From: Ornithinibacillus sp. 4-3
GTDB lineage: Bacteria > Bacillota > Bacilli > Bacillales > Amphibacillaceae
Length of the DNA: 64,000 bases
Reading direction: 5' to 3'
Assembly (NCBI RefSeq): GCF_040958695.1
Contig: NZ_CP162599.1
Span: 468,001-532,000, forward strand
Position 1 is the stretch's first letter; every line of letters begins with the position of its first letter. The notes under the pieces are model-generated. The model saw only the letters and a program-made list of their open reading frames with translations, did no database searches and was not told where the DNA came from. The translations under genes were made by a program, and so were the position numbers. Below are positions 1 to 64,000 of the stretch, piece after piece.

Positions 1-1743
1 TGTATCGTAATATATATCCTTAATATAACTAAATTCTTCGGTGATAAAATCTCCATTACGGAAAGGGACATAGCCTTTATGATTTTCAGAGAACATATCT
101 GTACCGAACAGAATATAATCTTGCGCTTTGATACCTAAGAGATGTAGCAAGGTTGGCATAGCATCTGTTTGTCCAGAGAATTTAGAAACAGTTCCCATTC
201 CTTCAACACCAGGAACTTTAATAATGAAAGGAACTCTTTGTAATTGTGCATATTTATATGGTGTAATTTCTTCACCAATAATTTCACTCATTGCTTCGTT
301 ATGATTTTCGGAAATTCCGTAATGATCTCCATATAAGAAAATAACCGAATCCTCATATAAACCTGATTCTTTTAAGTCCTCAAAGAATTTTTCTAATGCT
401 TCATCCATATAACGAGCTGTTTGGAAGTAACGATTTACAGAACTACTATTTGTTTCTGCAGGTGCAATCGTAGCGTCACCAGGATCGAGTAAATATGGGT
501 GATGATGTGTCAATGTCATAAGATGTGCATAGAACGGCTCAGGTAACGATTCTAAATATGGAATAGATTCCTCAAAGAATGGTTTATCCTTTAAACCATA
601 TCCAATAACTTGTTCTTCACTCATATCGTAATACGTATCATCAAAGAATAAATCAATCGCAAATTGTTTGTATATTTCATCACGATTCCAGAATGATTTA
701 CTGTCTCCGTGGAAAATTGCATTTGTATATTCTTGTTCTTGTTTCAAGATTGCTGGTAATGCTTGGTACGTATTTTTACTTCTTGTTACGAATGCAGCTC
801 CTTGTGGAAGCCCATATAAGGAGTTATCCATAATAAGTTCTGCATCAGCTGTTTTTCCTTGTTCGGTTTGATGGAAGAAATTTTCAAAATAGGTAAAGTC
901 TTTATTATCATTTATCAATGAATTTAAGAAAGGTGTTACTTCTTCCCCGTGAAGCTCATAATTAAGCAAGAAGGATTGGAAAGATTCTAAGTGAATCTTA
1001 ATAACATTCTTCCCTTCTGCTATACCAAAGAGTTCTTCATCTGGTGCTGCATATTTACTTCTTGTATAGTTTTCAACAACTGTTACATCACTACTATCAG
1101 CAAGTACACGCTGTGTGGATGATTTTAAACTTTGAATAGCATCATAGATTTGAAAATTATATGCGCCTAAATATTTTACAATGTAATTACGATCAAAAGT
1201 TCTTTCTAATAGCTGTGGTCTATCTGTTTCTGCTAAATGTAAATTGACAGTAAATGCCAGTGCGCCGGCAGTCAATATAATAGCAGGAGTTCTAAATTTC
1301 ATTCTACTAGTAGACCAATCTTTTCTACTCCAAATGAACAAAGCAATTAGAATAACAATGTCCATCAAGTAAAGCATGTCTGACCATTTTACTAGATCTG
1401 CAATACTAGAGCCTAAACTTCCAAAGTTACTTGTTTGTGTAAGGACTGGCAATGTAATAAAGTCGTTATTAAAACGATAAAAGACAAGGTTAGCGTATAA
1501 TAAAACACCCATAAACATTTGAATCAGAATTATCCATATACCCGCTCTTCTTCCTTTAGCAAATAATGCGATACCTAAGAAGATTAATGCTGAGCTTAAT
1601 GGATTAAAGAATAAAAGGAATTGTTGAAGCTTATTTTGGATCCCTAAGTCGAATTCGTTAACATAAATAAAATAGGATTTAAACCAGAGTAATACTACTG
1701 CAATTATAAAAAATCCCATTTTCGATTGAACGTATTTCTTCAT
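1..1743 (-). CDS. ltaS: Lipoteichoic acid synthase family protein (LtaS), 3' end outside window
   Basis: Polyglycerol-phosphate LTA synthase family: a membrane enzyme that moves glycerol phosphate from phosphatidylglycerol onto the growing lipoteichoic acid chain outside the cell. The 581 residues visible begin MKKYVQSK with several hydrophobic segments over roughly the first 170 residues, followed by an extracellular sulfatase-fold domain. The stretch HQTEQGKTADAEL holds the expected catalytic threonine, and FLYGDHYGI and the HHHPY segment fit the metal and substrate site. The ATG at 1741-1743 follows a purine-rich RBS. The C-terminus is cut by the window edge. LtaS, YfnI, YqgS and YvgJ paralogues cannot be told apart from this alone. 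Confidence 0.9.
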   Translation of the reverse strand, partial: MKKYVQSKMGFFIIAVVLLWFKSYFIYVNEFDLGIQNKLQQFLLFFNPLSSALIFLGIALFAKGRRAGIWIILIQMFMGVLLYANLVFYRFNNDFITLPVLTQTSNFGSLGSSIADLVKWSDMLYLMDIVILIALFIWSRKDWSTSRMKFRTPAIILTAGALAFTVNLHLAETDRPQLLERTFDRNYIVKYLGAYNFQIYDAIQSLKSSTQRVLADSSDVTVVENYTRSKYAAPDEELFGIAEGKNVIKIHLESFQSFLLNYELHGEEVTPFLNSLINDNKDFTYFENFFHQTEQGKTADAELIMDNSLYGLPQGAAFVTRSKNTYQALPAILKQEQEYTNAIFHGDSKSFWNRDEIYKQFAIDLFFDDTYYDMSEEQVIGYGLKDKPFFEESIPYLESLPEPFYAHLMTLTHHHPYLLDPGDATIAPAETNSSSVNRYFQTARYMDEALEKFFEDLKESGLYEDSVIFLYGDHYGISENHNEAMSEIIGEEITPYKYAQLQRVPFIIKVPGVEGMGTVSKFSGQTDAMPTLLHLLGIKAQDYILFGTDMFSENHKGYVPFRNGDFITEEFSYIKDIYYDT

Positions 1744-1906
1744 AACTTTCACCTCTTTTTCAACGAAGCATTCCTTTATCTCACTTACCAAAATTTAATA
1801 CTAACAAAAAACGATAATATAATCAATAATTTATAAAGAAGACGTAAAAAAATTGTAAAGCGAAAATATGAAATAGTGTGTACTAGGGGATATATCCATA
1901 AGAGGA

Positions 1907-2149
1907 TGTTCAAAAAGTTCAACAAAAATGACACGGCGAATAGGGGAACTTCGACTAAGTTCCAACACGTCCTGTGTTGAACGTCGAAGTCACCACATCG
2001 TGCGAAAGTCCGTTCATAAAAATGACGTCGCCTTAAACTTCCGACGCATACGATGTGCTACGACGTACAGGATGTACTAGTGCAGATGTTGCTCTCGTGA
2101 CGTTGCGAATTTAACCGATGACGGTCCTTTTTATCGCCCTTTTTGAACA
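1907..2149. repeat. Terminal-inverted-repeat element (MITE/REP-like), non-coding
   Basis: This 243-bp block in the gap 1744-2275 is bounded by perfect 11-bp inverted ends: TGTTCAAAAAG at 1907-1917 and CTTTTTGAACA at 2139-2149. Its interior is richer in CG-containing words than the flanks and has no ORF. The outer flanks also pair weakly (ATAGTGTGT near 1873 and ACACACTAT near 2151). This is typical of short non-autonomous dispersed elements. A collapsed relative seems to sit at 34159-34194. No target-site duplication could be fixed. Confidence 0.65.
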
Positions 2150-2228
2150 CACACACTATAAATAAATATTTTTTAAAAGGATAAACTATTTACGCAATTA
2201 AAATATGCGAAGAAAGAGAAGGCTATGA

Positions 2229-2268
2229 CAAAAAACAGCACTTAGAATTAGATCTAAGCGCTGTTAAA
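2229..2268 (-). terminator. Rho-independent terminator of the cotF-like gene
   Basis: On the minus strand the stem AACAGCGCTTAG pairs with CTAAGTGCTGTT (one mismatch) around a short loop, followed by a T-run. It lies just past the stop codon of the CotF-family gene. Confidence 0.8.
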
Positions 2269-2275
2269 AGTCTCT

Positions 2276-2890
2276 TTAATGTTGTGTTGGGCTAGAAACG
2301 GGAGCGTACTGATTTGTTAATATTTGCATATCTTGATTCGATAATTGAGGGACTTGATAATATTGATTTTTATTTTGATAAAGAAATATTTCATATGCCA
2401 TTTCAATGACATTAGGAATACTATCAGCAAATACGCGTCTTAGAACAGGGTTAGTTGCTTCTAAAGCTGATGCTGTTAATGCAGAAGCAATTCCCTTTTG
2501 ACCACCAATCATAAATCCAGATATACATTCATCGTTAATATTATTAACAGATTGCGCTGGAGATTTTGGCGCAGAAGCTTGCAGACCATAAGTAATATCA
2601 TTTGCTTGTTCCATCTGATATGATTGTGTCGGTGTCATAGGATCTTGTCCAGTCTTGAGTGTATCAACCATCGTATTGTACATTTGTGATAAAAATTGAC
2701 GATGGCGTTGATTCATTGCTAATAGTTCAGCATCCTGTGTATGGCCTTCATACATCACATATTGTTCCATACAGCCTATTACTGCACCAATAGTTTCTTG
2801 TGCATCCATCAGTTCATGACCACCATGATTCATCTGTGGTGGCATTTGATTAGAAGGTTGCATATTATTCTGTTGATTTAATGGTTTCAT
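2276..2890 (-). CDS. CotF-family spore coat protein
   Basis: A 204-residue cytosolic protein of the coat F family, laid down on the forespore surface in the mother cell. An N-terminal low-complexity segment rich in N, Q, M and P (about residues 1-25) precedes the helical CotF/ferritin-like domain (GGHELMDAQETIGAVIGCMEQY onward). The C-terminal part, GLQASAPKSPAQ onward, continues into a second helical stretch ending YQVPQLSNQDMQ. It is a single-gene unit on the minus strand with its own terminator. Family assignment rests on overall pattern. Which B. subtilis coat paralogue it matches is unclear. Confidence 0.75.
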   Translation of the reverse strand: MKPLNQQNNMQPSNQMPPQMNHGGHELMDAQETIGAVIGCMEQYVMYEGHTQDAELLAMNQRHRQFLSQMYNTMVDTLKTGQDPMTPTQSYQMEQANDITYGLQASAPKSPAQSVNNINDECISGFMIGGQKGIASALTASALEATNPVLRRVFADSIPNVIEMAYEIFLYQNKNQYYQVPQLSNQDMQILTNQYAPVSSPTQH

Positions 2891-3030
2891 TTATTTTCCT
2901 CCTTCATTATAATCGAAAGTATTTTTTACTAAATTTATTTTTTTATACATCAATTAAAGAAAAAGACTCATCATTGAAAGAGAGAATCAATTATTGTTAC
3001 AATAAAATGGAGAAAGGAAGGTTGACAATT

Positions 3031-4329
3031 ATGAAGAGATTTTTACAAGCAATGCTTGTAGTTATGTTTTTATTTATGTTAATTGGATGTAGTGATAAAA
3101 ATTCAGAAGAAACAGAAGATCAGGATGAAGAGGAAGTGAATATATCAGGTCATTGGACAGGAGCCATTCATTTACCTGGTCAACCTTTACATATTGCTTT
3201 AACAATAGATGGAGCAGATGAGGGAGACATGAGTATTCCGATGCAGGGTATTGAGGGGGCTAACAGTCTTCCAGTAGATACATTAAAAATAGAAGAAGAT
3301 AAAGTGACGATTACAGTTAACTTACAAGGCAGTATCCTCAGTTTAGAAGGAGCTGTGGAAGAGGGAGAATTTAAAGGTGATTTTACACAAAATGGACAAA
3401 CATTTCCCTTTACTTTATATGAAAGAGAAGAAACAGAAGGAGAATTTCTTTCTGTGGAAACAGCTATTGGGACACTTAATGGAGAGCTAGAGTTACCAGA
3501 AGGTGATGGACCATTTCCAGTAATGATTATTATTCCGGGGTCTGGACCTACAGACCGTAATGGAAATACGGCGATGGGAGATAATGATGGACTAAAACAG
3601 ATAGCAGAGCAATTAGCAACAGAAGGAATTGCTTCTCTACGTTATGATAAGCGTGGCGCTGGTAAAAATAAGGAAGCGGTAGGCGAGGAAGTGGATATTA
3701 ACTTCACGCAATTTACAGATGACGCACAGGCATGGGTAGAATTACTAACAGAAGATGAACGATTTACAAGTGTAGGGATTATCGGACATAGCCAAGGTTC
3801 ATTGGAAGGAATGGTAACAGCTCAAAGCAATGATGTGGATGTATTTATTTCATTGGCGGGAATAGGAAGAGGAATGGATGAGGTGTTATATGAGCAATTG
3901 CAAGCGCAATTGCCAGAGGGGTTGCTAGAAGAAAGTGAAGAGATTCTACAACAATTAAAGCAAGGAAAAGCAGTTGCTGAAATTTCCCCAGAACTGCAAG
4001 CGATATTCCGACCATCTGTTCAACCATTTCTAATTTCTATGATGCAGCTTAATCCTACTGAGGAATTGGAGAAATTAACAATTCCAGTAATGCTCGTAAA
4101 TGGAGAGCGTGATATACAGGTGCCTGCTACAGATGCTGAGATATTACATGAAGCAAAACCAGATACAGAGCTACTGATTTTAGAAAATATGAATCATGTG
4201 TTAAAGGATACAACGGAAGATATTCAGGATAACTATTTAACCTATTCTAACCCTACGCTACCAGTAGCAGATGGACTAATGGATGGAATGATACAATTTT
4301 TAAAGGAGAATAATTTTATAGAAGAATAG
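3031..4329 (+). CDS. Alpha/beta-hydrolase lipoprotein (S33-like)
   Basis: A 432-residue exported lipoprotein. Signal peptide MKRFLQAMLVVMFLFML ends in lipobox LIGC. An N-terminal beta-rich domain (about residues 35-140, beginning SGHWTGAIHLPG) is followed by an alpha/beta-hydrolase domain with oxyanion segment GSGPTDRNG, nucleophile elbow GHSQGS, acid region NGERDIQVPATD and histidine in MNHVLKD. These complete a Ser-Asp-His triad. The start at 3031 was chosen because AAAGGAAG lies 10 bases upstream and the lipoprotein signal begins there. An upstream in-frame ATG at 2881 has no such support. Substrate unknown: likely an esterase or peptidase. Confidence 0.8.
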   Translation: MKRFLQAMLVVMFLFMLIGCSDKNSEETEDQDEEEVNISGHWTGAIHLPGQPLHIALTIDGADEGDMSIPMQGIEGANSLPVDTLKIEEDKVTITVNLQGSILSLEGAVEEGEFKGDFTQNGQTFPFTLYEREETEGEFLSVETAIGTLNGELELPEGDGPFPVMIIIPGSGPTDRNGNTAMGDNDGLKQIAEQLATEGIASLRYDKRGAGKNKEAVGEEVDINFTQFTDDAQAWVELLTEDERFTSVGIIGHSQGSLEGMVTAQSNDVDVFISLAGIGRGMDEVLYEQLQAQLPEGLLEESEEILQQLKQGKAVAEISPELQAIFRPSVQPFLISMMQLNPTEELEKLTIPVMLVNGERDIQVPATDAEILHEAKPDTELLILENMNHVLKDTTEDIQDNYLTYSNPTLPVADGLMDGMIQFLKENNFIEE

Positions 4330-4353
4330 CCGGAGATTGTTGCAAGATTGATA

Positions 4354-4390
4354 AATGCAGGGGAGCAAATCTGATCCCCTGCATTTCTTA
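4354..4390. terminator. Bidirectional terminator hairpin
   Basis: TGCAGGGG at 4356-4363 pairs perfectly with CCCCTGCA at 4376-4383. It lies between convergent genes (the hydrolase on plus, a membrane protein on minus), with short T-rich tracts on both sides. Confidence 0.7.
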
Positions 4391-4774
4391 CTAATCTTCC
4401 TTCATAAAAGTTAAAATCAAAAAGAAGACAAAGCTTAATAATAAAATAGTTCCACCAACGATAAAGAAAATGGTTGTAAACACACCATCTATACCAAATG
4501 GTTTCGTATAGTAAAGCCACATTCCAGCGGTTAAACCGATAGAACCTACAATAGCAGTAATTACATGTAGCTTAGCAATAAGTCCGTCTTTGGGTGCGAA
4601 GACTTTATAATAAACTGCCCATGCAAATAGAGTTAACCAACCAACTACAAGAATATGTGCATGAAGTGTTTTGAAGGCGTAGCCACCACTTCCTGCCATA
4701 TGTGAACCTAGGAAAGCTCCAATCAATGCGAATACTGCAGAAAAACGAAGTAAAATTTTACTGTAATTATTCAT
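4391..4774 (-). CDS. Small four-TM membrane protein, cytochrome oxidase subunit I-like
   Basis: A 127-residue membrane protein with four predicted helices (about 8-28, 38-60, 68-88 and 98-123). The second helix begins with the paired histidines of LHAHILVVGWLTLF, which resembles haem-binding helices of cbb3-type oxidase subunit I. Small proteins of this type in Bacillaceae are often labelled cytochrome-c oxidase. No other oxidase subunit is nearby, so a role as a small haem or quinone protein is inference. It starts 13 bases after the exoA stop on the same strand and could be co-transcribed with upstream sequence only. Confidence 0.55.
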   Translation of the reverse strand: MNNYSKILLRFSAVFALIGAFLGSHMAGSGGYAFKTLHAHILVVGWLTLFAWAVYYKVFAPKDGLIAKLHVITAIVGSIGLTAGMWLYYTKPFGIDGVFTTIFFIVGGTILLLSFVFFLILTFMKED

Positions 4775-4787
4775 CTTTTTTCTCCTT

Positions 4788-5549
4788 TTATATGTTTTTA
4801 TTTAGTTCAAGAACAATAGGGCAATGATCGCTACCAAGAACCTTCGCGTGTATTAGGGAATCCTTGAGCATTGGTGTTAATTGTTCAGAAATGATAAAGT
4901 AGTCAATTCTCCAACCAATATTACGTTCTCGAACTTTCGACATATAGCTCCACCATGTATAAAGTCCATCTGTCTCTGGATAGAAATAACGCAATGTATC
5001 CACAAATCCATGATCAAGTAAACGACTCATTTTCTCGCGTTCCTCTATAGTAAATCCAGAATTTCCTTTATTAGTTTTATAGTTTCGAATATCGATTTCC
5101 TGATGTGCTACATTCAAATCTCCACAATAAATAACTGGCTTCTTCTCATTTAATTGCTGTAGATGGATAAATAGCTCATCCTCCCATGCTAAACGAAAGG
5201 GTAAGCGCGCAAGGGTGCGTTGGGCATTGGGGGTGTATACATTGACAAGATAAAAATCTTCAAATTCTAGATTAATAATTCGCCCTTCATCTTCTGTATT
5301 TTTATCTCCTAAACCATATGTAACGGCTAAAGGTTTTCGTTTCGTAAAGACAGCTGTGCCAGCATAGCCTTTCTTTAAGGCATAGTTCCAATATTGGTAA
5401 TAACCCTCTAAAGGTAATTTAATTTGGCCTTCCTGTACCTTTGTTTCTTGAAGGCAGAAGATATCTGCATCTACTTCTTTAAAGTAATCTAAGAACCCTT
5501 TTCGTACACAGGCACGAATGCCATTTACATTCCAAGAAATAATTTTCAT
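4788..5549 (-). CDS. exoA: Exodeoxyribonuclease III / AP endonuclease
   Basis: A 253-residue cytosolic enzyme that cleaves DNA at abasic sites and removes 3' blocking groups in base-excision repair. All family signatures are present in order: SWNVNGIRACVRKGF, DIFCLQETKVQ (catalytic Glu), NVYTPNAQ, YCGDLNVAHQEID (Asp, Asn), WRIDYFIIS and GSDHCPI (Asp-His). Its length matches B. subtilis ExoA. The start follows an AGGA-type RBS near 5556. No neighbour suggests a specialised role. Confidence 0.95.
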   Translation of the reverse strand: MKIISWNVNGIRACVRKGFLDYFKEVDADIFCLQETKVQEGQIKLPLEGYYQYWNYALKKGYAGTAVFTKRKPLAVTYGLGDKNTEDEGRIINLEFEDFYLVNVYTPNAQRTLARLPFRLAWEDELFIHLQQLNEKKPVIYCGDLNVAHQEIDIRNYKTNKGNSGFTIEEREKMSRLLDHGFVDTLRYFYPETDGLYTWWSYMSKVRERNIGWRIDYFIISEQLTPMLKDSLIHAKVLGSDHCPIVLELNKNI

Positions 5550-5748
5550 AATCTAATCCTTTCTAAACTATAAGCTATGAATTCTAGTTGAAATTATTGT
5601 AATGATAACATGGTAATTTATATTTGATTTTATCATAACATAGAGCCTTCAACCTGTTCGCCAAGTAAGAAAAGAGGGAATATTTTCACTTGATAAATAA
5701 TAACGAATATTCAATGTCAGAATGCGGAAAAATGTTTGTATTTTTACG

Positions 5749-5777
5749 TTGAATTTTTGCTAATTTAGTATTATTAT
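5749..5777 (+). promoter_or_regulatory. Sigma-A-type promoter for the peptide-binding lipoprotein
   Basis: TTGAAT at 5749-5754, a 17-base spacer and TATTAT at 5772-5777. The rest of the gap 5550-5913 is AT-rich, with an untranslated leader of about 130 bases and no obvious riboswitch. Confidence 0.5.
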
Positions 5778-5913
5778 AGGAAAGTGATTTGTAAATCAGA
5801 ACATTATTTACTTATCCAACAAATAAATCATCTAAGTGAAAACATATTAAATACATAGCATTTTATGGGGATGTTAGAAGTTAGATGGGATATCAACTAG
5901 GGGGAACAGGTTA

Positions 5914-7467
5914 ATGAAAAAGCTTTTCATATTATTGGCGCTAATGATGTTAACTATTTTAGCTGCTTGTGGATCTGATACAGATAGTAAAGGATCATCT
6001 GGATCAAATAGTGGAGATGATGTTTCTAAGCTTCGAGTAGCACTTGATACTCAGCCACCAACATTAGATCCTCATATGTCTTCTTCAATGGCGATGTCAA
6101 ATGTTACAAGAACAATATTTGAATCTCTAGTAACAGTTAATACAGAGAATGAAATTGTTCCACAGCTTGCAGAGTCTTATGATAGAAGTGAAGATGGTAA
6201 AACATACACATTTAAATTACGTGAAGGCGTATTATTCCATAATGGTAAAGAAATGAAGGCGGAAGATGTTGCTGCTTCTATGAACCGTTGGGCAGAATTA
6301 AACTCTTCAGTACCTGAATTTGTTAAAAACTCTGAGTTCGTCGTAGTAGATGACTACACAGTAGACTTCGTATTAGAAGAGCCATCTGCCATTGCAATTC
6401 AAGTTTTAGCTAAAGATAAGTACTATGGTGCAATTATTCCTAAAGAATCAATTGATGAAGCATCAGAAACAGGAATCACTGAATATATTGGAACAGGTCC
6501 TTATGAATTTGTTGAATGGAAGCAAGATCAATATATTCTTCAAAAGAAATTTGACGATTATGTATCTGTAGATTTTGAAGCAGACGGGCTATCAGGAAAG
6601 AAAGAAGCATTAATTGATGAGATTTATTTTGAAGTAGTGCCTGATTCATCTACACAGGTTGCTGGAATTCGTTCTGGTGAATATGATGTAGTATTAGGTA
6701 TTCCTGGTGAGCAGTATGAAATGTTACAAAATGATGATTCATTCAACACATTTGTTTCAACAAAAGGGCATTCAGCATTATTCTTTAACAAACTTGATGG
6801 TGTATTTACAGATGTGAAAATGCGTCAGGCAGTTAATGCGGCACTTGACTTAGAATCGATTATGATTGGTGGTTATGGTAACCCTGATTTAATTGACTTA
6901 AATTCAAGCTATGAACAAGGCTTCTGGTACAGTGAAGCAGGTAAAGAATTCTATAATGAACATGATTTAGATAAGGCGAAGAAATTAGTAGAAGAATCTG
7001 GTTATGATGGTGAGCCTATTAAATTCGTAACAACAAGAGATTACGAAGAATATTATAACCAAGCGATTATTATTCAAGAACAATTAGAAAAAGTTGGAAT
7101 TAAAGTGGATATCGAAGTTTATGACTGGCCAACTCGTGGTGAAAAACTAGAAGATCCAGCGAACTGGGATTTATCTATGACAGTTGCAACAAATAAACCA
7201 ACTCCAATTGAGCATATTTATTTAAATCCAGACTATGTTAATGGTCCTGAAGATGAGAAAACAGCTGATTTAATTCATAAAATGGTAGTAGCTGAAACTT
7301 TAGAAGAAGCGAAAGCAACATGGGATGAATTACAAGGCTACCTTTGGGAATACTTAACAATTGTTAAAATCGGTGACACGATGGATTTAACTGCAGCAAA
7401 AAGCTCTATTAAAAACTTCCAATATATTGGTGGTCCAGTACTTTGGAATATTAGTTTAGAAGATTAA
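5914..7467 (+). CDS. ABC transporter substrate-binding lipoprotein, family 5 (peptide)
   Basis: A 517-residue extracytoplasmic solute receptor of the DppE/OppA class. Signal peptide MKKLFILLALMMLTILAAC has a lipobox (LAAC) and is followed by a Ser/Gly linker. The SBP_bac_5 core follows: PPTLDPHMSSSMA, the TFKLREGVLFHNGKEM signature near residues 105-120, YIGTGPYEFVEWKQDQY, and the C-terminal WDELQGYLWEYL. No permease or ATPase genes adjoin it, so it must use a transporter encoded elsewhere. A close paralogue lies at 25384-26946, with the same GTGP(Y/F)(E/K)F-EWKQDQYI block. A terminator follows directly. Confidence 0.9.
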   Translation: MKKLFILLALMMLTILAACGSDTDSKGSSGSNSGDDVSKLRVALDTQPPTLDPHMSSSMAMSNVTRTIFESLVTVNTENEIVPQLAESYDRSEDGKTYTFKLREGVLFHNGKEMKAEDVAASMNRWAELNSSVPEFVKNSEFVVVDDYTVDFVLEEPSAIAIQVLAKDKYYGAIIPKESIDEASETGITEYIGTGPYEFVEWKQDQYILQKKFDDYVSVDFEADGLSGKKEALIDEIYFEVVPDSSTQVAGIRSGEYDVVLGIPGEQYEMLQNDDSFNTFVSTKGHSALFFNKLDGVFTDVKMRQAVNAALDLESIMIGGYGNPDLIDLNSSYEQGFWYSEAGKEFYNEHDLDKAKKLVEESGYDGEPIKFVTTRDYEEYYNQAIIIQEQLEKVGIKVDIEVYDWPTRGEKLEDPANWDLSMTVATNKPTPIEHIYLNPDYVNGPEDEKTADLIHKMVVAETLEEAKATWDELQGYLWEYLTIVKIGDTMDLTAAKSSIKNFQYIGGPVLWNISLED

Positions 7468-7514
7468 TTTATAATATAACAGGGCTAGGACAAAGCTGGT
7501 CTTAAAATGGACGG

Positions 7515-7557
7515 AAAAGCTGATGTTACCTTTAAAAAGGTGAACATCAGCTTTTTT
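7515..7557 (+). terminator. Rho-independent terminator
   Basis: AAAGCTGATGTTACC pairs with GGTGAACATCAGCTTT across a short A-rich loop, then a T-run, 48 bases after the lipoprotein gene. Confidence 0.9.
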
Positions 7558-7609
7558 CATTAGGAATAAAATGTATTTCTTTATGTTTGTGATTCACTGA
7601 TTCTATATG

Positions 7610-8533
7610 CTAGTTTACTATGTGTATACTTTTCTTATTTTCTACATAAATACTATATATTCCCATAATAAATAATAAAGTAATCCCCCCAAGACTTGGC
7701 AAGGACAATTCAATTCGAGAATCAATAAGTTGAAATATAAAAGTAAAGACTGGGATGAAGCATAGGGACATCATCACCATAAATGTATTTGTATATTGAA
7801 TCCCCTTTTGTAATAAATACATAGGTAATAGAACACCAAAGAAAGGGACAAATAAAATCCAACTAATGTTTTCTTGAAAATAAGGTGAAATCGAATCATA
7901 TGTAAGAATAAGTGATACAACTACAATACCAATAAAACGATTAGCTAAAATCATAGAGCTCGTCCAACCGATTTCATTCAATTGTTTTGAATAAACCGAA
8001 CAAAGTACTGCACCTACACCACATAAAATACTACCAGTTATGGCTAGAAAAGTTTCTATGGAAAACAGTAGTCCCACTCCTGAATTTCCACTTAGAACAA
8101 TCCAAATCAGAATCATAGATGCAAGCAGTGTGCCTACAGCAATAATCCATTGAGTCGTTATAACCGACTGTTTCTGTAACACCAATATCATTAAGATAAA
8201 TATCGGTCCAATTCCCATTTGTAATGAACTAACTATAGCTGGCTCTATATATTTTAATGCATAATAAAATCCCATAAACGTAATGATTGATGCTAAATTT
8301 AATTTGAGTAGTGGTTTATAAGTGACTTTCCATTGTCGATCCACTTTTTGCCGTAAATAAAAAAATTGAAAATAAAGTGAAGTGATTAAAAAACTAATAC
8401 CTGTAAATAAAAAAGGATGAATGGTCTGCACTTTATTAGCATAAAAAACTTGGTTAAGTGAAGTTAATAATGCAGAACCTAGTAAAACGAAAACACCTAG
8501 TTTAAAAGTATTTCTTTTAACGGTTGTCTCCAT
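7610..8533 (-). CDS. EamA/DMT-family transporter under leucine T-box control
   Basis: A 307-residue inner-membrane protein with ten predicted helices in two EamA repeats (about 12-150 and 163-300), as in the drug/metabolite transporter superfamily. The internal segment ALKYIEPAIVSSLQMGIGPIF is typical of the first repeat. The RBS AAGGAGG sits 9 bases before the ATG. The leader at 8555-8770 is a T-box with a CTC (Leu) specifier, so expression should rise when tRNA-Leu is uncharged. That suggests uptake of leucine or another branched-chain metabolite, though EamA proteins may also export. Direction and substrate are inference. Confidence 0.85.
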   Translation of the reverse strand: METTVKRNTFKLGVFVLLGSALLTSLNQVFYANKVQTIHPFLFTGISFLITSLYFQFFYLRQKVDRQWKVTYKPLLKLNLASIITFMGFYYALKYIEPAIVSSLQMGIGPIFILMILVLQKQSVITTQWIIAVGTLLASMILIWIVLSGNSGVGLLFSIETFLAITGSILCGVGAVLCSVYSKQLNEIGWTSSMILANRFIGIVVVSLILTYDSISPYFQENISWILFVPFFGVLLPMYLLQKGIQYTNTFMVMMSLCFIPVFTFIFQLIDSRIELSLPSLGGITLLFIMGIYSIYVENKKSIHIVN

Positions 8534-8554
8534 AAAAATACCTCCTTATATAAA

Positions 8555-8770
8555 TAAAAAAACTTCATCTCAATTAAGAGACGAAGTTCAATTCGCGGTA
8601 CCACTCTACTTTGGTTAAAAATTAACCCACTCAAACTATAACGGTAGCTGCCGTTTCTGCTTACTATTATTTCAGCAAAAAAACTCCTGGACGAGTTCAG
8701 GAATATATGGACTGTTTTTCACCAAACAACAGCTCTCTAACCCAATACAAATTCCTTACTACTTCCAATC
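8555..8770 (-). promoter_or_regulatory. T-box riboswitch, leucine specifier (CTC)
   Basis: Read on the minus strand. The T-box core GAGTGGTACCGCG (8601-8589 region) precedes a terminator stem AACTTCGTCTC/GAGATGAAGTT and a T-run. Stem I is clear: TTGGA pairs with TCCAG, and AGGAAT with ATTCCT. The internal loop between them carries GAACTCG on its 3' side, giving specifier CTC at 8693-8695. The AGAGAG motif lies in the distal part. The T of TGGT fits the discriminator A of tRNA-Leu. Confidence 0.88.
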
Positions 8771-8798
8771 AAAGTTTAATTTTATATATTGAATATAT

Positions 8799-8827
8799 AT
8801 CATAGTTTATTCATTCATGTAAGTCAA
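8799..8827 (-). promoter_or_regulatory. Promoter of the leucine T-box/EamA unit
   Basis: On the minus strand TTGACT (8827-8822), a 17-base spacer and TATGAT (8804-8799), about 30 bases before stem I. Confidence 0.75.
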
Positions 8828-8939
8828 TTTGTGAACTGATGGCGTGAACCTATGTGTTCTAAAACTGTCATCAATTAGTCTCGGTTATAATCCGATTATT
8901 CAGGTCCTGATGCTCGTATGAAAAGATAAAAGAAGGGTT

Positions 8940-8968
8940 TTGTAGTAATTTTAAAAGTGTGCCATAAT
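8940..8968 (+). promoter_or_regulatory. Candidate promoter of bceRS
   Basis: TTGTAG at 8940-8945, a 17-base spacer and CATAAT at 8963-8968, about 55 bases before the bceR ATG. Confidence 0.4.
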
Positions 8969-9021
8969 TTATTTACATGACAAAAGATGCACTTTTACTT
9001 CAAAAAGAAGGAGGAGTACAG

Positions 9022-9729
9022 ATGCAGACAATTATGATTGTGGAAGATGATCCAAAGATCTCGAAACATTTACAGGAATATATAGAAAAATATGGGTATC
9101 AAGTAGCTGAGGTTGCAGACTTTGAAAGCGTAATGGCTACTTTTGAAGCTGTTCATCCCGAATTGGTACTCTTAGATATTAATTTGCCAAGCTACGATGG
9201 CTATTATTGGTGTAGGCAAATTCGCAAGACCTCTACATGTCCAGTCATTTTTATCTCTGCACGAACTGGTGAAATGGATCAGGTGATGGCTTTAGAAAAT
9301 GGTGGCGATGATTTTATTACAAAACCATTTAGTCCAGAGATTGTTATGGCAAAAATTAGGAGTCAATTACGTCGTGCTTATGGTGAGTATGCGCAGGATG
9401 CAAAAGAGCGCTCGCTGGAAGTGGAAGGATTAACACTTTTTCCTGAACGAATGGAATTAATGTTTAAGGGAGAAGTATTGCTCTTATCTAAGAAGGAAGC
9501 GGATATCCTTGAAAGCTTAATGAATCGTTATCCTCGAGTTGCTGGCAGGGAGGATTTATTAGAAAAGCTTTGGGATGATCAAATATATGTAGATGAAAAC
9601 ACATTGAATGTAAATATAACAAGAGTTCGCAAAAAGCTTCAACAGATTGGAATAGAGGATGCTGTTTCCACTGTTCGAGGAGTGGGCTACCGTTTGAACA
9701 CATCTTGGTGTATAGGTGACAAAGAATGA
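9022..9729 (+). CDS. bceR: Response regulator, BceR-like (OmpR/PhoB family)
   Basis: A 235-residue cytosolic transcription factor for cell-wall antibiotic stress. The receiver domain (about 1-115) has acidic pocket E8-D9-D10, phospho-acceptor D52 in LVLLDINLPSYDG and lysine in FITKPFSP. The C-terminal winged helix (about 135-230) ends NVNITRVRKKLQQ...VRGVGYRL. The start at 9022 fits AAGGAGGAG five bases upstream and the natural MQTIMIVEDD beginning. An upstream in-frame ATG at 8977 lacks an RBS. The stop overlaps the kinase start (ATGA). It probably activates the downstream bceAB promoter. Confidence 0.88.
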   Translation: MQTIMIVEDDPKISKHLQEYIEKYGYQVAEVADFESVMATFEAVHPELVLLDINLPSYDGYYWCRQIRKTSTCPVIFISARTGEMDQVMALENGGDDFITKPFSPEIVMAKIRSQLRRAYGEYAQDAKERSLEVEGLTLFPERMELMFKGEVLLLSKKEADILESLMNRYPRVAGREDLLEKLWDDQIYVDENTLNVNITRVRKKLQQIGIEDAVSTVRGVGYRLNTSWCIGDKE

Positions 9730-10727
9730 AGCTGTTTTTGAAGGAACATATTTTATTAATTGGAGTAAATGCCATTCAATTTGCGGCGATTTTAATTATT
9801 TACCGATTGGACGGGCATGAAAATATTCGAGTGGCTTTTTATGCCAGTTTTATTGGCTTCTTTTTGCTTTCTTGTTATTTGGTATATCAATATTTCAGTC
9901 GCTATGCATTTTATCAGCGTTTAAGTAATCCATTAGAGTCATTAGAAGCTTCTTTAAGAAAAACAAAACACTCTGCTATTTCAGAAGCGCTAGATGAATT
10001 ATTACGAAAACAATACCAATTTTATCAAGATAAAATAAATGCAATTGATTCGGATCGAGAAAACCATCTGAAATTAATGGATCAATGGGTGCACCAAATG
10101 AAGACACCTATTTCTGTGATTGAATTGACTGCCCAGAACTTAGATGAACCAGATTCATCAAGTATAAGGGAAGAAACAGAACGGATGCGAGCCGGATTAA
10201 ATACGATATTGTATATGGCGAGACTTCGTACGATTGAACAGGATTTTCATGTGAAACCGATTCATTTAGCGACATTGGTACATGAAGTAAATGGCGAAAA
10301 CAAACGCTTCTATATACGTAATAAAATCTATCCAAAAGTAGAAGAAGAAACAAAAGGGTTAACAGTACAAACAGATGAGAAATGGCTTTTCTTTATGTTA
10401 ACCCAACTTATATTAAATGCTGTTAAATATTCTACAGAAAAAAATTCATCTATTTTAATCTCCATTTATGAAAGAGATAAAGAAGTGGTCTTGGAAGTAA
10501 AGGATTATGGGGTAGGCATTCCAAAGGAGGATTATAAGCGAATCTTCCATGCATTTTACACGGGAGAGAATGGACGGAACTTTAGAGAATCTACAGGAAT
10601 GGGTTTATATTTAATAAAAGAGGCTGCAGAATATTTACAGCACCGAATAGAATTTGATTCAGAAGTCGGTAAAGGAAGCTCTTTTCGTATTGTTTTCTCT
10701 GAAACACAAAACCTTACAAGCGTGTAA
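9726..10727 (+). CDS. bceS: Intramembrane-sensing histidine kinase, BceS-like
   Basis: A 333-residue membrane sensor kinase. Two N-terminal helices (about 8-27 and 33-54) are joined by only a few residues. This is the mark of intramembrane-sensing kinases, which receive their signal from the BceAB transporter and not from a periplasmic domain. The dimerisation box WVHQMKTPI has the phospho-acceptor H123. The ATPase part has an N box (LILNAVKYS), G1 (VKDYGVGIP) and G2 (STGMGLYLIKEAA). It is translationally coupled to bceR by a 4-base overlap. Confidence 0.88.
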   Translation: MKLFLKEHILLIGVNAIQFAAILIIYRLDGHENIRVAFYASFIGFFLLSCYLVYQYFSRYAFYQRLSNPLESLEASLRKTKHSAISEALDELLRKQYQFYQDKINAIDSDRENHLKLMDQWVHQMKTPISVIELTAQNLDEPDSSSIREETERMRAGLNTILYMARLRTIEQDFHVKPIHLATLVHEVNGENKRFYIRNKIYPKVEEETKGLTVQTDEKWLFFMLTQLILNAVKYSTEKNSSILISIYERDKEVVLEVKDYGVGIPKEDYKRIFHAFYTGENGRNFRESTGMGLYLIKEAAEYLQHRIEFDSEVGKGSSFRIVFSETQNLTSV

Positions 10728-10736
10728 GATAATTGA

Positions 10737-10778
10737 AAGGAAATTCGATAGTTCCTTCTGCTGATATAAGGTTATACT
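10737..10778 (+). promoter_or_regulatory. bceAB promoter with candidate BceR operator
   Basis: The inverted repeat AAGGAA-N9-TTCCTT (10737-10742 and 10752-10757) lies upstream of a TATACT -10 box (10773-10778). No good -35 is visible, which fits an activator-dependent promoter. The match to a BceR site is inference from position. Confidence 0.45.
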
Positions 10779-10817
10779 GAGTTTAAATCAGATGATACAG
10801 AAGGAGCGGTATTTTTT

Positions 10818-11582
10818 ATGTTGAAAGTAAACAAAGTAAGTAAGATATATGAAGGGAAAATTGCCTATCGTGCATTATCAGATATTGATTTAGAGATAGA
10901 AGAGGGAGAATTTGTTGGAATTATGGGGCCCTCTGGTAGTGGGAAAACAACATTATTAAATATTATTGCTACGATAGATGAGCCAACAACAGGAGAGGTT
11001 CTGCTTCATGGTCAGAATCCACATCAATTAAAGAAGGAAAAGCTTGCACAATTTCGCAGAAGAGAATTAGGGTTTGTCTTCCAAGATTTTAATCTTCTCC
11101 ACACATTAACAGTAGAGGAAAATATGGTTTTGCCATTGACGCTTGACGGTGTGAAGGTGAAAGAGATGAAAGAGAAGGCACAAAAAATTGCTAAACAGCT
11201 TGGTATCACAGAAATTCTAGGTAAGCGAACATATGAAATTTCAGGTGGTCAAGCCCAAAGAGCAGCTGTTGGCAGAGCAATGATTCATACACCTAAACTT
11301 CTACTTGCAGATGAACCAACAGGAAACCTAGATTCTAAAGCTTCCAAAGATGTGATGGAAATGTTAGCATCCATCAATGAAACAGAACAGACAACAATGC
11401 TGCTAGTGACACACGATCCTCAGGCTGCAAGTTATTGTAATCGAGTAATCTTTATTCGTGATGGAAAATTTTATTCGGAAATTCATCGAGGAGATAATCG
11501 ACAAGCCTTCTTCCAAAAAATTATCGATACACTCTCTTTAATGGGAGGGGATTCCAATGACTTTTCGTCAATTCGCGTTTAA
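10818..11582 (+). CDS. bceA: Peptide-antibiotic detoxification ABC transporter, ATP-binding protein BceA
   Basis: A 254-residue ATPase of the BceAB/MacB-like group, which frees lipid II-cycle intermediates from bacitracin-type antibiotics and also signals to BceS. Walker A GPSGSGKT (37-44), Q-loop FVFQDFNLL, signature ISGGQAQRAAVGRA, Walker B LLLADEPTGNLDS and switch histidine LLVTHDPQAA are all intact. The RBS AGAAGGAG lies 14 bases before the ATG. The 3' end overlaps bceB by 26 bases, which supports coupled translation. Confidence 0.9.
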   Translation: MLKVNKVSKIYEGKIAYRALSDIDLEIEEGEFVGIMGPSGSGKTTLLNIIATIDEPTTGEVLLHGQNPHQLKKEKLAQFRRRELGFVFQDFNLLHTLTVEENMVLPLTLDGVKVKEMKEKAQKIAKQLGITEILGKRTYEISGGQAQRAAVGRAMIHTPKLLLADEPTGNLDSKASKDVMEMLASINETEQTTMLLVTHDPQAASYCNRVIFIRDGKFYSEIHRGDNRQAFFQKIIDTLSLMGGDSNDFSSIRV

Positions 11583-13452
11583 TAATGTAATGCGGAATAA
11601 GCGCTTATATGCTGCTTATTTTCTAACGAGCCTTTTCACTGTAATGGTGTTTTTTACTTTTACTATTTTTGCCTCTCACCCAGAATTAACGGGCGATAAC
11701 CTGGATTCCAATGTTGGTATGGGTATGAATGTGGCAGCAGGAATTATTTACGTATTTTCCTTTTTCTTCGTACTGTATTCAATGAGTTCTTTTCTACAAT
11801 CTCGAAAAAAAGAGTTCGGATTATTAATGATTCAAGGAATGAGTATGAAGCAAATTCGCTCAATGGTTTTTTTAGAGAATATGTTTATTGGTTTTTTGGC
11901 GACAATTGGTGGTATTGGATTAGGTATTGTTTTTGCAAAAGGTATTCTGCTTGCTGCAGAAAATGTATTAATTGTTGATGTCTCACTTCCATTTTATATC
12001 CCGACTATACCTATTATAATTACGTTGATTTGCTTTATTCTTTTGTTTTTCTTGATCTCATTATTTGTCTCCTATATTTTACGAAGCAAGAAATTAATTG
12101 ATTTAATTAAAAGTGATAAACAGTCAAAAGGTGAACCCAAAGCCAGTATCTTGTTAACTCTTTTTGCAGTTGCTTTATTAGGAGCAGGATATTTTACAGC
12201 CTTAAAGGTAGAAGGAGTGCAGGTTGTTGTAGCATTGCTTCCAGTTGTTATTGTAGTCGTTATTGGAACGTATTTTCTGTTTACGCAGGTTAGTGTATTT
12301 ATGATTCGACGCTTAAAGAAGAGGGAGAATTTTTTCTGGCGTAAAACAAATATGTTATTGTTATCAGATCTTTCTTTTCGGATGAAGGATAATGCTAGGA
12401 CCTTCTTTTTAGTAGCAATTATTTCTACAGTGGCTTTTAGTGCAATTGGAACACTATATGGTTTTCAATCATTTTTAAGTGCAGGTGTTGAACAAGTAAA
12501 TCCAAATACACTTTCTTATCAAAATTATGAGACAGGTAAGGAAGAGGAGAATATCGCACTCATTGATAAGATTCTACAGGAAGAGAATATTGAAGCTACT
12601 AAAGAACAGACTACGCTTCATTATTATGAAAAGGGTAATGATTCACGTGTTATGATTGTAAAAGCCTCTGATTATAACCGTTTTGCGAATTTAATTAATA
12701 AAGAAAGTATTCATGTAGAAGATGGTGCTCCTTTCGTTGTTGATACTCAATTAGATATGATGTTAGCTGGCAATCAAGGTAAGAGTGAAAAAGAGTTGTT
12801 AAGTGATGCTACGGTTGAGATAGGGGGAGAAACAACCATTGAGCCAGTACAAATTATTGAATCAAATGCACTTCCCTCTTTCATGCTATACTATGTTGTT
12901 TCAGATAATGATTTTAATAAATTACCTGCTCCCATCTCAGAAGAGAATTACTATGCATGGCAGGAAGCAAATGATAAAGATATTCCGCTAGAAATAGCAA
13001 AAAAATTAAGCGAGGATTTAGAGCTATCTCGTCAGGGACTTAGTATTGGTAGTTACGAGAAATATATAATGAACAAAGCATATAGTTCCATTTTATTTGT
13101 TGGATTATTTATCGGTATCGTCTTCTTTGTATCAGCAGGAAGTTTCCTTTATTTCCGACTCTACTCTGATTTAGATGATGATAAGAAGAAATTCCAAGCA
13201 ATAACGAAAATAGGGTTAACAGAGAAAGAATTGAAGAAAGTATTAAATCGTCAAACCTTCCTTCTTTTCTTTGCACCAATTGCAGTGGCGCTCGTTCATG
13301 GTGCAGTAGCATTAACGGCATTGTCGCACATGTTCTTCCATAGCTTAGTGAAGGAATCTGCGATTGTGCTCGGTCTCTTCTTAGCTATCCAAATTGTCTA
13401 TTTCTTTATTGTTCGTTTCTATTATACAAGACAGATCAAACAAGCATTATAA
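11557..13452 (+). CDS. bceB: Peptide-antibiotic detoxification ABC transporter, permease BceB
   Basis: A 631-residue permease of the ten-helix BceB type. FtsX-like segments occur near the N-terminus (about residues 20-40, 55-80, 105-135 and 145-175). A long extracellular domain (about 310-505) lies between helices 7 and 8 and is the presumed ligand-sensing part. Three helices close the protein. It starts MTFRQFAFNNVMRNKRLYAAYF, a form common in this family. A strong terminator follows, ending the bceRSAB block. Family members respond to bacitracin, mersacidin or similar peptides. Which one applies here cannot be read from sequence. Confidence 0.9.
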   Translation: MTFRQFAFNNVMRNKRLYAAYFLTSLFTVMVFFTFTIFASHPELTGDNLDSNVGMGMNVAAGIIYVFSFFFVLYSMSSFLQSRKKEFGLLMIQGMSMKQIRSMVFLENMFIGFLATIGGIGLGIVFAKGILLAAENVLIVDVSLPFYIPTIPIIITLICFILLFFLISLFVSYILRSKKLIDLIKSDKQSKGEPKASILLTLFAVALLGAGYFTALKVEGVQVVVALLPVVIVVVIGTYFLFTQVSVFMIRRLKKRENFFWRKTNMLLLSDLSFRMKDNARTFFLVAIISTVAFSAIGTLYGFQSFLSAGVEQVNPNTLSYQNYETGKEEENIALIDKILQEENIEATKEQTTLHYYEKGNDSRVMIVKASDYNRFANLINKESIHVEDGAPFVVDTQLDMMLAGNQGKSEKELLSDATVEIGGETTIEPVQIIESNALPSFMLYYVVSDNDFNKLPAPISEENYYAWQEANDKDIPLEIAKKLSEDLELSRQGLSIGSYEKYIMNKAYSSILFVGLFIGIVFFVSAGSFLYFRLYSDLDDDKKKFQAITKIGLTEKELKKVLNRQTFLLFFAPIAVALVHGAVALTALSHMFFHSLVKESAIVLGLFLAIQIVYFFIVRFYYTRQIKQAL

Positions 13453-13456
13453 TACG

Positions 13457-13490
13457 AAAACCTTCTCTGGAAATTCCAGAGAAGGTTTTT
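13457..13490 (+). terminator. Terminator after bceB
   Basis: A perfect 14-bp stem (AAAACCTTCTCTGG with its complement at 13476-13489), five-base loop and T-run. Confidence 0.92.
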
Positions 13491-13653
13491 ATTTTAGGAT
13501 ATTTCAATTATTCTATGAGAATGATATCCCAATTTTGACTCATTTTTTATAACGTCTTGTCCACTTATAAGGGCTATTTCATACTAATAATTCGTACTTA
13601 TTCTCATTTTGTTCATACTTTTAGTAAAAAAATTAACCATTCTTGCAAAAGCA

Positions 13654-13709
13654 TTGATTTTAAAATTCGCATCAACTATACTATAACTAATAATGATTAT
13701 CATTATTAG
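13654..13709 (+). promoter_or_regulatory. Fur-controlled promoter of the siderophore ATPase gene
   Basis: TTGATT (13654-13659), a 17-base spacer and TATACT (13677-13682). A perfect 23-bp palindrome follows at 13687-13709, centred on 13698, with core AATGATTATCATT. That is a textbook Fur box placed over the start of transcription. The rest of the gap 13491-13976 contains a roughly 270-base leader with no recognised RNA element. Confidence 0.8.
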
Positions 13710-13976
13710 CATCACTTGAAAACAGTGATTTTTAATACTAATAATGAAGTATCCCTACAAAAGGAGAAACTACAGGTCACTGCTTATCAATACAAGTGGT
13801 AGATGAAGAGAATCATCTTTCAATGCTGATTTTTAGGAAAAAATGAGGACGATGTTGCCGGATATTTTTTTGTTTACATGTCTTTCATTTAAATATAACA
13901 TACCATCAGTATATTGTTATTAATTTTATTGGTGATAATTATTTTATTTAGTATTTTAAAGAAAGAGGGCTGCGAC

Positions 13977-14741
13977 ATGATCGACATTAAAAGGTTGACA
14001 AAGAAGTATGGAAGTAAAACTATTGTAGAAGACGTATCAGTTCAAATTCAGCCTAATAAAATTACGTCATTTATTGGACCAAACGGTGCTGGGAAATCAA
14101 CGCTACTTTCCATGGTAAGCCGATTACTTGATGCAGACACTGGAGATGTATTATTAGAGAAAAACAATATAAAACAGATGAAATCAAATGAATTCGCAAA
14201 GCGTATTGCTATTTTAAGACAAGCGAATTTTTTAAATGTAAAATTAACGATTCGACAATTAGTATCATTTGGGCGTTATCCTTATTCGAAAGGTCGTCTA
14301 AATGCCGAGGATAATCGAATCATCGACCAGGCAATGGAATATCTGAACTTAACAGATATTCAGCATAAATACTTAGATGAACTATCTGGTGGACAAAAGC
14401 AACGTGCATTTATTTCTATGGTTATTGCCCAAGATACAGAATATATTTTACTGGATGAGCCATTGAATAATTTGGATATGAAGCATTCTGTACAAATTAT
14501 GAAAATATTACGTAAGCTTGTTGATGAACTAGGTAAAACAGTTGTGATTGTATTGCACGATATTAACTTTGCTTCTGTTTATTCAGATCACATTGTAGCT
14601 TTAAGAGATGGACGTCTAGTAAAGGATGGCCCAACACATGAAATTATTAATTCAGAGGCATTAAACGAAGTCTACGATATGCATATTCCAGTTCATATGC
14701 AAAACGGTTGCCGTTTTTGTGTATACTTTGATTCGCATTAA
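13977..14741 (+). CDS. yclP: Siderophore ABC transporter, ATP-binding protein (YclP/FatE-like)
   Basis: A 254-residue FecE-type ATPase that powers import of a ferric siderophore. Walker A GPNGAGKS, signature LSGGQKQRAFISMVIA, Walker B YILLDEPLNNLDM and switch histidine VLHDINFAS are intact. The run from LTIRQLVSFGRYPYSKGRL to MDIPV-like C-terminus is close to B. subtilis YclP, the petrobactin importer ATPase. The start at 13977 follows GAAAGAGGG. An upstream in-frame TTG (13914) would add an odd hydrophobic peptide. Unusually, it stands first and apart from its partner genes, which begin 570 bases downstream behind a second Fur box. Confidence 0.88.
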   Translation: MIDIKRLTKKYGSKTIVEDVSVQIQPNKITSFIGPNGAGKSTLLSMVSRLLDADTGDVLLEKNNIKQMKSNEFAKRIAILRQANFLNVKLTIRQLVSFGRYPYSKGRLNAEDNRIIDQAMEYLNLTDIQHKYLDELSGGQKQRAFISMVIAQDTEYILLDEPLNNLDMKHSVQIMKILRKLVDELGKTVVIVLHDINFASVYSDHIVALRDGRLVKDGPTHEIINSEALNEVYDMHIPVHMQNGCRFCVYFDSH

Positions 14742-14915
14742 GACAATCTTGAAAATAGTTAATCGTTCTGATCTTTCAAATATTAATATAAAATCGAACC
14801 AATAATTGTTTTTCTTATAAATATTCAAATTGGACACTTTCTCAATTAATATGTCGAATTCTTTGGGAGTTTAATTTGAGCTGTAACAACTAATTGAGAA
14901 AACAATTAATCTAAC

Positions 14916-14947
14916 CATGCGTGCTCCCTTTGTTGGGAGCACGCATG
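14916..14947. other. Perfect 13-bp hairpin without a T-run
   Basis: CATGCGTGCTCCC (14916-14928) pairs fully with GGGAGCACGCATG (14935-14947) around TTTGTT. It lies in the 572-base gap between yclP and yclQ. There is no T-tract on either side, so it is not a standard intrinsic terminator. It may stabilise the upstream mRNA end or be a protein site. The remainder of the gap up to 15100 shows nothing else. Confidence 0.6.
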
Positions 14948-15104
14948 TCTACGGTCTGGAACAAATTTTTTGTACCTCGCTAAGAGAATTGCATTAAAAC
15001 AACTTCTCTGCTGTTTAAGAGTTTCTTATATGTATTATATCTACAGTTGAGAATAATAAGCTTTTTCAGCTGATAAGTAAAAAAGTAAAGGTTTCAAAAA
15101 ACGG

Positions 15105-15169
15105 TTGACAAGGCTTTTTGATTTGCTATAATTTAAATTAGATTAATTGAGATTGATTATCAATATCAA
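15105..15169 (+). promoter_or_regulatory. Fur-controlled promoter of yclQNO
   Basis: TTGACA (15105-15110), a 16-base spacer and TATAAT (15127-15132) form a strong promoter. A near-perfect 23-bp palindrome follows at 15147-15169, with core ATTGATTATCAAT at 15152-15164, and matches a Fur box. Confidence 0.82.
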
Positions 15170-15313
15170 CTTGTTGTGTTATTACTATGCACTATAGTAG
15201 AACAGAAATAATATTTATTTAAATTATATACCAACATATGACAATGATATTATCTTCATCAATTCAATAGTCTATTTGTCTATAAAACTTACATAAAGGA
15301 AGAGGTAGGAGAA

Positions 15314-16381
15314 ATGAGAAAGTCTAATTTGTTTAAATCAACATTTCTTATAGCAATCTTTGCTATTTTTGCTTTGATGTTAGCAGCTTGTTCAGATTCA
15401 AGTGATGATAAAAAGGATGGAGATGATCAAGTAGATAATTCTACTGAAACAGATAATTCTGACGAAACGGATGGAGACTCAGATGAAGCTACAACGGTTG
15501 AAATTACTGATGCTCATGGAACTGTTACAGTCCCTGTAAATCCGCAGAATGTCGTTGTTCTGGATAATAGATCATTTGAAACTTTAGCTGATTGGGGTAT
15601 TGAATTAGCGGCGGCTCCAAAAGATGTAATGCCTGCAGATATCCCATACGTAGCTGATGAATCAGTTGAAAATATTGGAAATCACCGTGAACCAAACCTT
15701 GAAATTATTGCAGCTGTAGATCCTGAGCTTGTAATTGTTGGTCAAAGATTTGCTGGCTTTTATGAAGATATTAAAGCATTAGTGCCAAATGCAGCTGTTA
15801 TTGATTTGAATATTGATGTTTCTGAAGAAGCTGCTACACCAGGAGAAAACCTAGTAAATGGATTTAAAGATATCACAACTTCTCTTGGACAAATTTTTGA
15901 TAAAAATGACGAAGCTGATCAACTAATTGCTGAGTTCGATCAAGCGATTGAAGATGCTAAGTCTGCATATAACGGGACAGATACTGTTATGAGTGTTATA
16001 GTATCTGGTGGAGACATTAATTTCTCAGCTCCTCATACTGGTCGTGTTTGGGGACCATTATATGAAATTTTTGAATGGACTCCTTCATTAGAAATTGACA
16101 AAGCTTCTGCAGACCACCAGGGTGATGACATTTCTGTTGAAGCGATCGCAGAAACTAATCCTGATTGGCTTTTCGTAATGGATCGTGATGCTGCCGTATC
16201 TTCTTCTGGAGAGGAAGCAACACCTGCTCAAGATGTAATCGATAATGCACCTGCACTTCAAAACACAACTGCTGTTACTGAAGGAAATATCGTTTATGCA
16301 CCAGCAGACACTTATACAAATGAATCGATACAAACTTTTATAGAGTTATTTAATGATCTTGCAGATGCTCTAGCTGAGTAG
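15314..16381 (+). CDS. yclQ: Siderophore-binding lipoprotein (YclQ/FatB-like)
   Basis: A 355-residue ferric-siderophore receptor anchored to the outer face of the membrane. Signal peptide with lipobox LMLAAC, then a very acidic D/E/S/T linker (about residues 25-62) and a class III binding fold. The fold begins VEITDAHGTVTVPVNPQNVVVLD and includes NIGNHREPNLEIIAAVDPELVIV and NPDWLFVMDRDAAV, the latter close to the YclQ block NPDYLFVIDRG. The RBS AGAGGTAGGAG precedes the ATG. It is first gene of the Fur-regulated yclQNO unit. Petrobactin or another catecholate is the likely ligand by homology. Confidence 0.87.
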   Translation: MRKSNLFKSTFLIAIFAIFALMLAACSDSSDDKKDGDDQVDNSTETDNSDETDGDSDEATTVEITDAHGTVTVPVNPQNVVVLDNRSFETLADWGIELAAAPKDVMPADIPYVADESVENIGNHREPNLEIIAAVDPELVIVGQRFAGFYEDIKALVPNAAVIDLNIDVSEEAATPGENLVNGFKDITTSLGQIFDKNDEADQLIAEFDQAIEDAKSAYNGTDTVMSVIVSGGDINFSAPHTGRVWGPLYEIFEWTPSLEIDKASADHQGDDISVEAIAETNPDWLFVMDRDAAVSSSGEEATPAQDVIDNAPALQNTTAVTEGNIVYAPADTYTNESIQTFIELFNDLADALAE

Positions 16382-16403
16382 TGTATAAGGGAGTATAACT
16401 ATA

Positions 16404-17417
16404 GTGCTTAAAAATACAACACAAAACAAATTTGAGGCTGGGAAATCTCAGCCTCAAAATTCTAATCATCATAAAATATGGACAAAGCCTTTTATAATAG
16501 CAGTCATAGTTGTTATTATTCTAGGTGTTATTTCTCTGTTTACTGGAGTTTATGATATACGAGGGAAAGAAGATGGAATGGATATGTTTTTCATCACTCG
16601 TATTCCAAGGACAGCTGCCTTAATGCTTACTGGAGCTGCTATGGCAATGGCTGGGCTCGTTATGCAGCTTATTACACAGAACCGCTTAGTTGAACCTACT
16701 ACAACAGGAACGATTGAATGGGCAGGTCTTGGACTAGTTTTTGTCTATTTATTATTTCCTGCACCAACTTTAATTGAAAGAATGACAGGTGCGATCATTT
16801 TTTCCTTTATAGGAACAATGATTTTCTTCTTGTTTTTAAGAAGAGTTAAGCTACGTTCATCCTTAATTGTCCCGATTATTGGAATAATGCTTGGGGCGGT
16901 TATTTCTGCAGTTTCCACTTTTGTTGGACTTGCTTTTCAAATGTCACAAAATGTTGAAACTTGGTTTGTAGGCTCTTTTGCATCCATCCAAGTTGGAAGA
17001 TATGAATATCTATGGCTAATTGTTATCATTAGTATCCTTATTTTTATCTATGCTGATAGATTGACTTTAGCTGGATTAGGAGAAGATGTAACGACAAGTC
17101 TTGGTGTAAGTTATAATCAGATCGTCCTTATTGGTACCGGTCTTATTGCTGTTGCAGTAGGAATTGTCGCGGCTGTTATTGGGAATTTACCATTTTTAGG
17201 TTTAATTGTCCCAAATATTGTTTCATTGTTTAGAGGTGATGATCTTAGGAGTAATTTGCCTTGGGTCTGTGTGGCCGGAATGGGTGCCTTAACTATTTCT
17301 GATATCATATCTCGGACAATTATCATGCCGTTTGAAGTACCTGTCTCTTTAATACTAGGAACAGTAGGAGCAGTTGTATTTATTGTTATTCTATTGAGAA
17401 GAAGGAGGCTAGGATAA
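16404..17417 (+). CDS. yclN: Siderophore ABC transporter permease 1 (FecCD family, YclN-like)
   Basis: A 337-residue inner-membrane permease with about nine helices from residue 30 on. FecCD landmarks include MFFITRIPRTAALMLTGAAMAMAGLVMQ, the coupling region GVSYNQIVLIGTGL and NLPFLGLIVPNIVSLFRG. The N-terminal 28 residues are polar and cytosolic. Translation starts at a GTG, 10 bases after AAGGGAG. It pairs with the next permease. Both depend on the distant upstream YclP ATPase. Confidence 0.87.
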   Translation: MLKNTTQNKFEAGKSQPQNSNHHKIWTKPFIIAVIVVIILGVISLFTGVYDIRGKEDGMDMFFITRIPRTAALMLTGAAMAMAGLVMQLITQNRLVEPTTTGTIEWAGLGLVFVYLLFPAPTLIERMTGAIIFSFIGTMIFFLFLRRVKLRSSLIVPIIGIMLGAVISAVSTFVGLAFQMSQNVETWFVGSFASIQVGRYEYLWLIVIISILIFIYADRLTLAGLGEDVTTSLGVSYNQIVLIGTGLIAVAVGIVAAVIGNLPFLGLIVPNIVSLFRGDDLRSNLPWVCVAGMGALTISDIISRTIIMPFEVPVSLILGTVGAVVFIVILLRRRRLG

Positions 17418-17421
17418 TAAA

Positions 17422-18477
17422 TTGGAATATACTAATAAGCAAAACAACAAAACTTATTCTAGCCTTCCTGATACAAATAGAGCAGCTAAAGCTTTTCGAT
17501 CTAAGAAGGAGGCAAGACGTTATTGGATATTATTAATAACGTTAATTGTATTGGGTGCTCTTTCTTCTTTCGGACTTTTAGTGTATAACAATCCAGTTCC
17601 AGTAGATTCACCATCTTTTATTCCAATCGTTGAAAGAAGAATGATCGCTATTATAGCCATGATTATTGCTGCCGTTTGTCAGAGTATGGCGACTGTTGCA
17701 TTCCAATCGGTTACAAATAATAAGATTATAACTCCTTCACTTTTGGGATTTGAAGCACTTTATTCCACTATACATACAAGTACAATGTTTTTCTTTGGTG
17801 TCAGTGTATTTATAGGATATACTGGCACAGGACCATTTCTAGTGCAAGTAACTGTTATGGTCGTAATGTGTTTGCTGCTTTATGGATGGTTACTATCCGG
17901 GAAGTACGGAAATTTACAGCTTATGCTATTGATTGGAATCATTATTGGTACTGGATTAAGATCTTTATCGACTTTTATGAGAAAACTGCTTGCACCAGCT
18001 GAATTTGATATTCTACAGGCAAGGTTGTTTGGATCTGTAAATAATGCAGACTCCGAGTATTTTCATATAGCAATTCCAATAGTAATCATTGTAGCAATAC
18101 TTCTTTTTCTTCATTCTAAGAACTTAAATGTATTGTCGCTAGGAAAAGATATCTCTACATCTTTAGGAGTTAATCATAAAGCTAGTATCATTTATGTTCT
18201 TGTATTGGTTTCTATTTTGATGTCAGTTTCAACAGCATTGGTTGGACCGCTTACTTTCTTCGGCTTTTTAGTTGCAACCTTGAGTTATCAGTTGGCACCA
18301 ACCTATGATCATAGATATATTTTTCCAATGGCTCTTGCCACAGCATTCTTGATACTAACTGGTTCATATTTCCTGATGTATCATGTGTTTAATGCACAAG
18401 GTGTAGTTTCAATTATTATTGAAATCGTCGGTGGAATAACATTTTTAATTATAATCTTAAAGAGAAAGACTTTATGA
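17422..18477 (+). CDS. yclO: Siderophore ABC transporter permease 2 (FecCD family, YclO-like)
   Basis: A 351-residue inner-membrane permease, the second half of the importer channel. Family blocks ERRMIAIIAMIIAAVCQSMATVAFQ, NKIITPSLLGFEALY, LGVNHKASIIYVLVLV and GPLTFFGFLVATLSYQ are visible. A charged cytosolic tail of about 30 residues precedes helix 1. It starts at a TTG four bases after the yclN stop, with AAGGAGG inside the end of yclN. A strong terminator ends the unit. Confidence 0.87.
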   Translation: MEYTNKQNNKTYSSLPDTNRAAKAFRSKKEARRYWILLITLIVLGALSSFGLLVYNNPVPVDSPSFIPIVERRMIAIIAMIIAAVCQSMATVAFQSVTNNKIITPSLLGFEALYSTIHTSTMFFFGVSVFIGYTGTGPFLVQVTVMVVMCLLLYGWLLSGKYGNLQLMLLIGIIIGTGLRSLSTFMRKLLAPAEFDILQARLFGSVNNADSEYFHIAIPIVIIVAILLFLHSKNLNVLSLGKDISTSLGVNHKASIIYVLVLVSILMSVSTALVGPLTFFGFLVATLSYQLAPTYDHRYIFPMALATAFLILTGSYFLMYHVFNAQGVVSIIIEIVGGITFLIIILKRKTL

Positions 18478-18495
18478 TGATTTGAGTTTACTTTT

Positions 18496-18553
18496 ATATC
18501 CTCGCCTGTTAAAAGCGGTAATTGTTGCTTTTAACAGGCGAGGATATTTTTTG
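18496..18553 (+). terminator. Terminator of yclQNO
   Basis: A 21-bp stem (ATATCCTCGCCTGTTAAAAGC with its full complement), ten-base loop and TTTTTT. Confidence 0.93.
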
Positions 18554-18648
18554 TTCTTTGGATTAGGAAGTTTTTTGGTACAAAGTTTTTACACATAATG
18601 AGATATAAAATCTTTTTAAAGCCTTTTTTTAATTCCGCTTTTTAATTA

Positions 18649-18864
18649 TTGACAAGATATGTATTAACCGTATAATACAGTATATAGAGTGTACTATCCG
18701 CACCATACACTAAAATGCTAAAAGTGTAATGTGCTTCTTTTTTACAATAACTGTATTATCTGATTGATACACTGGACTTACATTAACAATTACTACAAAT
18801 TTATCGTAGTGTAGCGAGTGTAAGCTTCTTACTAGATGAAGTTTCGCAGTATGCTTATAGTGTA
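18649..18864 (+). promoter_or_regulatory. Promoter and AGTGTA operator cluster of the GntR-ABC operon
   Basis: TTGACA (18649-18654), a 16-base spacer and TATAAT (18671-18676). Just past the start point AGTGTA (18688-18693) and TACACT (18706-18711) form an inverted repeat, like the YtrA operator of B. subtilis. Further copies follow: AGTGTA at 18723, 18808, 18817 and 18859, and TACACT at 18768. The untranslated leader is about 220 bases long. Confidence 0.7.
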
Positions 18865-18910
18865 TTAGCCAGATGGTACAGTTTCGAAAATAAATTGAGG
18901 AGATGTAGTG

Positions 18911-19294
18911 ATGGTGATGAAATTTAACAATCGAGATCCAGTTTATGTTCAAGTCATCCGTTATTTTAAAGAGGAAATCGCTAAAGGGATGCTAGAGCCT
19001 GGGGAGGAAATTCCTTCTCGCAGAGAACTTGCTAATCGACTAAAAATAAATCCAAATACAGCACAACGTGCATATAAAGAAATGGAGGAAGAGGGATTGA
19101 TTTTTACAGAGGGGAATTTACCCAGTCGTATTACAAAGGATACCCAAATCATACAAAAAGTCCGTGAAGAATTAATTATTGAAGCAGTACAATCATTTAT
19201 ACACTCGATGCGTGCGATCAATGTTTCGTATAAAGAAGCGATAGAAATAATGGATAAAACATATCACCAAATCGAACAGGAGGAAAAGAAATGA
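18911..19294 (+). CDS. GntR-family repressor, YtrA subfamily
   Basis: A 127-residue DNA-binding regulator. The winged-helix part (about residues 10-75) carries FNNRDPVYVQVIRYFKEEI and the GntR signature LEPGEEIPSRRELANRLKINPNTAQRAYKEMEEEGL. The short helical C-terminus lacks an effector domain, as in YtrA proteins, which control linked ABC transporters during cell-wall stress. GAGGAG lies 8 bases before the ATG at 18911. GTG 18908 and ATG 18917 are alternatives. It overlaps the next gene by four bases and probably represses its own operon through the AGTGTA sites. Confidence 0.85.
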   Translation: MVMKFNNRDPVYVQVIRYFKEEIAKGMLEPGEEIPSRRELANRLKINPNTAQRAYKEMEEEGLIFTEGNLPSRITKDTQIIQKVREELIIEAVQSFIHSMRAINVSYKEAIEIMDKTYHQIEQEEKK

Positions 19295-19980
19295 TTGAGG
19301 TAAAAAACATCACCAAAAAATTTGGTAGGAAACAAGTATTAAACGGTGTTTCCTTTACGGCAAATAAAGGAGAAATCGCTTGTTTGATTGGTGTCAATGG
19401 TGTTGGTAAAACAACTATTTTAAATGCGATTATGGCGTTAACACCAATTAATAGTGGTGATATTTTAATAGATGGTAAAAAGCTGACGAAGGAAACCTTT
19501 GAGAAAATTACCTTCATCCCAGACGCGATTACGATGCTTCCTCAGATGCGTATATCAGACACAATGGAGTTTATGCAGGATTACTATAAATGCTGGAATC
19601 AAAAACAAGCAGATGAATTATTAGCCTTCTTTCGTTTAGATAAAAAAACACGTATTTCTGAGCTGTCAAAAGGGAATGCCGCAAAAGTTAATTTATTACT
19701 TGGGCTTGCATTAGATGTTGATTATTTATTGATGGATGAACCATTTTCAGGAATTGATATCTTTAGTCGCGAACAAATTGCAGAAGTCTTTACTAGTCAT
19801 TTAATAGAAAATCGTGGTGTGATCATTACAACACATGAAATTCAAGATATTGAGCATCTCATTGATAAAGCAATCTTACTTGATAATGGAATAATAGCGA
19901 AAGAATTTAATGTAGAAGAAGTAAGAGAAAATGAAGGAAAATCTGTTATAGATGTAATGAGGGAGGTATTTCGTCAATGA
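19291..19980 (+). CDS. ABC transporter ATP-binding protein, YtrB-like
   Basis: A 229-residue ATPase. Walker A GVNGVGKTT is near residue 34, Walker B is YLLMDEPFSGID and the switch is TTHEIQD. The signature motif reads LSKGNAAK in place of LSGGQ, a variant seen in this subfamily. It is coupled to the regulator upstream (ATGA overlap) and to the permease downstream (4-base overlap). The operon therefore makes a regulator-ATPase-permease set, probably with a role in envelope stress. Transported substrate unknown. Confidence 0.87.
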   Translation: MIEVKNITKKFGRKQVLNGVSFTANKGEIACLIGVNGVGKTTILNAIMALTPINSGDILIDGKKLTKETFEKITFIPDAITMLPQMRISDTMEFMQDYYKCWNQKQADELLAFFRLDKKTRISELSKGNAAKVNLLLGLALDVDYLLMDEPFSGIDIFSREQIAEVFTSHLIENRGVIITTHEIQDIEHLIDKAILLDNGIIAKEFNVEEVRENEGKSVIDVMREVFRQ

Positions 19981-20813
19981 ATAACTATTTGAAATTAGTC
20001 AGTTTCGAGTGGAATCGCTTTTTCAAGGTATATTTTGTGTTAGTGATTATTACTATTATTTCCCAAATTGCAGGAACGATTGTACAGGCGAGAAGCTATT
20101 TAACAAGCATGAATAGAACGATGGAGATGACAAGTATCTCCTCTGAACTAGAATATGTACGAGAATATGGTGAATTTTATTTTGGATCTATATCTCAATC
20201 TATGTGGTTTATTTTTCCAGTATTCTTAAGCATGATTACCTTATTAATTTATACTTTATTTATTTGGTATCGAGATTGGTTAGGGAAAAATACATTTATA
20301 TATCGTTTATTAATGCTACCTACCTCTAGATTAAATATATTTCTTGCAAAGGCGACATCAATTTTTATCATGGTACTTGGATTAGTAGCACTACAATTAA
20401 TTTTACTTTATGCACAACAAAATATTATTCAAGTTATGATTCCAGTTGATTTACGAGAAACTCTCTCTATTACAGAAATGATTAGAACATTTGATTATAT
20501 GCGCGTGTTATATCCAATCACAATCTTTGATTTTACTGTTTATTACGGGACTGGTTTACTATTAATTATTATTATCTTTACAGCAATTTTAATGGAAAGA
20601 AGCTTTCGTTGGAAGGGGATTATTCTTGGGTTAATTTATATCACTTTCTCTATACTTGTATTCTTTTCACAAATGCTTGTGACGCTGTTTACGGGAGAAG
20701 TATATCTCTATCCATTAGAAACAATGATAGTACAGATCGTTTTAGGTTTGCTAGTGTTTGGGATGTCTCTTGGAATCAGTAATTATTTATTGAAGAAAAA
20801 AGTCACAATATAG
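19977..20813 (+). CDS. ABC transporter permease of the GntR operon
   Basis: A 278-residue membrane protein with six predicted helices (about 18-36, 76-98, 118-142, 178-202, 212-235 and 245-268). It has a periplasmic stretch after helix 1 that includes RSYLTSMNRTMEMTS. It overlaps the ATPase gene by four bases, so the two are translated together. No strong family signature beyond ABC-2-like topology was recognised. Confidence 0.75.
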   Translation: MNNYLKLVSFEWNRFFKVYFVLVIITIISQIAGTIVQARSYLTSMNRTMEMTSISSELEYVREYGEFYFGSISQSMWFIFPVFLSMITLLIYTLFIWYRDWLGKNTFIYRLLMLPTSRLNIFLAKATSIFIMVLGLVALQLILLYAQQNIIQVMIPVDLRETLSITEMIRTFDYMRVLYPITIFDFTVYYGTGLLLIIIIFTAILMERSFRWKGIILGLIYITFSILVFFSQMLVTLFTGEVYLYPLETMIVQIVLGLLVFGMSLGISNYLLKKKVTI

Positions 20814-20826
20814 GAGGAGAGAGCAT

Positions 20827-22128
20827 ATGAAACGATATTGGAAAATAACAGTGACGCTATTAATAATAATCGTTACACTTGGGATTTTTTATAGTCAAAC
20901 AACTTCAGCGATTAAAAATATAGATTTGCGAATCAATAAGATCTCAGGGGATGAAACAGTTTTAGAAGATGTGAAAATCCGGGGATCAGTAGAGGAGATG
21001 GGTTCATATATATGGGAAGATTTTACATTTGAAGATAATCAGATTGACTTTTATTCTGATAATTCTATTTCGAAACGTTTTAAAGCTACATCAGATAAAA
21101 CGTTTGAACGTCTATATAAAGACCATAAAAATTTTCTCCGCGGAAAAATAACTGGGAAATCAGAAGATCCAACTATGTTTTATGAGGATGATAAACAGCT
21201 AATATATGCTGAAATTATATCAGATCGTAGGATTTTAACTGGCGATACATCAAACTATAGATTCTTCATTGATGTATTAGATAAAGAGACAAATAAAAGT
21301 AATTCCTTTAAGCTACCTGTACCAGATCAAAAAGATACGAACTATATGGATGTTGTAGATGTACAATTAGTGAATGATGAATTAGTAGTAACTGCATTAA
21401 GAAGTGGAGATTTTTCTGAAGTATGGACCCATGAAAATTATGAGGAAAATCATGTGCTAACAGATACTTATCATGTGTATCGTTTTGATATAAATAAACA
21501 AGAGCTACTAAGCAAAGAGGAAATTGATATTCCTTTTGATTCTTCAGCAGAGAACATTGAAGAAATCGATTTTATCAATTTATTTATGGTATCAAAGGAA
21601 AATTCTTTACAATCAAACCCTTATCATGTGATTGCTGTTAAATTTTATGAAGAAAATATTATCTCAGTAGAATATGGTTCAGATGGATCACATTCTGAAT
21701 CCTATGAAAATAAATTGGTAGATCAGCAATTATTTGTTTATCAGCTTGAAACAGGTGAGCTAAATAAACTTGATTTACCAGAGGACATTCTGCTAAATGC
21801 TACTTTTTACAAAATGGATCATCATAAATTGTATCTTAGTATAGCAGATGGAGATCGGTTAGAAGTGGCGATTATAGATATTGAAACAAATGAGATAGAA
21901 GGAACCGTAGCTATTGGGCAAGCAAATGAATTTTATGGTGAATTTATTGAAGTTGCTGATAATAAACTTTATATATTATCAGGAGATATGGAAGCAAGTT
22001 CAGCAGCATCTATCATGGTATTAGACCTTATAACAGAAGAGATTCTTTATGAGGGAGAAATTGAAGTATTAAAAAATGATGAAAAAGCATTTAATATTCA
22101 CTTTGGATCCATAAAAGTCTATAAATAG
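20827..22128 (+). CDS. Uncharacterised exported/anchored protein of the GntR-ABC operon
   Basis: A 433-residue protein with one N-terminal hydrophobic segment (about residues 6-24, KITVTLLIIIVTLGIFYSQ) and no lipobox, so it is probably membrane-anchored facing outward. The rest is beta-rich, with repeats of the form KLYLSIADGDRLEVAIID and KLYILSGDMEASSAASIMVLD that look like blades of a propeller-like fold. It begins 13 bases after the permease stop with GGAGGAGAG before the ATG and is last in the operon. A sensory or accessory role for the transporter is inference. Confidence 0.6.
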   Translation: MKRYWKITVTLLIIIVTLGIFYSQTTSAIKNIDLRINKISGDETVLEDVKIRGSVEEMGSYIWEDFTFEDNQIDFYSDNSISKRFKATSDKTFERLYKDHKNFLRGKITGKSEDPTMFYEDDKQLIYAEIISDRRILTGDTSNYRFFIDVLDKETNKSNSFKLPVPDQKDTNYMDVVDVQLVNDELVVTALRSGDFSEVWTHENYEENHVLTDTYHVYRFDINKQELLSKEEIDIPFDSSAENIEEIDFINLFMVSKENSLQSNPYHVIAVKFYEENIISVEYGSDGSHSESYENKLVDQQLFVYQLETGELNKLDLPEDILLNATFYKMDHHKLYLSIADGDRLEVAIIDIETNEIEGTVAIGQANEFYGEFIEVADNKLYILSGDMEASSAASIMVLDLITEEILYEGEIEVLKNDEKAFNIHFGSIKVYK

Positions 22129-22131
22129 AAC

Positions 22132-22163
22132 AAAGGCTCATGGGAATGTCCATGAGCCTTTTA
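22132..22163. terminator. Bidirectional terminator
   Basis: AAAGGCTCATGG pairs perfectly with CCATGAGCCTTT around GAATGT, flanked by a T-run, between convergent genes. Confidence 0.85.
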
Positions 22164-22487
22164 CTGTATAATGTTCTGATATAGCTTGTCTATTTTTTGA
22201 TCTAATAGATCCAAATGTACTATTCTTGCTTCACGAATATATTCTTTTTCTTCAAAAAATAGTAGGAGCACAGGAACAGTAAAAATAGAGAATCTACTTG
22301 CAACTTCAGGAACTTCTGTAGCATCGATATGAGCCAGTTGAATAGCGGGGTAATCCTCTAGCAATTGCTGGACCTGTGGGAGGAGGCCGTGACAAACACT
22401 GCAATTTGGCTGTGAAATATAAAGAAAAGCAAGCGAATGTGTATGAATAAAATCAGTAACAGCTTCAATAGAATGTAAATGAGTCAT
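22161..22487 (-). CDS. Thioredoxin-like protein
   Basis: A 108-residue cytosolic protein with the thioredoxin fold. The redox pair is C29-S-V-C32 (QPNCSVCHG), and cis-proline region IFTVPVLLLF lies near residue 75. The active site CSVC departs from the usual CGPC, so its potential and partners may differ. Short thioredoxin-like proteins of this type occur in many Bacillaceae. It stands alone, between the ABC operon and a spore coat gene. Confidence 0.82.
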   Translation of the reverse strand: MTHLHSIEAVTDFIHTHSLAFLYISQPNCSVCHGLLPQVQQLLEDYPAIQLAHIDATEVPEVASRFSIFTVPVLLLFFEEKEYIREARIVHLDLLDQKIDKLYQNIIQ

Positions 22488-22577
22488 ATATTATATTCTC
22501 TCCTTTGCTGCATTGTAACATAGAAAAGGAGAAAATTACCTAGAAATTGCTTTCCAGGTAATACTCTCCTTTTTTCC

Positions 22578-23156
22578 TTAGTCTTCGTCGCGAGCACGTA
22601 ATGGGGTAATTGGATCAAGACAAGAAATTCCGCAGAAACAGTCTAAATCAACGGTGATACAAATTCCTGTAGCACGGAAGTTTCGAGTTCCCTCTGGTAT
22701 GAAATCACAGACACTCTGTCCCTTACAATGTTCGTGTGAATGTTTTTCCTCATGCTCATGGTTTCTTCGGTGACGAACAGGTACTAATAATTCTAAGCGC
22801 ACACAATCTTCATTTCCATTGACAAATGATTTTGCACGGAAAATAGGTGATTCAAAGCACTCAAATTCTTCGCGCTCTGATCTTCGGCTATGCTCTCTCC
22901 TTACACCTGCGCCAACAAATGGTTTACAGTTGCCTTTACAGAATAAAATAAATGGAATCGTGTTATGACGTAAACGTTCTCTGTTTTCTTCAAATGGGGA
23001 AAGTAATTCTTCAATAGACCGATCACAGCTAGTGAAGCATGTATCCTCTTCAGCTTCTACTGCACGACGTTGAGCACGAATAATTTTGCGAATAACATCT
23101 TTTACGCAATCATCTCCATTAAAGTTTCCTCTTGAACCTGAACAATTGCAGCTCAT
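22578..23156 (-). CDS. Spore coat protein, CotY/CotZ family
   Basis: A 192-residue cysteine-rich protein of the outer coat/crust or exosporium (CotY, CotZ, ExsY). It begins MSCNCSGSRG, then the family block CVKDVIRKIIRAQ and CFTSCDRSIEELLSP, with further cysteines in FCKGNCKPFVG, ECFESPIFRAK and the C-terminal DLDCFCGISCLDPI. An inserted R/E/H-rich segment (about residues 85-95 and 128-142) looks unlike B. subtilis CotZ. The ATG at 23156 is 8 bases from GGAGAG. An in-frame TTG at 23162 is too close to that RBS. A weak CATA-type motif upstream could be a late mother-cell promoter. Confidence 0.85.
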   Translation of the reverse strand: MSCNCSGSRGNFNGDDCVKDVIRKIIRAQRRAVEAEEDTCFTSCDRSIEELLSPFEENRERLRHNTIPFILFCKGNCKPFVGAGVRREHSRRSEREEFECFESPIFRAKSFVNGNEDCVRLELLVPVRHRRNHEHEEKHSHEHCKGQSVCDFIPEGTRNFRATGICITVDLDCFCGISCLDPITPLRARDED

Positions 23157-23391
23157 TAGCAAATCTCTCCTTTACATAATTATCTTGCACTATCACTATA
23201 TGTCACAAGATTTAATGTACTTGTTTGATAGTCTATTTCTATGAAAAATGAAGCATTTGTCCAAGATTTTTATAGAAACAATTGTTTGTCCTAGGAGAGA
23301 TGCTCATGCAATGAAGAAAAAGGAGCATATAAATAAAGTACAACGCTGATGATTGACAGCGGATTTTTCTCAACCCATAAATAACCTGTAG

Positions 23392-23431
23392 GAGTATAGA
23401 CATTGATAAATGTTCTATACTCTCTTTTTTT
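23392..23431 (+). terminator. Terminator-like hairpin with no gene before it
   Basis: GAGTATAGA (23392-23400) pairs with TCTATACTC (23414-23422); CATT/AATG extends the stem; TTTTTTT follows. It sits in the 563-base gap between two divergent genes, so nothing known is transcribed into it. The gap also holds TTGACA-N17-CATAAA ending near 23384 and a 12-bp palindrome AAACAATTGTTT (23276-23287). From 23440 to 23719 only AT-rich sequence was seen. Confidence 0.7.
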
Positions 23432-23719
23432 GAGGGGGAAAGAATGAGGGGGGCAAATAATCTATTGGTGATATTCGAATAATATATAAAATCTTTTTAT
23501 GATATCAGATAATTAAATTTAATTTGTTTTATCAGAATATTAAAATTAAAATTAAACGAACGGAGAAAGATTTTTGTATAAGGGATGGGATAAGTAAGAA
23601 GCATACATTCATAAAAGTAATTGTACCTTTATAAAGATGAAGTAACTTGATAAATGGTTTACAAATTAACTCATCTAACCATTTGAATGATTCAGAGTAT
23701 TTTACAAAGGCGGGATAAA

Positions 23720-25084
23720 ATGACTAATAGGGAGCAAATAAAAAAATACATAAATAAAAACCAAAAGGAATTTATAGATGTTTTATTTACTTTATTAAAG
23801 CAACCCAGTATCAGTTCTCAAAATATAGGAATAAAAGAATGTGCTGATTTATTGCAAGGAATAATGAAAAAAGCAGGAATTGAAAATGTAAAGATAATGG
23901 AATCTAATGGCCACCCATTTGTATATGGAGATTTAATGTCACCAGAAAATGAGTTTACGCTTTTAATCTATGGTCATTATGATGTTCAACCACCAGAACC
24001 ACTTGATAAATGGATTTCACCGCCATTTAAGCCCATTATTCGTAATAATAAAATTTACGCACGCGGTGTTGGCGATAATAAGGGACAATTATTAGCCCAT
24101 ATTTTGGCTGTGAAAACCTTATTAGACCTTCAAGGATCTATCCCAATTAATTTAAAATTCATTTTTGACGGTGAAGAAGAGAATGGGAGCCCTAATTTAA
24201 AACCTTTTATGGTAAAGCATAAAGAAATGTTACAAGCAGATTTAATTTATCGTTCAGATGGTCCACTTGATAGTAGTGGTGCACCAATCATTAATTTGGG
24301 CGGACGGGGGATGGTATCTTTAGAGTTAACAGCTACAGGTGCGGACCGTGACCATCATTCTGGAAATAAAGGAAATATAGTACCAAACCCTGCTTGGAAA
24401 TTAATTGATTTATTAAGCGCGTTGCGTACACCAGATGGTACTGTTCAAGTTGAAGGATTTTATGATGATGTTCGAGCATTAAGCGAAAGAGATTTAGAAA
24501 TTATTCGTTCCAATTATTTTGATGCAGATGAAAAAGCAAAAACTTATGGTTTAAAACATTTAGACATGGATGGTGAAACCTATTTTAAAAATAAATCAGT
24601 TGTCCCAACATTTAATATTAATGGTATAGCAAGCGGATATATGGGTGAAGGTCATAAAACCATTATTCCAAGCACTGCAACAGTAAGACTTGATGTTAGG
24701 CTAGTAGCGGATCAAGATCCTAGAGATATTTTCAATAAAATCAAAAATCATATTCAAAAAATAGCACCTGATATAAAAGTAAGTGGAGAAGGCTCATTTC
24801 CTCCATCGCGTATTCCCACTGATTTACCTGTTGTACAAGCTGTTATTAAATCGATTGAAAAAACATATGAACAAAAAGCTTTGATTTTCCTAGCAGCAGG
24901 TTCTTCAGGCCCAAACAACATCTTTACAGATGTGCTTAACAAACCATCGATAAGTGTACCTTATGCTAACGCAGATGAAGACAATCATGCACCAAATGAA
25001 AATATGAATGTCGATTTATTCTTCAAAGGAATTGAGGCAAGTTGTAATGTAATGAATGATTTAGCGGATGATGAACCATCGTAA
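23720..25084 (+). CDS. M20-family metallopeptidase (dipeptidase)
   Basis: A 454-residue cytosolic zinc peptidase. Metal and catalytic motifs appear in order: IYGHYDVQPP (His, Asp), GVGDNKGQ (bridging Asp), FDGEEENGSPN (Glu pair), YRSDGP (Asp) and the dimerisation domain DHHSGNKGN. The end DEDNHAPNENM supplies the last histidine. The pattern fits the CPG2/dipeptidase branch and not PepT. The start at 23720 follows AAAGGCGGG. An earlier ATG at 23687 has no RBS. It is followed by a peptide-binding lipoprotein gene, which suggests a small peptide-scavenging locus. Confidence 0.87.
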   Translation: MTNREQIKKYINKNQKEFIDVLFTLLKQPSISSQNIGIKECADLLQGIMKKAGIENVKIMESNGHPFVYGDLMSPENEFTLLIYGHYDVQPPEPLDKWISPPFKPIIRNNKIYARGVGDNKGQLLAHILAVKTLLDLQGSIPINLKFIFDGEEENGSPNLKPFMVKHKEMLQADLIYRSDGPLDSSGAPIINLGGRGMVSLELTATGADRDHHSGNKGNIVPNPAWKLIDLLSALRTPDGTVQVEGFYDDVRALSERDLEIIRSNYFDADEKAKTYGLKHLDMDGETYFKNKSVVPTFNINGIASGYMGEGHKTIIPSTATVRLDVRLVADQDPRDIFNKIKNHIQKIAPDIKVSGEGSFPPSRIPTDLPVVQAVIKSIEKTYEQKALIFLAAGSSGPNNIFTDVLNKPSISVPYANADEDNHAPNENMNVDLFFKGIEASCNVMNDLADDEPS

Positions 25085-25383
25085 TAGAGTAAAAATAACA
25101 CTAGTCCAGAATGTTAGATAAATCATTATTTAATGTTTTCTATTCAATATAGTTTATATAATATCTGGCACCCAAAATTAGGAAAAATTTTGCGTATTAA
25201 TAAACTAAGTAAAATGCTAAATAAGCTGCATAAAGGATGATTTTCATTAACTAAATTTCCTGAAAAACTGTTGAGGGAGGTGAATGTTTTTTGTGCTATT
25301 TAACTTATCTAGAAAGCTTATTTTAGAGGCATAAGAATTACAAGTGTAGATATGAGGGGGTATAAAAGATTAAGTATTTAAGT

Positions 25384-26946
25384 GTGTTTAAATTACTATT
25401 TATTTTATTGTTATCAATGGCATTGATTGCATGTTCAAATTCGACTTCAAGCAATAATGAGAAAGAAGACCCAAAAGAAATAAAAGGAGAACTAAATGTG
25501 GCCTTTCCTTCACAACCTCCATCATTAGATAACCATCTTACTACTGCACGATCCACTATTGAAGTAACGAGAAATATATTTGAAACGCTAGTCACATTTG
25601 ATTTAGATTATAATGTCAAGCCAATGTTAGCTGAATCATGGGAAGAGAGTGAGGATGGAAAAACAATTACCTTTAATTTACGAAAAGGAGTTTTATTCCA
25701 TACTGGTGAGGAGATGGATGCAGATGATGTTGTGGCTTCCATGAATAGATGGCTAAAACTATCTGGCACCGGGAAAGAAACCTTTGAGGGAGCTGAATTT
25801 ATAAAGGTTGATGATTATACAGCTAGTTTGGAACTTGTTGAACCAGTTTCAATTACTCTCGCTGTCTTAGCATTTAATGGTGCTAACTTGCCTTCAATTA
25901 TGCCGAAAGAAATTGTGGAAAGTGCGGGTGAGGAAAGTATTAATGAGTATATTGGAACTGGTCCGTTCAAATTTGAAGAATGGAAACAAGATCAGTATAT
26001 TCACCTAACACGATTTGAAGATTATCAACCGATTAACGAACCGGCAGATGGGTTATATGGTAAAAAAGAGGCACTTGTAAATGATTTGTACTTACATTAT
26101 ACTCCTGATTCTCATACGACGATGTCTGGCTTAATGTCTGGTGAGTATGATATTGCTTCAAGTCTTCCTATAGATGGTTTGGATCAGTTAAAAAATAATG
26201 AAAATATCAAGATAGATTCGGCATCTGACAACAGATTAAGTATTTACTTTAACAAAAAGAAAGGATTATTTGCAAATCCAATCGCCAGGGAAGCTATAGC
26301 AATTGGATTAAATAATGAGGATATTTTGATGGCCTCTTTTACAGATCCAGAGTATTATAACCTCAGTCATAATTTGATGATGTCTCATCAAGAGGAACAG
26401 TGGTACAGTGATTATGGAAAAGATAGGTACAACCAAAATGATATAGATTATGCTAAGGAGCTTCTGGAGGAAGCGGGATATAATGGTGAAGAAATCACTA
26501 TTTTGACGGGAAGAGATCATGACTATATCTATAATTCAGCTGTTGTCCTTCAAGAACAGCTCGAAAAACTAGGAATGAATGCAAAATTAGCAGTATATGA
26601 TTCTGCTACCGTTTCCGAATTACGTGAAGATGAGAATGCATATGATCTCTATACTAAGTCTGATACTCCAAGACCTGAACCAACTTCATTACTGTTCATG
26701 AACAGTAGCTTTTCGGGGTGGACAGATAGCCCAGAGCTCGATGCCTTGTTAGATGAGATATGGAGCCAGCCTAATCTAGAAGGCGCGCAAAAATTGTATG
26801 ATGATTTACAAAGATGGTTTATAGATTATCGACCAATCATAAAAGTTGGAGATGGTAATGCGCTTTATGCATATAGAGATACGATAGAGGGATTAGAGTG
26901 GATGGACTCGTTGATTCTTTGGAATGTACGTAAGATGGAAGAATAA
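25384..26946 (+). CDS. ABC substrate-binding lipoprotein, family 5, with altered start
   Basis: A 520-residue peptide-binding receptor, paralogue of the one at 5914-7467: shared PPSLDNHL, FNLRKGVLFHTGEEM and YIGTGPFKFEEWKQDQYIH. The lipobox is LIAC. The start is unusual. The RBS GAGGGGG (25354-25360) is 8 bases from ATT AAG TAT at 25369, exactly where an ATG-K-Y start of a normal signal peptide would lie. The first standard codon is the GTG at 25384, 23 bases past the RBS, which still leaves a short lipoprotein signal (FKLLFILLLSMALIAC). The gene may start at ATT, start weakly at GTG, or be losing function, like its decayed neighbour. Confidence 0.8.
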   Translation: MFKLLFILLLSMALIACSNSTSSNNEKEDPKEIKGELNVAFPSQPPSLDNHLTTARSTIEVTRNIFETLVTFDLDYNVKPMLAESWEESEDGKTITFNLRKGVLFHTGEEMDADDVVASMNRWLKLSGTGKETFEGAEFIKVDDYTASLELVEPVSITLAVLAFNGANLPSIMPKEIVESAGEESINEYIGTGPFKFEEWKQDQYIHLTRFEDYQPINEPADGLYGKKEALVNDLYLHYTPDSHTTMSGLMSGEYDIASSLPIDGLDQLKNNENIKIDSASDNRLSIYFNKKKGLFANPIAREAIAIGLNNEDILMASFTDPEYYNLSHNLMMSHQEEQWYSDYGKDRYNQNDIDYAKELLEEAGYNGEEITILTGRDHDYIYNSAVVLQEQLEKLGMNAKLAVYDSATVSELREDENAYDLYTKSDTPRPEPTSLLFMNSSFSGWTDSPELDALLDEIWSQPNLEGAQKLYDDLQRWFIDYRPIIKVGDGNALYAYRDTIEGLEWMDSLILWNVRKMEE

Positions 26947-26950
26947 TGAA

Positions 26951-27290
26951 TTGAACAATGAAAATCAACTATATCGAAGTACTTCTGAAGATGAAGGAAT
27001 TTCGTCTAAAGCGATATTATCTTTTTTAGATGCTGTGGAAGAGGAAAACTTGAATTACATTAGTTTCATGCTCGTCAGAAACGATAAAGTGATTGCAGAA
27101 GGGGCTTAGAACTACGTTTATTAGAGGTTTAAAGATTAAGGATTATAGGATACCAATTCAGATGGAAATCACACTGGGGAGGCATTCAATTTTCTACAGA
27201 CATAGCAAAGTTTGGGCAGTTTTATTTACAAAAATGAATGTGGAATAGCCGAATAATCGTACAAAATGAATGGATGAAATCTAGAAAATA
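26951..27290 (+). pseudogene. Remnant of a beta-lactamase-family serine hydrolase
   Basis: Right after the lipoprotein gene a reading frame from TTG 26951 gives EDEGISSKAILSFLDAVEEE and SFMLVRNDKVIAEG, the usual start of a class C beta-lactamase-like hydrolase, and stops at 27109. Most of the body is missing. From about 27145 the C-terminal block returns in pieces: KDY, a two-base slip, then GYQFRW, GGIQFSTDIAKFGQFYLQK, a TGA where GGA is expected, and MWNSRIIVQNEW. The catalytic SxxK region is absent, so it cannot be active. Confidence 0.8.
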
Positions 27291-27323
27291 GGATAAAAAA
27301 TCAAGATGTTATAGAACTACCAT

Positions 27324-27375
27324 AAAAGAGTTAGAGTTGGCTTACTACATTGATAAGCCAACTCTAACTCTTTTT
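27324..27375. terminator. Bidirectional terminator
   Basis: A 20-bp stem, AAAGAGTTAGAGTTGGCTTA with its complement, nine-base loop, then TTTTT. It abuts the end of ykoF on the minus strand. Confidence 0.9.
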
Positions 27376-27964
27376 ATTCTACATGCGATGGGCTATTTGC
27401 AGAGATAGAAACAGTCATCACAGTATGGCTTGAACCGCCATCAACAGTTGCTTGGAATACAGATTCGAGTCCTTTAAATACATCAACAGCTTCCCCATGT
27501 AAACGGGTAGAATAATGTGCTTTTGACACCTCAACATATGCTCTCATTGCCTCAATTTGGCTATAAATAATATCCATATATTGCCCACCACCTAAAGGGT
27601 AAAGCGAAAATTTTGCAGCTACATATTGTTTTAAATCTGCAAAGTTAGGTTGATTGAGACGAACATCATCTTCAGCCATAAATACATCACCAGTAGAGTC
27701 ACCAGGGCAACCAAGTGAATAAGTTACCTGTAAACCTACATGCTTTCCTGTTTTAGCAGCATGTAGGAACATAGCAGCTGTCACATCAAATACATGTACA
27801 AGCTTCCCGCGAACAGTTGTTGTAACATCATCTGTCTCTACCCATACTTTGGAAGTATCGACCTCTTTTAATGCATTTAAAATAATATCCACAAAGTCAT
27901 CACTCATTGGATAAATTGAAAAACTAGCACCTGCAATTTTACTTGTACCACAAGTTAATTCCAT
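27374..27964 (-). CDS. ykoF: Thiamine/HMP-binding protein YkoF
   Basis: A 196-residue cytosolic protein that binds thiamine or its hydroxymethylpyrimidine part. Two ACT-like repeats, each opening with a F(S)(I/L)YP motif (GASFSIYPMSDDFVDII and AKFSLYPLGGGQYMDII), match YkoF of B. subtilis. So does the start, MELTCGTSKIAG, and the SLGCPGD block. A TPP riboswitch at 28170-28255 controls it. In B. subtilis ykoF heads the ykoFEDC transport operon. Here no ykoEDC follows, and a terminator sits at the stop codon. Confidence 0.93.
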   Translation of the reverse strand: MELTCGTSKIAGASFSIYPMSDDFVDIILNALKEVDTSKVWVETDDVTTTVRGKLVHVFDVTAAMFLHAAKTGKHVGLQVTYSLGCPGDSTGDVFMAEDDVRLNQPNFADLKQYVAAKFSLYPLGGGQYMDIIYSQIEAMRAYVEVSKAHYSTRLHGEAVDVFKGLESVFQATVDGGSSHTVMTVSISANSPSHVE

Positions 27965-28103
27965 GTTAAAAATCCTCCTTTAAAATTAATAAATAATGAT
28001 GTTTTGGCATAATGATCTCTAGATTTTTCTATTAACATCTGTGATATTTGCCAGAGATTTACTTGTCCACTAGCTATAGAGGAAGAAGTATTCTGCTGAA
28101 AGA

Positions 28104-28140
28104 AAATAAAAGACTGCGCCTTGGAAAAGGGCAGTCTTAA
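28104..28140 (-). terminator. Expression-platform terminator of the TPP riboswitch
   Basis: On the minus strand AAGACTGC pairs with GCAGTCTT and CCTT with AAGG, followed by a T-rich run. It lies between the TPP aptamer and ykoF. Confidence 0.8.
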
Positions 28141-28169
28141 TGTATGCAATGATACGTATCATTTTGACT

Positions 28170-28255
28170 ACACTTCCCCACGCTAGTATTACCTAGTTCG
28201 GGTTATAAGGGTCAGAAAGTTTTCTTCTCAGCTAGAAGCTCCCCTAGTGTGGAAA
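28170..28255 (-). promoter_or_regulatory. TPP riboswitch (thi element)
   Basis: Minus-strand sequence contains CACTAGGGGAGC, GCTGAGA, GACCCTTATAACCCGA, CTAGGTAATACTAGCG and TGGGGAAGTG in the canonical order and spacing of the thi-box. It should repress ykoF when thiamine pyrophosphate is plentiful. Confidence 0.96.
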
Positions 28256-28312
28256 TATTCATTTATAACTACATATAATCCTAACGAAATATTTTAAAAA
28301 AGTAAAGTTATC

Positions 28313-29092
28313 CTATTTAGCAATAGATCCTTGAATGAGCTCTGTTATTTCTTCTCTTTTTCCTTCATGAAGAAGACTTACGATGGTACTTCCTACAATA
28401 ACACCGTCACAATGCTTGCTTAATGCATGTGCTTGCTCAATAGAGGAGACACCAAATCCGGCAAGTACAGGAACGGAGCTAGCTTGTTTTAATGATGCTA
28501 GATAATCTCCTACTCCATCCTTATGGGTTGTTCTAGCTCCTGTTGTTCCTGTGACAGAGACTGCATATAGGAAGCCTTCAGAACGTTCTGCTATTGCCTG
28601 AATTCTTTCTTTTGTACTGGTTAGAGCAGCTAATCGAATAAAGGCAATATCGTTTTCCTTTAAGCTTTCTGAAAGAAGTAATTCTTCTTCCATTGGCACG
28701 TCAGGAATAATAACACCATCTACTCCAGCAGCTGCACAATTCTCAGCAAACTTAGCAGAGCCATAGCGGAAAATAGGGTTAATATAAGTCATTAGTATAA
28801 TTGGTACATGGCGTGTTTCTTTAGATTTTTCTAGTTCTTTTAAAACACCTGATAAAGTTGTTCCAGCTTTTAATGCGCGTTGTCCAGCAGCTTGAATTGT
28901 TGGACCATCTGCAACTGGATCAGAAAAGGGAATACCAAGCTCAATCGCTGATACACCACATTCTTCTAGAAAAGCGATTTGTTCATTCAGCTGATCTAGC
29001 CCACTATCTCCAGCCATAATATATGGAATAAATAATTTTGAGTTTGCAGCTAATTTTTCTTGAAAGGTTTGATCAATATGCATTTTACCCAT
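28313..29092 (-). CDS. trpA: Tryptophan synthase alpha chain
   Basis: A 259-residue subunit that splits indole-3-glycerol phosphate to indole. Catalytic Glu is in [23 protein letters not shown], catalytic Asp in [13 protein letters not shown], and the phosphate loop is GFGVSS...GVIVGS. The start at 29092 (MGKMHIDQ) lies 7 bases after GGAGG and overlaps the end of trpB by 8 bases, so translation is coupled. Last gene of the trp operon. Confidence 0.96.
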
Positions 29093-30287
29093 GTTTGATT
29101 CCTCCCAATATATCTTTGACTTGTGCAACATCTTTATCTCCGCGTCCAGATAGACAAATAACGATTTTCTGACTTGGGTCCATCTCTTTTGCCAATTTCA
29201 CCGCATAAGCAACTGCATGGGCACTTTCTAATGCTGGAATGATACCCTCTGTTTTGGATAGGAATTGGAATGCCTCTAATGCTTCTTCATCTGTAATAGA
29301 ATCATATGTGACACGACCAAGCTCATGTAAATGACTATGCTCTGGACCAACTCCAGGATAATCGAGACCCGCAGAGATAGAAAATGCTTCTTCAATTTGG
29401 CCATCCCTATCTTGAAGCAAATGGGTCATGGTTCCATGTAAAATTCCAACAGAGCCAGCTGATAATGTAGCTGAATGTTTATTAGAATCTATACCTAATC
29501 CACCAGCTTCTACTCCGTACATTTTTACAGATTCATCATCAATAAATGGATAGAACATTCCCATTGCATTACTCCCACCACCAACAGCTGCAACAACTGC
29601 GTCAGGTAGAGAATTTGTTTTATCTAAAATTTGTTGCTTTGTTTCTTGACCGATAACTGCTTGGAAGTCACGTACAATTTTGGGAAATGGATGTGGACCT
29701 ACAACAGAGCCTAAAATATAATGTGTATCCTCGACATGGCTAACCCAGTAGCGTAATGCATCATTTACGGCATCCTTCAATGTTCCGCTTCCAGATTCAA
29801 CACTTTCTACTTTCGCACCTAGTAATTCCATGCGAAATACATTTAATTTTTGTCTTTCGATATCGACTGCTCCCATAAAGACAACACATTCTAATCCAAG
29901 AAGTGCACAAACAGTTGCTGTGGCAACACCATGCTGTCCTGCACCTGTTTCAGCAACAATCTTTCTTTTACCCATTCTTACTGCAAGCAATGCTTGCCCA
30001 ATTGTATTATTAATTTTATGTGCACCTGTATGGTTTAAATCCTCACGTTTTAAATAAAGCTGAGCACCACCAACTTTTTGTGATAAGTTTTCAGCATGAT
30101 AGAGAGGGGTTTCACGACCAACATACTGTGTTAAATAATGCTGCAATTCTTCTATAAAAGCAGGGTCATTTTTTGCTTCTGTATAGGCAGCTTCTAACTC
30201 TATTAGAGCGGGCATTAATAATTCTGGTACAAACTTACCGCCAAAGCTTCCATATCGTCCTTGCTCATTAGGCATTGTGTAATTCAT
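29085..30287 (-). CDS. trpB: Tryptophan synthase beta chain
   Basis: A 400-residue PLP enzyme joining indole and serine. The PLP lysine is in [15 protein letters not shown], the carboxylate loop in [11 protein letters not shown], and the phosphate-binding glycines in VGGGSNAMG. Of normal length. The ATG overlaps the trpF stop by one base (TAATG), with AAGGAGATG as RBS. Confidence 0.97.
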
Positions 30288-30916
30288 TATTTCATCTCCT
30301 TATCTATCTGATGTTCTGCGTATCTAGCAGCTTGAATAAATTGCTTTATTTTCTCATGGTCTTTTCTACCGTTTGTTTCTACATTACTAGATACATCAAT
30401 TCCGGCAGGGCTTACTAGTTTAATTGCTTGTTCTACGTTTTCACTAGAGAGCCCTCCTGCTAAAATTACTTTTTCTCTCGGAACAGCTAATGTATCAAGG
30501 AGGCTCCAATCAAATACTTTTCCACTCCCACCACGATAGGCTTCACCAGGACTATCCATTAATAAATAATCGCAAGGATACGAGGAAAAGTCTGCTTCTG
30601 CCAAATGATTGCTAGAGTAGGCACGAATTACTTTGGCAGAGAGCTGTTTTGCTATTTCAGCTGATTCATCTCCATGTAATTGAACAAAATCTAACCCAAC
30701 TTCTTTTGTAATTTGTTCCATCTTTTCTACTGTTTCGTTGACAAATACGCCAACTTTTTTTACAGAAGGGGGGAGAGAAGATGTGATTGTTTTCGCTAGT
30801 GCTGGTGAAATCTGGCGTTTACTTGGTGCAAAAATAAAACCGATAAAATCTGCACCTTTTTCCGCTGCAACTTGAGCAGCTTCAATTGTTTTTATACCAC
30901 AGATTTTGATTATCAT
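30287..30916 (-). CDS. trpF: Phosphoribosylanthranilate isomerase
   Basis: A 209-residue TIM-barrel isomerase of the third pathway step. The general base is C7 in [16 protein letters not shown] and [10 protein letters not shown] are typical. The catalytic Asp lies in [11 protein letters not shown]. It starts 6 bases after the trpC stop, with GAGGATTG before it. Confidence 0.96.
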
Positions 30917-30922
30917 GAAGCA

Positions 30923-31702
30923 TCAATCCTCAGTGTTTTTTAAAGGAATTTGTAGTTCTTCAAAGGTTGCTTGTAAATTATTAGAACGCATAAACGTTTC
31001 ACCAACTAGAATTACATTTGCTCCTGCCTTTGCAACTGTTTCTACATCTTCTTTTGTACGAATTCCACTTTCGCTTATAACAATTGTCTCCGGGTCAATG
31101 ACCATTGATGCCAGATAATCCGTTGTTTCTAAGTCCACTTCGAATGTTTTTAAATCACGATTATTAATCCCAATGATATCAGCACCTAAATCTAATGCCC
31201 GTTCCATTTCATCTTCATTATGCACCTCAACAAGAACTTCAAGGTCTAGGCTTTTCGCATATTCATATAGGTGAAAAAGTTTATTATGCTGAAGTGCAGC
31301 AACGATTAATAAAATAATATTTGCTCCAGCTTCTTTAGCGCGATCAATTTGAACAGGGTGAATCATGAAGTCCTTACATAAAATAGGGATATTAACGACT
31401 TCTCTTACGGCACGTAAATCCTCCATAGAGCCATTGAAAAAGGGCTCATCTGTTAGCACAGAAATTGCAGTTGCTCCATGTGCCTCATATGTTTTTGCTT
31501 GTTCAATCGGGTTAACATCCATTTGTATTTCTCCTTTAGAAGGGGAAGAACGTTTTATTTCCGAAATAATATTCATATGAGAGGAGCGAATTCGCTCACG
31601 AAATGTTTGCCCTGTATAGGTGGAGGCAGTGTCATATGTTTTTTCTTTTAGTTTCTCTACTTCTTTTGCTTTTTCAATTAAAATCTTATCTAATATTGTC
31701 AT
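30923..31702 (-). CDS. trpC: Indole-3-glycerol phosphate synthase
   Basis: A 259-residue TIM-barrel lyase that closes the indole ring. Family motifs: IISEIKRSSPSKG (substrate-binding Lys), ISVLTDEPFFNGSMEDL, ILCKDFMI (catalytic Lys), LVEVHNEDE (Glu), GINNRDLKTFEVD and ISESGI. Its ATG directly follows the trpD stop with no gap. Confidence 0.97.
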   Translation of the reverse strand: MTILDKILIEKAKEVEKLKEKTYDTASTYTGQTFRERIRSSHMNIISEIKRSSPSKGEIQMDVNPIEQAKTYEAHGATAISVLTDEPFFNGSMEDLRAVREVVNIPILCKDFMIHPVQIDRAKEAGANIILLIVAALQHNKLFHLYEYAKSLDLEVLVEVHNEDEMERALDLGADIIGINNRDLKTFEVDLETTDYLASMVIDPETIVISESGIRTKEDVETVAKAGANVILVGETFMRSNNLQATFEELQIPLKNTED

Positions 31703-32725
31703 TTAAACCACCTTACTAGTAAAGGACTTGCTGTAGTTAATTAATGTTTGTAATTTCTCCATTGCTGCGCCAGAATCAATGCTTTCTTGAGCCATTGCAA
31801 TACCTGTTTGAATAGAGCCTGCAGCACCGTTTGCAAATAGACCAAGTCCTGCATTTAGAAGTACAGTATCTAAGTAAGCGCCTGGTTTACCTTTAAGGAC
31901 ATTTAGTAAAATTTCTGCATTATCCTTCGCGTCTCCACCACGAATATCTTCTAGGCTATATGTTGGCAAGCCTACTTCTTCTGGAGTTAATGTGAATGGT
32001 GTTAATTTCTTATTTTCAAGTAATACTAAATGATTCTCGCCAGCAAGGGAAGCTTCATCCATATAGCCAGCTCCATTTAATACGATCGCGCGTTTTCTGC
32101 CCAATTTATACAAAGCTTCAGCCATGTCATGTAGCATATGGCGATTATAGATTCCAAGTAATTGTGTATCTAGTTCGATAGGATTTGTTAAAGGTCCTAT
32201 CGAATTCATAATGGTTGGTAAACCGAGTTCTTTACGTACTTTCATAATTTGTTTTAGGCGTGAATGTACATGTTGTGCAAATAAGAAAGCAATATTATTT
32301 TCCTGAAGCATTTCTTCAACTTGATGTTTATCTAGGGTTAATGAAATACCTAAATGCTCCAACACATCAGCGCTCCCAGTTTTACTAGAAATACTACGAT
32401 TACCATGCTTTGCTACTTTTACACCAGCCCCTGCAATAACAAATGCAGCTGTTGTACTAATATTAAAGCTGTTTGCACCATCTCCACCTGTACCACAGTT
32501 ATCCATAACATTTTGGAAACTAATGGAGCTTAAAGTGGATTTACTACGAATGACTTCAGCAAGCCCAGTAATTTCATCAGCTGTTTCTCCTTTGGCACGT
32601 AATGCTGTTAAGAAAGCTGCAATTTGTACATCTGTTACATTTTCAAAGCAGGCATTTGTTGCTGCTCTCATCTCATCTATCGTTAAATCTTCTTTATTAA
32701 TAAGCTTTTCAATATAATGTTTCAT
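31703..32725 (-). CDS. trpD: Anthranilate phosphoribosyltransferase
   Basis: A 340-residue enzyme transferring phosphoribose to anthranilate. PRPP loop DNCGTGGDGANSFNIST, the KHGNRS segment and the metal site (GYMDEASLAG) are clear. ATG 32725 with AAAGGAG 8 bases upstream gives the usual MKHYIEKLINKEDLT start. An ATG at 32746 overlapping the trpE stop would add seven unneeded residues. TrpD and TrpE are adjacent with a 21-base gap. Confidence 0.95.
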   Translation of the reverse strand: MKHYIEKLINKEDLTIDEMRAATNACFENVTDVQIAAFLTALRAKGETADEITGLAEVIRSKSTLSSISFQNVMDNCGTGGDGANSFNISTTAAFVIAGAGVKVAKHGNRSISSKTGSADVLEHLGISLTLDKHQVEEMLQENNIAFLFAQHVHSRLKQIMKVRKELGLPTIMNSIGPLTNPIELDTQLLGIYNRHMLHDMAEALYKLGRKRAIVLNGAGYMDEASLAGENHLVLLENKKLTPFTLTPEEVGLPTYSLEDIRGGDAKDNAEILLNVLKGKPGAYLDTVLLNAGLGLFANGAAGSIQTGIAMAQESIDSGAAMEKLQTLINYSKSFTSKVV

Positions 32726-32746
32726 CGGGATGACTCCTTTGTTCAT

Positions 32747-34135
32747 TCATTTTGTAACTTCCATAAGGGATCTAGACTTATGCATTGTTTCATAGTATTC
32801 CATTTCAGGATTAGATTCTGCTACAATTCCAGCTCCAGCTTGTAAATAAGCACTGCCATCCTTTACAGCCATTGTACGAATTGCAAGCGCCATATTCAGA
32901 TCACGATTAAAGCCAATATAGCCAATACCACCAGAGTAAAATCCGCGTTTCTTCTCTTCGATTTCATTGATAATCTGCATTGCTCGAAGTCGAGGAGCAC
33001 CGGAAACAGTTCCAGCAGGTAAACAAGCAATTAATGCGTCAATACTTGTTGCATCTTCTTTTAATTCTCCTTGAACTTCAGAAACGATATGGATAACATG
33101 CTGGTATTTCTCAATTTTCATATAGGTTGGTACTGTGATTGTTTCAGGGTCACAAACCTTACTGAAGTCACTCTTACTTAAATCAACAAGCATCTCATGT
33201 TCAGATAATTCCTTTGGATCCTTTAGAAAGTCTTTAATCACTTGTTTTTCTTCTGCCTCAGAGTTTGCACGTGGTTTTGTTCCAGCAATTGGATTTGTAA
33301 CAACATGCTTCCCAGTTGCCTGCACGAGACTTTCAGGAGATGCTCCGATAATTAAATAATCTTCAAAATCGATGTAAAACATATAAGGTGAAGGGTTAGC
33401 TCTTCTTAATTTACGGTAAAATCTAAATGGATCTCCTTGGAAGTCTGCTTTCATTCGTTGAGATATAACGATTTGCAAAGTTTCTCCACTGTGAATATAT
33501 TTCTGAGCTGCTTTTACTTTTTCAATAAATTTTTCTTTAGGGATATCAGGTTTAAAATTGAATTCTAAAGCTTCTGCTTCATTTTCTTGTTCTGGTTTAT
33601 GTTGATATAAGGATTTTTCTATTTGATTAATTCGTTCATCCAGTTGTTCTTCTTTTTCGTTATGAAGATTTGTAGCGATAATATGCACAGTGTCATTTCC
33701 ATGCTCATAAACAATTAAGTTTTCAAAGACCATAAAGTGTACATCAGGCATCTCTAGTTCATCAGGAAGCTCTTCGCCAATTGGAGCAAATGCGCGAATT
33801 GCATCATAGCCAATATAACCAACTGCACCACCTGTAAAAGCGAGAGGAAGTTCATATTCGATATTCGGTAAATTTTCTTTCACATACTGTAGAATATTTT
33901 GGTCGATTACTTGCTCTTCCTTTGTTTGACAATCAATAACAGTTGTAGTATTGCCACTACCAATAATTTCTTGGTAAGGATTTGAACCGATAAAGGAAAA
34001 TTTCCCTTTTGCTTCATATTGATAAGAGCTTTCTAGTAAAAATTTCTTTTTCCCATCCATATTTTGAAAGATTCCTATTGGTGTTAGTGTATCAGCGTTC
34101 ATATTCTTGGATTTATAGGATAATGTTTTAATCAT
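32747..34135 (-). CDS. trpE: Anthranilate synthase component I
   Basis: A 462-residue chorismate-using enzyme, first of the pathway. The chorismate-binding domain carries KAAQKYIHSGETLQIVISQR, SPESLVQ, PIAGTKPR, the active-site histidine in EHEMLVDLSKSD, and AGTVSGAPRLRA. Near the N-terminus LLESSYQYEAKGKFSFIG should form the tryptophan feedback site. The start at 34135 follows AAAGGAGG by 8 bases. No trpG is present in the operon, so the glutamine amidotransferase must be the shared PabA, as in B. subtilis. Confidence 0.95.
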   Translation of the reverse strand: MIKTLSYKSKNMNADTLTPIGIFQNMDGKKKFLLESSYQYEAKGKFSFIGSNPYQEIIGSGNTTTVIDCQTKEEQVIDQNILQYVKENLPNIEYELPLAFTGGAVGYIGYDAIRAFAPIGEELPDELEMPDVHFMVFENLIVYEHGNDTVHIIATNLHNEKEEQLDERINQIEKSLYQHKPEQENEAEALEFNFKPDIPKEKFIEKVKAAQKYIHSGETLQIVISQRMKADFQGDPFRFYRKLRRANPSPYMFYIDFEDYLIIGASPESLVQATGKHVVTNPIAGTKPRANSEAEEKQVIKDFLKDPKELSEHEMLVDLSKSDFSKVCDPETITVPTYMKIEKYQHVIHIVSEVQGELKEDATSIDALIACLPAGTVSGAPRLRAMQIINEIEEKKRGFYSGGIGYIGFNRDLNMALAIRTMAVKDGSAYLQAGAGIVAESNPEMEYYETMHKSRSLMEVTK

Positions 34136-34158
34136 TTTAAATTCCTCCTTTAAGTTTG

Positions 34159-34194
34159 TGTTCAAAAAGGACTTTTTTGTTGGTCTTTTGAACA
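34159..34194. repeat. Collapsed copy of the TGTTCAAAA terminal-inverted-repeat element
   Basis: TGTTCAAAA (34159-34167) and TTTTGAACA (34186-34194) form an inverted repeat with GAC/GTC inside. It lies between the last T-box terminator and the trpE RBS. The same ends bound the element at 1907-2149, and interior words CAACAAAAA and GTCCTTTTT also recur there. It should form a hairpin in the trpE leader mRNA. Confidence 0.55.
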
Positions 34195-34206
34195 TTCTCT
34201 TTAAAT

Positions 34207-34490
34207 AAAAAAGTCCTCTTTATACAGTATTTGTTTATACATGTATAAAGAGGACGATTGTGACCGTGGTGCCACCTCTATTTGAAAAAGAAAAAGCTTT
34301 TTCATCTCGATTCAGATACAGTTAAGTGATTTACTTAATGAATATCCTATCCTGATAACGGAGGAAGCCGTGTTTCCCTACTATTTGTTCAGGAAACCTC
34401 TCGTAAGGCCATTCAGCTAACGTCCACATACCGGAATCCCACCACCACCGGCTCTCTGAAATACTTATGATTAGCTTACTTTTCTTACTC
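34207..34490 (-). promoter_or_regulatory. T-box riboswitch 1 of the trp operon (TGG specifier, proximal)
   Basis: Minus strand. T-box core GAGGTGGCACCACGG (34279-34265), terminator stem GTCCTCTTTATAC/GTATAAAGAGGAC and T-run. Stem I: GTAAG pairs with CTTAC and AGCTAA with TTAGCT. The internal loop reads GAATGGC, giving specifier TGG at 34409-34411 (tryptophan). Confidence 0.93.
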
Positions 34491-34518
34491 AACAATTTAA
34501 TTTATCTATTTTTAAAAA

Positions 34519-34785
34519 CAAAAAAACCCCTATCCCAAAAACAAGGACGAGGAAATCGCGGTGCCACCTTAATTAGCTATAAAAAACAGCTCACTTTAGC
34601 AATATCGAGTAATGAATTCCATTACTGAATATTTATCTCAGATAACGTTGAGATAAAATCGCCAAAGCCTACTGCATAAAGGTTCGGTTTGGAAGCTCAG
34701 AAGTCCATTCACCTATCGCTCACACTGGTTTGCACCAACCACCAGCTCTCTTGATGTGTTACGAAAGATTACTACTCTTCGTCAT
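34519..34785 (-). promoter_or_regulatory. T-box riboswitch 2 of the trp operon (TGG specifier, distal)
   Basis: Minus strand. T-box core AAGGTGGCACCGCG (34571-34558), followed by a C-rich/G-rich terminator stem (34525-34552) and a seven-base T-run. Stem I has GAAG/CTTC at its base and loop GAATGGA, giving specifier TGG at 34705-34707. Transcribed before T-box 1, so readthrough of both is needed to reach trpE. Confidence 0.93.
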
Positions 34786-34816
34786 CGCTTAATTATGTGT
34801 GTTAATATTGTCATTA

Positions 34817-34845
34817 ATCGTAAAGGAATTATTTTCATCTGTCAA
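34817..34845 (-). promoter_or_regulatory. trp operon promoter
   Basis: Minus strand TTGACA (34845-34840), a 17-base spacer and TACGAT (34822-34817), just before T-box 2. The rest of the gap to 35109 is AT-rich and holds the ddl upstream region, where no clear promoter was recognised. Confidence 0.75.
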
Positions 34846-35109
34846 GCGTTTTTTAGATATTTTTTAAGAAAATATAATGGGACATATTAGTCCTGCTTTG
34901 AAAATAAAGAAACAATCATATATGAAGAAGAACTTGTTACGGAATTTAAATGAAAATGCTCTTTATGAAATGGGATTGAATATGCTATCTTAAAGATAAG
35001 GTTTTTTAGAGAGAACATATAAGGCTATTTAAAAGTAATAAATAAAATATTGTGAATGAAAAAGTTCTTACAAGAAGAATTGGTTAGTCAGTGAGGAAGG
35101 GGCAAGGTA

Positions 35110-36213
35110 ATGAGTAAAGTTAAAGTAGGAATTATTTTCGGAGGTAAATCTGCTGAACATGAAGTATCGTTGCAATCGGCGAAAAATATTGTAGATGCAA
35201 TTGATAAGGATAAATATGAAGTTGTTTTAATAGGAATTGATAAACATGGAAAGTGGTATTTAAATGATCAATCCTCTTATTTATTACATGCAGAAAATCC
35301 AAAGCTTATTCAATTAAATAAATCAAATAATCCAGTAGCTATTATTCCTGGCCAAACAGATCAACAGCTTATTCATGCAGATTCAGCAGGAATGCTAGGA
35401 CAGCTTGATGTAGTATTTCCAATTGTACACGGTACATTAGGTGAGGATGGTAGTTTACAAGGGATGTTGCGTCTAGCAAACTTGCCATTTGTTGGCGCGA
35501 ATGTATTAGGCTCTGCGCTTTGTATGGATAAGGATATCGCAAAACGTTTATTAACACATGCCGGGATCAATGTGGCAAAGGGATTTGCATTTACAAAAGC
35601 GAAGAAAAATACCATTAACTATCAGGAGGTAGTAGATGCAATTGGCACGCCTATATTTATTAAGCCGGCAAATCAAGGCTCATCTGTCGGGGTAAGTAAA
35701 GTAGATACTGAAGCAGAATTTTATGAGGCAGTAGAGGATGCATTCCAATATGATCATAAAATTATTATAGAAGAATCTATTAAAGGAAGAGAAATCGAAA
35801 TTTCTGTATTAGGTAATGCAGAGCCGATTGCTTCTGTTCCAGGGGAAATTTTACCACAAACAGAATTCTATTCTTATGAATCAAAATATATTGATGAAAA
35901 AGGTGCGAAATTGGAAATCCCAGCACAGTTAGATGAGGAAATAGTTAAGAAAATGCAGGAGGTTGCGATTCATGCATTTTTAGAACTTCAATGTGAAGGT
36001 TTGGCACGAGTGGATTTCTTTTTAACAGAGGATGGGAAGATTTACGTGAATGAAATCAATACATTACCTGGTTTTACTAGAATCAGTATGTATCCTAAAT
36101 TATGGCAAGAGAGCGGGATTTCTTATCCGGAGTTAATCAATCAATTAATTAAACTAGCAATAGAACGTCATCAAGCAGATGCTGATCTTAAAAGCTCTGC
36201 CTGGAACGACTAA
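35110..36213 (+). CDS. ddl: D-alanine--D-alanine ligase
   Basis: A 367-residue ATP-grasp enzyme making the D-Ala-D-Ala dipeptide for peptidoglycan. N-terminal FGGKSAEHEVSLQSA, ATP-grasp loop PANQGSSVGVSK and C-terminal VNEINTLPGFTRISMYPKLW are diagnostic. The length is normal for the long Bacillus form. RBS AAGGGGCAAGG precedes the ATG. Monocistronic with a strong terminator. A VanY-type carboxypeptidase gene lies 3 kb downstream but in another unit. Confidence 0.96.
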   Translation: MSKVKVGIIFGGKSAEHEVSLQSAKNIVDAIDKDKYEVVLIGIDKHGKWYLNDQSSYLLHAENPKLIQLNKSNNPVAIIPGQTDQQLIHADSAGMLGQLDVVFPIVHGTLGEDGSLQGMLRLANLPFVGANVLGSALCMDKDIAKRLLTHAGINVAKGFAFTKAKKNTINYQEVVDAIGTPIFIKPANQGSSVGVSKVDTEAEFYEAVEDAFQYDHKIIIEESIKGREIEISVLGNAEPIASVPGEILPQTEFYSYESKYIDEKGAKLEIPAQLDEEIVKKMQEVAIHAFLELQCEGLARVDFFLTEDGKIYVNEINTLPGFTRISMYPKLWQESGISYPELINQLIKLAIERHQADADLKSSAWND

Positions 36214-36216
36214 ACA

Positions 36217-36262
36217 GAAACAAAGGACTTTGGCTTTCATTCGCCAAAGTCCTTTGTTTCTT
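36217..36262. terminator. Bidirectional terminator after ddl
   Basis: GAAACAAAGGACTTTGGC pairs fully with GCCAAAGTCCTTTGTTTC, eight-base loop, between convergent genes. Confidence 0.9.
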
Positions 36263-36266
36263 ATTT

Positions 36267-36833
36267 CTATGCTTTATATACAGAAAATTTTTCTTTTACA
36301 GGGATACGCTCTTTTTTCTTTGGTGCTTCTTCAAAATATCCAAGATGAACAAAGCCAACAATTTTTTCGTTTTCTTTCACATCGAGAATTTCTTTTACTT
36401 TTTCCTCATAAACATGTGGATTAGTGCGCCATACCACACCTAATTTTCTCTCCCAGGCAAGTAGCCAGAAATTTTGTAGCATACAAGAGATAGCTCCGAA
36501 GTTTTCGTCCCACTGTTTTTGATTATCTGGTACTTCCATAATCGCAACTAAGAAAGCATTAGGTTCGTTTAAGAAGTTTTCGCGATTTTCTTGCTTATCC
36601 TCTGGATATGTAGAAGCAACTTTTTTAGCAAAATCCGCTTTTTGATCCTGATGAACAAAAATAAAACGCCAAGGTTGTCTCATTCCATGAGTTGGTGCCC
36701 AGCTTGCATCATCAAGAAGTTCTAGAACTACTTCTTCTGTAACTTCTTTATCTGTATAATTATTTTTTACAGCACGACGTTCACGGATAATTTTTGCTAA
36801 TTCAGACTTTTGTTTTTCTACCAATTCACTCAT
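36267..36833 (-). CDS. Nitroreductase-family protein
   Basis: A 188-residue FMN-dependent oxidoreductase of the small nitroreductase group (YdjA/YfhC-like). The FMN-binding start IIRERRAVKNNYTDKEV and DDASWAPTHGMRQPWRFIFV are clear, and the C-terminal EKIVGFVHLGYFEEAP closes the fold. It likely reduces quinones or nitro compounds with NAD(P)H. The natural substrate is unknown. A single gene, convergent with ddl. Confidence 0.88.
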   Translation of the reverse strand: MSELVEKQKSELAKIIRERRAVKNNYTDKEVTEEVVLELLDDASWAPTHGMRQPWRFIFVHQDQKADFAKKVASTYPEDKQENRENFLNEPNAFLVAIMEVPDNQKQWDENFGAISCMLQNFWLLAWERKLGVVWRTNPHVYEEKVKEILDVKENEKIVGFVHLGYFEEAPKKKERIPVKEKFSVYKA

Positions 36834-37053
36834 AACTAAAATTCCCCTTATCTAAAGTAATCTAATAGGTTTATCATTGATAATTATTTTCAATTAAAAT
36901 TATAGCGAATCCTTTTTGCAAAAGCAAATAGACATTAGTAGGGAAAAAGTTTGACTTGATATTTGAATAAGAATCAGTACATAATAGATAAAAGAATTTT
37001 GCATTTTTTTGCAAAAGTATGTGAATAATTTCACAATCTAAGGAGGCAGTGTT

Positions 37054-38097
37054 TTGAAAGCATTTTTACAAAAGAAGGGTGTTACTTTATCAGCAAGAAC
37101 ATATTTTATTACAGCACTTAGCTTTATGGCACTGGGTTTATTTTCATCTTTAATTATTGGACTTATTATTAAAACAATTGGTGAACAATTAATTGTTGAA
37201 TTTTCTCCAGAAATTGCGAATGCTTTCATCGAGATGGGCAAATTTGCAATGGATACAAAAATAATGGGAGGAGCAATTGGTGTCGCGATTGCTTACGGTT
37301 TAAAAGCACCACCATTAGTGTTGTTTTCTGCTGTATTTGCTGGAGCATTTGGTGCTGAATTGGGAGGGCCAGCGGGAAGTTATGTTACAGTGCTCTTGGC
37401 ATGTGAACTTGGAAAAATAGTTTACCAGCAGACGCGTCTTGATATTATTGTGACACCTTTTGTTACAATTGCTATAGCATTTCTAGTTGGTTCCTTTATT
37501 GGGCCAACGATTAATTCTATGATGACAGGATTAGGAAGTGTGATTAATTGGTCAACCATGCAGCAGCCTTTTGTAATGAGCATTTTGGTTGCGGTGCTGA
37601 TGGGCTGGGCATTAACAGCACCAATTTCTAGTGCTGCAATTGCGATTATGCTAGGACTAGAAGGCTTGGCAGCGGGGGCAGCAACAATCGGTTGTGTAGC
37701 ACAGATGATCGGATTTGCGGTGATGAGTCGTCGGGATAATGGAATAGGTGGAGTTTTAGCTGTTGGGATTGGTACATCTATGCTACATGTAGCAAATATT
37801 ATTAAAAACCCACGTATCCTGATTCCGCCAACAGTTGCTGGCGTTATTTTAGCTCCAATTGCTATTGTTGGTTTTCAATTAGAAAATAATGCATCTGGTG
37901 CAGGTATGGGAACTAGTGGTTTTGTTGGACAATTAATGACTTTTGAAACAATGGGATTCTCCCTTGATATATTGCTCCAAATTATTATTTTGCATTTTAT
38001 TGCCCCAGCATTAATTAGTATATTTCTCACTGTTTGGATGCGAAAACGTGGATGGATTAAGGCTGGAGATTTAAAGATTGTCTATGAAAAAAACTAA
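37054..38097 (+). CDS. PTS-type IIC membrane protein without partner subunits
   Basis: A 347-residue polytopic membrane protein with about nine helices, rich in Gly and Ala. It matches the PTS_EIIC_2 type, with blocks KIMGGAIGVAIAYGLKAPPLVLFSAVFAGAFGAELGGPAGSYV and NPRILIPPTVAGVILAPIAIV. It starts at a TTG with AAGGAGGCAG eight bases upstream. No IIA or IIB domain is fused or nearby, and such orphan IIC proteins are of uncertain substrate. It may be co-transcribed with the deaminase gene 51 bases downstream. Confidence 0.75.
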   Translation: MKAFLQKKGVTLSARTYFITALSFMALGLFSSLIIGLIIKTIGEQLIVEFSPEIANAFIEMGKFAMDTKIMGGAIGVAIAYGLKAPPLVLFSAVFAGAFGAELGGPAGSYVTVLLACELGKIVYQQTRLDIIVTPFVTIAIAFLVGSFIGPTINSMMTGLGSVINWSTMQQPFVMSILVAVLMGWALTAPISSAAIAIMLGLEGLAAGAATIGCVAQMIGFAVMSRRDNGIGGVLAVGIGTSMLHVANIIKNPRILIPPTVAGVILAPIAIVGFQLENNASGAGMGTSGFVGQLMTFETMGFSLDILLQIIILHFIAPALISIFLTVWMRKRGWIKAGDLKIVYEKN

Positions 38098-38148
38098 TAG
38101 GTCTTTTTTATTGAATTTTTTGAATACATAATAATAGGAGGTTATCTA

Positions 38149-38610
38149 ATGGACCAGTTCATGAGAAGAGCAGCAGAATTAGCTTTGAAGAATGTACAAG
38201 AAGGTGGAGATCCTTTTGGAGCAGTACTTGTAAAGGATGGAGAAATTATTTCTGAAGGTGTGAATGAACTTCATTTCAAATATGATTCCAGTGGGCATGC
38301 TGAATTACTAGCAATTAGACGTGCACAGGAGAAATTACAAACACATGATTTATCAGATCATATTATGTATGCAAGTGGTGAACCTTGTCCCATGTGCTTA
38401 GCGGCGATGTATATGGCGGGAATAGAGGAAGGATATTATGGAATATCTATTGAAGAAACTGCAACATATGGAATGGGGAGATCGGTATCTTTATATGCAG
38501 ATTTTGCAAAACCTCGTAAAGAAAGACAATTAAAAATGCGCCAGATGCCATTAACAAAAGAGATAGATAACCCAATGCAAGTATGGAAAAAGAATAAAGA
38601 TGTTAAATGA
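38149..38610 (+). CDS. Guanine/nucleoside deaminase (cytidine deaminase fold)
   Basis: A 153-residue zinc deaminase. The zinc site is in order: HAELLAIRRA (His and catalytic Glu) and EPCPMCLAAMYMAG (two Cys). The C-terminal FAKPRKERQLKMRQMPL...PMQVWKKNK resembles the domain-swapped tail of B. subtilis GuaD, which converts guanine to xanthine. TadA proteins lack this tail. The RBS is AGGAGG. It follows the IIC-type transporter closely, so a purine-linked pair is possible but not shown. Confidence 0.82.
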   Translation: MDQFMRRAAELALKNVQEGGDPFGAVLVKDGEIISEGVNELHFKYDSSGHAELLAIRRAQEKLQTHDLSDHIMYASGEPCPMCLAAMYMAGIEEGYYGISIEETATYGMGRSVSLYADFAKPRKERQLKMRQMPLTKEIDNPMQVWKKNKDVK

Positions 38611-38717
38611 TTAGCTCTCTATTTTTAAAACAATAATCAGATGTTATTAACTTTTGTTCAAAGTATAACTAGATGCTACAATAAATAGAAAGAAAATGGA
38701 TGTGCGGGAGGATTTAG

Positions 38718-39200
38718 ATGAAGAAGTGGAAAAGAGATATTGAAATCAATGCACCAATAGATCATGTGTGGCGTCTATTTGATGGATCTGTTGAAGATAG
38801 ACAAAAGGTGATGCCTAATCTGATAGAGCTTGAAACAGTAACTGAAACAGAAAATAGAATTGATAGTATATATAAGCAGGCATTTAAAGTAGGTAGTCGT
38901 TTTCAAACTTTTGAAGTGAAGATTTTAGAATATAGTAATCAGCCAAAAGAGAAGCATTTAGAAGAAAGCTTTGTACATAGTGGTTTATTTGAAATAACAA
39001 CAAGTTATACATTAAAGGAAATCGATGAAAATAAAACACATTTCACCTATGCAACACGAACAAGGCCATTAAAATGGTATTTACGTTTATTTATGCTTCT
39101 ACAATTAAGCAGTGGAAGAATGACGACTTCTTTTGTGAATAATGTAAAAAAAATTGCTGAAACAAAAGTAGAGCCAGAACCTGAAATAGAATCTGAGTAG
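38718..39200 (+). CDS. SRPBCC (START-like) family protein
   Basis: A 160-residue protein of the helix-grip fold. It starts MKKWKRDIEINAPIDHVWRLFDG, the typical beta1-alpha1 of the family, and ends with the long C-terminal helix MTTSFVNNVKKIAETK. Members bind hydrophobic ligands. No specific ligand can be named. The RBS GGGAGG lies 7 bases before the ATG. Followed by a terminator. Confidence 0.78.
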   Translation: MKKWKRDIEINAPIDHVWRLFDGSVEDRQKVMPNLIELETVTETENRIDSIYKQAFKVGSRFQTFEVKILEYSNQPKEKHLEESFVHSGLFEITTSYTLKEIDENKTHFTYATRTRPLKWYLRLFMLLQLSSGRMTTSFVNNVKKIAETKVEPEPEIESE

Positions 39201-39203
39201 AAA

Positions 39204-39236
39204 GAATCGCGCTGGACATTTGTCTGGCGCGATTTC
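39204..39236. terminator. Hairpin terminator between convergent genes
   Basis: AATCGCGC pairs with GCGCGATT, with inner TGGACA/TGTCTG wobble pairing. A short T-tract follows on plus and AAAG precedes it. Confidence 0.7.
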
Positions 39237-39244
39237 TCTGTGAT

Positions 39245-40288
39245 TTACTCTTTATTAGCAAAATATTCTTCTAATGTAATCCCTTGATCCATAACTTCTT
39301 TAGCAACTTCGACACCTACATAACGTATATGCCATGGCTCATATTGGTATTGTGTAATATCTTCTTTACCCTCTAAAAAGCGGATGATAAATCCGAATTT
39401 ACTTGCATTTTCTGCGAGCCATTTTCCTTCAGCTGTCTCTCCGAATTCAATAACTAGATCATAGTTAACCGCTGGACTTGTCACATCCATCGCTAATCCA
39501 CTTTGGTGTTCACTTTCTCCAGGACGTGCACTGAAGGTATTTGCATGTTCTTCTCCATGCTTTTGTGCGTTTGCAGCAAAAATTGCATCCTGTCGATCAT
39601 AAGAACGAAAACCAGATAATGCAAATAATTCAAGACCAGCTTCGTCAGCCGCCGCAAACAATTCTTCAAGTGCATCAGCAGCTACTTTACGTAATTGCTT
39701 TTTAGGATCATCCCCGTCAAATGAAAAACGAACATTTGGAACAGTCAAATCCTCAGGATAGTAGTCTGCAGGCAGAAGATTTACTTTGTTAATTAATGCT
39801 AGCACATCATAAGGATTTCCTAATTCACTCTTTTCCTCTGCTTGATTGTTAGCCGGTTTTGATAGGTTTTCTCCACTTTCCACTTGATTTCCTCCTTCGA
39901 GTATCTGTTCAATTTCACTCTTTGTCTCAGATTCATAGATTCCAGTGGCGTTTAATGCTTCGTGTTGTAATTGAAAGTCAGTAATTGCCCATGTTGTCTC
40001 TTCATCATACGTACCAGTCACTTCAATTGGATAACCAATCTCAATTAAGATATGCTGCAGGGCAGTTACCATATCTCCAGTGTTTGACTTGTGTAAAACT
40101 TCCTCAGGCAAAGTTACTGGCTCTTCACTCGAGCCCTCTTCTGGGTTTTCAACTTCTTCATCATCTTTTTCAGAAGATTCATTGTCTACATCAGATGTAT
40201 CTGGATTATCAGAACTACAGGCAGCAATAAATAAAAGCCCTCCTAATAAAATTAACATAAATAGTATTCTTTGTTTGGTTAAACGCAT
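39245..40288 (-). CDS. VanY-type D-alanyl-D-alanine carboxypeptidase lipoprotein
   Basis: A 347-residue lipoprotein that trims peptidoglycan side chains outside the membrane. Lipobox IAAC. An acidic linker (about 25-58) comes first, then a PG_binding_1 domain (about 60-130: NTGDMVTALQHILIEIGYPIEVTGTYDEET) and a VanY/LD-carboxypeptidase domain with SGFRSYDRQ, SEHQSGLAMDVTS (zinc His, Asp) and EPWHIRYVG (zinc His). The RBS TAAGGAGA lies before ATG. Domain order binding-then-catalytic is usual for Bacillaceae. No vancomycin gene cluster accompanies it, so a housekeeping or sporulation role is likelier than resistance. Confidence 0.9.
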   Translation of the reverse strand: MRLTKQRILFMLILLGGLLFIAACSSDNPDTSDVDNESSEKDDEEVENPEEGSSEEPVTLPEEVLHKSNTGDMVTALQHILIEIGYPIEVTGTYDEETTWAITDFQLQHEALNATGIYESETKSEIEQILEGGNQVESGENLSKPANNQAEEKSELGNPYDVLALINKVNLLPADYYPEDLTVPNVRFSFDGDDPKKQLRKVAADALEELFAAADEAGLELFALSGFRSYDRQDAIFAANAQKHGEEHANTFSARPGESEHQSGLAMDVTSPAVNYDLVIEFGETAEGKWLAENASKFGFIIRFLEGKEDITQYQYEPWHIRYVGVEVAKEVMDQGITLEEYFANKE

Positions 40289-40418
40289 AAATAATCTCCT
40301 TACTCTTTAAAACAGTATGTTAGTTTAACGACATTTTCTCATATATAATAATAAAAAAGCAACTAAGTTCGCAAATAGTCTATCTTTGTTCATATTAATA
40401 AGAAAAGAGGAATAAAGA

Positions 40419-41033
40419 ATGATTCATATTTTTAAAAAGGGTATAGATAAGCAAAAACCAACATTATTATTATTGCATGGGACAGGGGGAACAGAAGAAT
40501 CATTATTAGCACTAGCAGATAGAATAGATTCAACAGCAAATATTCTAAGTGTCCGAGGAAATGTACTTGAAAATGGAATGCCAAGATTTTTCCGGAGATT
40601 TGCAGAGGGATTACTAGATGAAGAAGATTTAAAATATCGCACAAATGAATTAAATATATTTTTAGATGAAGCGGCTGAAAAATATGGTTTTCGCCGTGAT
40701 TATATTGTAGCGATTGGCTATTCTAATGGTGCAAACATCGCAGCAAGTCAATTATTTCATCAAAGTGATACATTATGTGGAGCGATTTTACATCATCCAA
40801 TGGTTCCGATAAAAAATATGAAACCAGCTGATTTATCCGAAGTTCCAGTATTTATCGGGGCAGGAACAAATGACCCACTTATTCCAGAACAAGAAACGAT
40901 AGCCTTAGAAGAAATATTACGTGGGGCAAATGCTACTGTACATATGCATTGGGAAAATCAAGGTCATCAATTGAGCTTTAGTGAGGTGGAAGCAGCGAAA
41001 ACATGGTATGAGGAGTTTTTTGGAAGAGAATAA
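40419..41033 (+). CDS. Alpha/beta hydrolase, MhqD/YodD-like carboxylesterase
   Basis: A 204-residue cytosolic hydrolase. Oxyanion region LLLHGTGGTEES, nucleophile elbow GYSNGANIA, acid AGTNDPLIP and histidine in ENQGHQLSFSE complete the triad. The segment ILSVRGNVLENGMPRFFRRFAEGLLDEEDL is characteristic of the YodD/MhqD group, linked in B. subtilis to quinone stress. Monocistronic. Confidence 0.85.
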   Translation: MIHIFKKGIDKQKPTLLLLHGTGGTEESLLALADRIDSTANILSVRGNVLENGMPRFFRRFAEGLLDEEDLKYRTNELNIFLDEAAEKYGFRRDYIVAIGYSNGANIAASQLFHQSDTLCGAILHHPMVPIKNMKPADLSEVPVFIGAGTNDPLIPEQETIALEEILRGANATVHMHWENQGHQLSFSEVEAAKTWYEEFFGRE

Positions 41034-41112
41034 CGAAACAGTGCTAACTATTGAATAGAGTATAAGAACTAGGAATATTATTATGGTAATAATATTCCTG
41101 GTTCACTTCTTT

Positions 41113-42345
41113 CTATTCCTTTTCAGCAAACAGCTTACAAATTTCAATAATTACGTTTGTTGCTTTTTCCATATTATCTACAGAAATATACTCATATTTT
41201 CCATGGAAGTTTTCTCCGCCAGTAAAAATATTAGGAGTAGGCAACCCCATATAAGAAAGCTGAGAACCATCTGTTCCACCACGGACTGGCTCAATAATTG
41301 GCTCTATTTGAAGCTTATGCATAGCTTCTTTTGCGGTATCTACAATTTCCATAACAGGCTCAATTTTCTCACGCATATTATAATACTGATCATCTAAGCT
41401 TAATTCTACAGTTTGTTCTCCATATTTATTTTGTACTTCTCTCACAAATTTTTTGAATGTTTCCTTGCGAGCTTGGAAGTTATCTTTATCGAAATCTCGA
41501 ATAATATAAGAAACCTCTGTTTCCTCCACTCCGCCTTGAATGGAAATTAAATGATAGAAGCCTTCATAATGCTCTGTATGCTCTGGCGCTTCTTGTTCAG
41601 GGAATTTTTGAATAAATTCAGTAGCAAGCTTCCCGGCATTAATCATTTTGTTTTTTGCAGTTCCTGGGTGAACACTACTTCCTTTAAATAAAACTTTTGC
41701 TCCTGCAGCGTTAAAGCTTTCATATTGTAGCTCGCCTAAAGGACCGCCATCTAATGTATAAGCAAAATCAGCATTGAATTTTTCAACGTCAAATTTATGT
41801 GGCCCACGTCCGATTTCTTCATCTGGTGTAAAGGCAACTCGAATTTTACCATGTTTAATGTCTGGATTTTGAATAAAGTGATGCATAGCTGTCATAATTT
41901 CAGCAATTCCAGCTTTATCATCTGCTCCAAGTAATGTTGTACCATCTGTTGTTATCAAGGTATGGCCTTTATAGGATGCTAATTCTGGAAACTCCTTTGT
42001 AGAAAGAACAATATTTAGCTCCTGATTAAGAGTTAAGTCATTTCCATCAAAATTTTCAACAATCTGTGGCTTTACATTTTTACCAGTAAATTCTGTTGCT
42101 GTATCTAAATGTGCTAAAAATCCAATAGTAGGAATATCTTTATCTGTATTTGCAGGAAGTGTTGCCATCACATAAGCATGCTCATCAACAGTAACATCAC
42201 TCATTCCAATAGCTTCTAGTTCTTTGACTAATAAATGAGCAAGCTCCATTTGCCCTGGAGTAGAGGGTGTTGTTGAACTATTTCCATTTGAGCGCGTATC
42301 TACTTTTACATATGTAGTGAAGCGATCGATTAAATCTTGTTTCAT
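41113..42345 (-). CDS. pepT: Peptidase T (tripeptide aminopeptidase)
   Basis: A 410-residue cytosolic zinc peptidase removing the first residue of tripeptides. Metal ligands and catalytic residues: [37 protein letters not shown] and [10 protein letters not shown], then [24 protein letters not shown] near the end. The start at 42345 (MKQDLIDRF) is 9 bases from AAGGAG and gives the B. subtilis length. An ATG at 42354 overlaps that RBS. Confidence 0.95.
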
Positions 42346-42513
42346 ATTTACCATCTCCTTATCTATAGCATAACCTTTTTCTTTACTTTTGTATCAATTA
42401 TACACTGATTTATAAGTTGTGATGATACAGGTTCTTACGTGAAAAAATTTATAAGTAGGTTATAATGAAAGAAGAGTCAAATAATTCTGTTTCAAATGGA
42501 TGGAGGGAAAATA

Positions 42514-43356
42514 ATGACTGTTTTAATGACGGTAGACCAATTAAATGAGCGCTTAAAAAATAATGTAGACAATACAGTTATCTTAGACACAAGATTTGAA
42601 TTAACCGAAGCTAATGTGGGAAGAAGCTTATATGAAGAAGGACATATTCCGAATGCTATTCATTTTGATTTAAACAAAGATTTATCAAGCATCCCTGGAA
42701 AACATGGAGGAGGTCATCCAATTCCAGAAACCGATGTATTTGCCAAAAAGCTAGGTGAAGCAGGAATTGACAATGATACAACAGTGGTTATCTATGACCA
42801 AGCAAATGATATGTATGCAGCTAGAGCATGGTGGTTACTTCATTATTTTGGTCATGAAAACGTCTATTTATTAGATGGTGGATTCCAGAAATGGGTAGAA
42901 GCAGGATATGAGGTAACAAAAGAAATTCCTCAGCCTGAAAAGAGAAACTTCGAAGCTAAAATTGCTCCAAATCTGACTGTTAATATGGAAGAAGTAAAAG
43001 ATAAAATGGCGAATAAATCAGCAATCTTATTAGATTCACGTGCAAAAGAGAGATATTTAGGACAAGTAGAGCCAATGTATACAAAGGCTGGTCATATACC
43101 AGGAGCAAAAAACTACTTTTGGAAGCAAGTATTACAGGAAGATGGATTGTGGAAGGATGAGGAAGCATTAAAAAAGAACTTCGCTTCACTACCTAAAGAT
43201 GAAGAAATAATTGTTTCCTGTGGATCAGGTGTGTCTGCATGTCCAAACTATATTGGCTTGAAGCTAGCGGGCTATGAAAACGTAAAGCTATATCCAGGTA
43301 GTTACAGTGACTGGGTTTCTTATGAAGAAAACGAAGTAGAAACGAAAGAAGAATAA
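42514..43356 (+). CDS. Two-domain sulfurtransferase (thiosulfate/3-mercaptopyruvate type)
   Basis: A 280-residue enzyme with two rhodanese domains. The first is inactive (LLDGGFQKWVEAG end). The second carries active-site C236 in SCGSGVSACP followed by PGSYSDWVSYEEN. The loop CGSGVSA is between thiosulfate and mercaptopyruvate patterns. The start at 42514 follows GGAGGG. The upstream in-frame ATG at 42496 is too close to no RBS. It overlaps the tag start by one base (TAATG). Confidence 0.9.
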   Translation: MTVLMTVDQLNERLKNNVDNTVILDTRFELTEANVGRSLYEEGHIPNAIHFDLNKDLSSIPGKHGGGHPIPETDVFAKKLGEAGIDNDTTVVIYDQANDMYAARAWWLLHYFGHENVYLLDGGFQKWVEAGYEVTKEIPQPEKRNFEAKIAPNLTVNMEEVKDKMANKSAILLDSRAKERYLGQVEPMYTKAGHIPGAKNYFWKQVLQEDGLWKDEEALKKNFASLPKDEEIIVSCGSGVSACPNYIGLKLAGYENVKLYPGSYSDWVSYEENEVETKEE

Positions 43357-43952
43357 TGGATAAACAAAGATGCAGTTGGGTATCAGAAGAAGAGATTTAT
43401 CTAAAATATCATGATGAAGAATGGGGACCACCCCCAACAAAAGGGCATGTTATTCCAATTCATGATGAAAACTATTTATTTGAAATGCTTTGCTTAGAAG
43501 GAGCGCAAGCAGGGCTAAGCTGGATAACCATATTAAAGAGGCGTGAAAATTATCGTGAAGCTTTTGATTATTTTAATCCACGTAAAGTAGCCTACTACAA
43601 TGAGGAAAAAGTGGAAGAGCTCTTGAAAAACAAAGGCATCATCCGCAACAAACTAAAGATCCGCTCTGTTATTAAAAATGCTAAAGCCTTTTTACAGGTT
43701 CAGGAGGAATTCGGTTCCTTTCAAAATTATATGTGGCAATTTACGGATGGTAAGCAAATTGTAAACGATTGGAAAAGCCATGCAGAAGTGCCAGCATCAA
43801 CCAAGGAATCAGAAGCAATGAGTAAAGATTTAAAAAAACGAGGATTTTCCTTTGTTGGTCCAGTTATTTGTTATTCCTTTATGCAAGCGGTTGGTATGGT
43901 GAATGATCATATGCAGGATTGTTTCTTGTATGCTGGGAAGGTGGAAGAGTAG
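43356..43952 (+). CDS. tag: DNA-3-methyladenine glycosylase I
   Basis: A 198-residue base-excision repair enzyme. RCSWVSEEEIYLKYHDEEWG (zinc Cys, active-site Tyr/Trp), LFEMLCLEGAQAGLSWITILKRRENYREAF and the C-terminal MQAVGMVNDHMQDC (zinc ligands) are diagnostic. Translationally coupled to the sulfurtransferase. A terminator follows. Confidence 0.95.
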   Translation: MDKQRCSWVSEEEIYLKYHDEEWGPPPTKGHVIPIHDENYLFEMLCLEGAQAGLSWITILKRRENYREAFDYFNPRKVAYYNEEKVEELLKNKGIIRNKLKIRSVIKNAKAFLQVQEEFGSFQNYMWQFTDGKQIVNDWKSHAEVPASTKESEAMSKDLKKRGFSFVGPVICYSFMQAVGMVNDHMQDCFLYAGKVEE

Positions 43953-43959
43953 AGAAGGA

Positions 43960-43984
43960 GAGTCGACGGGGGCGGCTCTTTTTG
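43960..43984 (+). terminator. Terminator after tag
   Basis: GAGTCG (43960-43965) pairs with CGGCTC (43973-43978), followed by TTTTT. It insulates the CRISPR locus from upstream transcription. Confidence 0.7.
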
Positions 43985-44020
43985 GCGACTAGGTATAATG
44001 AATCGTTCTTGTGAATGAAA

Positions 44021-44050
44021 TTGACAAACACCTTTATACAAAATTAAAAT
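44021..44050 (+). promoter_or_regulatory. Promoter of the crRNA-like RNA upstream of cas3
   Basis: TTGACA (44021-44026), an 18-base spacer and TAAAAT (44045-44050). Transcription would start near 44057, only a few bases before the repeat-like element. Confidence 0.65.
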
Positions 44051-44060
44051 GTAAGAGTAG

Positions 44061-44150
44061 GTGTCTTCTTCGATGAGGAGAAGTGGATTGAAATGTATTG
44101 AATGTAATGTTTATACAAGTCTAATTGTAATTTTAATATTACAATTAGAC
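44061..44150 (+). ncRNA. Putative crRNA-like autoregulator of the type I-C operon (CreR-like)
   Basis: A solitary CRISPR-repeat-like unit (44061-44094) folds into a 7-bp stem with a 4-base loop (TCTTCTTCGATGAGGAGA) and ends TGGATTGAAAT. That is the 11-base 5' handle form of I-C crRNAs. Array repeats end TGGATCTAAAT. The guide begins at 44095 with GTATTGAATGTAATG. The same 15 bases, except position 6, occur at 44165-44179 behind a TTC PAM at the cas promoter. A perfect 13-bp hairpin (44119-44131/44138-44150) ends the unit. Processing and function are inferred. No Cre toxin ORF is visible. Confidence 0.75.
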
Positions 44151-44161
44151 CTACTAATATT

Positions 44162-44217
44162 TTCGTATTAAATGTAATGAATGTTATTGACATTCTTTTC
44201 CTTTGTGGTACTATAAG
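44162..44217 (+). promoter_or_regulatory. cas operon promoter overlapped by a TTC-flanked protospacer-like site
   Basis: TTC PAM (44162-44164), matching site from 44165, -35 TTGACA (44187-44192), then TACTAT (44209-44214, 16-base spacer) or TATAAG (44212-44217). A full-length I-C effector footprint starting at 44165 would cover the -35 box. cas3 begins 36 bases downstream of the -10. Confidence 0.75.
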
Positions 44218-44252
44218 ATTAATGAATTTTCTGAAAAGGAGGGAAAATCAAA

Positions 44253-46646
44253 ATGTTAGTTGCACATATACGAGAAAAAGATTATGAAAGACAATTAGTC
44301 ACCGAACACTTGAAAGCGGTTTCGAAATTAGGTAGAGAATATGGCCAACCATTAGGTATGGGTGCTCTTGTTGAACTTAGTGGGTTGTTACATGACATGG
44401 GGAAATTAACTAAGAAGTTTACGGAATATTTGGAATCCGTTGTGATTGGCAAGCAAAAAGTAAAAACTAAAATAAATCATTCTAGTGCTGGAGCAGTTTT
44501 TTTGTACAAGAATTTCTATAATACAAATCTAGTCACAGAAAATGATTTCTTTCAAAATATGGCGATAGAAATTATTTGTATGAATATTTTATCACATCAT
44601 GCTGGTTTATACGACTTTTTGACTATGGACAGAACGACATCTGATTTTATTCGTAGGGTTTCACAAGAGGATTTACCTAATTATGAAGAAGTTTTACAGG
44701 AATGGAAAAGAACTGGATTAGATATAAAGGTTGAAGGTTTAGTTAAAGAGGCTGGATTAGAAGTGAAGCAAATCATAGAAAGCATCCAAGGAGACGAAGA
44801 ACATAAGAAGTTTTCGTTGATTTATTTTAGTTTTATTCAGAAGCTATCTTTTAGTTGTTTAATTGATGCAGATAGAACGGATACTCGCAGATTTGAAGAG
44901 GATGATCAAAGTCCTCTTCAACACAACAGCAAAGAAATTTTTGAGAAGGCATATTCCAACATCATGCAACAAATTAAAGAGTGGAATATTGCACCTGAAA
45001 ATATGTCAAAATTAAATCGTTTAAGATCCATGATGTCTGATAAATGTGATGAAGTTGCTGGAAAAGAATCAGGAATTTATAAATTATCGATTCCAACTGG
45101 TGGGGGTAAAACATTTGCGAGTCTAAGATATGCTTTAAAGCATGCTATCAAACATAATAAAAAGCGAATTATTTATATTGTTCCATATACAACCATTTTA
45201 GAGCAAAATGCTCAGGAAGTAAGAAGATTTTTTGATGATGAGCCCCATGTATTAGAACATCATGCAAATATAATTGATGATCAGTCATTAGATCATTATA
45301 GCGATTATTATGAGATGCCTAACCATAAAAAACTGCAATTAGGAAGAGATAATTGGGATCATCCAGTGATCTTCACTACTATGGTTCAATATTTGGACAC
45401 TTTTTTCGCAAAAGGAACACGTAAATCAAGGAGATTACACAATTTAACAGATGCAGTTATTGTTATTGATGAGGTGCAAACTGTCCCAGTTAAGCATTTA
45501 GATTTGTTTAACTCAACTGTTAACTTTTTAACGAAAATAGGAAAAAGTAGTGTTTTATTATGTACTGCTACACAACCAGCAGTAGAATATATGAAATATC
45601 CTATTCTCTTAAATGATGATGCAGAAATGATTGATAACTTACCTCAGGTTGCAAAAGAATTTGAAAGAGTAAAGTTTCATAACTATGTGACTAGAGCTGG
45701 TTGGTCAACAGAACAATTAAGTGATTTTATTATAGAAAAAACAATAAAACATCGAACTATATTAATTATTTTAAATACTAAAAGAGCTGTGCTTGACTTA
45801 TACCAATCACTAAAAAACCTCGAGAGTCACCATATTTTTCATCTAAGTACCTCCATGTGCCCAGCTCACCGAAAAGAAAAACTAAGAGAAATTAAAGAAA
45901 AATTGAATAATCAGCCTGTAATTTGCATTTCTACCCAACTGATAGAAGCAGGTGTGGATATCAGTTTTGAAGCGGTTATTCGTTCGTTAGCGGGTTTAGA
46001 TTCGATAGCGCAAGCGGCAGGGCGGTGTAACCGTGAGGGAGAAGCAGAATTTGGTGATGTCTATTTAGTGAAGTCTGCAGTAGAATCATTAACACATTTA
46101 AAAGAAATAAAAGTTGGTATTAAAACAGTGCTTGATTATGTATTGACAGAGAACAATCATATAGAAAATTTATTAAGCCCAGAGATGATTGAACGATATT
46201 TTTACTATTATTATAGTTTTTTTAAAAACAATAATTTTGTACCTAAAAACTTAGAAAGACAATTGATTGAACATTTGAATAATCCGAGTAGGTTTTATGG
46301 AGAAACGAAAACAGTCATGCAAACTATGTACCGAACAGTAGAACAAAATTTTCAAGCAATTGAACAATCCAGTAAAGCAATTATTGTTCCGCATGGTGCT
46401 CGAGGGAAAGAGTTGATTGTAGATTTAAATGAGGAACAATCTCTTGAAAAATTAAATCAATTAATGAAGGAAGCGCAACAGTATGTAGTAAATATTTTTG
46501 ATTATCAATTACAGGTGTTAGCCCAAGCAGGGCATCTTGATACATTGTATAACGACACATTATACGTTCTTCATGAAGATGCTTATACGGAAGAATATGG
46601 ACTATCTGTTTTTGGAGAAGGAGTACTGGGAGATTTAATTATGTAA
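44253..46646 (+). CDS. cas3: CRISPR-associated nuclease-helicase Cas3 (type I-C)
   Basis: A 797-residue protein that degrades DNA marked by Cascade. The N-terminal HD nuclease has H47-D48 in LLHDMGK and the second metal histidines in ILSHHAGLYDF. The SF2 helicase has Walker A PTGGGKT (about 281-287), motif II DEVQ (406-409), motif III LCTATQP and motif VI QAAGRCNREGE. RBS AAAAGGAGGG sits ahead of the ATG. First gene of the operon; its promoter is the proposed target of the crRNA-like RNA. Confidence 0.96.
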   Translation: MLVAHIREKDYERQLVTEHLKAVSKLGREYGQPLGMGALVELSGLLHDMGKLTKKFTEYLESVVIGKQKVKTKINHSSAGAVFLYKNFYNTNLVTENDFFQNMAIEIICMNILSHHAGLYDFLTMDRTTSDFIRRVSQEDLPNYEEVLQEWKRTGLDIKVEGLVKEAGLEVKQIIESIQGDEEHKKFSLIYFSFIQKLSFSCLIDADRTDTRRFEEDDQSPLQHNSKEIFEKAYSNIMQQIKEWNIAPENMSKLNRLRSMMSDKCDEVAGKESGIYKLSIPTGGGKTFASLRYALKHAIKHNKKRIIYIVPYTTILEQNAQEVRRFFDDEPHVLEHHANIIDDQSLDHYSDYYEMPNHKKLQLGRDNWDHPVIFTTMVQYLDTFFAKGTRKSRRLHNLTDAVIVIDEVQTVPVKHLDLFNSTVNFLTKIGKSSVLLCTATQPAVEYMKYPILLNDDAEMIDNLPQVAKEFERVKFHNYVTRAGWSTEQLSDFIIEKTIKHRTILIILNTKRAVLDLYQSLKNLESHHIFHLSTSMCPAHRKEKLREIKEKLNNQPVICISTQLIEAGVDISFEAVIRSLAGLDSIAQAAGRCNREGEAEFGDVYLVKSAVESLTHLKEIKVGIKTVLDYVLTENNHIENLLSPEMIERYFYYYYSFFKNNNFVPKNLERQLIEHLNNPSRFYGETKTVMQTMYRTVEQNFQAIEQSSKAIIVPHGARGKELIVDLNEEQSLEKLNQLMKEAQQYVVNIFDYQLQVLAQAGHLDTLYNDTLYVLHEDAYTEEYGLSVFGEGVLGDLIM

Positions 46647-46663
46647 AAAAGGTGAGGAGATAT

Positions 46664-47389
46664 ATGAGAAATCAAATTGAATTTGTTGTATATGGAAAGT
46701 ATGCATTGTTTACAGATCCAGTAACACGCATAGGCGGTGAAAAATTCAGCTATCAAATCCCGACATATCAGGCACTAAAAGGAATTGTAGAGTCGATTTA
46801 TTGGAAGCCATCGATTAATTGGATAATCGACCAAGTACGTGTAATAAATCCGATTCAAATGGAAGTAAAGAGCATGAGGCCGATGAAATACCAAGATCAT
46901 AAAAATGAATTAGCTTATTATACTTACTTACGCAATCCGAAATACCAAGTGCGAGCACACTTCGGATTTAATAAAAATAGACCAGATTTAAAACATGATT
47001 GGAATGAAAATAAACATCATAATATTGCGAAACGGTCTGTTGAAAGAGGAGGTCGTAGAGATATTTTCTTGGGTTCAAGAGAATGCCAAGGATATGTAGA
47101 AGCCTGTGATTTTGAATCAGGTATTGGTGTTTATAAGGAATCAGGAGATATTTCTTTTGGGAGAATGTTTCATGGTTTTACTTATCCGGATGAAAGTGGT
47201 GGTGACGATTTAGAAGCCCGTTTTTGGATTCCTGAAATGAAAAATGGTGTGATTGACTTTATTCCTCCTGAAGAATGTCCAATGGTTCGTAGCGTGAAAA
47301 AATACAACCAGAAGAAGTTTGAAATTGGAGTTAATATGAACTCTGTTGATAATGAACACAAAGAAATCTTCGGAGAGGAGGACATCTGA
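46664..47389 (+). CDS. cas5c: Cas5c (Cas5d) crRNA endonuclease and Cascade subunit
   Basis: A 241-residue RAMP protein. In type I-C, where Cas6 is absent, this subunit cuts the repeat and holds the 5' handle. It begins MRNQIEFVVYGKYALFTDPVTRIGGEKFSY with GFN/RAMP features. The region AFHFGFNKNRPDLKH-like to KHHNIAKRS contributes the active-site area by homology. ATG 46664 was preferred to GTG 46652, which overlaps the RBS GGTGAGGAG. It shares TGATG with cas8c. Confidence 0.94.
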   Translation: MRNQIEFVVYGKYALFTDPVTRIGGEKFSYQIPTYQALKGIVESIYWKPSINWIIDQVRVINPIQMEVKSMRPMKYQDHKNELAYYTYLRNPKYQVRAHFGFNKNRPDLKHDWNENKHHNIAKRSVERGGRRDIFLGSRECQGYVEACDFESGIGVYKESGDISFGRMFHGFTYPDESGGDDLEARFWIPEMKNGVIDFIPPEECPMVRSVKKYNQKKFEIGVNMNSVDNEHKEIFGEEDI

Positions 47390-49344
47390 TGAGCTGGATG
47401 CAAAGATTGGTAGACATTTATGATAAAAATTCCCATATGGTAGGAGTATTTGAACAACAAGGGACTCGTAAGATTACGTTAATGCCCATTTCGCATATCG
47501 CACAAAATGCACAAATTGAAATGATATTGGATAGAAACGGTAATTTTCATCGTGCGGAGGTTATTCCAAAAGAAGAAGCTGCTACTATCGTGCCTGCGAC
47601 CTTAGATTCTGCAAATAGAGCAGGTTCAAAAATAGCTCCACATTACGTTCACGATAAGCTTTTCTATGTTGCTAAAGACTATCAAAAATATGGTACAAAC
47701 GAGAAGCGTTACAAAAATTTTGATGCTTATGAAGCGCAAATGAAAGAATGGTTAGAAGCTTCAGGGGTGCCTACTTCTGTAAAAATAATAACATCTTATA
47801 TTCAAAAAGGAACATTAATTCAGGATTTGATTAATGAAGGAATTATTTTTACTGATGACAGTGGGAATGTTATAGAGACTTGGTCAAATAGTGATAGTGA
47901 AAAACATGGAATTGATAAACCAGATATTTATAAAGTGACAACTGGAACAGTGTTTGATGCTTTTGTTCGATTTGATGTATTGAAAGAAAGCCCTGACGAA
48001 AAAAACTTCTGGGAAAACAAAGAAGCTTTTGACGCTTATATACATTATCTAGAGCAATTGATGGATATGGACACAGAAAAATATCTAAAAGGTATCTGTG
48101 ATGTTACTGGAGAAGAGGGTGTAATTACAACTCAACATGGCTCTAAGTTACGCCATGCTGGGGATCAATCAAAAATAATATCTTCTAATGATTCTAGTGG
48201 ATATACATATCGTGGAAGATTTAAAGAGCCAACAGAAGTAGTGCAAATTGGATATAAGGCTTCCCAAAAGGCACATCAAGCGCTCAGGTGGTTAAACCAA
48301 AAACAAGCCATTCATGTTGATACTCGTTATTTCTTAACGTTTGGTACAAAGACTATTGATGTACCTCAAGTTCATGATGGTACTTTAGATTATTTTAAAA
48401 GAGAATTCATGAATATCGATCAAAACCCAGTAGAAGTAGCTGATACGGAGGAGATATTCGCTAAACAAGTAAATCGAGCCATATTAGGAATGAAGCATAA
48501 TTTTGAAAATTCCGATAAAGGAAAAGAGGATATTATTCATCTCGCTTTAGATGCAGCAACATCTGGGAGATTAGCTATTGTTTATTACCAAGAGCAAGAA
48601 CCTGATATATTTTTAGGTAATTTAAAGTTTTGGCATGATACATGTTCTTGGAGACTTATGTATCGTGATCCAGATACTAAGCGGTTTGGAAGATATATCG
48701 GAACACCATCAACTTTTGCAATTGCTAAAGCCGTTTATGGAGAACGGGCAAATCCAGCAGTAAAAAAGGAATTTTATACGCGTATATTGCCTTGTATTAC
48801 AGAGAAAAGACCTGTCCCAAAAGATGTTATAAGGAGTATTTATCAACGGGTGATACGTCCAGAGTCTTTTAAAGATACGATGGAATCATGGGAGCAAACA
48901 CTAAATATAGCTTGCGCATTAATTAAAAAAAATTATCAAAAGGAGGTACCTTCAATGGCATTACAAAAAGATAGTAAAGATATTGATTATCTGTTTGGAC
49001 GTCTATTAGGTGTGGCAGAAGTTATGGAACGAACAGTATTGAACGATTATTATAAGGAAGAATCACGACCAACAAATGCTACTCGGTATTTTAATGTATT
49101 TGCTAATCGTCCAGGAAGAACATGGGATATTATTAGAAAGCAATTAAATCCATATATTCAACGATTGCAAAGAAGTAAAAAAACGCATTTTATCAAACAA
49201 ATTCAGGAAATTGAAGATACGATTGGTATGGAAATAGCTAGAAATAAAAAACTGAGCCCAGTATTTCTAGCTGGTTATAGCAGCCAAGTTCAAGAATTAT
49301 ATAAGAAAAATAAGGAGGAGAAAAAGAATGACATTACAAAATAA
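47389..49344 (+). CDS. cas8c: Cas8c (Csd1), large subunit of the type I-C effector
   Basis: A 651-residue Cascade large subunit that recognises the PAM and recruits Cas3. Csd1 features: MSWMQRLVDIYDKNSHMVG start, the YLKGICDVTGEEGVITTQHGSKLRHAGDQSK block, FLTFGTKTIDVPQVHDG and AKAVYGERANPAVKKEFYTRILPCI. Translation is coupled to cas5c. The last 129 codons also form a separate gene, cas11c, from an internal start. It overlaps cas7 by 17 bases. Confidence 0.95.
   Translation: MSWMQRLVDIYDKNSHMVGVFEQQGTRKITLMPISHIAQNAQIEMILDRNGNFHRAEVIPKEEAATIVPATLDSANRAGSKIAPHYVHDKLFYVAKDYQKYGTNEKRYKNFDAYEAQMKEWLEASGVPTSVKIITSYIQKGTLIQDLINEGIIFTDDSGNVIETWSNSDSEKHGIDKPDIYKVTTGTVFDAFVRFDVLKESPDEKNFWENKEAFDAYIHYLEQLMDMDTEKYLKGICDVTGEEGVITTQHGSKLRHAGDQSKIISSNDSSGYTYRGRFKEPTEVVQIGYKASQKAHQALRWLNQKQAIHVDTRYFLTFGTKTIDVPQVHDGTLDYFKREFMNIDQNPVEVADTEEIFAKQVNRAILGMKHNFENSDKGKEDIIHLALDAATSGRLAIVYYQEQEPDIFLGNLKFWHDTCSWRLMYRDPDTKRFGRYIGTPSTFAIAKAVYGERANPAVKKEFYTRILPCITEKRPVPKDVIRSIYQRVIRPESFKDTMESWEQTLNIACALIKKNYQKEVPSMALQKDSKDIDYLFGRLLGVAEVMERTVLNDYYKEESRPTNATRYFNVFANRPGRTWDIIRKQLNPYIQRLQRSKKTHFIKQIQEIEDTIGMEIARNKKLSPVFLAGYSSQVQELYKKNKEEKKNDITK
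48955..49344 (+). CDS. cas11c: Cas11c small subunit from internal start within cas8c
   Basis: An ideal Shine-Dalgarno AAAAGGAGG (48938-48946) lies inside cas8c, 8 bases before an in-frame ATG (codon 523). The product would be 129 residues, MALQKDSKDIDYLFGRLLGV to the Cas8c C-terminus, all helical. Type I-C systems are known to make the Cas11 small subunit this way; two copies line the belly of the complex. Nothing else in the locus encodes a small subunit. Confidence 0.88.
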   Translation: MALQKDSKDIDYLFGRLLGVAEVMERTVLNDYYKEESRPTNATRYFNVFANRPGRTWDIIRKQLNPYIQRLQRSKKTHFIKQIQEIEDTIGMEIARNKKLSPVFLAGYSSQVQELYKKNKEEKKNDITK

Positions 49345-50194
49345 GATTGATTTTGCTGTAGTATTTACAGTAGATAAAGCCAATCCCAATGGAGATCCAT
49401 TGAATGGAAACCGCCCTCGTCAAGATTATGAAGGACATGGAGAAGTTTCTGATGTAGCGATAAAAAGGAAAATCAGAAATCGTTTATTAGATGAAGGAGA
49501 ATCTATTTTTGTACAATCTGATGAGAAAAGAAATGATGAATATAGAAGCTTGAAAGATAGAGCTGATTCTATAGATGAGTTGAAGAAAATATTAAATAAT
49601 GCTAAGGGGGATGAAGACTTAGCTACAAAAATTGCAACAGAAAATTGGTATGATGTTCGAGCGTTTGGACAGGTATTTGCATTTAAAAATACAAAGATGG
49701 CTATAGGAATTCGGGGACCGGTGTCGATTCATACAGCAACAAGTATTGAACCAGTTGATATTACGAGCATGCAAATTACTAAGAGCGTAAATTCTACAAC
49801 GAATACAACAAGTCCAGGACAGAAAACTTCCGATACAATGGGAATGAAACATCGTGTGGATTTCGGAGTATATAAATTTTATGGAAGTATTAATCCCCAA
49901 CTTGCTGAAAAAACAGGATTTACAAAAGAAGATGCTGAAAAGTTAAAACAAGCACTTATTTCGTTATTTGCAAACGATGCATCTTCAGCGAGACCAGATG
50001 GTTCCATGGAAGTGAATAAGGTTATTTGGTGGGAACATAATTCCAAGCTAGGTCAATATTCCTCGGCAAAGGTGCACCGTTCTTTAACAGTCAAACGCAA
50101 GACAGAAGAAGTTGCTACTTCATTTGAAGAAGACTATGAAGTTAAAGTGACACCTTTAGAAAATCTAGAGTTTGAAATATATGATGGACTCTAA
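49328..50194 (+). CDS. cas7c: Cas7c (Csd2), Cascade backbone subunit
   Basis: A 288-residue RAMP protein that polymerises along the crRNA. Family marks: VFTVDKANPNGDPLNGNRPRQ, AIKRKIRNRLLDEG, NWYDVRAFGQVFAFK, GIRGPVSIHTATSIEPVDI and MGMKHRVDFGVYKFYGSINPQ. RBS AAGGAGGAGAAAAAG lies within the cas8c end. The stop overlaps the start of cas4. Confidence 0.96.
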   Translation: MTLQNKIDFAVVFTVDKANPNGDPLNGNRPRQDYEGHGEVSDVAIKRKIRNRLLDEGESIFVQSDEKRNDEYRSLKDRADSIDELKKILNNAKGDEDLATKIATENWYDVRAFGQVFAFKNTKMAIGIRGPVSIHTATSIEPVDITSMQITKSVNSTTNTTSPGQKTSDTMGMKHRVDFGVYKFYGSINPQLAEKTGFTKEDAEKLKQALISLFANDASSARPDGSMEVNKVIWWEHNSKLGQYSSAKVHRSLTVKRKTEEVATSFEEDYEVKVTPLENLEFEIYDGL

Positions 50195-50837
50195 CCAACA
50201 TTCATTTATGATCTCAGGCATACAACATTTTGAATTTTGTCCGAGACAATGGGCTTTAATCCATATTGAACAAGCTTGGGAAGAAAATGTGTTAACTGTT
50301 GAAGGTAACCTATTACATTCTAAAGTTGATGATCCTTTTATTCGCGAAAAAAGAGGAGATATTTTATTTGTAAGAGCTCTCAAAGTGCATTCTACATCAT
50401 TGCCTATTCATGGGGTCTGTGACATGGTTGAATTTCATTATGATAAGAATGGAATTACTTTGTATGGAGAAGAAGGAAAATATAAAGTTTTACCAGTTGA
50501 GTATAAACGAGGAAAACCAAAGAGGCATCAAGCGGATATTTTGCAGACAACCGCTCAAGTAATTTGTTTAGAGGAAATGTTCCAGACCACAATAGAAGAA
50601 GTCGCTTTTTACTATCATGAGATTCGTCACAGAGATAATATTATTATCACAAAGGAACATAGAGAAAAAGTAATCAAAATGATAGAGCAAATGAAAAACT
50701 ATTATGCGCGACGCCATACACCTAAAGTAAAAACAGGAAAACATTGTAAGCAATGCTCTTTAAACAACATATGTTTACCAGAATTGTTAAATAAAGAGAC
50801 TGCCATGTCATATGTGCAGAGGATGTTAAAAGAATGA
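50181..50837 (+). CDS. cas4: Cas4 adaptation nuclease
   Basis: A 218-residue RecB-like nuclease with an iron-sulfur cluster that trims prespacers and selects the PAM. The first cluster Cys is C20 in FEFCPRQW; the other three lie in CKQCSLNNIC near residues 188-198. Nuclease motifs GVCDMVEF and LPVEYKRGKPKR are intact. ATG 50181 (or 50184) overlaps the cas7 end. A TTG at 50172 is less likely. It overlaps cas1 by four bases. Confidence 0.92.
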   Translation: MMDSNQHSFMISGIQHFEFCPRQWALIHIEQAWEENVLTVEGNLLHSKVDDPFIREKRGDILFVRALKVHSTSLPIHGVCDMVEFHYDKNGITLYGEEGKYKVLPVEYKRGKPKRHQADILQTTAQVICLEEMFQTTIEEVAFYYHEIRHRDNIIITKEHREKVIKMIEQMKNYYARRHTPKVKTGKHCKQCSLNNICLPELLNKETAMSYVQRMLKE

Positions 50838-51868
50838 AAAAATTATTAAACGTACTATATGTTACTATTCCAAATAGCTATTTGGCTTTAAAAGGTGAGA
50901 ATATTAATGTGTTACAAGAAGGAAATTCAATAGGGCGTGTACCATTACATAATTTAGAGGGGATTTGTGCTTTTGGTTATCAAGGAGTTAGTCCAGCATT
51001 GATGGAGAAATGTGTAAATGATGGTATTGGACTTGTTTTTTTCACTAAACAAGGAAGATTTCAAGCAAAAGTTAGTGGCCCTGTAAATGGTAATGTTACA
51101 CTGAGAAAAACACAATATCGCTATTCTGATGATGAAGATAAAAGTTTAGAAATAGCTAAAATGATGATTTTAGGAAAAGTTTATAATGCAAGAAAGAATA
51201 TGGAGAGATTAAAAAGAGACCATGCACTTCGGATTAACTATGATAATATTGGTAGCACGATTGAACGTTTAAAAGTATTAGAACAGGATGTTCTGTATCA
51301 TACCAATGACTTAGAATCTTTAAGAGGATTTGAAGGACAAGCTGCAACGATTTATTTTAGTCAATGGAATGAATGGATTTTAAATCAAAAAGAGGCTTTC
51401 TTTTATAGAGAACGTACTAGAAGACCTCCATTAGATCCTCTAAATGCATTACTTTCTTTTGCATATACTTTGTTGACAAGAGAATGTGCATCAGCTTTGG
51501 AAGGAGTAGGACTAGATTCATATGTCGGATTCCTACATCGTGACCGTCCAGGAAGAGTGTCTTTGGCGTTGGATTTAATGGAAGAATTGAGACCAGTATT
51601 AGCTGATCGCTTTGTAATTAAACTGATTAATCAGAAGCAAATAAAGAAAAATGATTTTCATGTACAAGAAAATAGTGCAGTTATATTGAAAGAAGATGCG
51701 CTAAAAAAATTCATTAAATATTGGCAAGAAGAAAAAGAGAAGACGGTACAACATCCATTTTTAAAACTTAAAGTAAAAAAAGGATTATTACCTCATGTAC
51801 AATCATTGCTATTAGCGAGATTTTTACGTGGAGATTTAGATACATATCCACCTTATCTTATGAGATAG
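50834..51868 (+). CDS. cas1: Cas1 spacer integrase (type I-C)
   Basis: A 344-residue integrase with N-terminal beta domain (LLNVLYVTIPNSYLALKGENINV) and helical catalytic domain. The metal-binding residues lie in ECASALEGVGLDSYVGFLHRDRPGRVSLALDLMEE (Glu, His and Asp). Translation is coupled to cas4 through ATGA. Confidence 0.96.
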   Translation: MKKLLNVLYVTIPNSYLALKGENINVLQEGNSIGRVPLHNLEGICAFGYQGVSPALMEKCVNDGIGLVFFTKQGRFQAKVSGPVNGNVTLRKTQYRYSDDEDKSLEIAKMMILGKVYNARKNMERLKRDHALRINYDNIGSTIERLKVLEQDVLYHTNDLESLRGFEGQAATIYFSQWNEWILNQKEAFFYRERTRRPPLDPLNALLSFAYTLLTRECASALEGVGLDSYVGFLHRDRPGRVSLALDLMEELRPVLADRFVIKLINQKQIKKNDFHVQENSAVILKEDALKKFIKYWQEEKEKTVQHPFLKLKVKKGLLPHVQSLLLARFLRGDLDTYPPYLMR

Positions 51869-51880
51869 GAGGGAAGTGAT

Positions 51881-52171
51881 TTGTTAATACTTGTAACATA
51901 TGATGTATCTATAGAAACCGATGGTGGGAAGAAGCGATTAAGAAAGGTTGCCAAGATTTGTGAAGATTATGGAATACGTGTGCAAAATTCTGTGTTCGAA
52001 TGTAACATTGACTCTGCACAATATGTAATGTTGAAAAATAAACTATCGGAAATCATTAACTTTAGCCATGATAGTTTACGTTTCTATAGATTAGGAGAAA
52101 ATTATAAAACAAAAGTAGAACATCTTGGAGCAAATGATTCAATTGTTGTTGATGAACCTCTGATTTTTTAA
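51881..52171 (+). CDS. cas2: Cas2
   Basis: A 96-residue ferredoxin-fold partner of Cas1. It begins LILVTYDVSIETDGGKKRLRKVAKICEDYG, typical of I-C Cas2, and has VQNSVFECNID. It starts at TTG with AGGAGGGAAGTGAT upstream. No closer ATG exists in frame. Confidence 0.95.
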   Translation: MLILVTYDVSIETDGGKKRLRKVAKICEDYGIRVQNSVFECNIDSAQYVMLKNKLSEIINFSHDSLRFYRLGENYKTKVEHLGANDSIVVDEPLIF

Positions 52172-52328
52172 TGCGAATGTAGAGTGCACATGAAAACCCT
52201 ATGAGGTTCGCGCAAAAAAAACAAGGTTTTTTATAACAAAATGTTTGTTTTTTACATGTTTTCAATCTTTTAATGTGACTTTTCTCTCAAAAAACTAATA
52301 AAAAGGTACTTTTTGAGGGAAAATCGCT
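52172..52328 (+). promoter_or_regulatory. CRISPR leader
   Basis: The 157-base AT-rich stretch between cas2 and the first repeat. It carries GGTTCGCGC, long A and T runs and, next to repeat 1, an inverted repeat CTCAAAAA (52286-52293)/TTTTTGAG (52310-52317). It should hold the array promoter and the Cas1-Cas2 docking site. Confidence 0.8.
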
Positions 52329-53162
52329 GTCGCACTCTTTATGAGTGCGTGGATCTAAATTACAATACTAATCGTTTCATAGATTATTAATAAACCGTCG
52401 CACTCTTTATGAGTGCGTGGATCTAAATTCCGGGAACCCCGTTGAGTTATTATCTCGAATAAACGTCGCACTCTTTATGAGTGCGTGGATCTAAATAACA
52501 GAACCATAAGTACTTGTCGCAAGTTTAGGGTCGCACTCTTTATGAGTGCGTGGATCTAAATATACGTTCAATAGCAACCTTTTTAGGCATTAATCGTCGC
52601 ACTCTTTATGAGTGCGTGGATCTAAATGATGTTACAAACATTTCCTAGTGAAGATGGATTACGTCGCACTCTTTATGAGTGCGTGGATCTAAATTCCGCT
52701 CGTCTCCGTAGGAAGCTTGGCTTCTAAGGTCGCACTCTTTATGAGTGCGTGGATCTAAATAAAGAGACCAACACTAGCTAGACCACTTATAGCACCGTCG
52801 CACTCTTTATGAGTGCGTGGATCTAAATTTGTGAAGTCATATCTGGTGTAATTAATGTTTTTGTCGCACTCTTTATGAGTGCGTGGATCTAAATAACAAA
52901 CGCAAAGCTTAGCAGATCAAGTTGATAAATGTCGCACTCTTTATGAGTGCGTGGATCTAAATCTACAAGTTTGGTAAAGAGGTGAAAATATGAATGAGTC
53001 GCACTCTTTATGAGTGCGTGGATCTAAATCGCAGACTGCCGGAACGGGAAACCAACAAACCCCGTCGCACTCTTTATGAGTGCGTGGATCTAAATATCGG
53101 TACAAATTAATGTTACCCCTTTATTCAATCGTCGCACTCTTTATGAGTGCGTGGATCTAAAT
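52329..53162 (+). CRISPR. Type I-C CRISPR array, 13 repeats and 12 spacers
   Basis: Thirteen identical 32-base repeats begin GTCGCACTC and end GGATCTAAAT. The stem is CGCACTC/GAGTGCG with loop TTTAT. Repeats start at 52329, 52397, 52465, 52530, 52596, 52663, 52729, 52797, 52863, 52931, 52998, 53064 and 53131. Spacers are 33 to 36 bases and all differ. Direction follows the leader and cas2. The handle differs from the common I-C form GGATTGAAAT at two bases. No spacer was seen to match another part of this window. Confidence 0.98.
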
Positions 53163-53165
53163 CTA

Positions 53166-53192
53166 CTGTCGATATATCAGCTATATCGACAG
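53166..53192. other. Hairpin directly after the CRISPR array
   Basis: CTGTCGATATA and TATATCGACAG form a perfect 11-bp stem around TCAGC, three bases past the last repeat. T-rich sequence begins some 30 bases later, so termination of the array transcript is possible but not by the standard form. Confidence 0.55.
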
Positions 53193-53306
53193 CAACTATT
53201 TCATTACTTGATTAATATTTTCTTTTTTTATCTCGATACCTTTAATCCCCAAAATCCCCCCAAACTATGCTAAAATAATCTAACAATTAGGAAGGGAAGC
53301 GATGAA

Positions 53307-54131
53307 TTGGATTATGTAGTATTAAATAATGGATTGCGTATGCCAAAGCTTGGTTATGGAGTTTGGCGTGTGCCGAATGAAGAAGTAACGGTTGCAGTGA
53401 AAAATGCAATAGATGTTGGGTATCGTTCGATAGATACAGCTAAAGTGTATAAGAATGAGCGTGGAGTAGGACAAGCGATTACTGAGAGTGATGTGCCGCG
53501 CGAAGAGTTATTTATTACGACGAAGGTTTGGAATGCAGATCATGGTTATGAAGAAGCGTTACAAGCTTATGAGCGCAGTTTGACAGAGCTTGGTTTAGAT
53601 TATGTGGATTTATATCTGATTCATTGGCCAACACCAATGTACGATAATTATATTGAAACATATAAAGCGCTTGAGAAATTGTATAAAGATGGTCGTGTAA
53701 AAGCAATTGGTGTTAGTAATTTCCAAATCGATCATCTTGAGCGTGTATTGAAGGAATGTGAAATTGTTCCGGCAGTGAATCAAGTTGAGTGCCATCCTTA
53801 TTATCAGCAAGAAGAACTGAAGGAGTTTTGTAAAGCTAATAATATCTATTTAGAGGCATATAGTCCATTGCAGCATGGTGGAGAGCTTTTAGCAGATCCG
53901 GTTGTTACAGAAATTGCTGCAAAATATGGAAAGACATCGGCGCAAGTAGCGTTGCGTTGGCATTTGCAGTCTGATACCATCATCATTCCGAAGACAGTAA
54001 CTGTATCCCGTATGAAAGAAAACCTAGATGTGTTTGATTTTGAATTGTCTACGGAAGATATGGAAAAGATGAAAGAGTTAAATCGTAATGAACGCGTTAA
54101 CCAAGATCCGAATAAAATGGATTTAAGATAA
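53307..54131 (+). CDS. Aldo/keto reductase (YvgN/YtbE-like)
   Basis: A 274-residue NADPH-dependent reductase of aldehydes such as methylglyoxal. The catalytic tetrad is D43, Y48, K73 and H106 in SIDTAKVYKNE, TTKVWN and LIHWPTP. NQVECHPYYQQ and the C-terminal IIPKTVTVSRMKENL bind the cofactor. It starts at TTG 53307 after GGAAGGGAAG. An ATG five bases earlier is out of frame and stops after five codons. Confidence 0.9.
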   Translation: MDYVVLNNGLRMPKLGYGVWRVPNEEVTVAVKNAIDVGYRSIDTAKVYKNERGVGQAITESDVPREELFITTKVWNADHGYEEALQAYERSLTELGLDYVDLYLIHWPTPMYDNYIETYKALEKLYKDGRVKAIGVSNFQIDHLERVLKECEIVPAVNQVECHPYYQQEELKEFCKANNIYLEAYSPLQHGGELLADPVVTEIAAKYGKTSAQVALRWHLQSDTIIIPKTVTVSRMKENLDVFDFELSTEDMEKMKELNRNERVNQDPNKMDLR

Positions 54132-54176
54132 AAATAAGAGGAGTCTCTAAGAAAAACTGTAGCAATACCATGTTTT

Positions 54177-54473
54177 TCAAAGAGCTCCTTTTTCTTGGAC
54201 AAGTTTAAAATGTTCATCTTTAATATCATTTTTATTGGGTTTTCGAACGTAAGGAAGTACATGCTTGTCATAAGCTCCATAAGACAAGAAGTTCCGTTGT
54301 GCTTCATATAAGCTTGGTCCGTTAGCTCCACCCTCATAAGAAGGGTCTTCATACTGTATGTCATCATCTTCCCAATAACAAATCGGACAAATATCATAAG
54401 TTCCTGGAGGTTTACTTTCAAGTGTTTGATAACCACAACAAGGACAAGTGTAGTATTTGTATTTTCTCTTCAT
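54177..54473 (-). CDS. CPCC-family cysteine-rich protein
   Basis: A 98-residue cytosolic protein with an N-terminal zinc-ribbon-like unit: YYTCPCCGYQTL then YDICPICYWEDDDIQYEDPSYEGGANGPSL. This is the usual Cys_rich_CPCC signature. Function is not known. Members are scattered, often near toxin or DNA-handling genes. Monocistronic, convergent with the reductase gene. Confidence 0.85.
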   Translation of the reverse strand: MKRKYKYYTCPCCGYQTLESKPPGTYDICPICYWEDDDIQYEDPSYEGGANGPSLYEAQRNFLSYGAYDKHVLPYVRKPNKNDIKDEHFKLVQEKGAL

Positions 54474-54583
54474 AAAAAATCATCCTTATAAAAATATAGT
54501 AATCAGTTTACTTTAATTGTAGAATGGAAACAAGTACACTTAGACATAGTTAATAAGTCTTTCAAAGAAATGGATGTGCAGAA

Positions 54584-55633
54584 ATGGAACAAGAAATTAA
54601 CCAGCGTAAAACAGAACATATTCGCCTTTGTTTAAATGAAAATGTAGAAGGTGTAAATAAGACAACAGGCCTAGAAGGTATTAATTTCATACATAATGCA
54701 TTACCGGAGATAGATTTTGCGGAAATTGATTTACAAACTACATTTTTAAATAAAACGATTAATGCTCCTTTTTTAGTAAGTTCAATGACAGGCGGTTCCG
54801 GACTTGCGACAAAAATTAATCAGAATCTAGCAATGGCAGCAGAGGAAAAAGGTTGGGCTATTGCATTAGGTTCGACAAGAGCATTATTAGAAAGTGATGC
54901 ATACGAGGACTCATTTTTAATTCGTAAGCAAGCGAAGACAGTTCCTCTTATCGCGAATTTAGGAGCGGTTCAATTAAATTATGGCTATGGAGCCGATGAG
55001 TGCAAAAGGATTGTAGAGCGTACGGAAGCAGATTCACTTGTGCTGCATTTTAATAGTCTGCAAGAGGTCGTTCAAGATGGTGGGGATTTAAACTTTAGTA
55101 ATCTACTGCCAAAAATTGAAAAGATCTGTAAAGAGTTAAATGTACCTGTTGGAGCAAAAGAGGTAGGCTTTGGTATTGATGGAGAGGTAGCAGAGAAGCT
55201 TTATCATGCAGGAATTTCTTATATTGATGTCGCTGGTGCTGGTGGGACGAGCTGGAGTCAGGTAGAAAAGCTTCGTACACAAGATCCATTGCGTAAAGCA
55301 GCGGCTGAAGCGTTTAATAGCTGGGGACTTCCAACGAAAGATTGTATTGTTTCTGTACGTAGTTGTTTAAGTGATACACCGATTGTTGCTAGTGGAGGAA
55401 TGAAGACGGGTCTTGATGCTGCAAAAGCAATAACGATTGGTGCTGATGTAATTGGTTTTGCCCGTCAATTATTACAAGCAGCAACAGAATCAACTGAAAA
55501 AGTAATTGAGGCAATGAATCAAATTGAACTAGAATTAAAGATGGCGATGTTTGGAATAGGGGTAAAATCAATAGAAGAATTAAAAAACACAAAGCGTGTA
55601 ACCATTATGGGAAAATCCTTAATGGATGAATAA
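54584..55633 (+). CDS. fni: Isopentenyl-diphosphate delta-isomerase type 2
   Basis: A 349-residue FMN enzyme interconverting isopentenyl and dimethylallyl diphosphate. It starts with the RKTEHIRLCLNENVEG block, then PFLVSSMTGGSG (FMN and substrate), QLNYGYGADECKRIVE, AKEVGFGID, DVAGAGGTSWSQVE and VASGGMKTGLDAAKAI, in the usual order and length. No mevalonate genes adjoin it. Confidence 0.95.
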   Translation: MEQEINQRKTEHIRLCLNENVEGVNKTTGLEGINFIHNALPEIDFAEIDLQTTFLNKTINAPFLVSSMTGGSGLATKINQNLAMAAEEKGWAIALGSTRALLESDAYEDSFLIRKQAKTVPLIANLGAVQLNYGYGADECKRIVERTEADSLVLHFNSLQEVVQDGGDLNFSNLLPKIEKICKELNVPVGAKEVGFGIDGEVAEKLYHAGISYIDVAGAGGTSWSQVEKLRTQDPLRKAAAEAFNSWGLPTKDCIVSVRSCLSDTPIVASGGMKTGLDAAKAITIGADVIGFARQLLQAATESTEKVIEAMNQIELELKMAMFGIGVKSIEELKNTKRVTIMGKSLMDE

Positions 55634-55650
55634 TGGACAGGAAATAAACG

Positions 55651-55700
55651 AAAACGTTCTAAACTAGTTGGGCAAACCTGACTGAATAGAGCGTTTTTTT
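55651..55700 (+). terminator. Terminator after fni
   Basis: AAACGTTCTA pairs with TAGAGCGTTT (one wobble) over a long loop that can fold again (AGTTGGG/CCTGACT), then TTTTTTT. Confidence 0.75.
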
Positions 55701-55835
55701 GTTTGTTTAAGATAAAATATGGCAAGAATGTGGAGAAAAGGCATTTTTTTATTAGAAAATTGATGATTAAGAAGCACAACATTACATATCCAATTTTCGC
55801 TATGTTAAAATAAAAAACAGAAATGAGGTGTATTA

Positions 55836-56558
55836 ATGAAAATTGAAATATGGTCTGATTTTGCATGCCCTTTCTGTTATATTGGTAAGCGAAGATTAGA
55901 GCAAGCTTTGGAGAACTTTCAGCATAGAGAAGATGTAATTATTCAATATAAAAGTTATGAGCTGGATCCAAATGCTACTAGTAATCATGATAAAACAATT
56001 CATGAATTACTCGCTCATAAGTACCAGATACCAATAGAGCAAGCCATTGCGATGAATGAAGATATCGGTGCACAAGCAACTCAAGTTGGCTTAGAATTTC
56101 GTTTTGATACGATGAAGCCTGTAAATACATTGGATGCGCATCGTTTAGCTAAATTCGCAGAAGCAAATGGCAAAGGAAAAGAAATGGTAGAACGTTTATT
56201 AAAAGCGTACTTTTCAGAATCAAAACATATTGCTGACCATGAAACATTAATTTCACTAGGTGAAGAAGTGGATTTATGTCCAAAAGAGATTAAACAAATG
56301 CTTGAGGGATGTAAATATACTAAAATGGTACGTGATGAGGAAGATCAAGCAAAGCAAATTGGAGTACAGGGAGTACCTTTCTTTGTGATTAATGAAGAAT
56401 ATGGAGTTTCAGGCGCACAGCCTTCTGAAGTTTTTCTTGAAATATTGGAAAAGATTTGGGAAGAATCAAAACAACGAAAAAATATTAAAGTATTTACAAA
56501 GAATCAGGAAACAAGCTTCTGTACAGATGATGGATGTCATATTGAAGAGACGAAATGA
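55836..56558 (+). CDS. DsbA-family oxidoreductase (FrnE-like)
   Basis: A 240-residue thioredoxin-fold protein with an inserted helical domain. Active site C11-P-F-C14 in IEIWSDFACPFCYIGKRRLE. Cis-proline region GVQGVPFFVINEEYGVSGAQP is near residue 180. There is no signal peptide, so it acts in the cytosol. A C-terminal extension has CTDDGCH, a second Cys pair seen in FrnE-type proteins of some Bacillaceae. Confidence 0.88.
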   Translation: MKIEIWSDFACPFCYIGKRRLEQALENFQHREDVIIQYKSYELDPNATSNHDKTIHELLAHKYQIPIEQAIAMNEDIGAQATQVGLEFRFDTMKPVNTLDAHRLAKFAEANGKGKEMVERLLKAYFSESKHIADHETLISLGEEVDLCPKEIKQMLEGCKYTKMVRDEEDQAKQIGVQGVPFFVINEEYGVSGAQPSEVFLEILEKIWEESKQRKNIKVFTKNQETSFCTDDGCHIEETK

Positions 56559-56587
56559 ATCCATCTAAAAAAGGCGGTTGTTAGCAA

Positions 56588-57319
56588 TTAATTATTGCTT
56601 GCAGCCGCCTTTTTATATTTGTTTTTTCGCTTGATGTAAAATGGAATATATAAAATAGAAAAGATAATAAGACAAACTATTTCTAAGAACAAAATATAAT
56701 AAGGGTATGGACCTAAGAAATCTAGTAGGCTTCCAGCTTGGGGCTTCTCCCGTAAAAACATGTAGTTCGCATCAATTAGTATATTGATAATAAATACAAA
56801 TAATGCAATAAGGTTTAATGTAAGAAAAGACTTCCATATAGATCGCCAAGTAATCGAATATTGATACAACCAGATTAATAATAAAGGTGCAAGAATTAAC
56901 AAGGTATGGTCAATGAAAAATTGCAGGAATCTAAATTGTGGAAAGCCGAATTGTAAATCAGGTGTTAGAATGGCCTGTATCGCTCCACCAATTGCGATAA
57001 AATAAAACACTTCTAATAAAAACTTATTATTAGTAAGTAGCATAATTCCACAACAAATAGTGGCAATGCTACATAATTCTAATGGTAAAGAATGATTGAG
57101 GTTCCACGTGTTAGTGATTAGATACCATATGTCTAGGCTAAGGCGGCTGAGAATAAGTGCCCATCCTACTAGGATTCGAATGTTGTCACGATAAGGTATG
57201 AGTTGATTACGCAAAAAATAAAAGGCGAACAATGTGAAGAGGGTTAAGAAAATAAATACCAGGTGGGAAATACTCCACATGTAAAAAGTAATAGATGGAT
57301 TATAAAACCAATTTTCCAT
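56588..57319 (-). CDS. TIGR02206/YwaF-family membrane protein
   Basis: A 243-residue protein with seven predicted helices. SLPLELCSIATICCGIMLLT and LQFGFPQFRFLQFFIDHTLLILAPL are hallmarks of this uncharacterised family, along with ILIDANYMFLREKP. The start at 57319 follows GGAGGAGG. A GTG at 57334 overlaps that RBS and was not used. Function unknown. Confidence 0.82.
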   Translation of the reverse strand: MENWFYNPSITFYMWSISHLVFIFLTLFTLFAFYFLRNQLIPYRDNIRILVGWALILSRLSLDIWYLITNTWNLNHSLPLELCSIATICCGIMLLTNNKFLLEVFYFIAIGGAIQAILTPDLQFGFPQFRFLQFFIDHTLLILAPLLLIWLYQYSITWRSIWKSFLTLNLIALFVFIINILIDANYMFLREKPQAGSLLDFLGPYPYYILFLEIVCLIIFSILYIPFYIKRKNKYKKAAASNN

Positions 57320-57510
57320 GTTAACCTCCTCCACAATTTAATGTATGAATATTGTAGCATATCTAAGAATTGATGTAGAAAATGTGGAGGAATTAGTAAT
57401 ATTGTATAGATTAATAGAATATGCCTATTTTTCATGATACAATAACGATAAATTATGTAAAATAAATGATCGACCTTATAGTGATTTCTCTGTAAAAAGG
57501 GGTGAAATAG

Positions 57511-58434
57511 ATGGGGAAGCCTGCTGTGCATATAAATGATCATACAAAAGCGGGGAAGAGAGATATAATAAATGTTCTAATAGATATCAAATCATTGATT
57601 AAAGGAAAAGTATTAATTGCAAATGTACTTCCTGTATTAACTGGATTTTTATTAGTTCTTTATTTTACAAATGCTACCTTAAAAGCAAATTTGGATTTAT
57701 TTATTTTTACAATGATTGGTAGCACGCTTACAATTGCTGGTGCATTGATTATCAATAACTGGTATGAAGTGGATTTAGATCGTGAAATGACTCGTACCAA
57801 GCAACGCCCTACTGTTACAGGGAATTTTTCTATGAACGCAGTACTAACTATGGGTATTTCTGCTTCCGTGATAGGCTTGCTTATCATGCTATTGACAACA
57901 ATGGAAGCTTTTATTTATGCCTTTTTAGGCTGGTTTATATATGTTGTGCTATATACTTTCTGGTCGAAAAGAAGATACACATTAAACACAGTGATTGGAA
58001 GTGTATCTGGAGCCTTCACTCCAATGATAGGTTGGGCAGCAATTGATTCTGCTTTTCACATTATTCCAATTGTGTTATTTATTCTTTTATTTATTTGGCA
58101 AGTTCCGCATACTTTTGCAATTGCAATGAGAAGATATCATGAATATAAAGCTGCTGGAGTACCTATGTTGCCTGTGGTATACGGCTTTGAAGTAACGAAG
58201 CGTCAAACCTTTATTTATATTGTTTGTTTATTCCCTTTGCCATTTTTAATGTCTATTATGGGAACGACATTTGTTGTTCTTACAACCATTTTAAATATTG
58301 TTTGGATCGTATTAGGCTTTAGTGGATTTTATATGAAGGATGATATAAAGTGGGCAAATCTGAACTTCTATTATTCTCTTGCTTATTTAAATTTTATTTT
58401 CTTAATGCTAATTCTTATTAGCTGGATGGGATAA
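57511..58434 (+). CDS. ctaB: Protoheme IX farnesyltransferase
   Basis: A 307-residue UbiA-family membrane prenyltransferase making haem O from haem B for terminal oxidases. The first Asp-rich motif NNWYEVDLDREMTRTKQRP and the second region YHEYKAAGVPMLPVVYG are clear, with about eight helices. Neighbours do not include cytochrome oxidase genes, so this may be the second copy (ctaB2 or CtaO-like) found in many Bacillaceae. Confidence 0.9.
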   Translation: MGKPAVHINDHTKAGKRDIINVLIDIKSLIKGKVLIANVLPVLTGFLLVLYFTNATLKANLDLFIFTMIGSTLTIAGALIINNWYEVDLDREMTRTKQRPTVTGNFSMNAVLTMGISASVIGLLIMLLTTMEAFIYAFLGWFIYVVLYTFWSKRRYTLNTVIGSVSGAFTPMIGWAAIDSAFHIIPIVLFILLFIWQVPHTFAIAMRRYHEYKAAGVPMLPVVYGFEVTKRQTFIYIVCLFPLPFLMSIMGTTFVVLTTILNIVWIVLGFSGFYMKDDIKWANLNFYYSLAYLNFIFLMLILISWMG

Positions 58435-58462
58435 AGAGGTTGAAGCTTTTAAATAAAATATA

Positions 58463-58493
58463 AGGATGCTCGCTAAGTCGAGCATCTTTTTTA
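58463..58493 (+). terminator. Terminator after ctaB
   Basis: GATGCTCG pairs with CGAGCATC around CTAAGT, then TTTTTT. The rest of the gap 58494-58760 is AT-rich with no further feature recognised. Confidence 0.9.
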
Positions 58494-58760
58494 AATTAAG
58501 CGTCAAAAAACGATGGAATATGAGCTTATTTCCTAGGAAATAATTACAAATACTGACAAATATCTAGAAATCATAAATGGAATAAATTGTATGTAAGGCG
58601 GTTTTTTCTCTCGCTTTATCTCTAAGATATTACAAGCTATTAAAAGTTTAGTAATAAGTTAATTTTCTGCTTGAATCTTTAATTGTGTCAGCTAAACTAA
58701 GTATAATAAGATTAAGAAGAAATTTAACTCTGCAGTGATTAAACAAGAAGTAGTTGATAA

Positions 58761-59144
58761 ATGATGGAACAGCTTAGAAAAATATTTTTAGTAATAGTTG
58801 GGTCTATTTCATTGGCTTTAGGAGTGCTTGGTATCTTTTTACCATTACTTCCAACAACACCATTCTTATTGCTAAGTGCAGCATGTTATGTGAGAAGTTC
58901 TGAAAAGCTATATCAAAAATTAATTACAAATAAATACGTTGGAAAATACATTCAAAATTATCGTTCAGGAAAAGGAATTCCGCTGAAAACGAAAATATTT
59001 GCTGTTACATTATTATGGATATCGATGGGATATACTGTAATATTTGTGATACCATTAATAGCTGTGAAAGTAATGTTAACAATGATTGGGTTGTTTTTCA
59101 CTTGGGTTATTCTAAAGCAAAAAACACTGCGACAAGAATCGTGA
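58761..59144 (+). CDS. DUF454 (YbaN-like) membrane protein
   Basis: A 127-residue inner-membrane protein with two hydrophobic hairpins (about 8-45 and 80-118). The block GVLGIFLPLLPTTPFLLLSAACYVRSSEKLY defines the family. No function is known. The RBS is weak (AGAAG). Either of two adjacent ATG codons may be used. Confidence 0.88.
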   Translation: MMEQLRKIFLVIVGSISLALGVLGIFLPLLPTTPFLLLSAACYVRSSEKLYQKLITNKYVGKYIQNYRSGKGIPLKTKIFAVTLLWISMGYTVIFVIPLIAVKVMLTMIGLFFTWVILKQKTLRQES

Positions 59145-59288
59145 AAAATTATATCTAGCAAGATAAAGATATTTCATCTACAATAGAACAGAATATAGAA
59201 GTATGAGAATGTACTCTTTTTCTATTATTTTATAAAAAAGCTGTTCTAAGCTAACTAGTGGATGAATGTAAGGGAATGAGATATTGGG

Positions 59289-60203
59289 ATGGTAAAACAT
59301 CATTTATATGAAAAATTAATTGAAATTGTGAATAAAGAAAATGTGGTTGTAGATAAACCTTTAAAAAGTTATACGTATACACGTTTAGGGGGAAATGCTG
59401 ATTATTTTGTTACTCCAGAAACGTATGAGCAAGTACAAGGAATTGTTAAATTAGCTAGGAAAGAGAATGAAGCTTTTACATTGCTTGGTAATGGCTCAAA
59501 TTTAATTATTAAAGATGGCGGTATTCGAGGGATTGTAATGTATTTAGGAAAGCTAAATGAGATTACGTCTTCTGGGAAGGTTCTTACTGCTCAAAGTGGT
59601 GCTAAAATAATTAATGTTTCTAGAAGAGCATTAGCGGAAACGTTAACAGGTTTAGAATTTGCATGTGGTATTCCAGGGTCTGTTGGTGGTGCGCTTTATA
59701 TGAATGCAGGCGCTTATGGCGGAGAGATCAAAGATGTACTTTACTCAGCAGTCATTGTTAATCGTGAAGGAGAATTACACACTGTATTTGCGGAAGAATT
59801 GAATTTAGATTATCGCACAAGTAATATTTCTGAACAAGGATGGATTGTATTAGAAGCAACTTTCCATTTGCAAGAAGGCAATCATGATGAGATTAAAGCA
59901 AAGATGGACGAATTAACCTATTTGAGAGAATCAAAGCAACCGTTAGAATATCCATCATGCGGAAGTGTGTTTAAGCGACCGCCTGGATATTTTGCTGGGA
60001 AATTAATACAAGATAGTGGTCTCCAAGGAAAACAAATTGGGGGAGCGCAAGTATCCTTAAAGCATGCTGGATTTATTGTAAATGTTGATAATTCTACAGC
60101 AGGAGAATATATATCGCTTATTCAGCATGTCCAAAAAGTGGTAAAAGAGAATTTTGGCGTGCAATTAGAACGTGAAGTACGAATTATTGGGGAAGATTTA
60201 TAA
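59289..60203 (+). CDS. murB: UDP-N-acetylenolpyruvoylglucosamine reductase
   Basis: A 304-residue FAD enzyme completing UDP-MurNAc for peptidoglycan. SYTYTRLGGNADYFVTP, LLGNGSNLIIKDGGIRG, CGIPGSVGGALYMNAGAYGGE (FAD site) and YPSCGSVFKRPPGYFAGKLI (type II catalytic serine region) are all present, as is the C-terminal glutamate region in LEREVRIIGED. Of normal length. It stands apart from the mur cluster. Confidence 0.96.
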   Translation: MVKHHLYEKLIEIVNKENVVVDKPLKSYTYTRLGGNADYFVTPETYEQVQGIVKLARKENEAFTLLGNGSNLIIKDGGIRGIVMYLGKLNEITSSGKVLTAQSGAKIINVSRRALAETLTGLEFACGIPGSVGGALYMNAGAYGGEIKDVLYSAVIVNREGELHTVFAEELNLDYRTSNISEQGWIVLEATFHLQEGNHDEIKAKMDELTYLRESKQPLEYPSCGSVFKRPPGYFAGKLIQDSGLQGKQIGGAQVSLKHAGFIVNVDNSTAGEYISLIQHVQKVVKENFGVQLEREVRIIGEDL

Positions 60204-60228
60204 TTCTTTGATTTGAATGGATAAAAGT

Positions 60229-60262
60229 AACCCCTTCTTAGAAATTTTTCTAGGAGGGGTTC
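60229..60262. terminator. Hairpin between convergent murB and ABC ATPase genes
   Basis: AACCCCTTC pairs with GGAGGGGTT (bulged), and TTAGAAA with TTTCTA. No long T-run follows on plus, so strength is doubtful. Confidence 0.5.
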
Positions 60263-60293
60263 TAAGTGTTTATCATTACTAAAAGCTCGTTAT

Positions 60294-61064
60294 CTATCTA
60301 CGAAAACGCCTTAAGAAATTTTGTAGTCTTTCATTTTTAGAGTGTTCTAGAACATCCTGTGGGCTCCCTGCCTCTGCAATAACTCCTTCATCAATAAATA
60401 CAACTCGATCAGCAACATCCATTGCAAATTCCATCTCATGTGTGACGAGAATCATTGCCATATCAACGGTTTCAGCAAGATCCCGTATAACACTTAACAC
60501 CTCATCAACAAGCTCTGGATCAAGTGCTGAAGTCACTTCATCAAATAACATGATTTTCGGTTCCATAACTAGTGCTCTTGCCATGGCAACACGTTGCTTT
60601 TGTCCGCCAGATAATTGATTAGGATATTGATTGAGTTTATCACTGAGTCCAACTTTTCGAAGCATTTCTGTAGCCTTTTCTTTTGCCAAATCCTTATCCA
60701 TTTTCTTTACACGTATTGGTGCAATCATGCAGTTCTCTAAAATAGTCATATGTGGAAAAAGGTTAAAGTGTTGAAACACCATACCAATATCTCCGCGTAT
60801 TTTTTGTAAATGACTCTCATTTGCGGGAATAAGTTTTTGTTTCTTCTCCCTTTGCCATAGGTTTTGCCCATCAACCGTGATCATTCCTGAAGTTGGTTTT
60901 TCTAGTGTCATTAACATACGAATCAGTGTTGTTTTTCCAGAACCGCTGGGGCCAATAATAGCAATTTTTTCACCTGGAAAAACATCTAAATTAACTCCTT
61001 TTAAAACGACTGTATCGTCAAAGGATTTATGTATATCTTCAAAAGTAACAATTGGTTGTGTCAT
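60294..61064 (-). CDS. Polar amino acid ABC transporter ATP-binding protein (GlnQ-like), orphan
   Basis: A 256-residue ATPase of the PAAT class. Walker A GPSGSGKTT, Q-loop GMVFQHFNLFPHMT, signature LSGGQKQRVAMARAL, Walker B IMLFDEVTSALDPE and switch VTHEMEFA are intact, and the C-terminal FIDEGVIAEAGSP...ERLQNFLRRF is class-typical. The start at 61064 is 9 bases from GGAGG. An upstream in-frame start at 61157 would add about 31 hydrophobic residues. No permease or binding protein gene is beside it. Confidence 0.88.
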   Translation of the reverse strand: MTQPIVTFEDIHKSFDDTVVLKGVNLDVFPGEKIAIIGPSGSGKTTLIRMLMTLEKPTSGMITVDGQNLWQREKKQKLIPANESHLQKIRGDIGMVFQHFNLFPHMTILENCMIAPIRVKKMDKDLAKEKATEMLRKVGLSDKLNQYPNQLSGGQKQRVAMARALVMEPKIMLFDEVTSALDPELVDEVLSVIRDLAETVDMAMILVTHEMEFAMDVADRVVFIDEGVIAEAGSPQDVLEHSKNERLQNFLRRFRR

Positions 61065-61345
61065 GAAAGGAAACCTCCGTTTCATCATCTTAAGTAAGGA
61101 AAGTATAACATGAGACAAAAATACTGTCATTTGAATAAAGCTGTCCTGAGATACCACAAAATTAAGCGATAATGTATCCAGATATAAAGTTCAATGAATG
61201 GACAAAAGTTTCTAGTAATATAGGCTTGTCTACTGTGGTTTTTTATAGTGTTTTAAGATATAATTCTTCGTAGAAGGTATGTACCTGTAAAAGAAGAAGA
61301 GTGAGTAGATATACAAAATTTGCAAAGAGCGCAGGGGGTGTTTCT

Positions 61346-61534
61346 ATGGTGATGTATATTATTATTATCTGTTTTATACTTACCATTGCTATTTTAGTAA
61401 TGTCACAGCTTACTATTAATAAAGGATATAGCTATCAACATAAGGTGGATGATCTAAGCGAGGTTGATCCTATCCATAAAGAATTTATATATGAACCGAA
61501 AAATAAAGATTCGCAAAATAAGAATGAAAAATAA
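61346..61534 (+). CDS. ytzI: Small membrane protein, YtzI-like
   Basis: A 62-residue protein: one helix (about residues 3-23, MYIIIICFILTIAILVMSQL), then the short conserved stretch TINKGYSYQHKVD and a charged tail. The pattern of helix plus KGYSYxHKVD resembles B. subtilis YtzI. The ATG at 61346 follows AGGGGGTG. An ATG at 61301 has no RBS and would place polar residues before the helix. Function unknown. Confidence 0.6.
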   Translation: MVMYIIIICFILTIAILVMSQLTINKGYSYQHKVDDLSEVDPIHKEFIYEPKNKDSQNKNEK

Positions 61535-61655
61535 TTTAAAAATATGTTATGATAATTATTATTTATAAACGCTTGGGCTGCTGTTTCCTAAGCGTTTATT
61601 TTTAAAAATATATATGCTGACTCATTAATGCTTTACTAAAGAAAAGAGGGTGTTT

Positions 61656-62138
61656 GTGGAAGCATTACTTTGGTTGCTTATCATTTTAATGTTCATTATC
61701 AGCTTTGTGGGGCTTTTATTTCCTATTATCCCTTCATCATTATTTATTTGGGGCGGATTTTTAACTTATCATTTCTTTATTAATGACACCGAGTTAAACT
61801 CGCTATTTTGGGTAATTATGGCCTTGTTTACTATTTTGTTATTTGTTGCTGATATTTTGATGAATAGTTATTTTGTAAAGAGATTTGGTGGAAGTAAATG
61901 GGGAGAACGCGGAGCGGCAATTGCTGTAATTGTCGGATCGTTTGTGTTGCCTCCTTTTGGAATTATTATCCTGCCATTTCTTACTGTCTTTTTTATTGAA
62001 TCTTTTCAACAACGTGGATTACAAGCTGCTTTACGCTCTTCCATTGGTTCGTTATTCGGATTCTTAGGAAGTACATTTGCAAAAATGGCTGTTCAATTTT
62101 TAATGATTATTTGGTTTATCTTATTAATTATCTTCTAG
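61656..62138 (+). CDS. DUF456 membrane protein (YqgC-like)
   Basis: A 160-residue integral membrane protein with four helices. GLLFPIIPSSLFIWGGFLTYHF and the glycine-rich FGGSKWGERGAAIAVIVGSFVLPPFGIIILPFLTVFFIE are typical. The GTG at 61656 lies 5 bases past AAAGAGGG; the GTG at 61650 overlaps that RBS. It is 16 bases before the kinase gene, so the two may be co-transcribed. Confidence 0.82.
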   Translation: MEALLWLLIILMFIISFVGLLFPIIPSSLFIWGGFLTYHFFINDTELNSLFWVIMALFTILLFVADILMNSYFVKRFGGSKWGERGAAIAVIVGSFVLPPFGIIILPFLTVFFIESFQQRGLQAALRSSIGSLFGFLGSTFAKMAVQFLMIIWFILLIIF

Positions 62139-62154
62139 GGAAAGGATTAGAAAC

Positions 62155-62982
62155 ATGAATTTACCACCACGAATTTTAACAATTGCAGGATCAGCGGCTG
62201 GGGGTAGTGCGGGGATACAAGCAGACTTGAAAACATTTCAAGAACTAGATGCCTATGGTATGAGTGTTATTACAGCAATGGTAGCTAAACATCCTGTTAC
62301 GGGGAAAAATGTGCATCTTCAATCTATTGAAACAATTGAAGCTCAATTTGGTACAGCGATGACACAAATAGGTGTTGATGTAATTAAAGTTGGGATGTTG
62401 TTCTCAGCAGAAATTATTGAAAAAGTTGCTGAACTTATTCGTAATTCAATGGTGAAAACAATTGTAATTGATCCAGTGATGATAGGGAAATTCAATTCGA
62501 AGCTGCTGGCTGATGACGCGATTGAAGTTTTAAAAGAAAAACTCTTGCCCTTAGCAACGATTATTACACCTAATATGCCAGAAGCAACAGAGTTATTGGG
62601 TGGAAAGGAAATTCAAACTAAAGAAGAATTAAAACAAGCAGCTATTGAAATTCAGAAATTGGGATTTAAAAATGTACTTGTAAAGGGTGGACGATTAACT
62701 GGAAATGCAGTCGATATACTATATGATGGTGAAGCATTTTTAACAGCTGAGGCCTCGCGAATTGACACGGTAAATACAAGTGGAGCAGGTTGTACCTATT
62801 CTGCGGCAATTGCAGCATATTTAGCACATGGAAAGACAATTGCAGAAGCTGTTTTATTAGCTAAAGAATTTGTGACAACAGCTATCGCACATGGATTTTC
62901 ATATAATGAACACGTTGGACCAACCTATCATGCTGCATTAAGAAAATATGGTAGTATACAACGTATTCTTACAAATAATTGA
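62155..62982 (+). CDS. pdxK: Pyridoxine/HMP(-P) kinase, PdxK/ThiD family
   Basis: A 275-residue ribokinase-fold enzyme phosphorylating pyridoxine/pyridoxal or hydroxymethylpyrimidine. ILTIAGSAAGGSAGIQADLKTFQELDAYGMSVITA is the common N-terminus, with SAAGGS in place of the more usual SDSSGG. IDPVMIGK and NTSGAGCTYSAA (anion hole and catalytic Cys) follow. The end AKEFVTTAIAHGFSYNEHVGPTYHAALR is nearer to B. subtilis PdxK than ThiD. Substrate choice is not certain. Confidence 0.85.
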   Translation: MNLPPRILTIAGSAAGGSAGIQADLKTFQELDAYGMSVITAMVAKHPVTGKNVHLQSIETIEAQFGTAMTQIGVDVIKVGMLFSAEIIEKVAELIRNSMVKTIVIDPVMIGKFNSKLLADDAIEVLKEKLLPLATIITPNMPEATELLGGKEIQTKEELKQAAIEIQKLGFKNVLVKGGRLTGNAVDILYDGEAFLTAEASRIDTVNTSGAGCTYSAAIAAYLAHGKTIAEAVLLAKEFVTTAIAHGFSYNEHVGPTYHAALRKYGSIQRILTNN

Positions 62983-63059
62983 TCTTTCAGATATAACAAA
63001 AAGCATTGATTCAGCCTATATTTTATTATGATTTAGGATGTTAAATAGGAGGATGTTTT

Positions 63060-63611
63060 ATGAGCCAAAGGGCGTTAATAAATGTTGACTATACCTATGA
63101 TTTTGTTGCGGAAGATGGCAAGCTCACTTGTGGCTATCCAGGTCAAGCGATTGAGGATAAAATTGTCTCTTTAACAGAGGAGTTTATAGAGGCAGGCGAT
63201 TTTGTCGTATTTGCGATTGATTCACATGAAAAAGATGATCCATTACATCCAGAAACTGCATTATTTCCACCACATAATATAGATGGTACAAAGGGAAAAC
63301 AGCTTTATGGTAAGTTAGCAGAAACATATGAGAATAATAAACATTTAAAGACTGTTTATTCCTTTGATAAGACGAGATATAGTGCATTTGCTGGAACAAA
63401 TTTGGAAATTAAGTTAAGGGAAAGAAAAATTGAGGAAATTCACCTTGTTGGTGTATGTACAGATATTTGTATTTTACATACAGCAGTTGATGCATATAAT
63501 AAAGGATTTAAAATTGTGGTACATAAGGAAGCTGTTGCTAGCTTCAATGAAATAGGTCATCAATGGGCATTGGAACATTTCAAAAATACATTAGGTGCTA
63601 CAATTATCTAA
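63060..63611 (+). CDS. pncA: Nicotinamidase (isochorismatase family)
   Basis: A 183-residue cytosolic hydrolase converting nicotinamide to nicotinate for NAD salvage. Catalytic Asp in ALINVDYTYDFV, metal and substrate residues in AIDSHEKDDPLHPE and the catalytic Cys in VGVCTDICILHTAVDAYN. Its length equals B. subtilis YueJ/PncA. The RBS is AGGAGG. Confidence 0.92.
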   Translation: MSQRALINVDYTYDFVAEDGKLTCGYPGQAIEDKIVSLTEEFIEAGDFVVFAIDSHEKDDPLHPETALFPPHNIDGTKGKQLYGKLAETYENNKHLKTVYSFDKTRYSAFAGTNLEIKLRERKIEEIHLVGVCTDICILHTAVDAYNKGFKIVVHKEAVASFNEIGHQWALEHFKNTLGATII

Positions 63612-63665
63612 GTTAGTAAGGTAATATAAAAATAGATTGAGAAACTTAGGGGGTTTTTATTGATC

Positions 63666-64000
63666 ATGTTAGAATCTTCAAATTTACTGCGTATTCCTGG
63701 TCCTACACCAATCCCAGGATGTGTTACTCGTGCAATGAGTAAGCCAATGATTGGGCATCGTACAGAAGAGGCGAAGCAATTATTAATTCGTTTGAAAGAG
63801 AAAATCAAACCGGTTTTTGGTACAAACCAAGATGTCATTATCCTTGCTGGGAGTGGATCAGCTGGTTTAGAAGCGGCCATTGTTAATATTACAGATGTCG
63901 GAGACGAGGTGCTTGTACTAGTTTCTGGAAATTTTGGTGAACGTTTTGCAGAAATTTGTGAAGTATATGGACTTAAAGTACATCGTATCGAAGTGGAATG
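63666..64000 (+). CDS. Class V aminotransferase, 5' part only
   Basis: A PLP enzyme of the serine-pyruvate/alanine-glyoxylate group. The visible 111 residues include LLRIPGPTPIPGCVTRAMSKPMIGHRTEE, the GSGSAGLEAAIVNI helix and VLVLVSGNFGERFAEICE. It probably makes glycine or serine from glyoxylate or hydroxypyruvate. A TTG at 63660 is nearer the AGGGGG RBS and is an alternative start. The gene runs off the window. Confidence 0.85.
   Translation, partial: MLESSNLLRIPGPTPIPGCVTRAMSKPMIGHRTEEAKQLLIRLKEKIKPVFGTNQDVIILAGSGSAGLEAAIVNITDVGDEVLVLVSGNFGERFAEICEVYGLKVHRIEVE

What the first reader, a model, noticed from the sequence alone, without database searches (positions are those of the whole stretch)
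44021..44217. crRNA-like RNA that appears to target the promoter of its own type I-C cas operon
Seen: a lone repeat-like hairpin (44061-44094) ending TGGATTGAAAT; directly after it the guide GTATTGAATGTAATG; 70 bases downstream the same word with one change (A for G at position 6) at 44165-44179, preceded by TTC and abutting the cas3 -35 box. Known: type I-C uses a TTC PAM 5' of the protospacer; type I guides do not pair at position 6; short seed matches let Cascade bind without cutting; CreA/CreR RNAs do this in other type I systems. Inference: this RNA guides the I-C effector to silence cas expression, relieved when Cascade is occupied or lost. Matches stop after position 15, as expected for repression without cleavage.
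Basis: partly seen in the sequence, partly recalled or inferred. Interest (0 to 1): 0.95.

Follow-up and report, generated by a model that had tools for sequence, protein, structure and literature searches.

The report
Self-silencing guide RNA of CRISPR type I-C
Beside its CRISPR genes this bacterium carries a lone CRISPR-repeat-like element followed by a short guide that matches a site just in front of those same genes, so its own CRISPR complex is predicted to settle there and turn CRISPR expression down; the same arrangement, with different guides and correspondingly different sites, recurs in dozens of related bacteria.

Summary
Upstream of a complete type I-C cas operon sits a lone repeat mimic (7-bp stem, 5-nt loop, 11-nt handle, as in the array repeats) behind a promoter-like site. 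The next 15 bases recur 70 bp downstream after a TTC PAM, with one mismatch at position 6; the predicted cas3 -35 box lies inside the expected footprint. None of 20,000 shuffled guides did as well, and PAM plus seed occurs once in the 3.7-Mb genome. Among 154 distinct I-C loci, 62 lone mini-repeats (window included) have such a target. Over 56 distinct guide/target pairs, mismatches fall at positions 6 (43) and 12 (35), with 27 of 784 at the other fourteen; sought without a PAM rule, the best sites carried TTC in 57 of 57. This is the signature of type I Cascade reading its own cas promoter: a CreR-like autorepressor in subtype I-C. Guide and site covary between lineages, not for orthologues of this exact element, which its nearest cas3 relatives lack. 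Transcription, Cas5c processing and repression are inferred. The mechanism is known (CreR in I-B, I-E, V-A); whether the I-C version is in print could not be checked.

The parts
44021..44050 (+). promoter-like site of the guide RNA (TTGACA, 18 nt, TAAAAT)
   Evidence: 11 of 12 consensus matches; transcription not shown
44057..44154 (+). predicted guide RNA; its ends GTAGGT 44057-44062 and ACCTAC 44149-44154 can pair
   Evidence: fold of 44057-44155, z -4.8, no shuffle of 200 as stable; ends inferred
44065..44083 (+). repeat-mimic hairpin, 7-bp stem and 5-nt loop
44084..44094 (+). 11-nt handle TGGATTGAAAT; expected Cas5c cut before 44084
   Evidence: cut inferred from known I-C processing (recalled)
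44095..44118 (+). guide region up to the next hairpin; positions 1-15 (44095-44109) match the target except position 6
   Evidence: 3' limit inferred
44119..44150 (+). 13-bp hairpin closing the element, no T-run behind it
   Evidence: z -7.4 for 44118-44155; no terminator call
44162..44164 (+). PAM TTC
44165..44199 (+). target: matched part 44165-44179; full-length footprint to about 44199 covers the -35 box
   Evidence: footprint length inferred
44187..44214 (+). predicted cas operon promoter (TTGACA, 16 nt, TACTAT)
   Evidence: 10 of 12 consensus matches
44253..52171 (+). type I-C operon cas3-cas5c-cas8c-cas7c-cas4-cas1-cas2, predicted to be repressed as one unit
   Evidence: NCBIfam models above curated cut-offs for all seven; neighbouring genes overlap or lie within 12 bases of each other
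52329..53183 (+). CRISPR array, 13 repeats GTCGCACTCTTTATGAGTGCGTGGATCTAAAT (first to last member of the repeat family, spacer part included)

Best explanation
The locus carries a lone I-C repeat mimic followed by a guide that matches a TTC-flanked site in the predicted cas promoter, and the RNA it would give (a CreR) likely leads the strain's own type I-C Cascade to that site, where it would block transcription of the cas operon without cutting. Steps: (1) transcription from 44021-44050 (inferred from the promoter-like site); (2) Cas5c cuts at the base of the hairpin, leaving the 11-nt handle (inferred from the identical repeat plan and a Cas5c close to the solved B. halodurans protein); (3) the guide fills Cascade (inferred); (4) Cascade pairs at positions 1-5 and 7-15 behind TTC (the match is shown, binding is inferred); (5) the match ends at position 15 and the guide is only about 24 nt, so Cas3 is not triggered (inferred from published short-guide work in a I-B system); (6) the bound complex covers the -35 box and lowers all seven cas genes, its own parts included: negative feedback, expected to be relieved when array crRNAs compete for Cascade or an anti-CRISPR disables it (inferred from published CreR work).
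For: Window: 14 of 14 scored positions; best of 20,000 shuffled guides 12; a single TTC-plus-seed site in the genome; repeat plan 7/5/11 as in the array. Relatives, 105 loci with the window: 48 lone mini-repeats with a 9-10 of 10 handle, in 48 loci; 43 of 48 have a TTC target with at least 12 of 16 matches; guides with shuffled letters reach 12 or more of 14 in 25 of 4,800 trials and 13 in 1. Replication on 49 further named loci: 28 mini-repeats in 24 loci, 19 of 28 with such a target. Pooled, 56 distinct pairs with 50 distinct guides, mismatches by position 1-16: 0,0,0,0,0,43,0,1,5,2,2,35,2,6,1,8. Without any PAM rule, the best match, where it reaches 13 of 14 (57 of 76 mini-repeats), follows TTC in 57 of 57, at a background of 2.3%. 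Predicted -35 box 10-25 nt into the protospacer in 29 of 46 cas-strand targets with a strong promoter match, against 13% of 741 random anchors. Shuffled regions with a seed-perfect pair: 0 of 307. Cas5c matches the solved B. halodurans protein BH0337, E 4.8e-87. Published: in H. hubeiense CreA bases 1-5 and 7-11 are needed but not 6 or 12, PAM TTC (PMC8501985, passages); a single repeat with one spacer gave knockdown similar to repeat-spacer-repeat with I-C Cascade lacking Cas3, and a TTC site overlapping a promoter was used (PMC10865793, passages); guides of 21-24 nt repress strongly and 24 nt or shorter were judged safe from cutting in a I-B system (PMC10989794, passages).
Against: No transcript, processing or repression data. 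The window's nearest cas3 relatives L028-L034 and L081, and L139, show no such pair in up to 1.2 kb upstream, so covariation is shown for analogous elements, not for orthologues of this one. Its same-strand position just upstream of cas3 is not shared: of the 62 mini-repeats with a target, 55 lie antisense in the cas3-cas5 gap and 7 upstream of cas3, of which only the window's is on the cas strand. Loci with a cas3-cas5 gap under 100 bases yield a seed-perfect pair in only 7 of 68, those with a longer gap in 51 of 82. 5 of 48 and 9 of 28 lone mini-repeats had no target with 12 of 16 matches. Swapping guides between loci gave at least 12 of 14 in 414 of 2,256 trials, because related loci share similar guides, so the loci are not independent (15 guide clusters in the first set). 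17 of 46 strong promoter matches did not have the -35 box 10-25 nt into the target. In the other classes of the phylum 1 of 26 loci examined showed a pair. In the I-B study a 16-nt spacer left 67% of target mRNA, i.e. weak repression (PMC10989794), though CreA works with an 11-base seed. The array handle of this strain differs from the guide RNA's handle at two bases.
Confidence: 0.9

Rival explanations
1. A degenerate leftover repeat with a chance or duplication-derived similarity to the promoter, without function.
For: Lone repeats without a target occur: 14 of 76 mini-repeats. The regions are AT-rich, which raises chance similarity. The nearest cas3 relatives lack the element.
Against: Shuffled guides and shuffled regions almost never reproduce it (25 of 4,800 at 12 or more of 14; 0 of 307; 0 of 20,000 above 12 for the window). 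A duplication would not place mismatches at positions 6 and 12 in different guides nor require TTC.
Confidence: 0.05
2. A CreA-like antitoxin guide of a CreTA or CrePA module: the RNA holds down a toxin, not the cas genes.
For: Same guide logic (seed 1-5 and 7-11, TTC) as CreA (PMC8501985).
Against: The target lies in front of cas3, with cas3 the first listed open frame behind it (frames under 80 aa were not listed there), and the genome has no second TTC-plus-seed site. A very small RNA toxin between 44215 and 44252 is not excluded by these calls but has little room.
Confidence: 0.03
3. A solitary-repeat anti-CRISPR RNA (Racr) or decoy that soaks up Cas5c/Cas7c without targeting the promoter.
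For: A lone repeat behind a promoter is how Racrs look, and a I-C Racr has been tested (PMC10651486, passages).
Against: Racrs are described from viral genomes; this element sits beside the cas genes and its guide matches the cas promoter with the right PAM and mismatch position; 61 further loci with their own matching guides would be unexplained.
Confidence: 0.02

Closest known systems
CreR, Cas-regulating RNAs (Liu et al. 2023, Cell Host Microbe, doi 10.1016/j.chom.2023.08.005; paper not held, known here from passages of reviews PMC13131331, PMC12737573 and PMC12948488)
   Same: A crRNA-like RNA with partial match to the cas promoter, effector used as repressor, feedback on cas expression.
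   Different: Reported for I-B, I-E and V-A (PMC13131331); [quoted passage not shown] Here subtype I-C, which has no Cas6 and uses Cas5c, one repeat only, and in most positive relatives an antisense place in the cas3-cas5 gap.
Standalone repeats and mini-arrays (Shmakov et al. 2023, NAR gkad495; cited in PMC10651486, not held; content recalled)
   Same: As recalled: lone repeats in many CRISPR-cas loci, mostly type I, with guides partly matching cas promoters.
   Different: Cannot say whether I-C elements, and these in particular, are listed there.
CreA of CreTA (PMC8501985, passages; PMC9458426, passages)
   Same: Seed 1-5 and 7-11, positions 6 and 12 free, TTC PAM, degenerate repeats.
   Different: CreA represses a toxin; here the target stands before cas3. 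CreA studied there is type I-B with Cas6 and mostly two pseudo-repeats.
Long-form tracrRNA of Cas9 (PMC8730458, passage)
   Same: The effector is guided to its own cas promoter and represses without cutting.
   Different: Type II, other RNA architecture and effector.

Membership tests
CreR | crRNA-like element (repeat mimic and guide) outside the array, beside cas genes | tested here: met
[quoted passage not shown]
   14 of 15 behind TTC; -35 box in the footprint; TTC as I-C PAM in PMC10865793
CreR | RNA is transcribed and processed by the Cas nuclease | not testable with these tools
   promoter-like site and repeat plan only
CreR | Cas-dependent repression of the cas promoter, relieved by competing crRNA or anti-CRISPR | not testable with these tools
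   needs experiment
CreTA / CrePA | target promoter drives a toxin | tested here: not met
   cas3 is the first listed open frame (80 aa or more) behind the target; one TTC-plus-seed site in the genome
Racr | solitary repeat in a viral genome, not associated with cas genes | tested here: not met
   158 bases from guide start to cas3 start, within a cas locus
type I-C CRISPR-Cas | Cas5c, Cas8c, Cas7c, Cas3, Cas4, Cas1c and Cas2 present and uninterrupted | tested here: met
   open frames

The most novel reading that the evidence does not exclude
A large and so far uncharted class of single-repeat CreR RNAs autoregulates type I-C CRISPR across Bacilli. It sits wherever the Cascade operon's promoter sits (antisense in the cas3-cas5 gap, or upstream of cas3), has changed its guide many times together with the promoter, and records in natural sequence which guide bases type I-C Cascade does not read (6 and 12). 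The window shows a same-strand form closed by a long hairpin.
Probability: 0.5. Interest if true: 0.82.

Novelty: new member of a known kind. Interest (0 to 1): 0.72.

Why it matters
Type I-C is one of the commonest subtypes and has a minimal Cascade (PMC7684278, abstract start). If it governs its own expression by a guide RNA, its cas genes would sense both crRNA load and anti-CRISPRs. That would affect how I-C strains answer phages and how I-C tools behave when moved without this element. The 56 distinct natural guide/target pairs are also a ready data set of what partial match may give binding without cutting, and a simple sequence test for finding such regulators elsewhere.

Tried and rejected
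Rfam search of 43900-53400 up to E 1: nothing. The search for related loci with cas3: no relative confirmed; repeated with a cas7c alignment: 80 loci. The first scan of relatives overlooked that genome-search loci are not turned to the match strand; that is how the antisense elements in the cas3-cas5 gap came to light, and later scans turn the loci. Pairs with any handle were sought upstream of cas3 in L028-L034, L081, L132, L139, L136 and L137, with the window as control: none in L028-L034, L081 and L139; one each in L136, L137 and the window; the 18 hits in L132 look like a tandem repeat (only four were printed). Chance, leftover repeat, CreTA and Racr readings were rejected as given under rivals. 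Terminators: none called at the window element; in L013 the only call lies within the repeat hairpin on the other strand, and a hairpin with a T-run behind the guide that I see by eye was not called. A text search in PMC11417383 gave no passage.

Rows dropped before counts: the 5 weakest match rows, the 15 weakest; only the 30 best rows were looked at (26 new loci), so most of its rows, all below them, were not. Of the 80 loci, one (L170) lacked a usable cas3-cas5 pair and 30 duplicated loci already held; itself was capped at the best 80 of 549. Some loci end at contig ends (L107, L108, L114, L123 among them) or hold runs of N, so misses there mean little. The 49 new named loci include two that are not Bacilli by name (L194, L202). 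One search left four self-matches in; one search replaces its PAM count.

Not checked: Liu 2023 and Shmakov 2023 are not held (for the latter; the former was not looked up by id, its title search showed only reviews), and supplementary files could not be read. The searches listed no paper whose title or shown abstract tells of a CreR in I-C, which is no proof of absence.

Full report
The observation. The window holds a full type I-C operon, cas3-cas5c-cas8c-cas7c-cas4-cas1-cas2 (44253-52171; all seven above NCBIfam cut-offs; open frames), followed by an array of 13 repeats. Upstream of cas3 lies one repeat mimic: stem CTTCTTC/GGAGAAG, loop GATGA, handle TGGATTGAAAT (44065-44094), with the same 7-bp, 5-nt, 11-nt plan as the array repeat. 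A promoter-like site TTGACA-18-TAAAAT precedes it. The guide GTATTGAATGTAATG (44095-44109) recurs at 44165-44179 behind TTC with one difference at position 6. The predicted cas3 -35 box starts 22 bases into this protospacer.

Chance. With TTC required and position 6 left out, the guide scores 14 of 14; 20,000 shuffles of it score 12 at most (6 times). TTC plus the seed occurs once in the genome, here; the reversed pattern does not occur. In the 64-kb window a 10/10 handle behind a perfect stem of 6 or more is found once.

Relatives. Cas3 searches (E 1e-60) found matches in 26 of 159 genomes of the family, 51 of 397 of the order and 52 of 398 of the class, the own genome included each time. 105 distinct loci were scanned, the window included (weaker rows dropped as told under Tried and rejected). 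Mini-repeats were picked by handle and hairpin and by being single in the locus, without looking at targets; at a handle of 8 or more of 10 there are 85 in 63 loci. With a handle of 9-10 there are 48, in 48 of 105 loci. Of these, 43 of 48 have a TTC site in the same region with at least 12 of 16 matches. In those 43 the mismatches are at position 6 in 34, at position 12 in 27, and at the other fourteen positions together 18 of 602. The misses are L043, L044, L085, L117 and L126. Shuffled guides reach 12 or more of 14 in 25 of 4,800 and 13 in 1. Guides swapped between loci reach 12 or more in 414 of 2,256, since kin share guides: the 43 form 15 guide clusters.

Replication. Of 80 named loci, 49 were new and usable. 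They hold 28 mini-repeats in 24 loci; 19 of 28 have a target of at least 12 of 16, with mismatches at position 6 in 15, position 12 in 12, and elsewhere 9 of 266. Pooled, there are 62 pairs, 56 distinct, with 50 distinct guides: position 6 differs in 43, position 12 in 35, the other fourteen in 27 of 784, and positions 1-5 and 7 never. So where two guides differ at positions 1-5 or 7, each target follows its own guide; at position 6 this is so in 4% of comparisons and at 12 in 12%. Dropping the PAM rule and taking the best match where it reaches 13 of 14, the preceding triplet is TTC in 57 of 57, from 76 mini-repeats (one search had left four self-matches in, so one search replaces it), at a background of 2.3%.

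Pairing at 1-5 and 7-11 with 6 and 12 free and TTC in front is the rule found by mutation for Cascade-guided repression by CreA (PMC8501985, passages). No ordinary promoter motif, duplication or RNA-RNA pairing that I know of predicts it. The site lies so that the predicted -35 box falls 10-25 nt into the protospacer in 29 of 46 cas-strand sites with a strong promoter match, against 13% of 741 random anchors in the same regions; 17 of 46 do not fit.

Place of the element. Of the 62 positive elements 55 are antisense in the gap between cas3 and cas5, and 7 lie upstream of cas3: the window, L101 and L131, L136, L137, L182 and L183. Of these 7 only the window's is on the cas strand. In the relaxed scan 53 of 59 targets are on the cas strand. 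With relaxed rules and a perfect seed: 51 of 82 loci with a gap of at least 100 bases, 7 of 68 with a shorter gap, and 1 of 4 with unknown gap; 0 of 307 shuffled regions. I read this as the element going with the promoter of the Cascade genes. In the window that promoter would serve cas3 and everything behind it.

What is not shown. No expression data exist here. The nearest cas3 relatives (L028-L034, L081) and L139 gave no pair, so there is no covariation test on orthologues of this very element. Its RNA ends are predicted: the 13-bp hairpin at 44119-44150 (z -7.4) and a 6-bp pairing of the ends would close it, and there is no terminator call. The repeat-mimic hairpin alone is not unusually stable (z -1.4). 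In other classes of the phylum 1 of 26 loci examined had a pair (L226, mismatches at 6 and 10).

Mechanism. The most likely course is: transcript, Cas5c cut, Cascade loading, seed-limited binding at the cas promoter, repression without cutting. Supporting published points: a single repeat with one spacer gave knockdown like the full unit with I-C Cascade lacking Cas3, and a TTC site overlapping a promoter was used (PMC10865793, passages); guides of 21-24 nt repress strongly in a I-B system and 24 nt or shorter were judged safe from cutting, while a 16-nt spacer repressed only weakly there (PMC10989794, passages); the I-C handle is held by conserved Cas5c residues (PMC7684278, passages). This strain's Cas5c is close to the solved B. 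halodurans protein.

Novelty. CreR RNAs are reported for I-B, I-E and V-A (PMC13131331, passage; Liu 2023 itself not held). Shmakov 2023, which I recall as a wide survey of standalone repeats, is not held. My searches listed no paper that tells, in title or shown abstract, of a CreR in I-C. I therefore file it as a new member of a known kind, with the subtype, the single-repeat design and the natural 6/12 record as its own features.

Noticed in passing
52329-53183: All 13 array repeats of this strain carry the handle TGGATCTAAAT, two bases away from the TGGATTGAAAT that prevails in the relatives' arrays printed, while the lone guide RNA keeps the common form.
   Followed up: no
L050 and L051, cas3-cas5 gap: Two candidate TTC sites for one guide in each locus, perhaps double binding sites.
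   Followed up: partly
L044, L085 and L117, cas3-cas5 gap: Clear mini-repeats whose guides have no site of 12 of 16 nearby: the target may be elsewhere, weaker or lost.
   Followed up: no
L086, about 1330 bases upstream of cas3: A mini-repeat and a matching TTC site (mismatches at 6 and 12) far from cas3; it may control another gene.
   Followed up: no
L132 (Metalysinibacillus jejuensis), about 340 bases and less upstream of cas3: The word TATGCAGGTAA recurs at steps of 41 bases directly upstream of the I-C operon.
   Followed up: no
L226 (same phylum, other class): One mini-repeat and target pair upstream of cas3, 14 of 16, mismatches at 6 and 10.
   Followed up: partly
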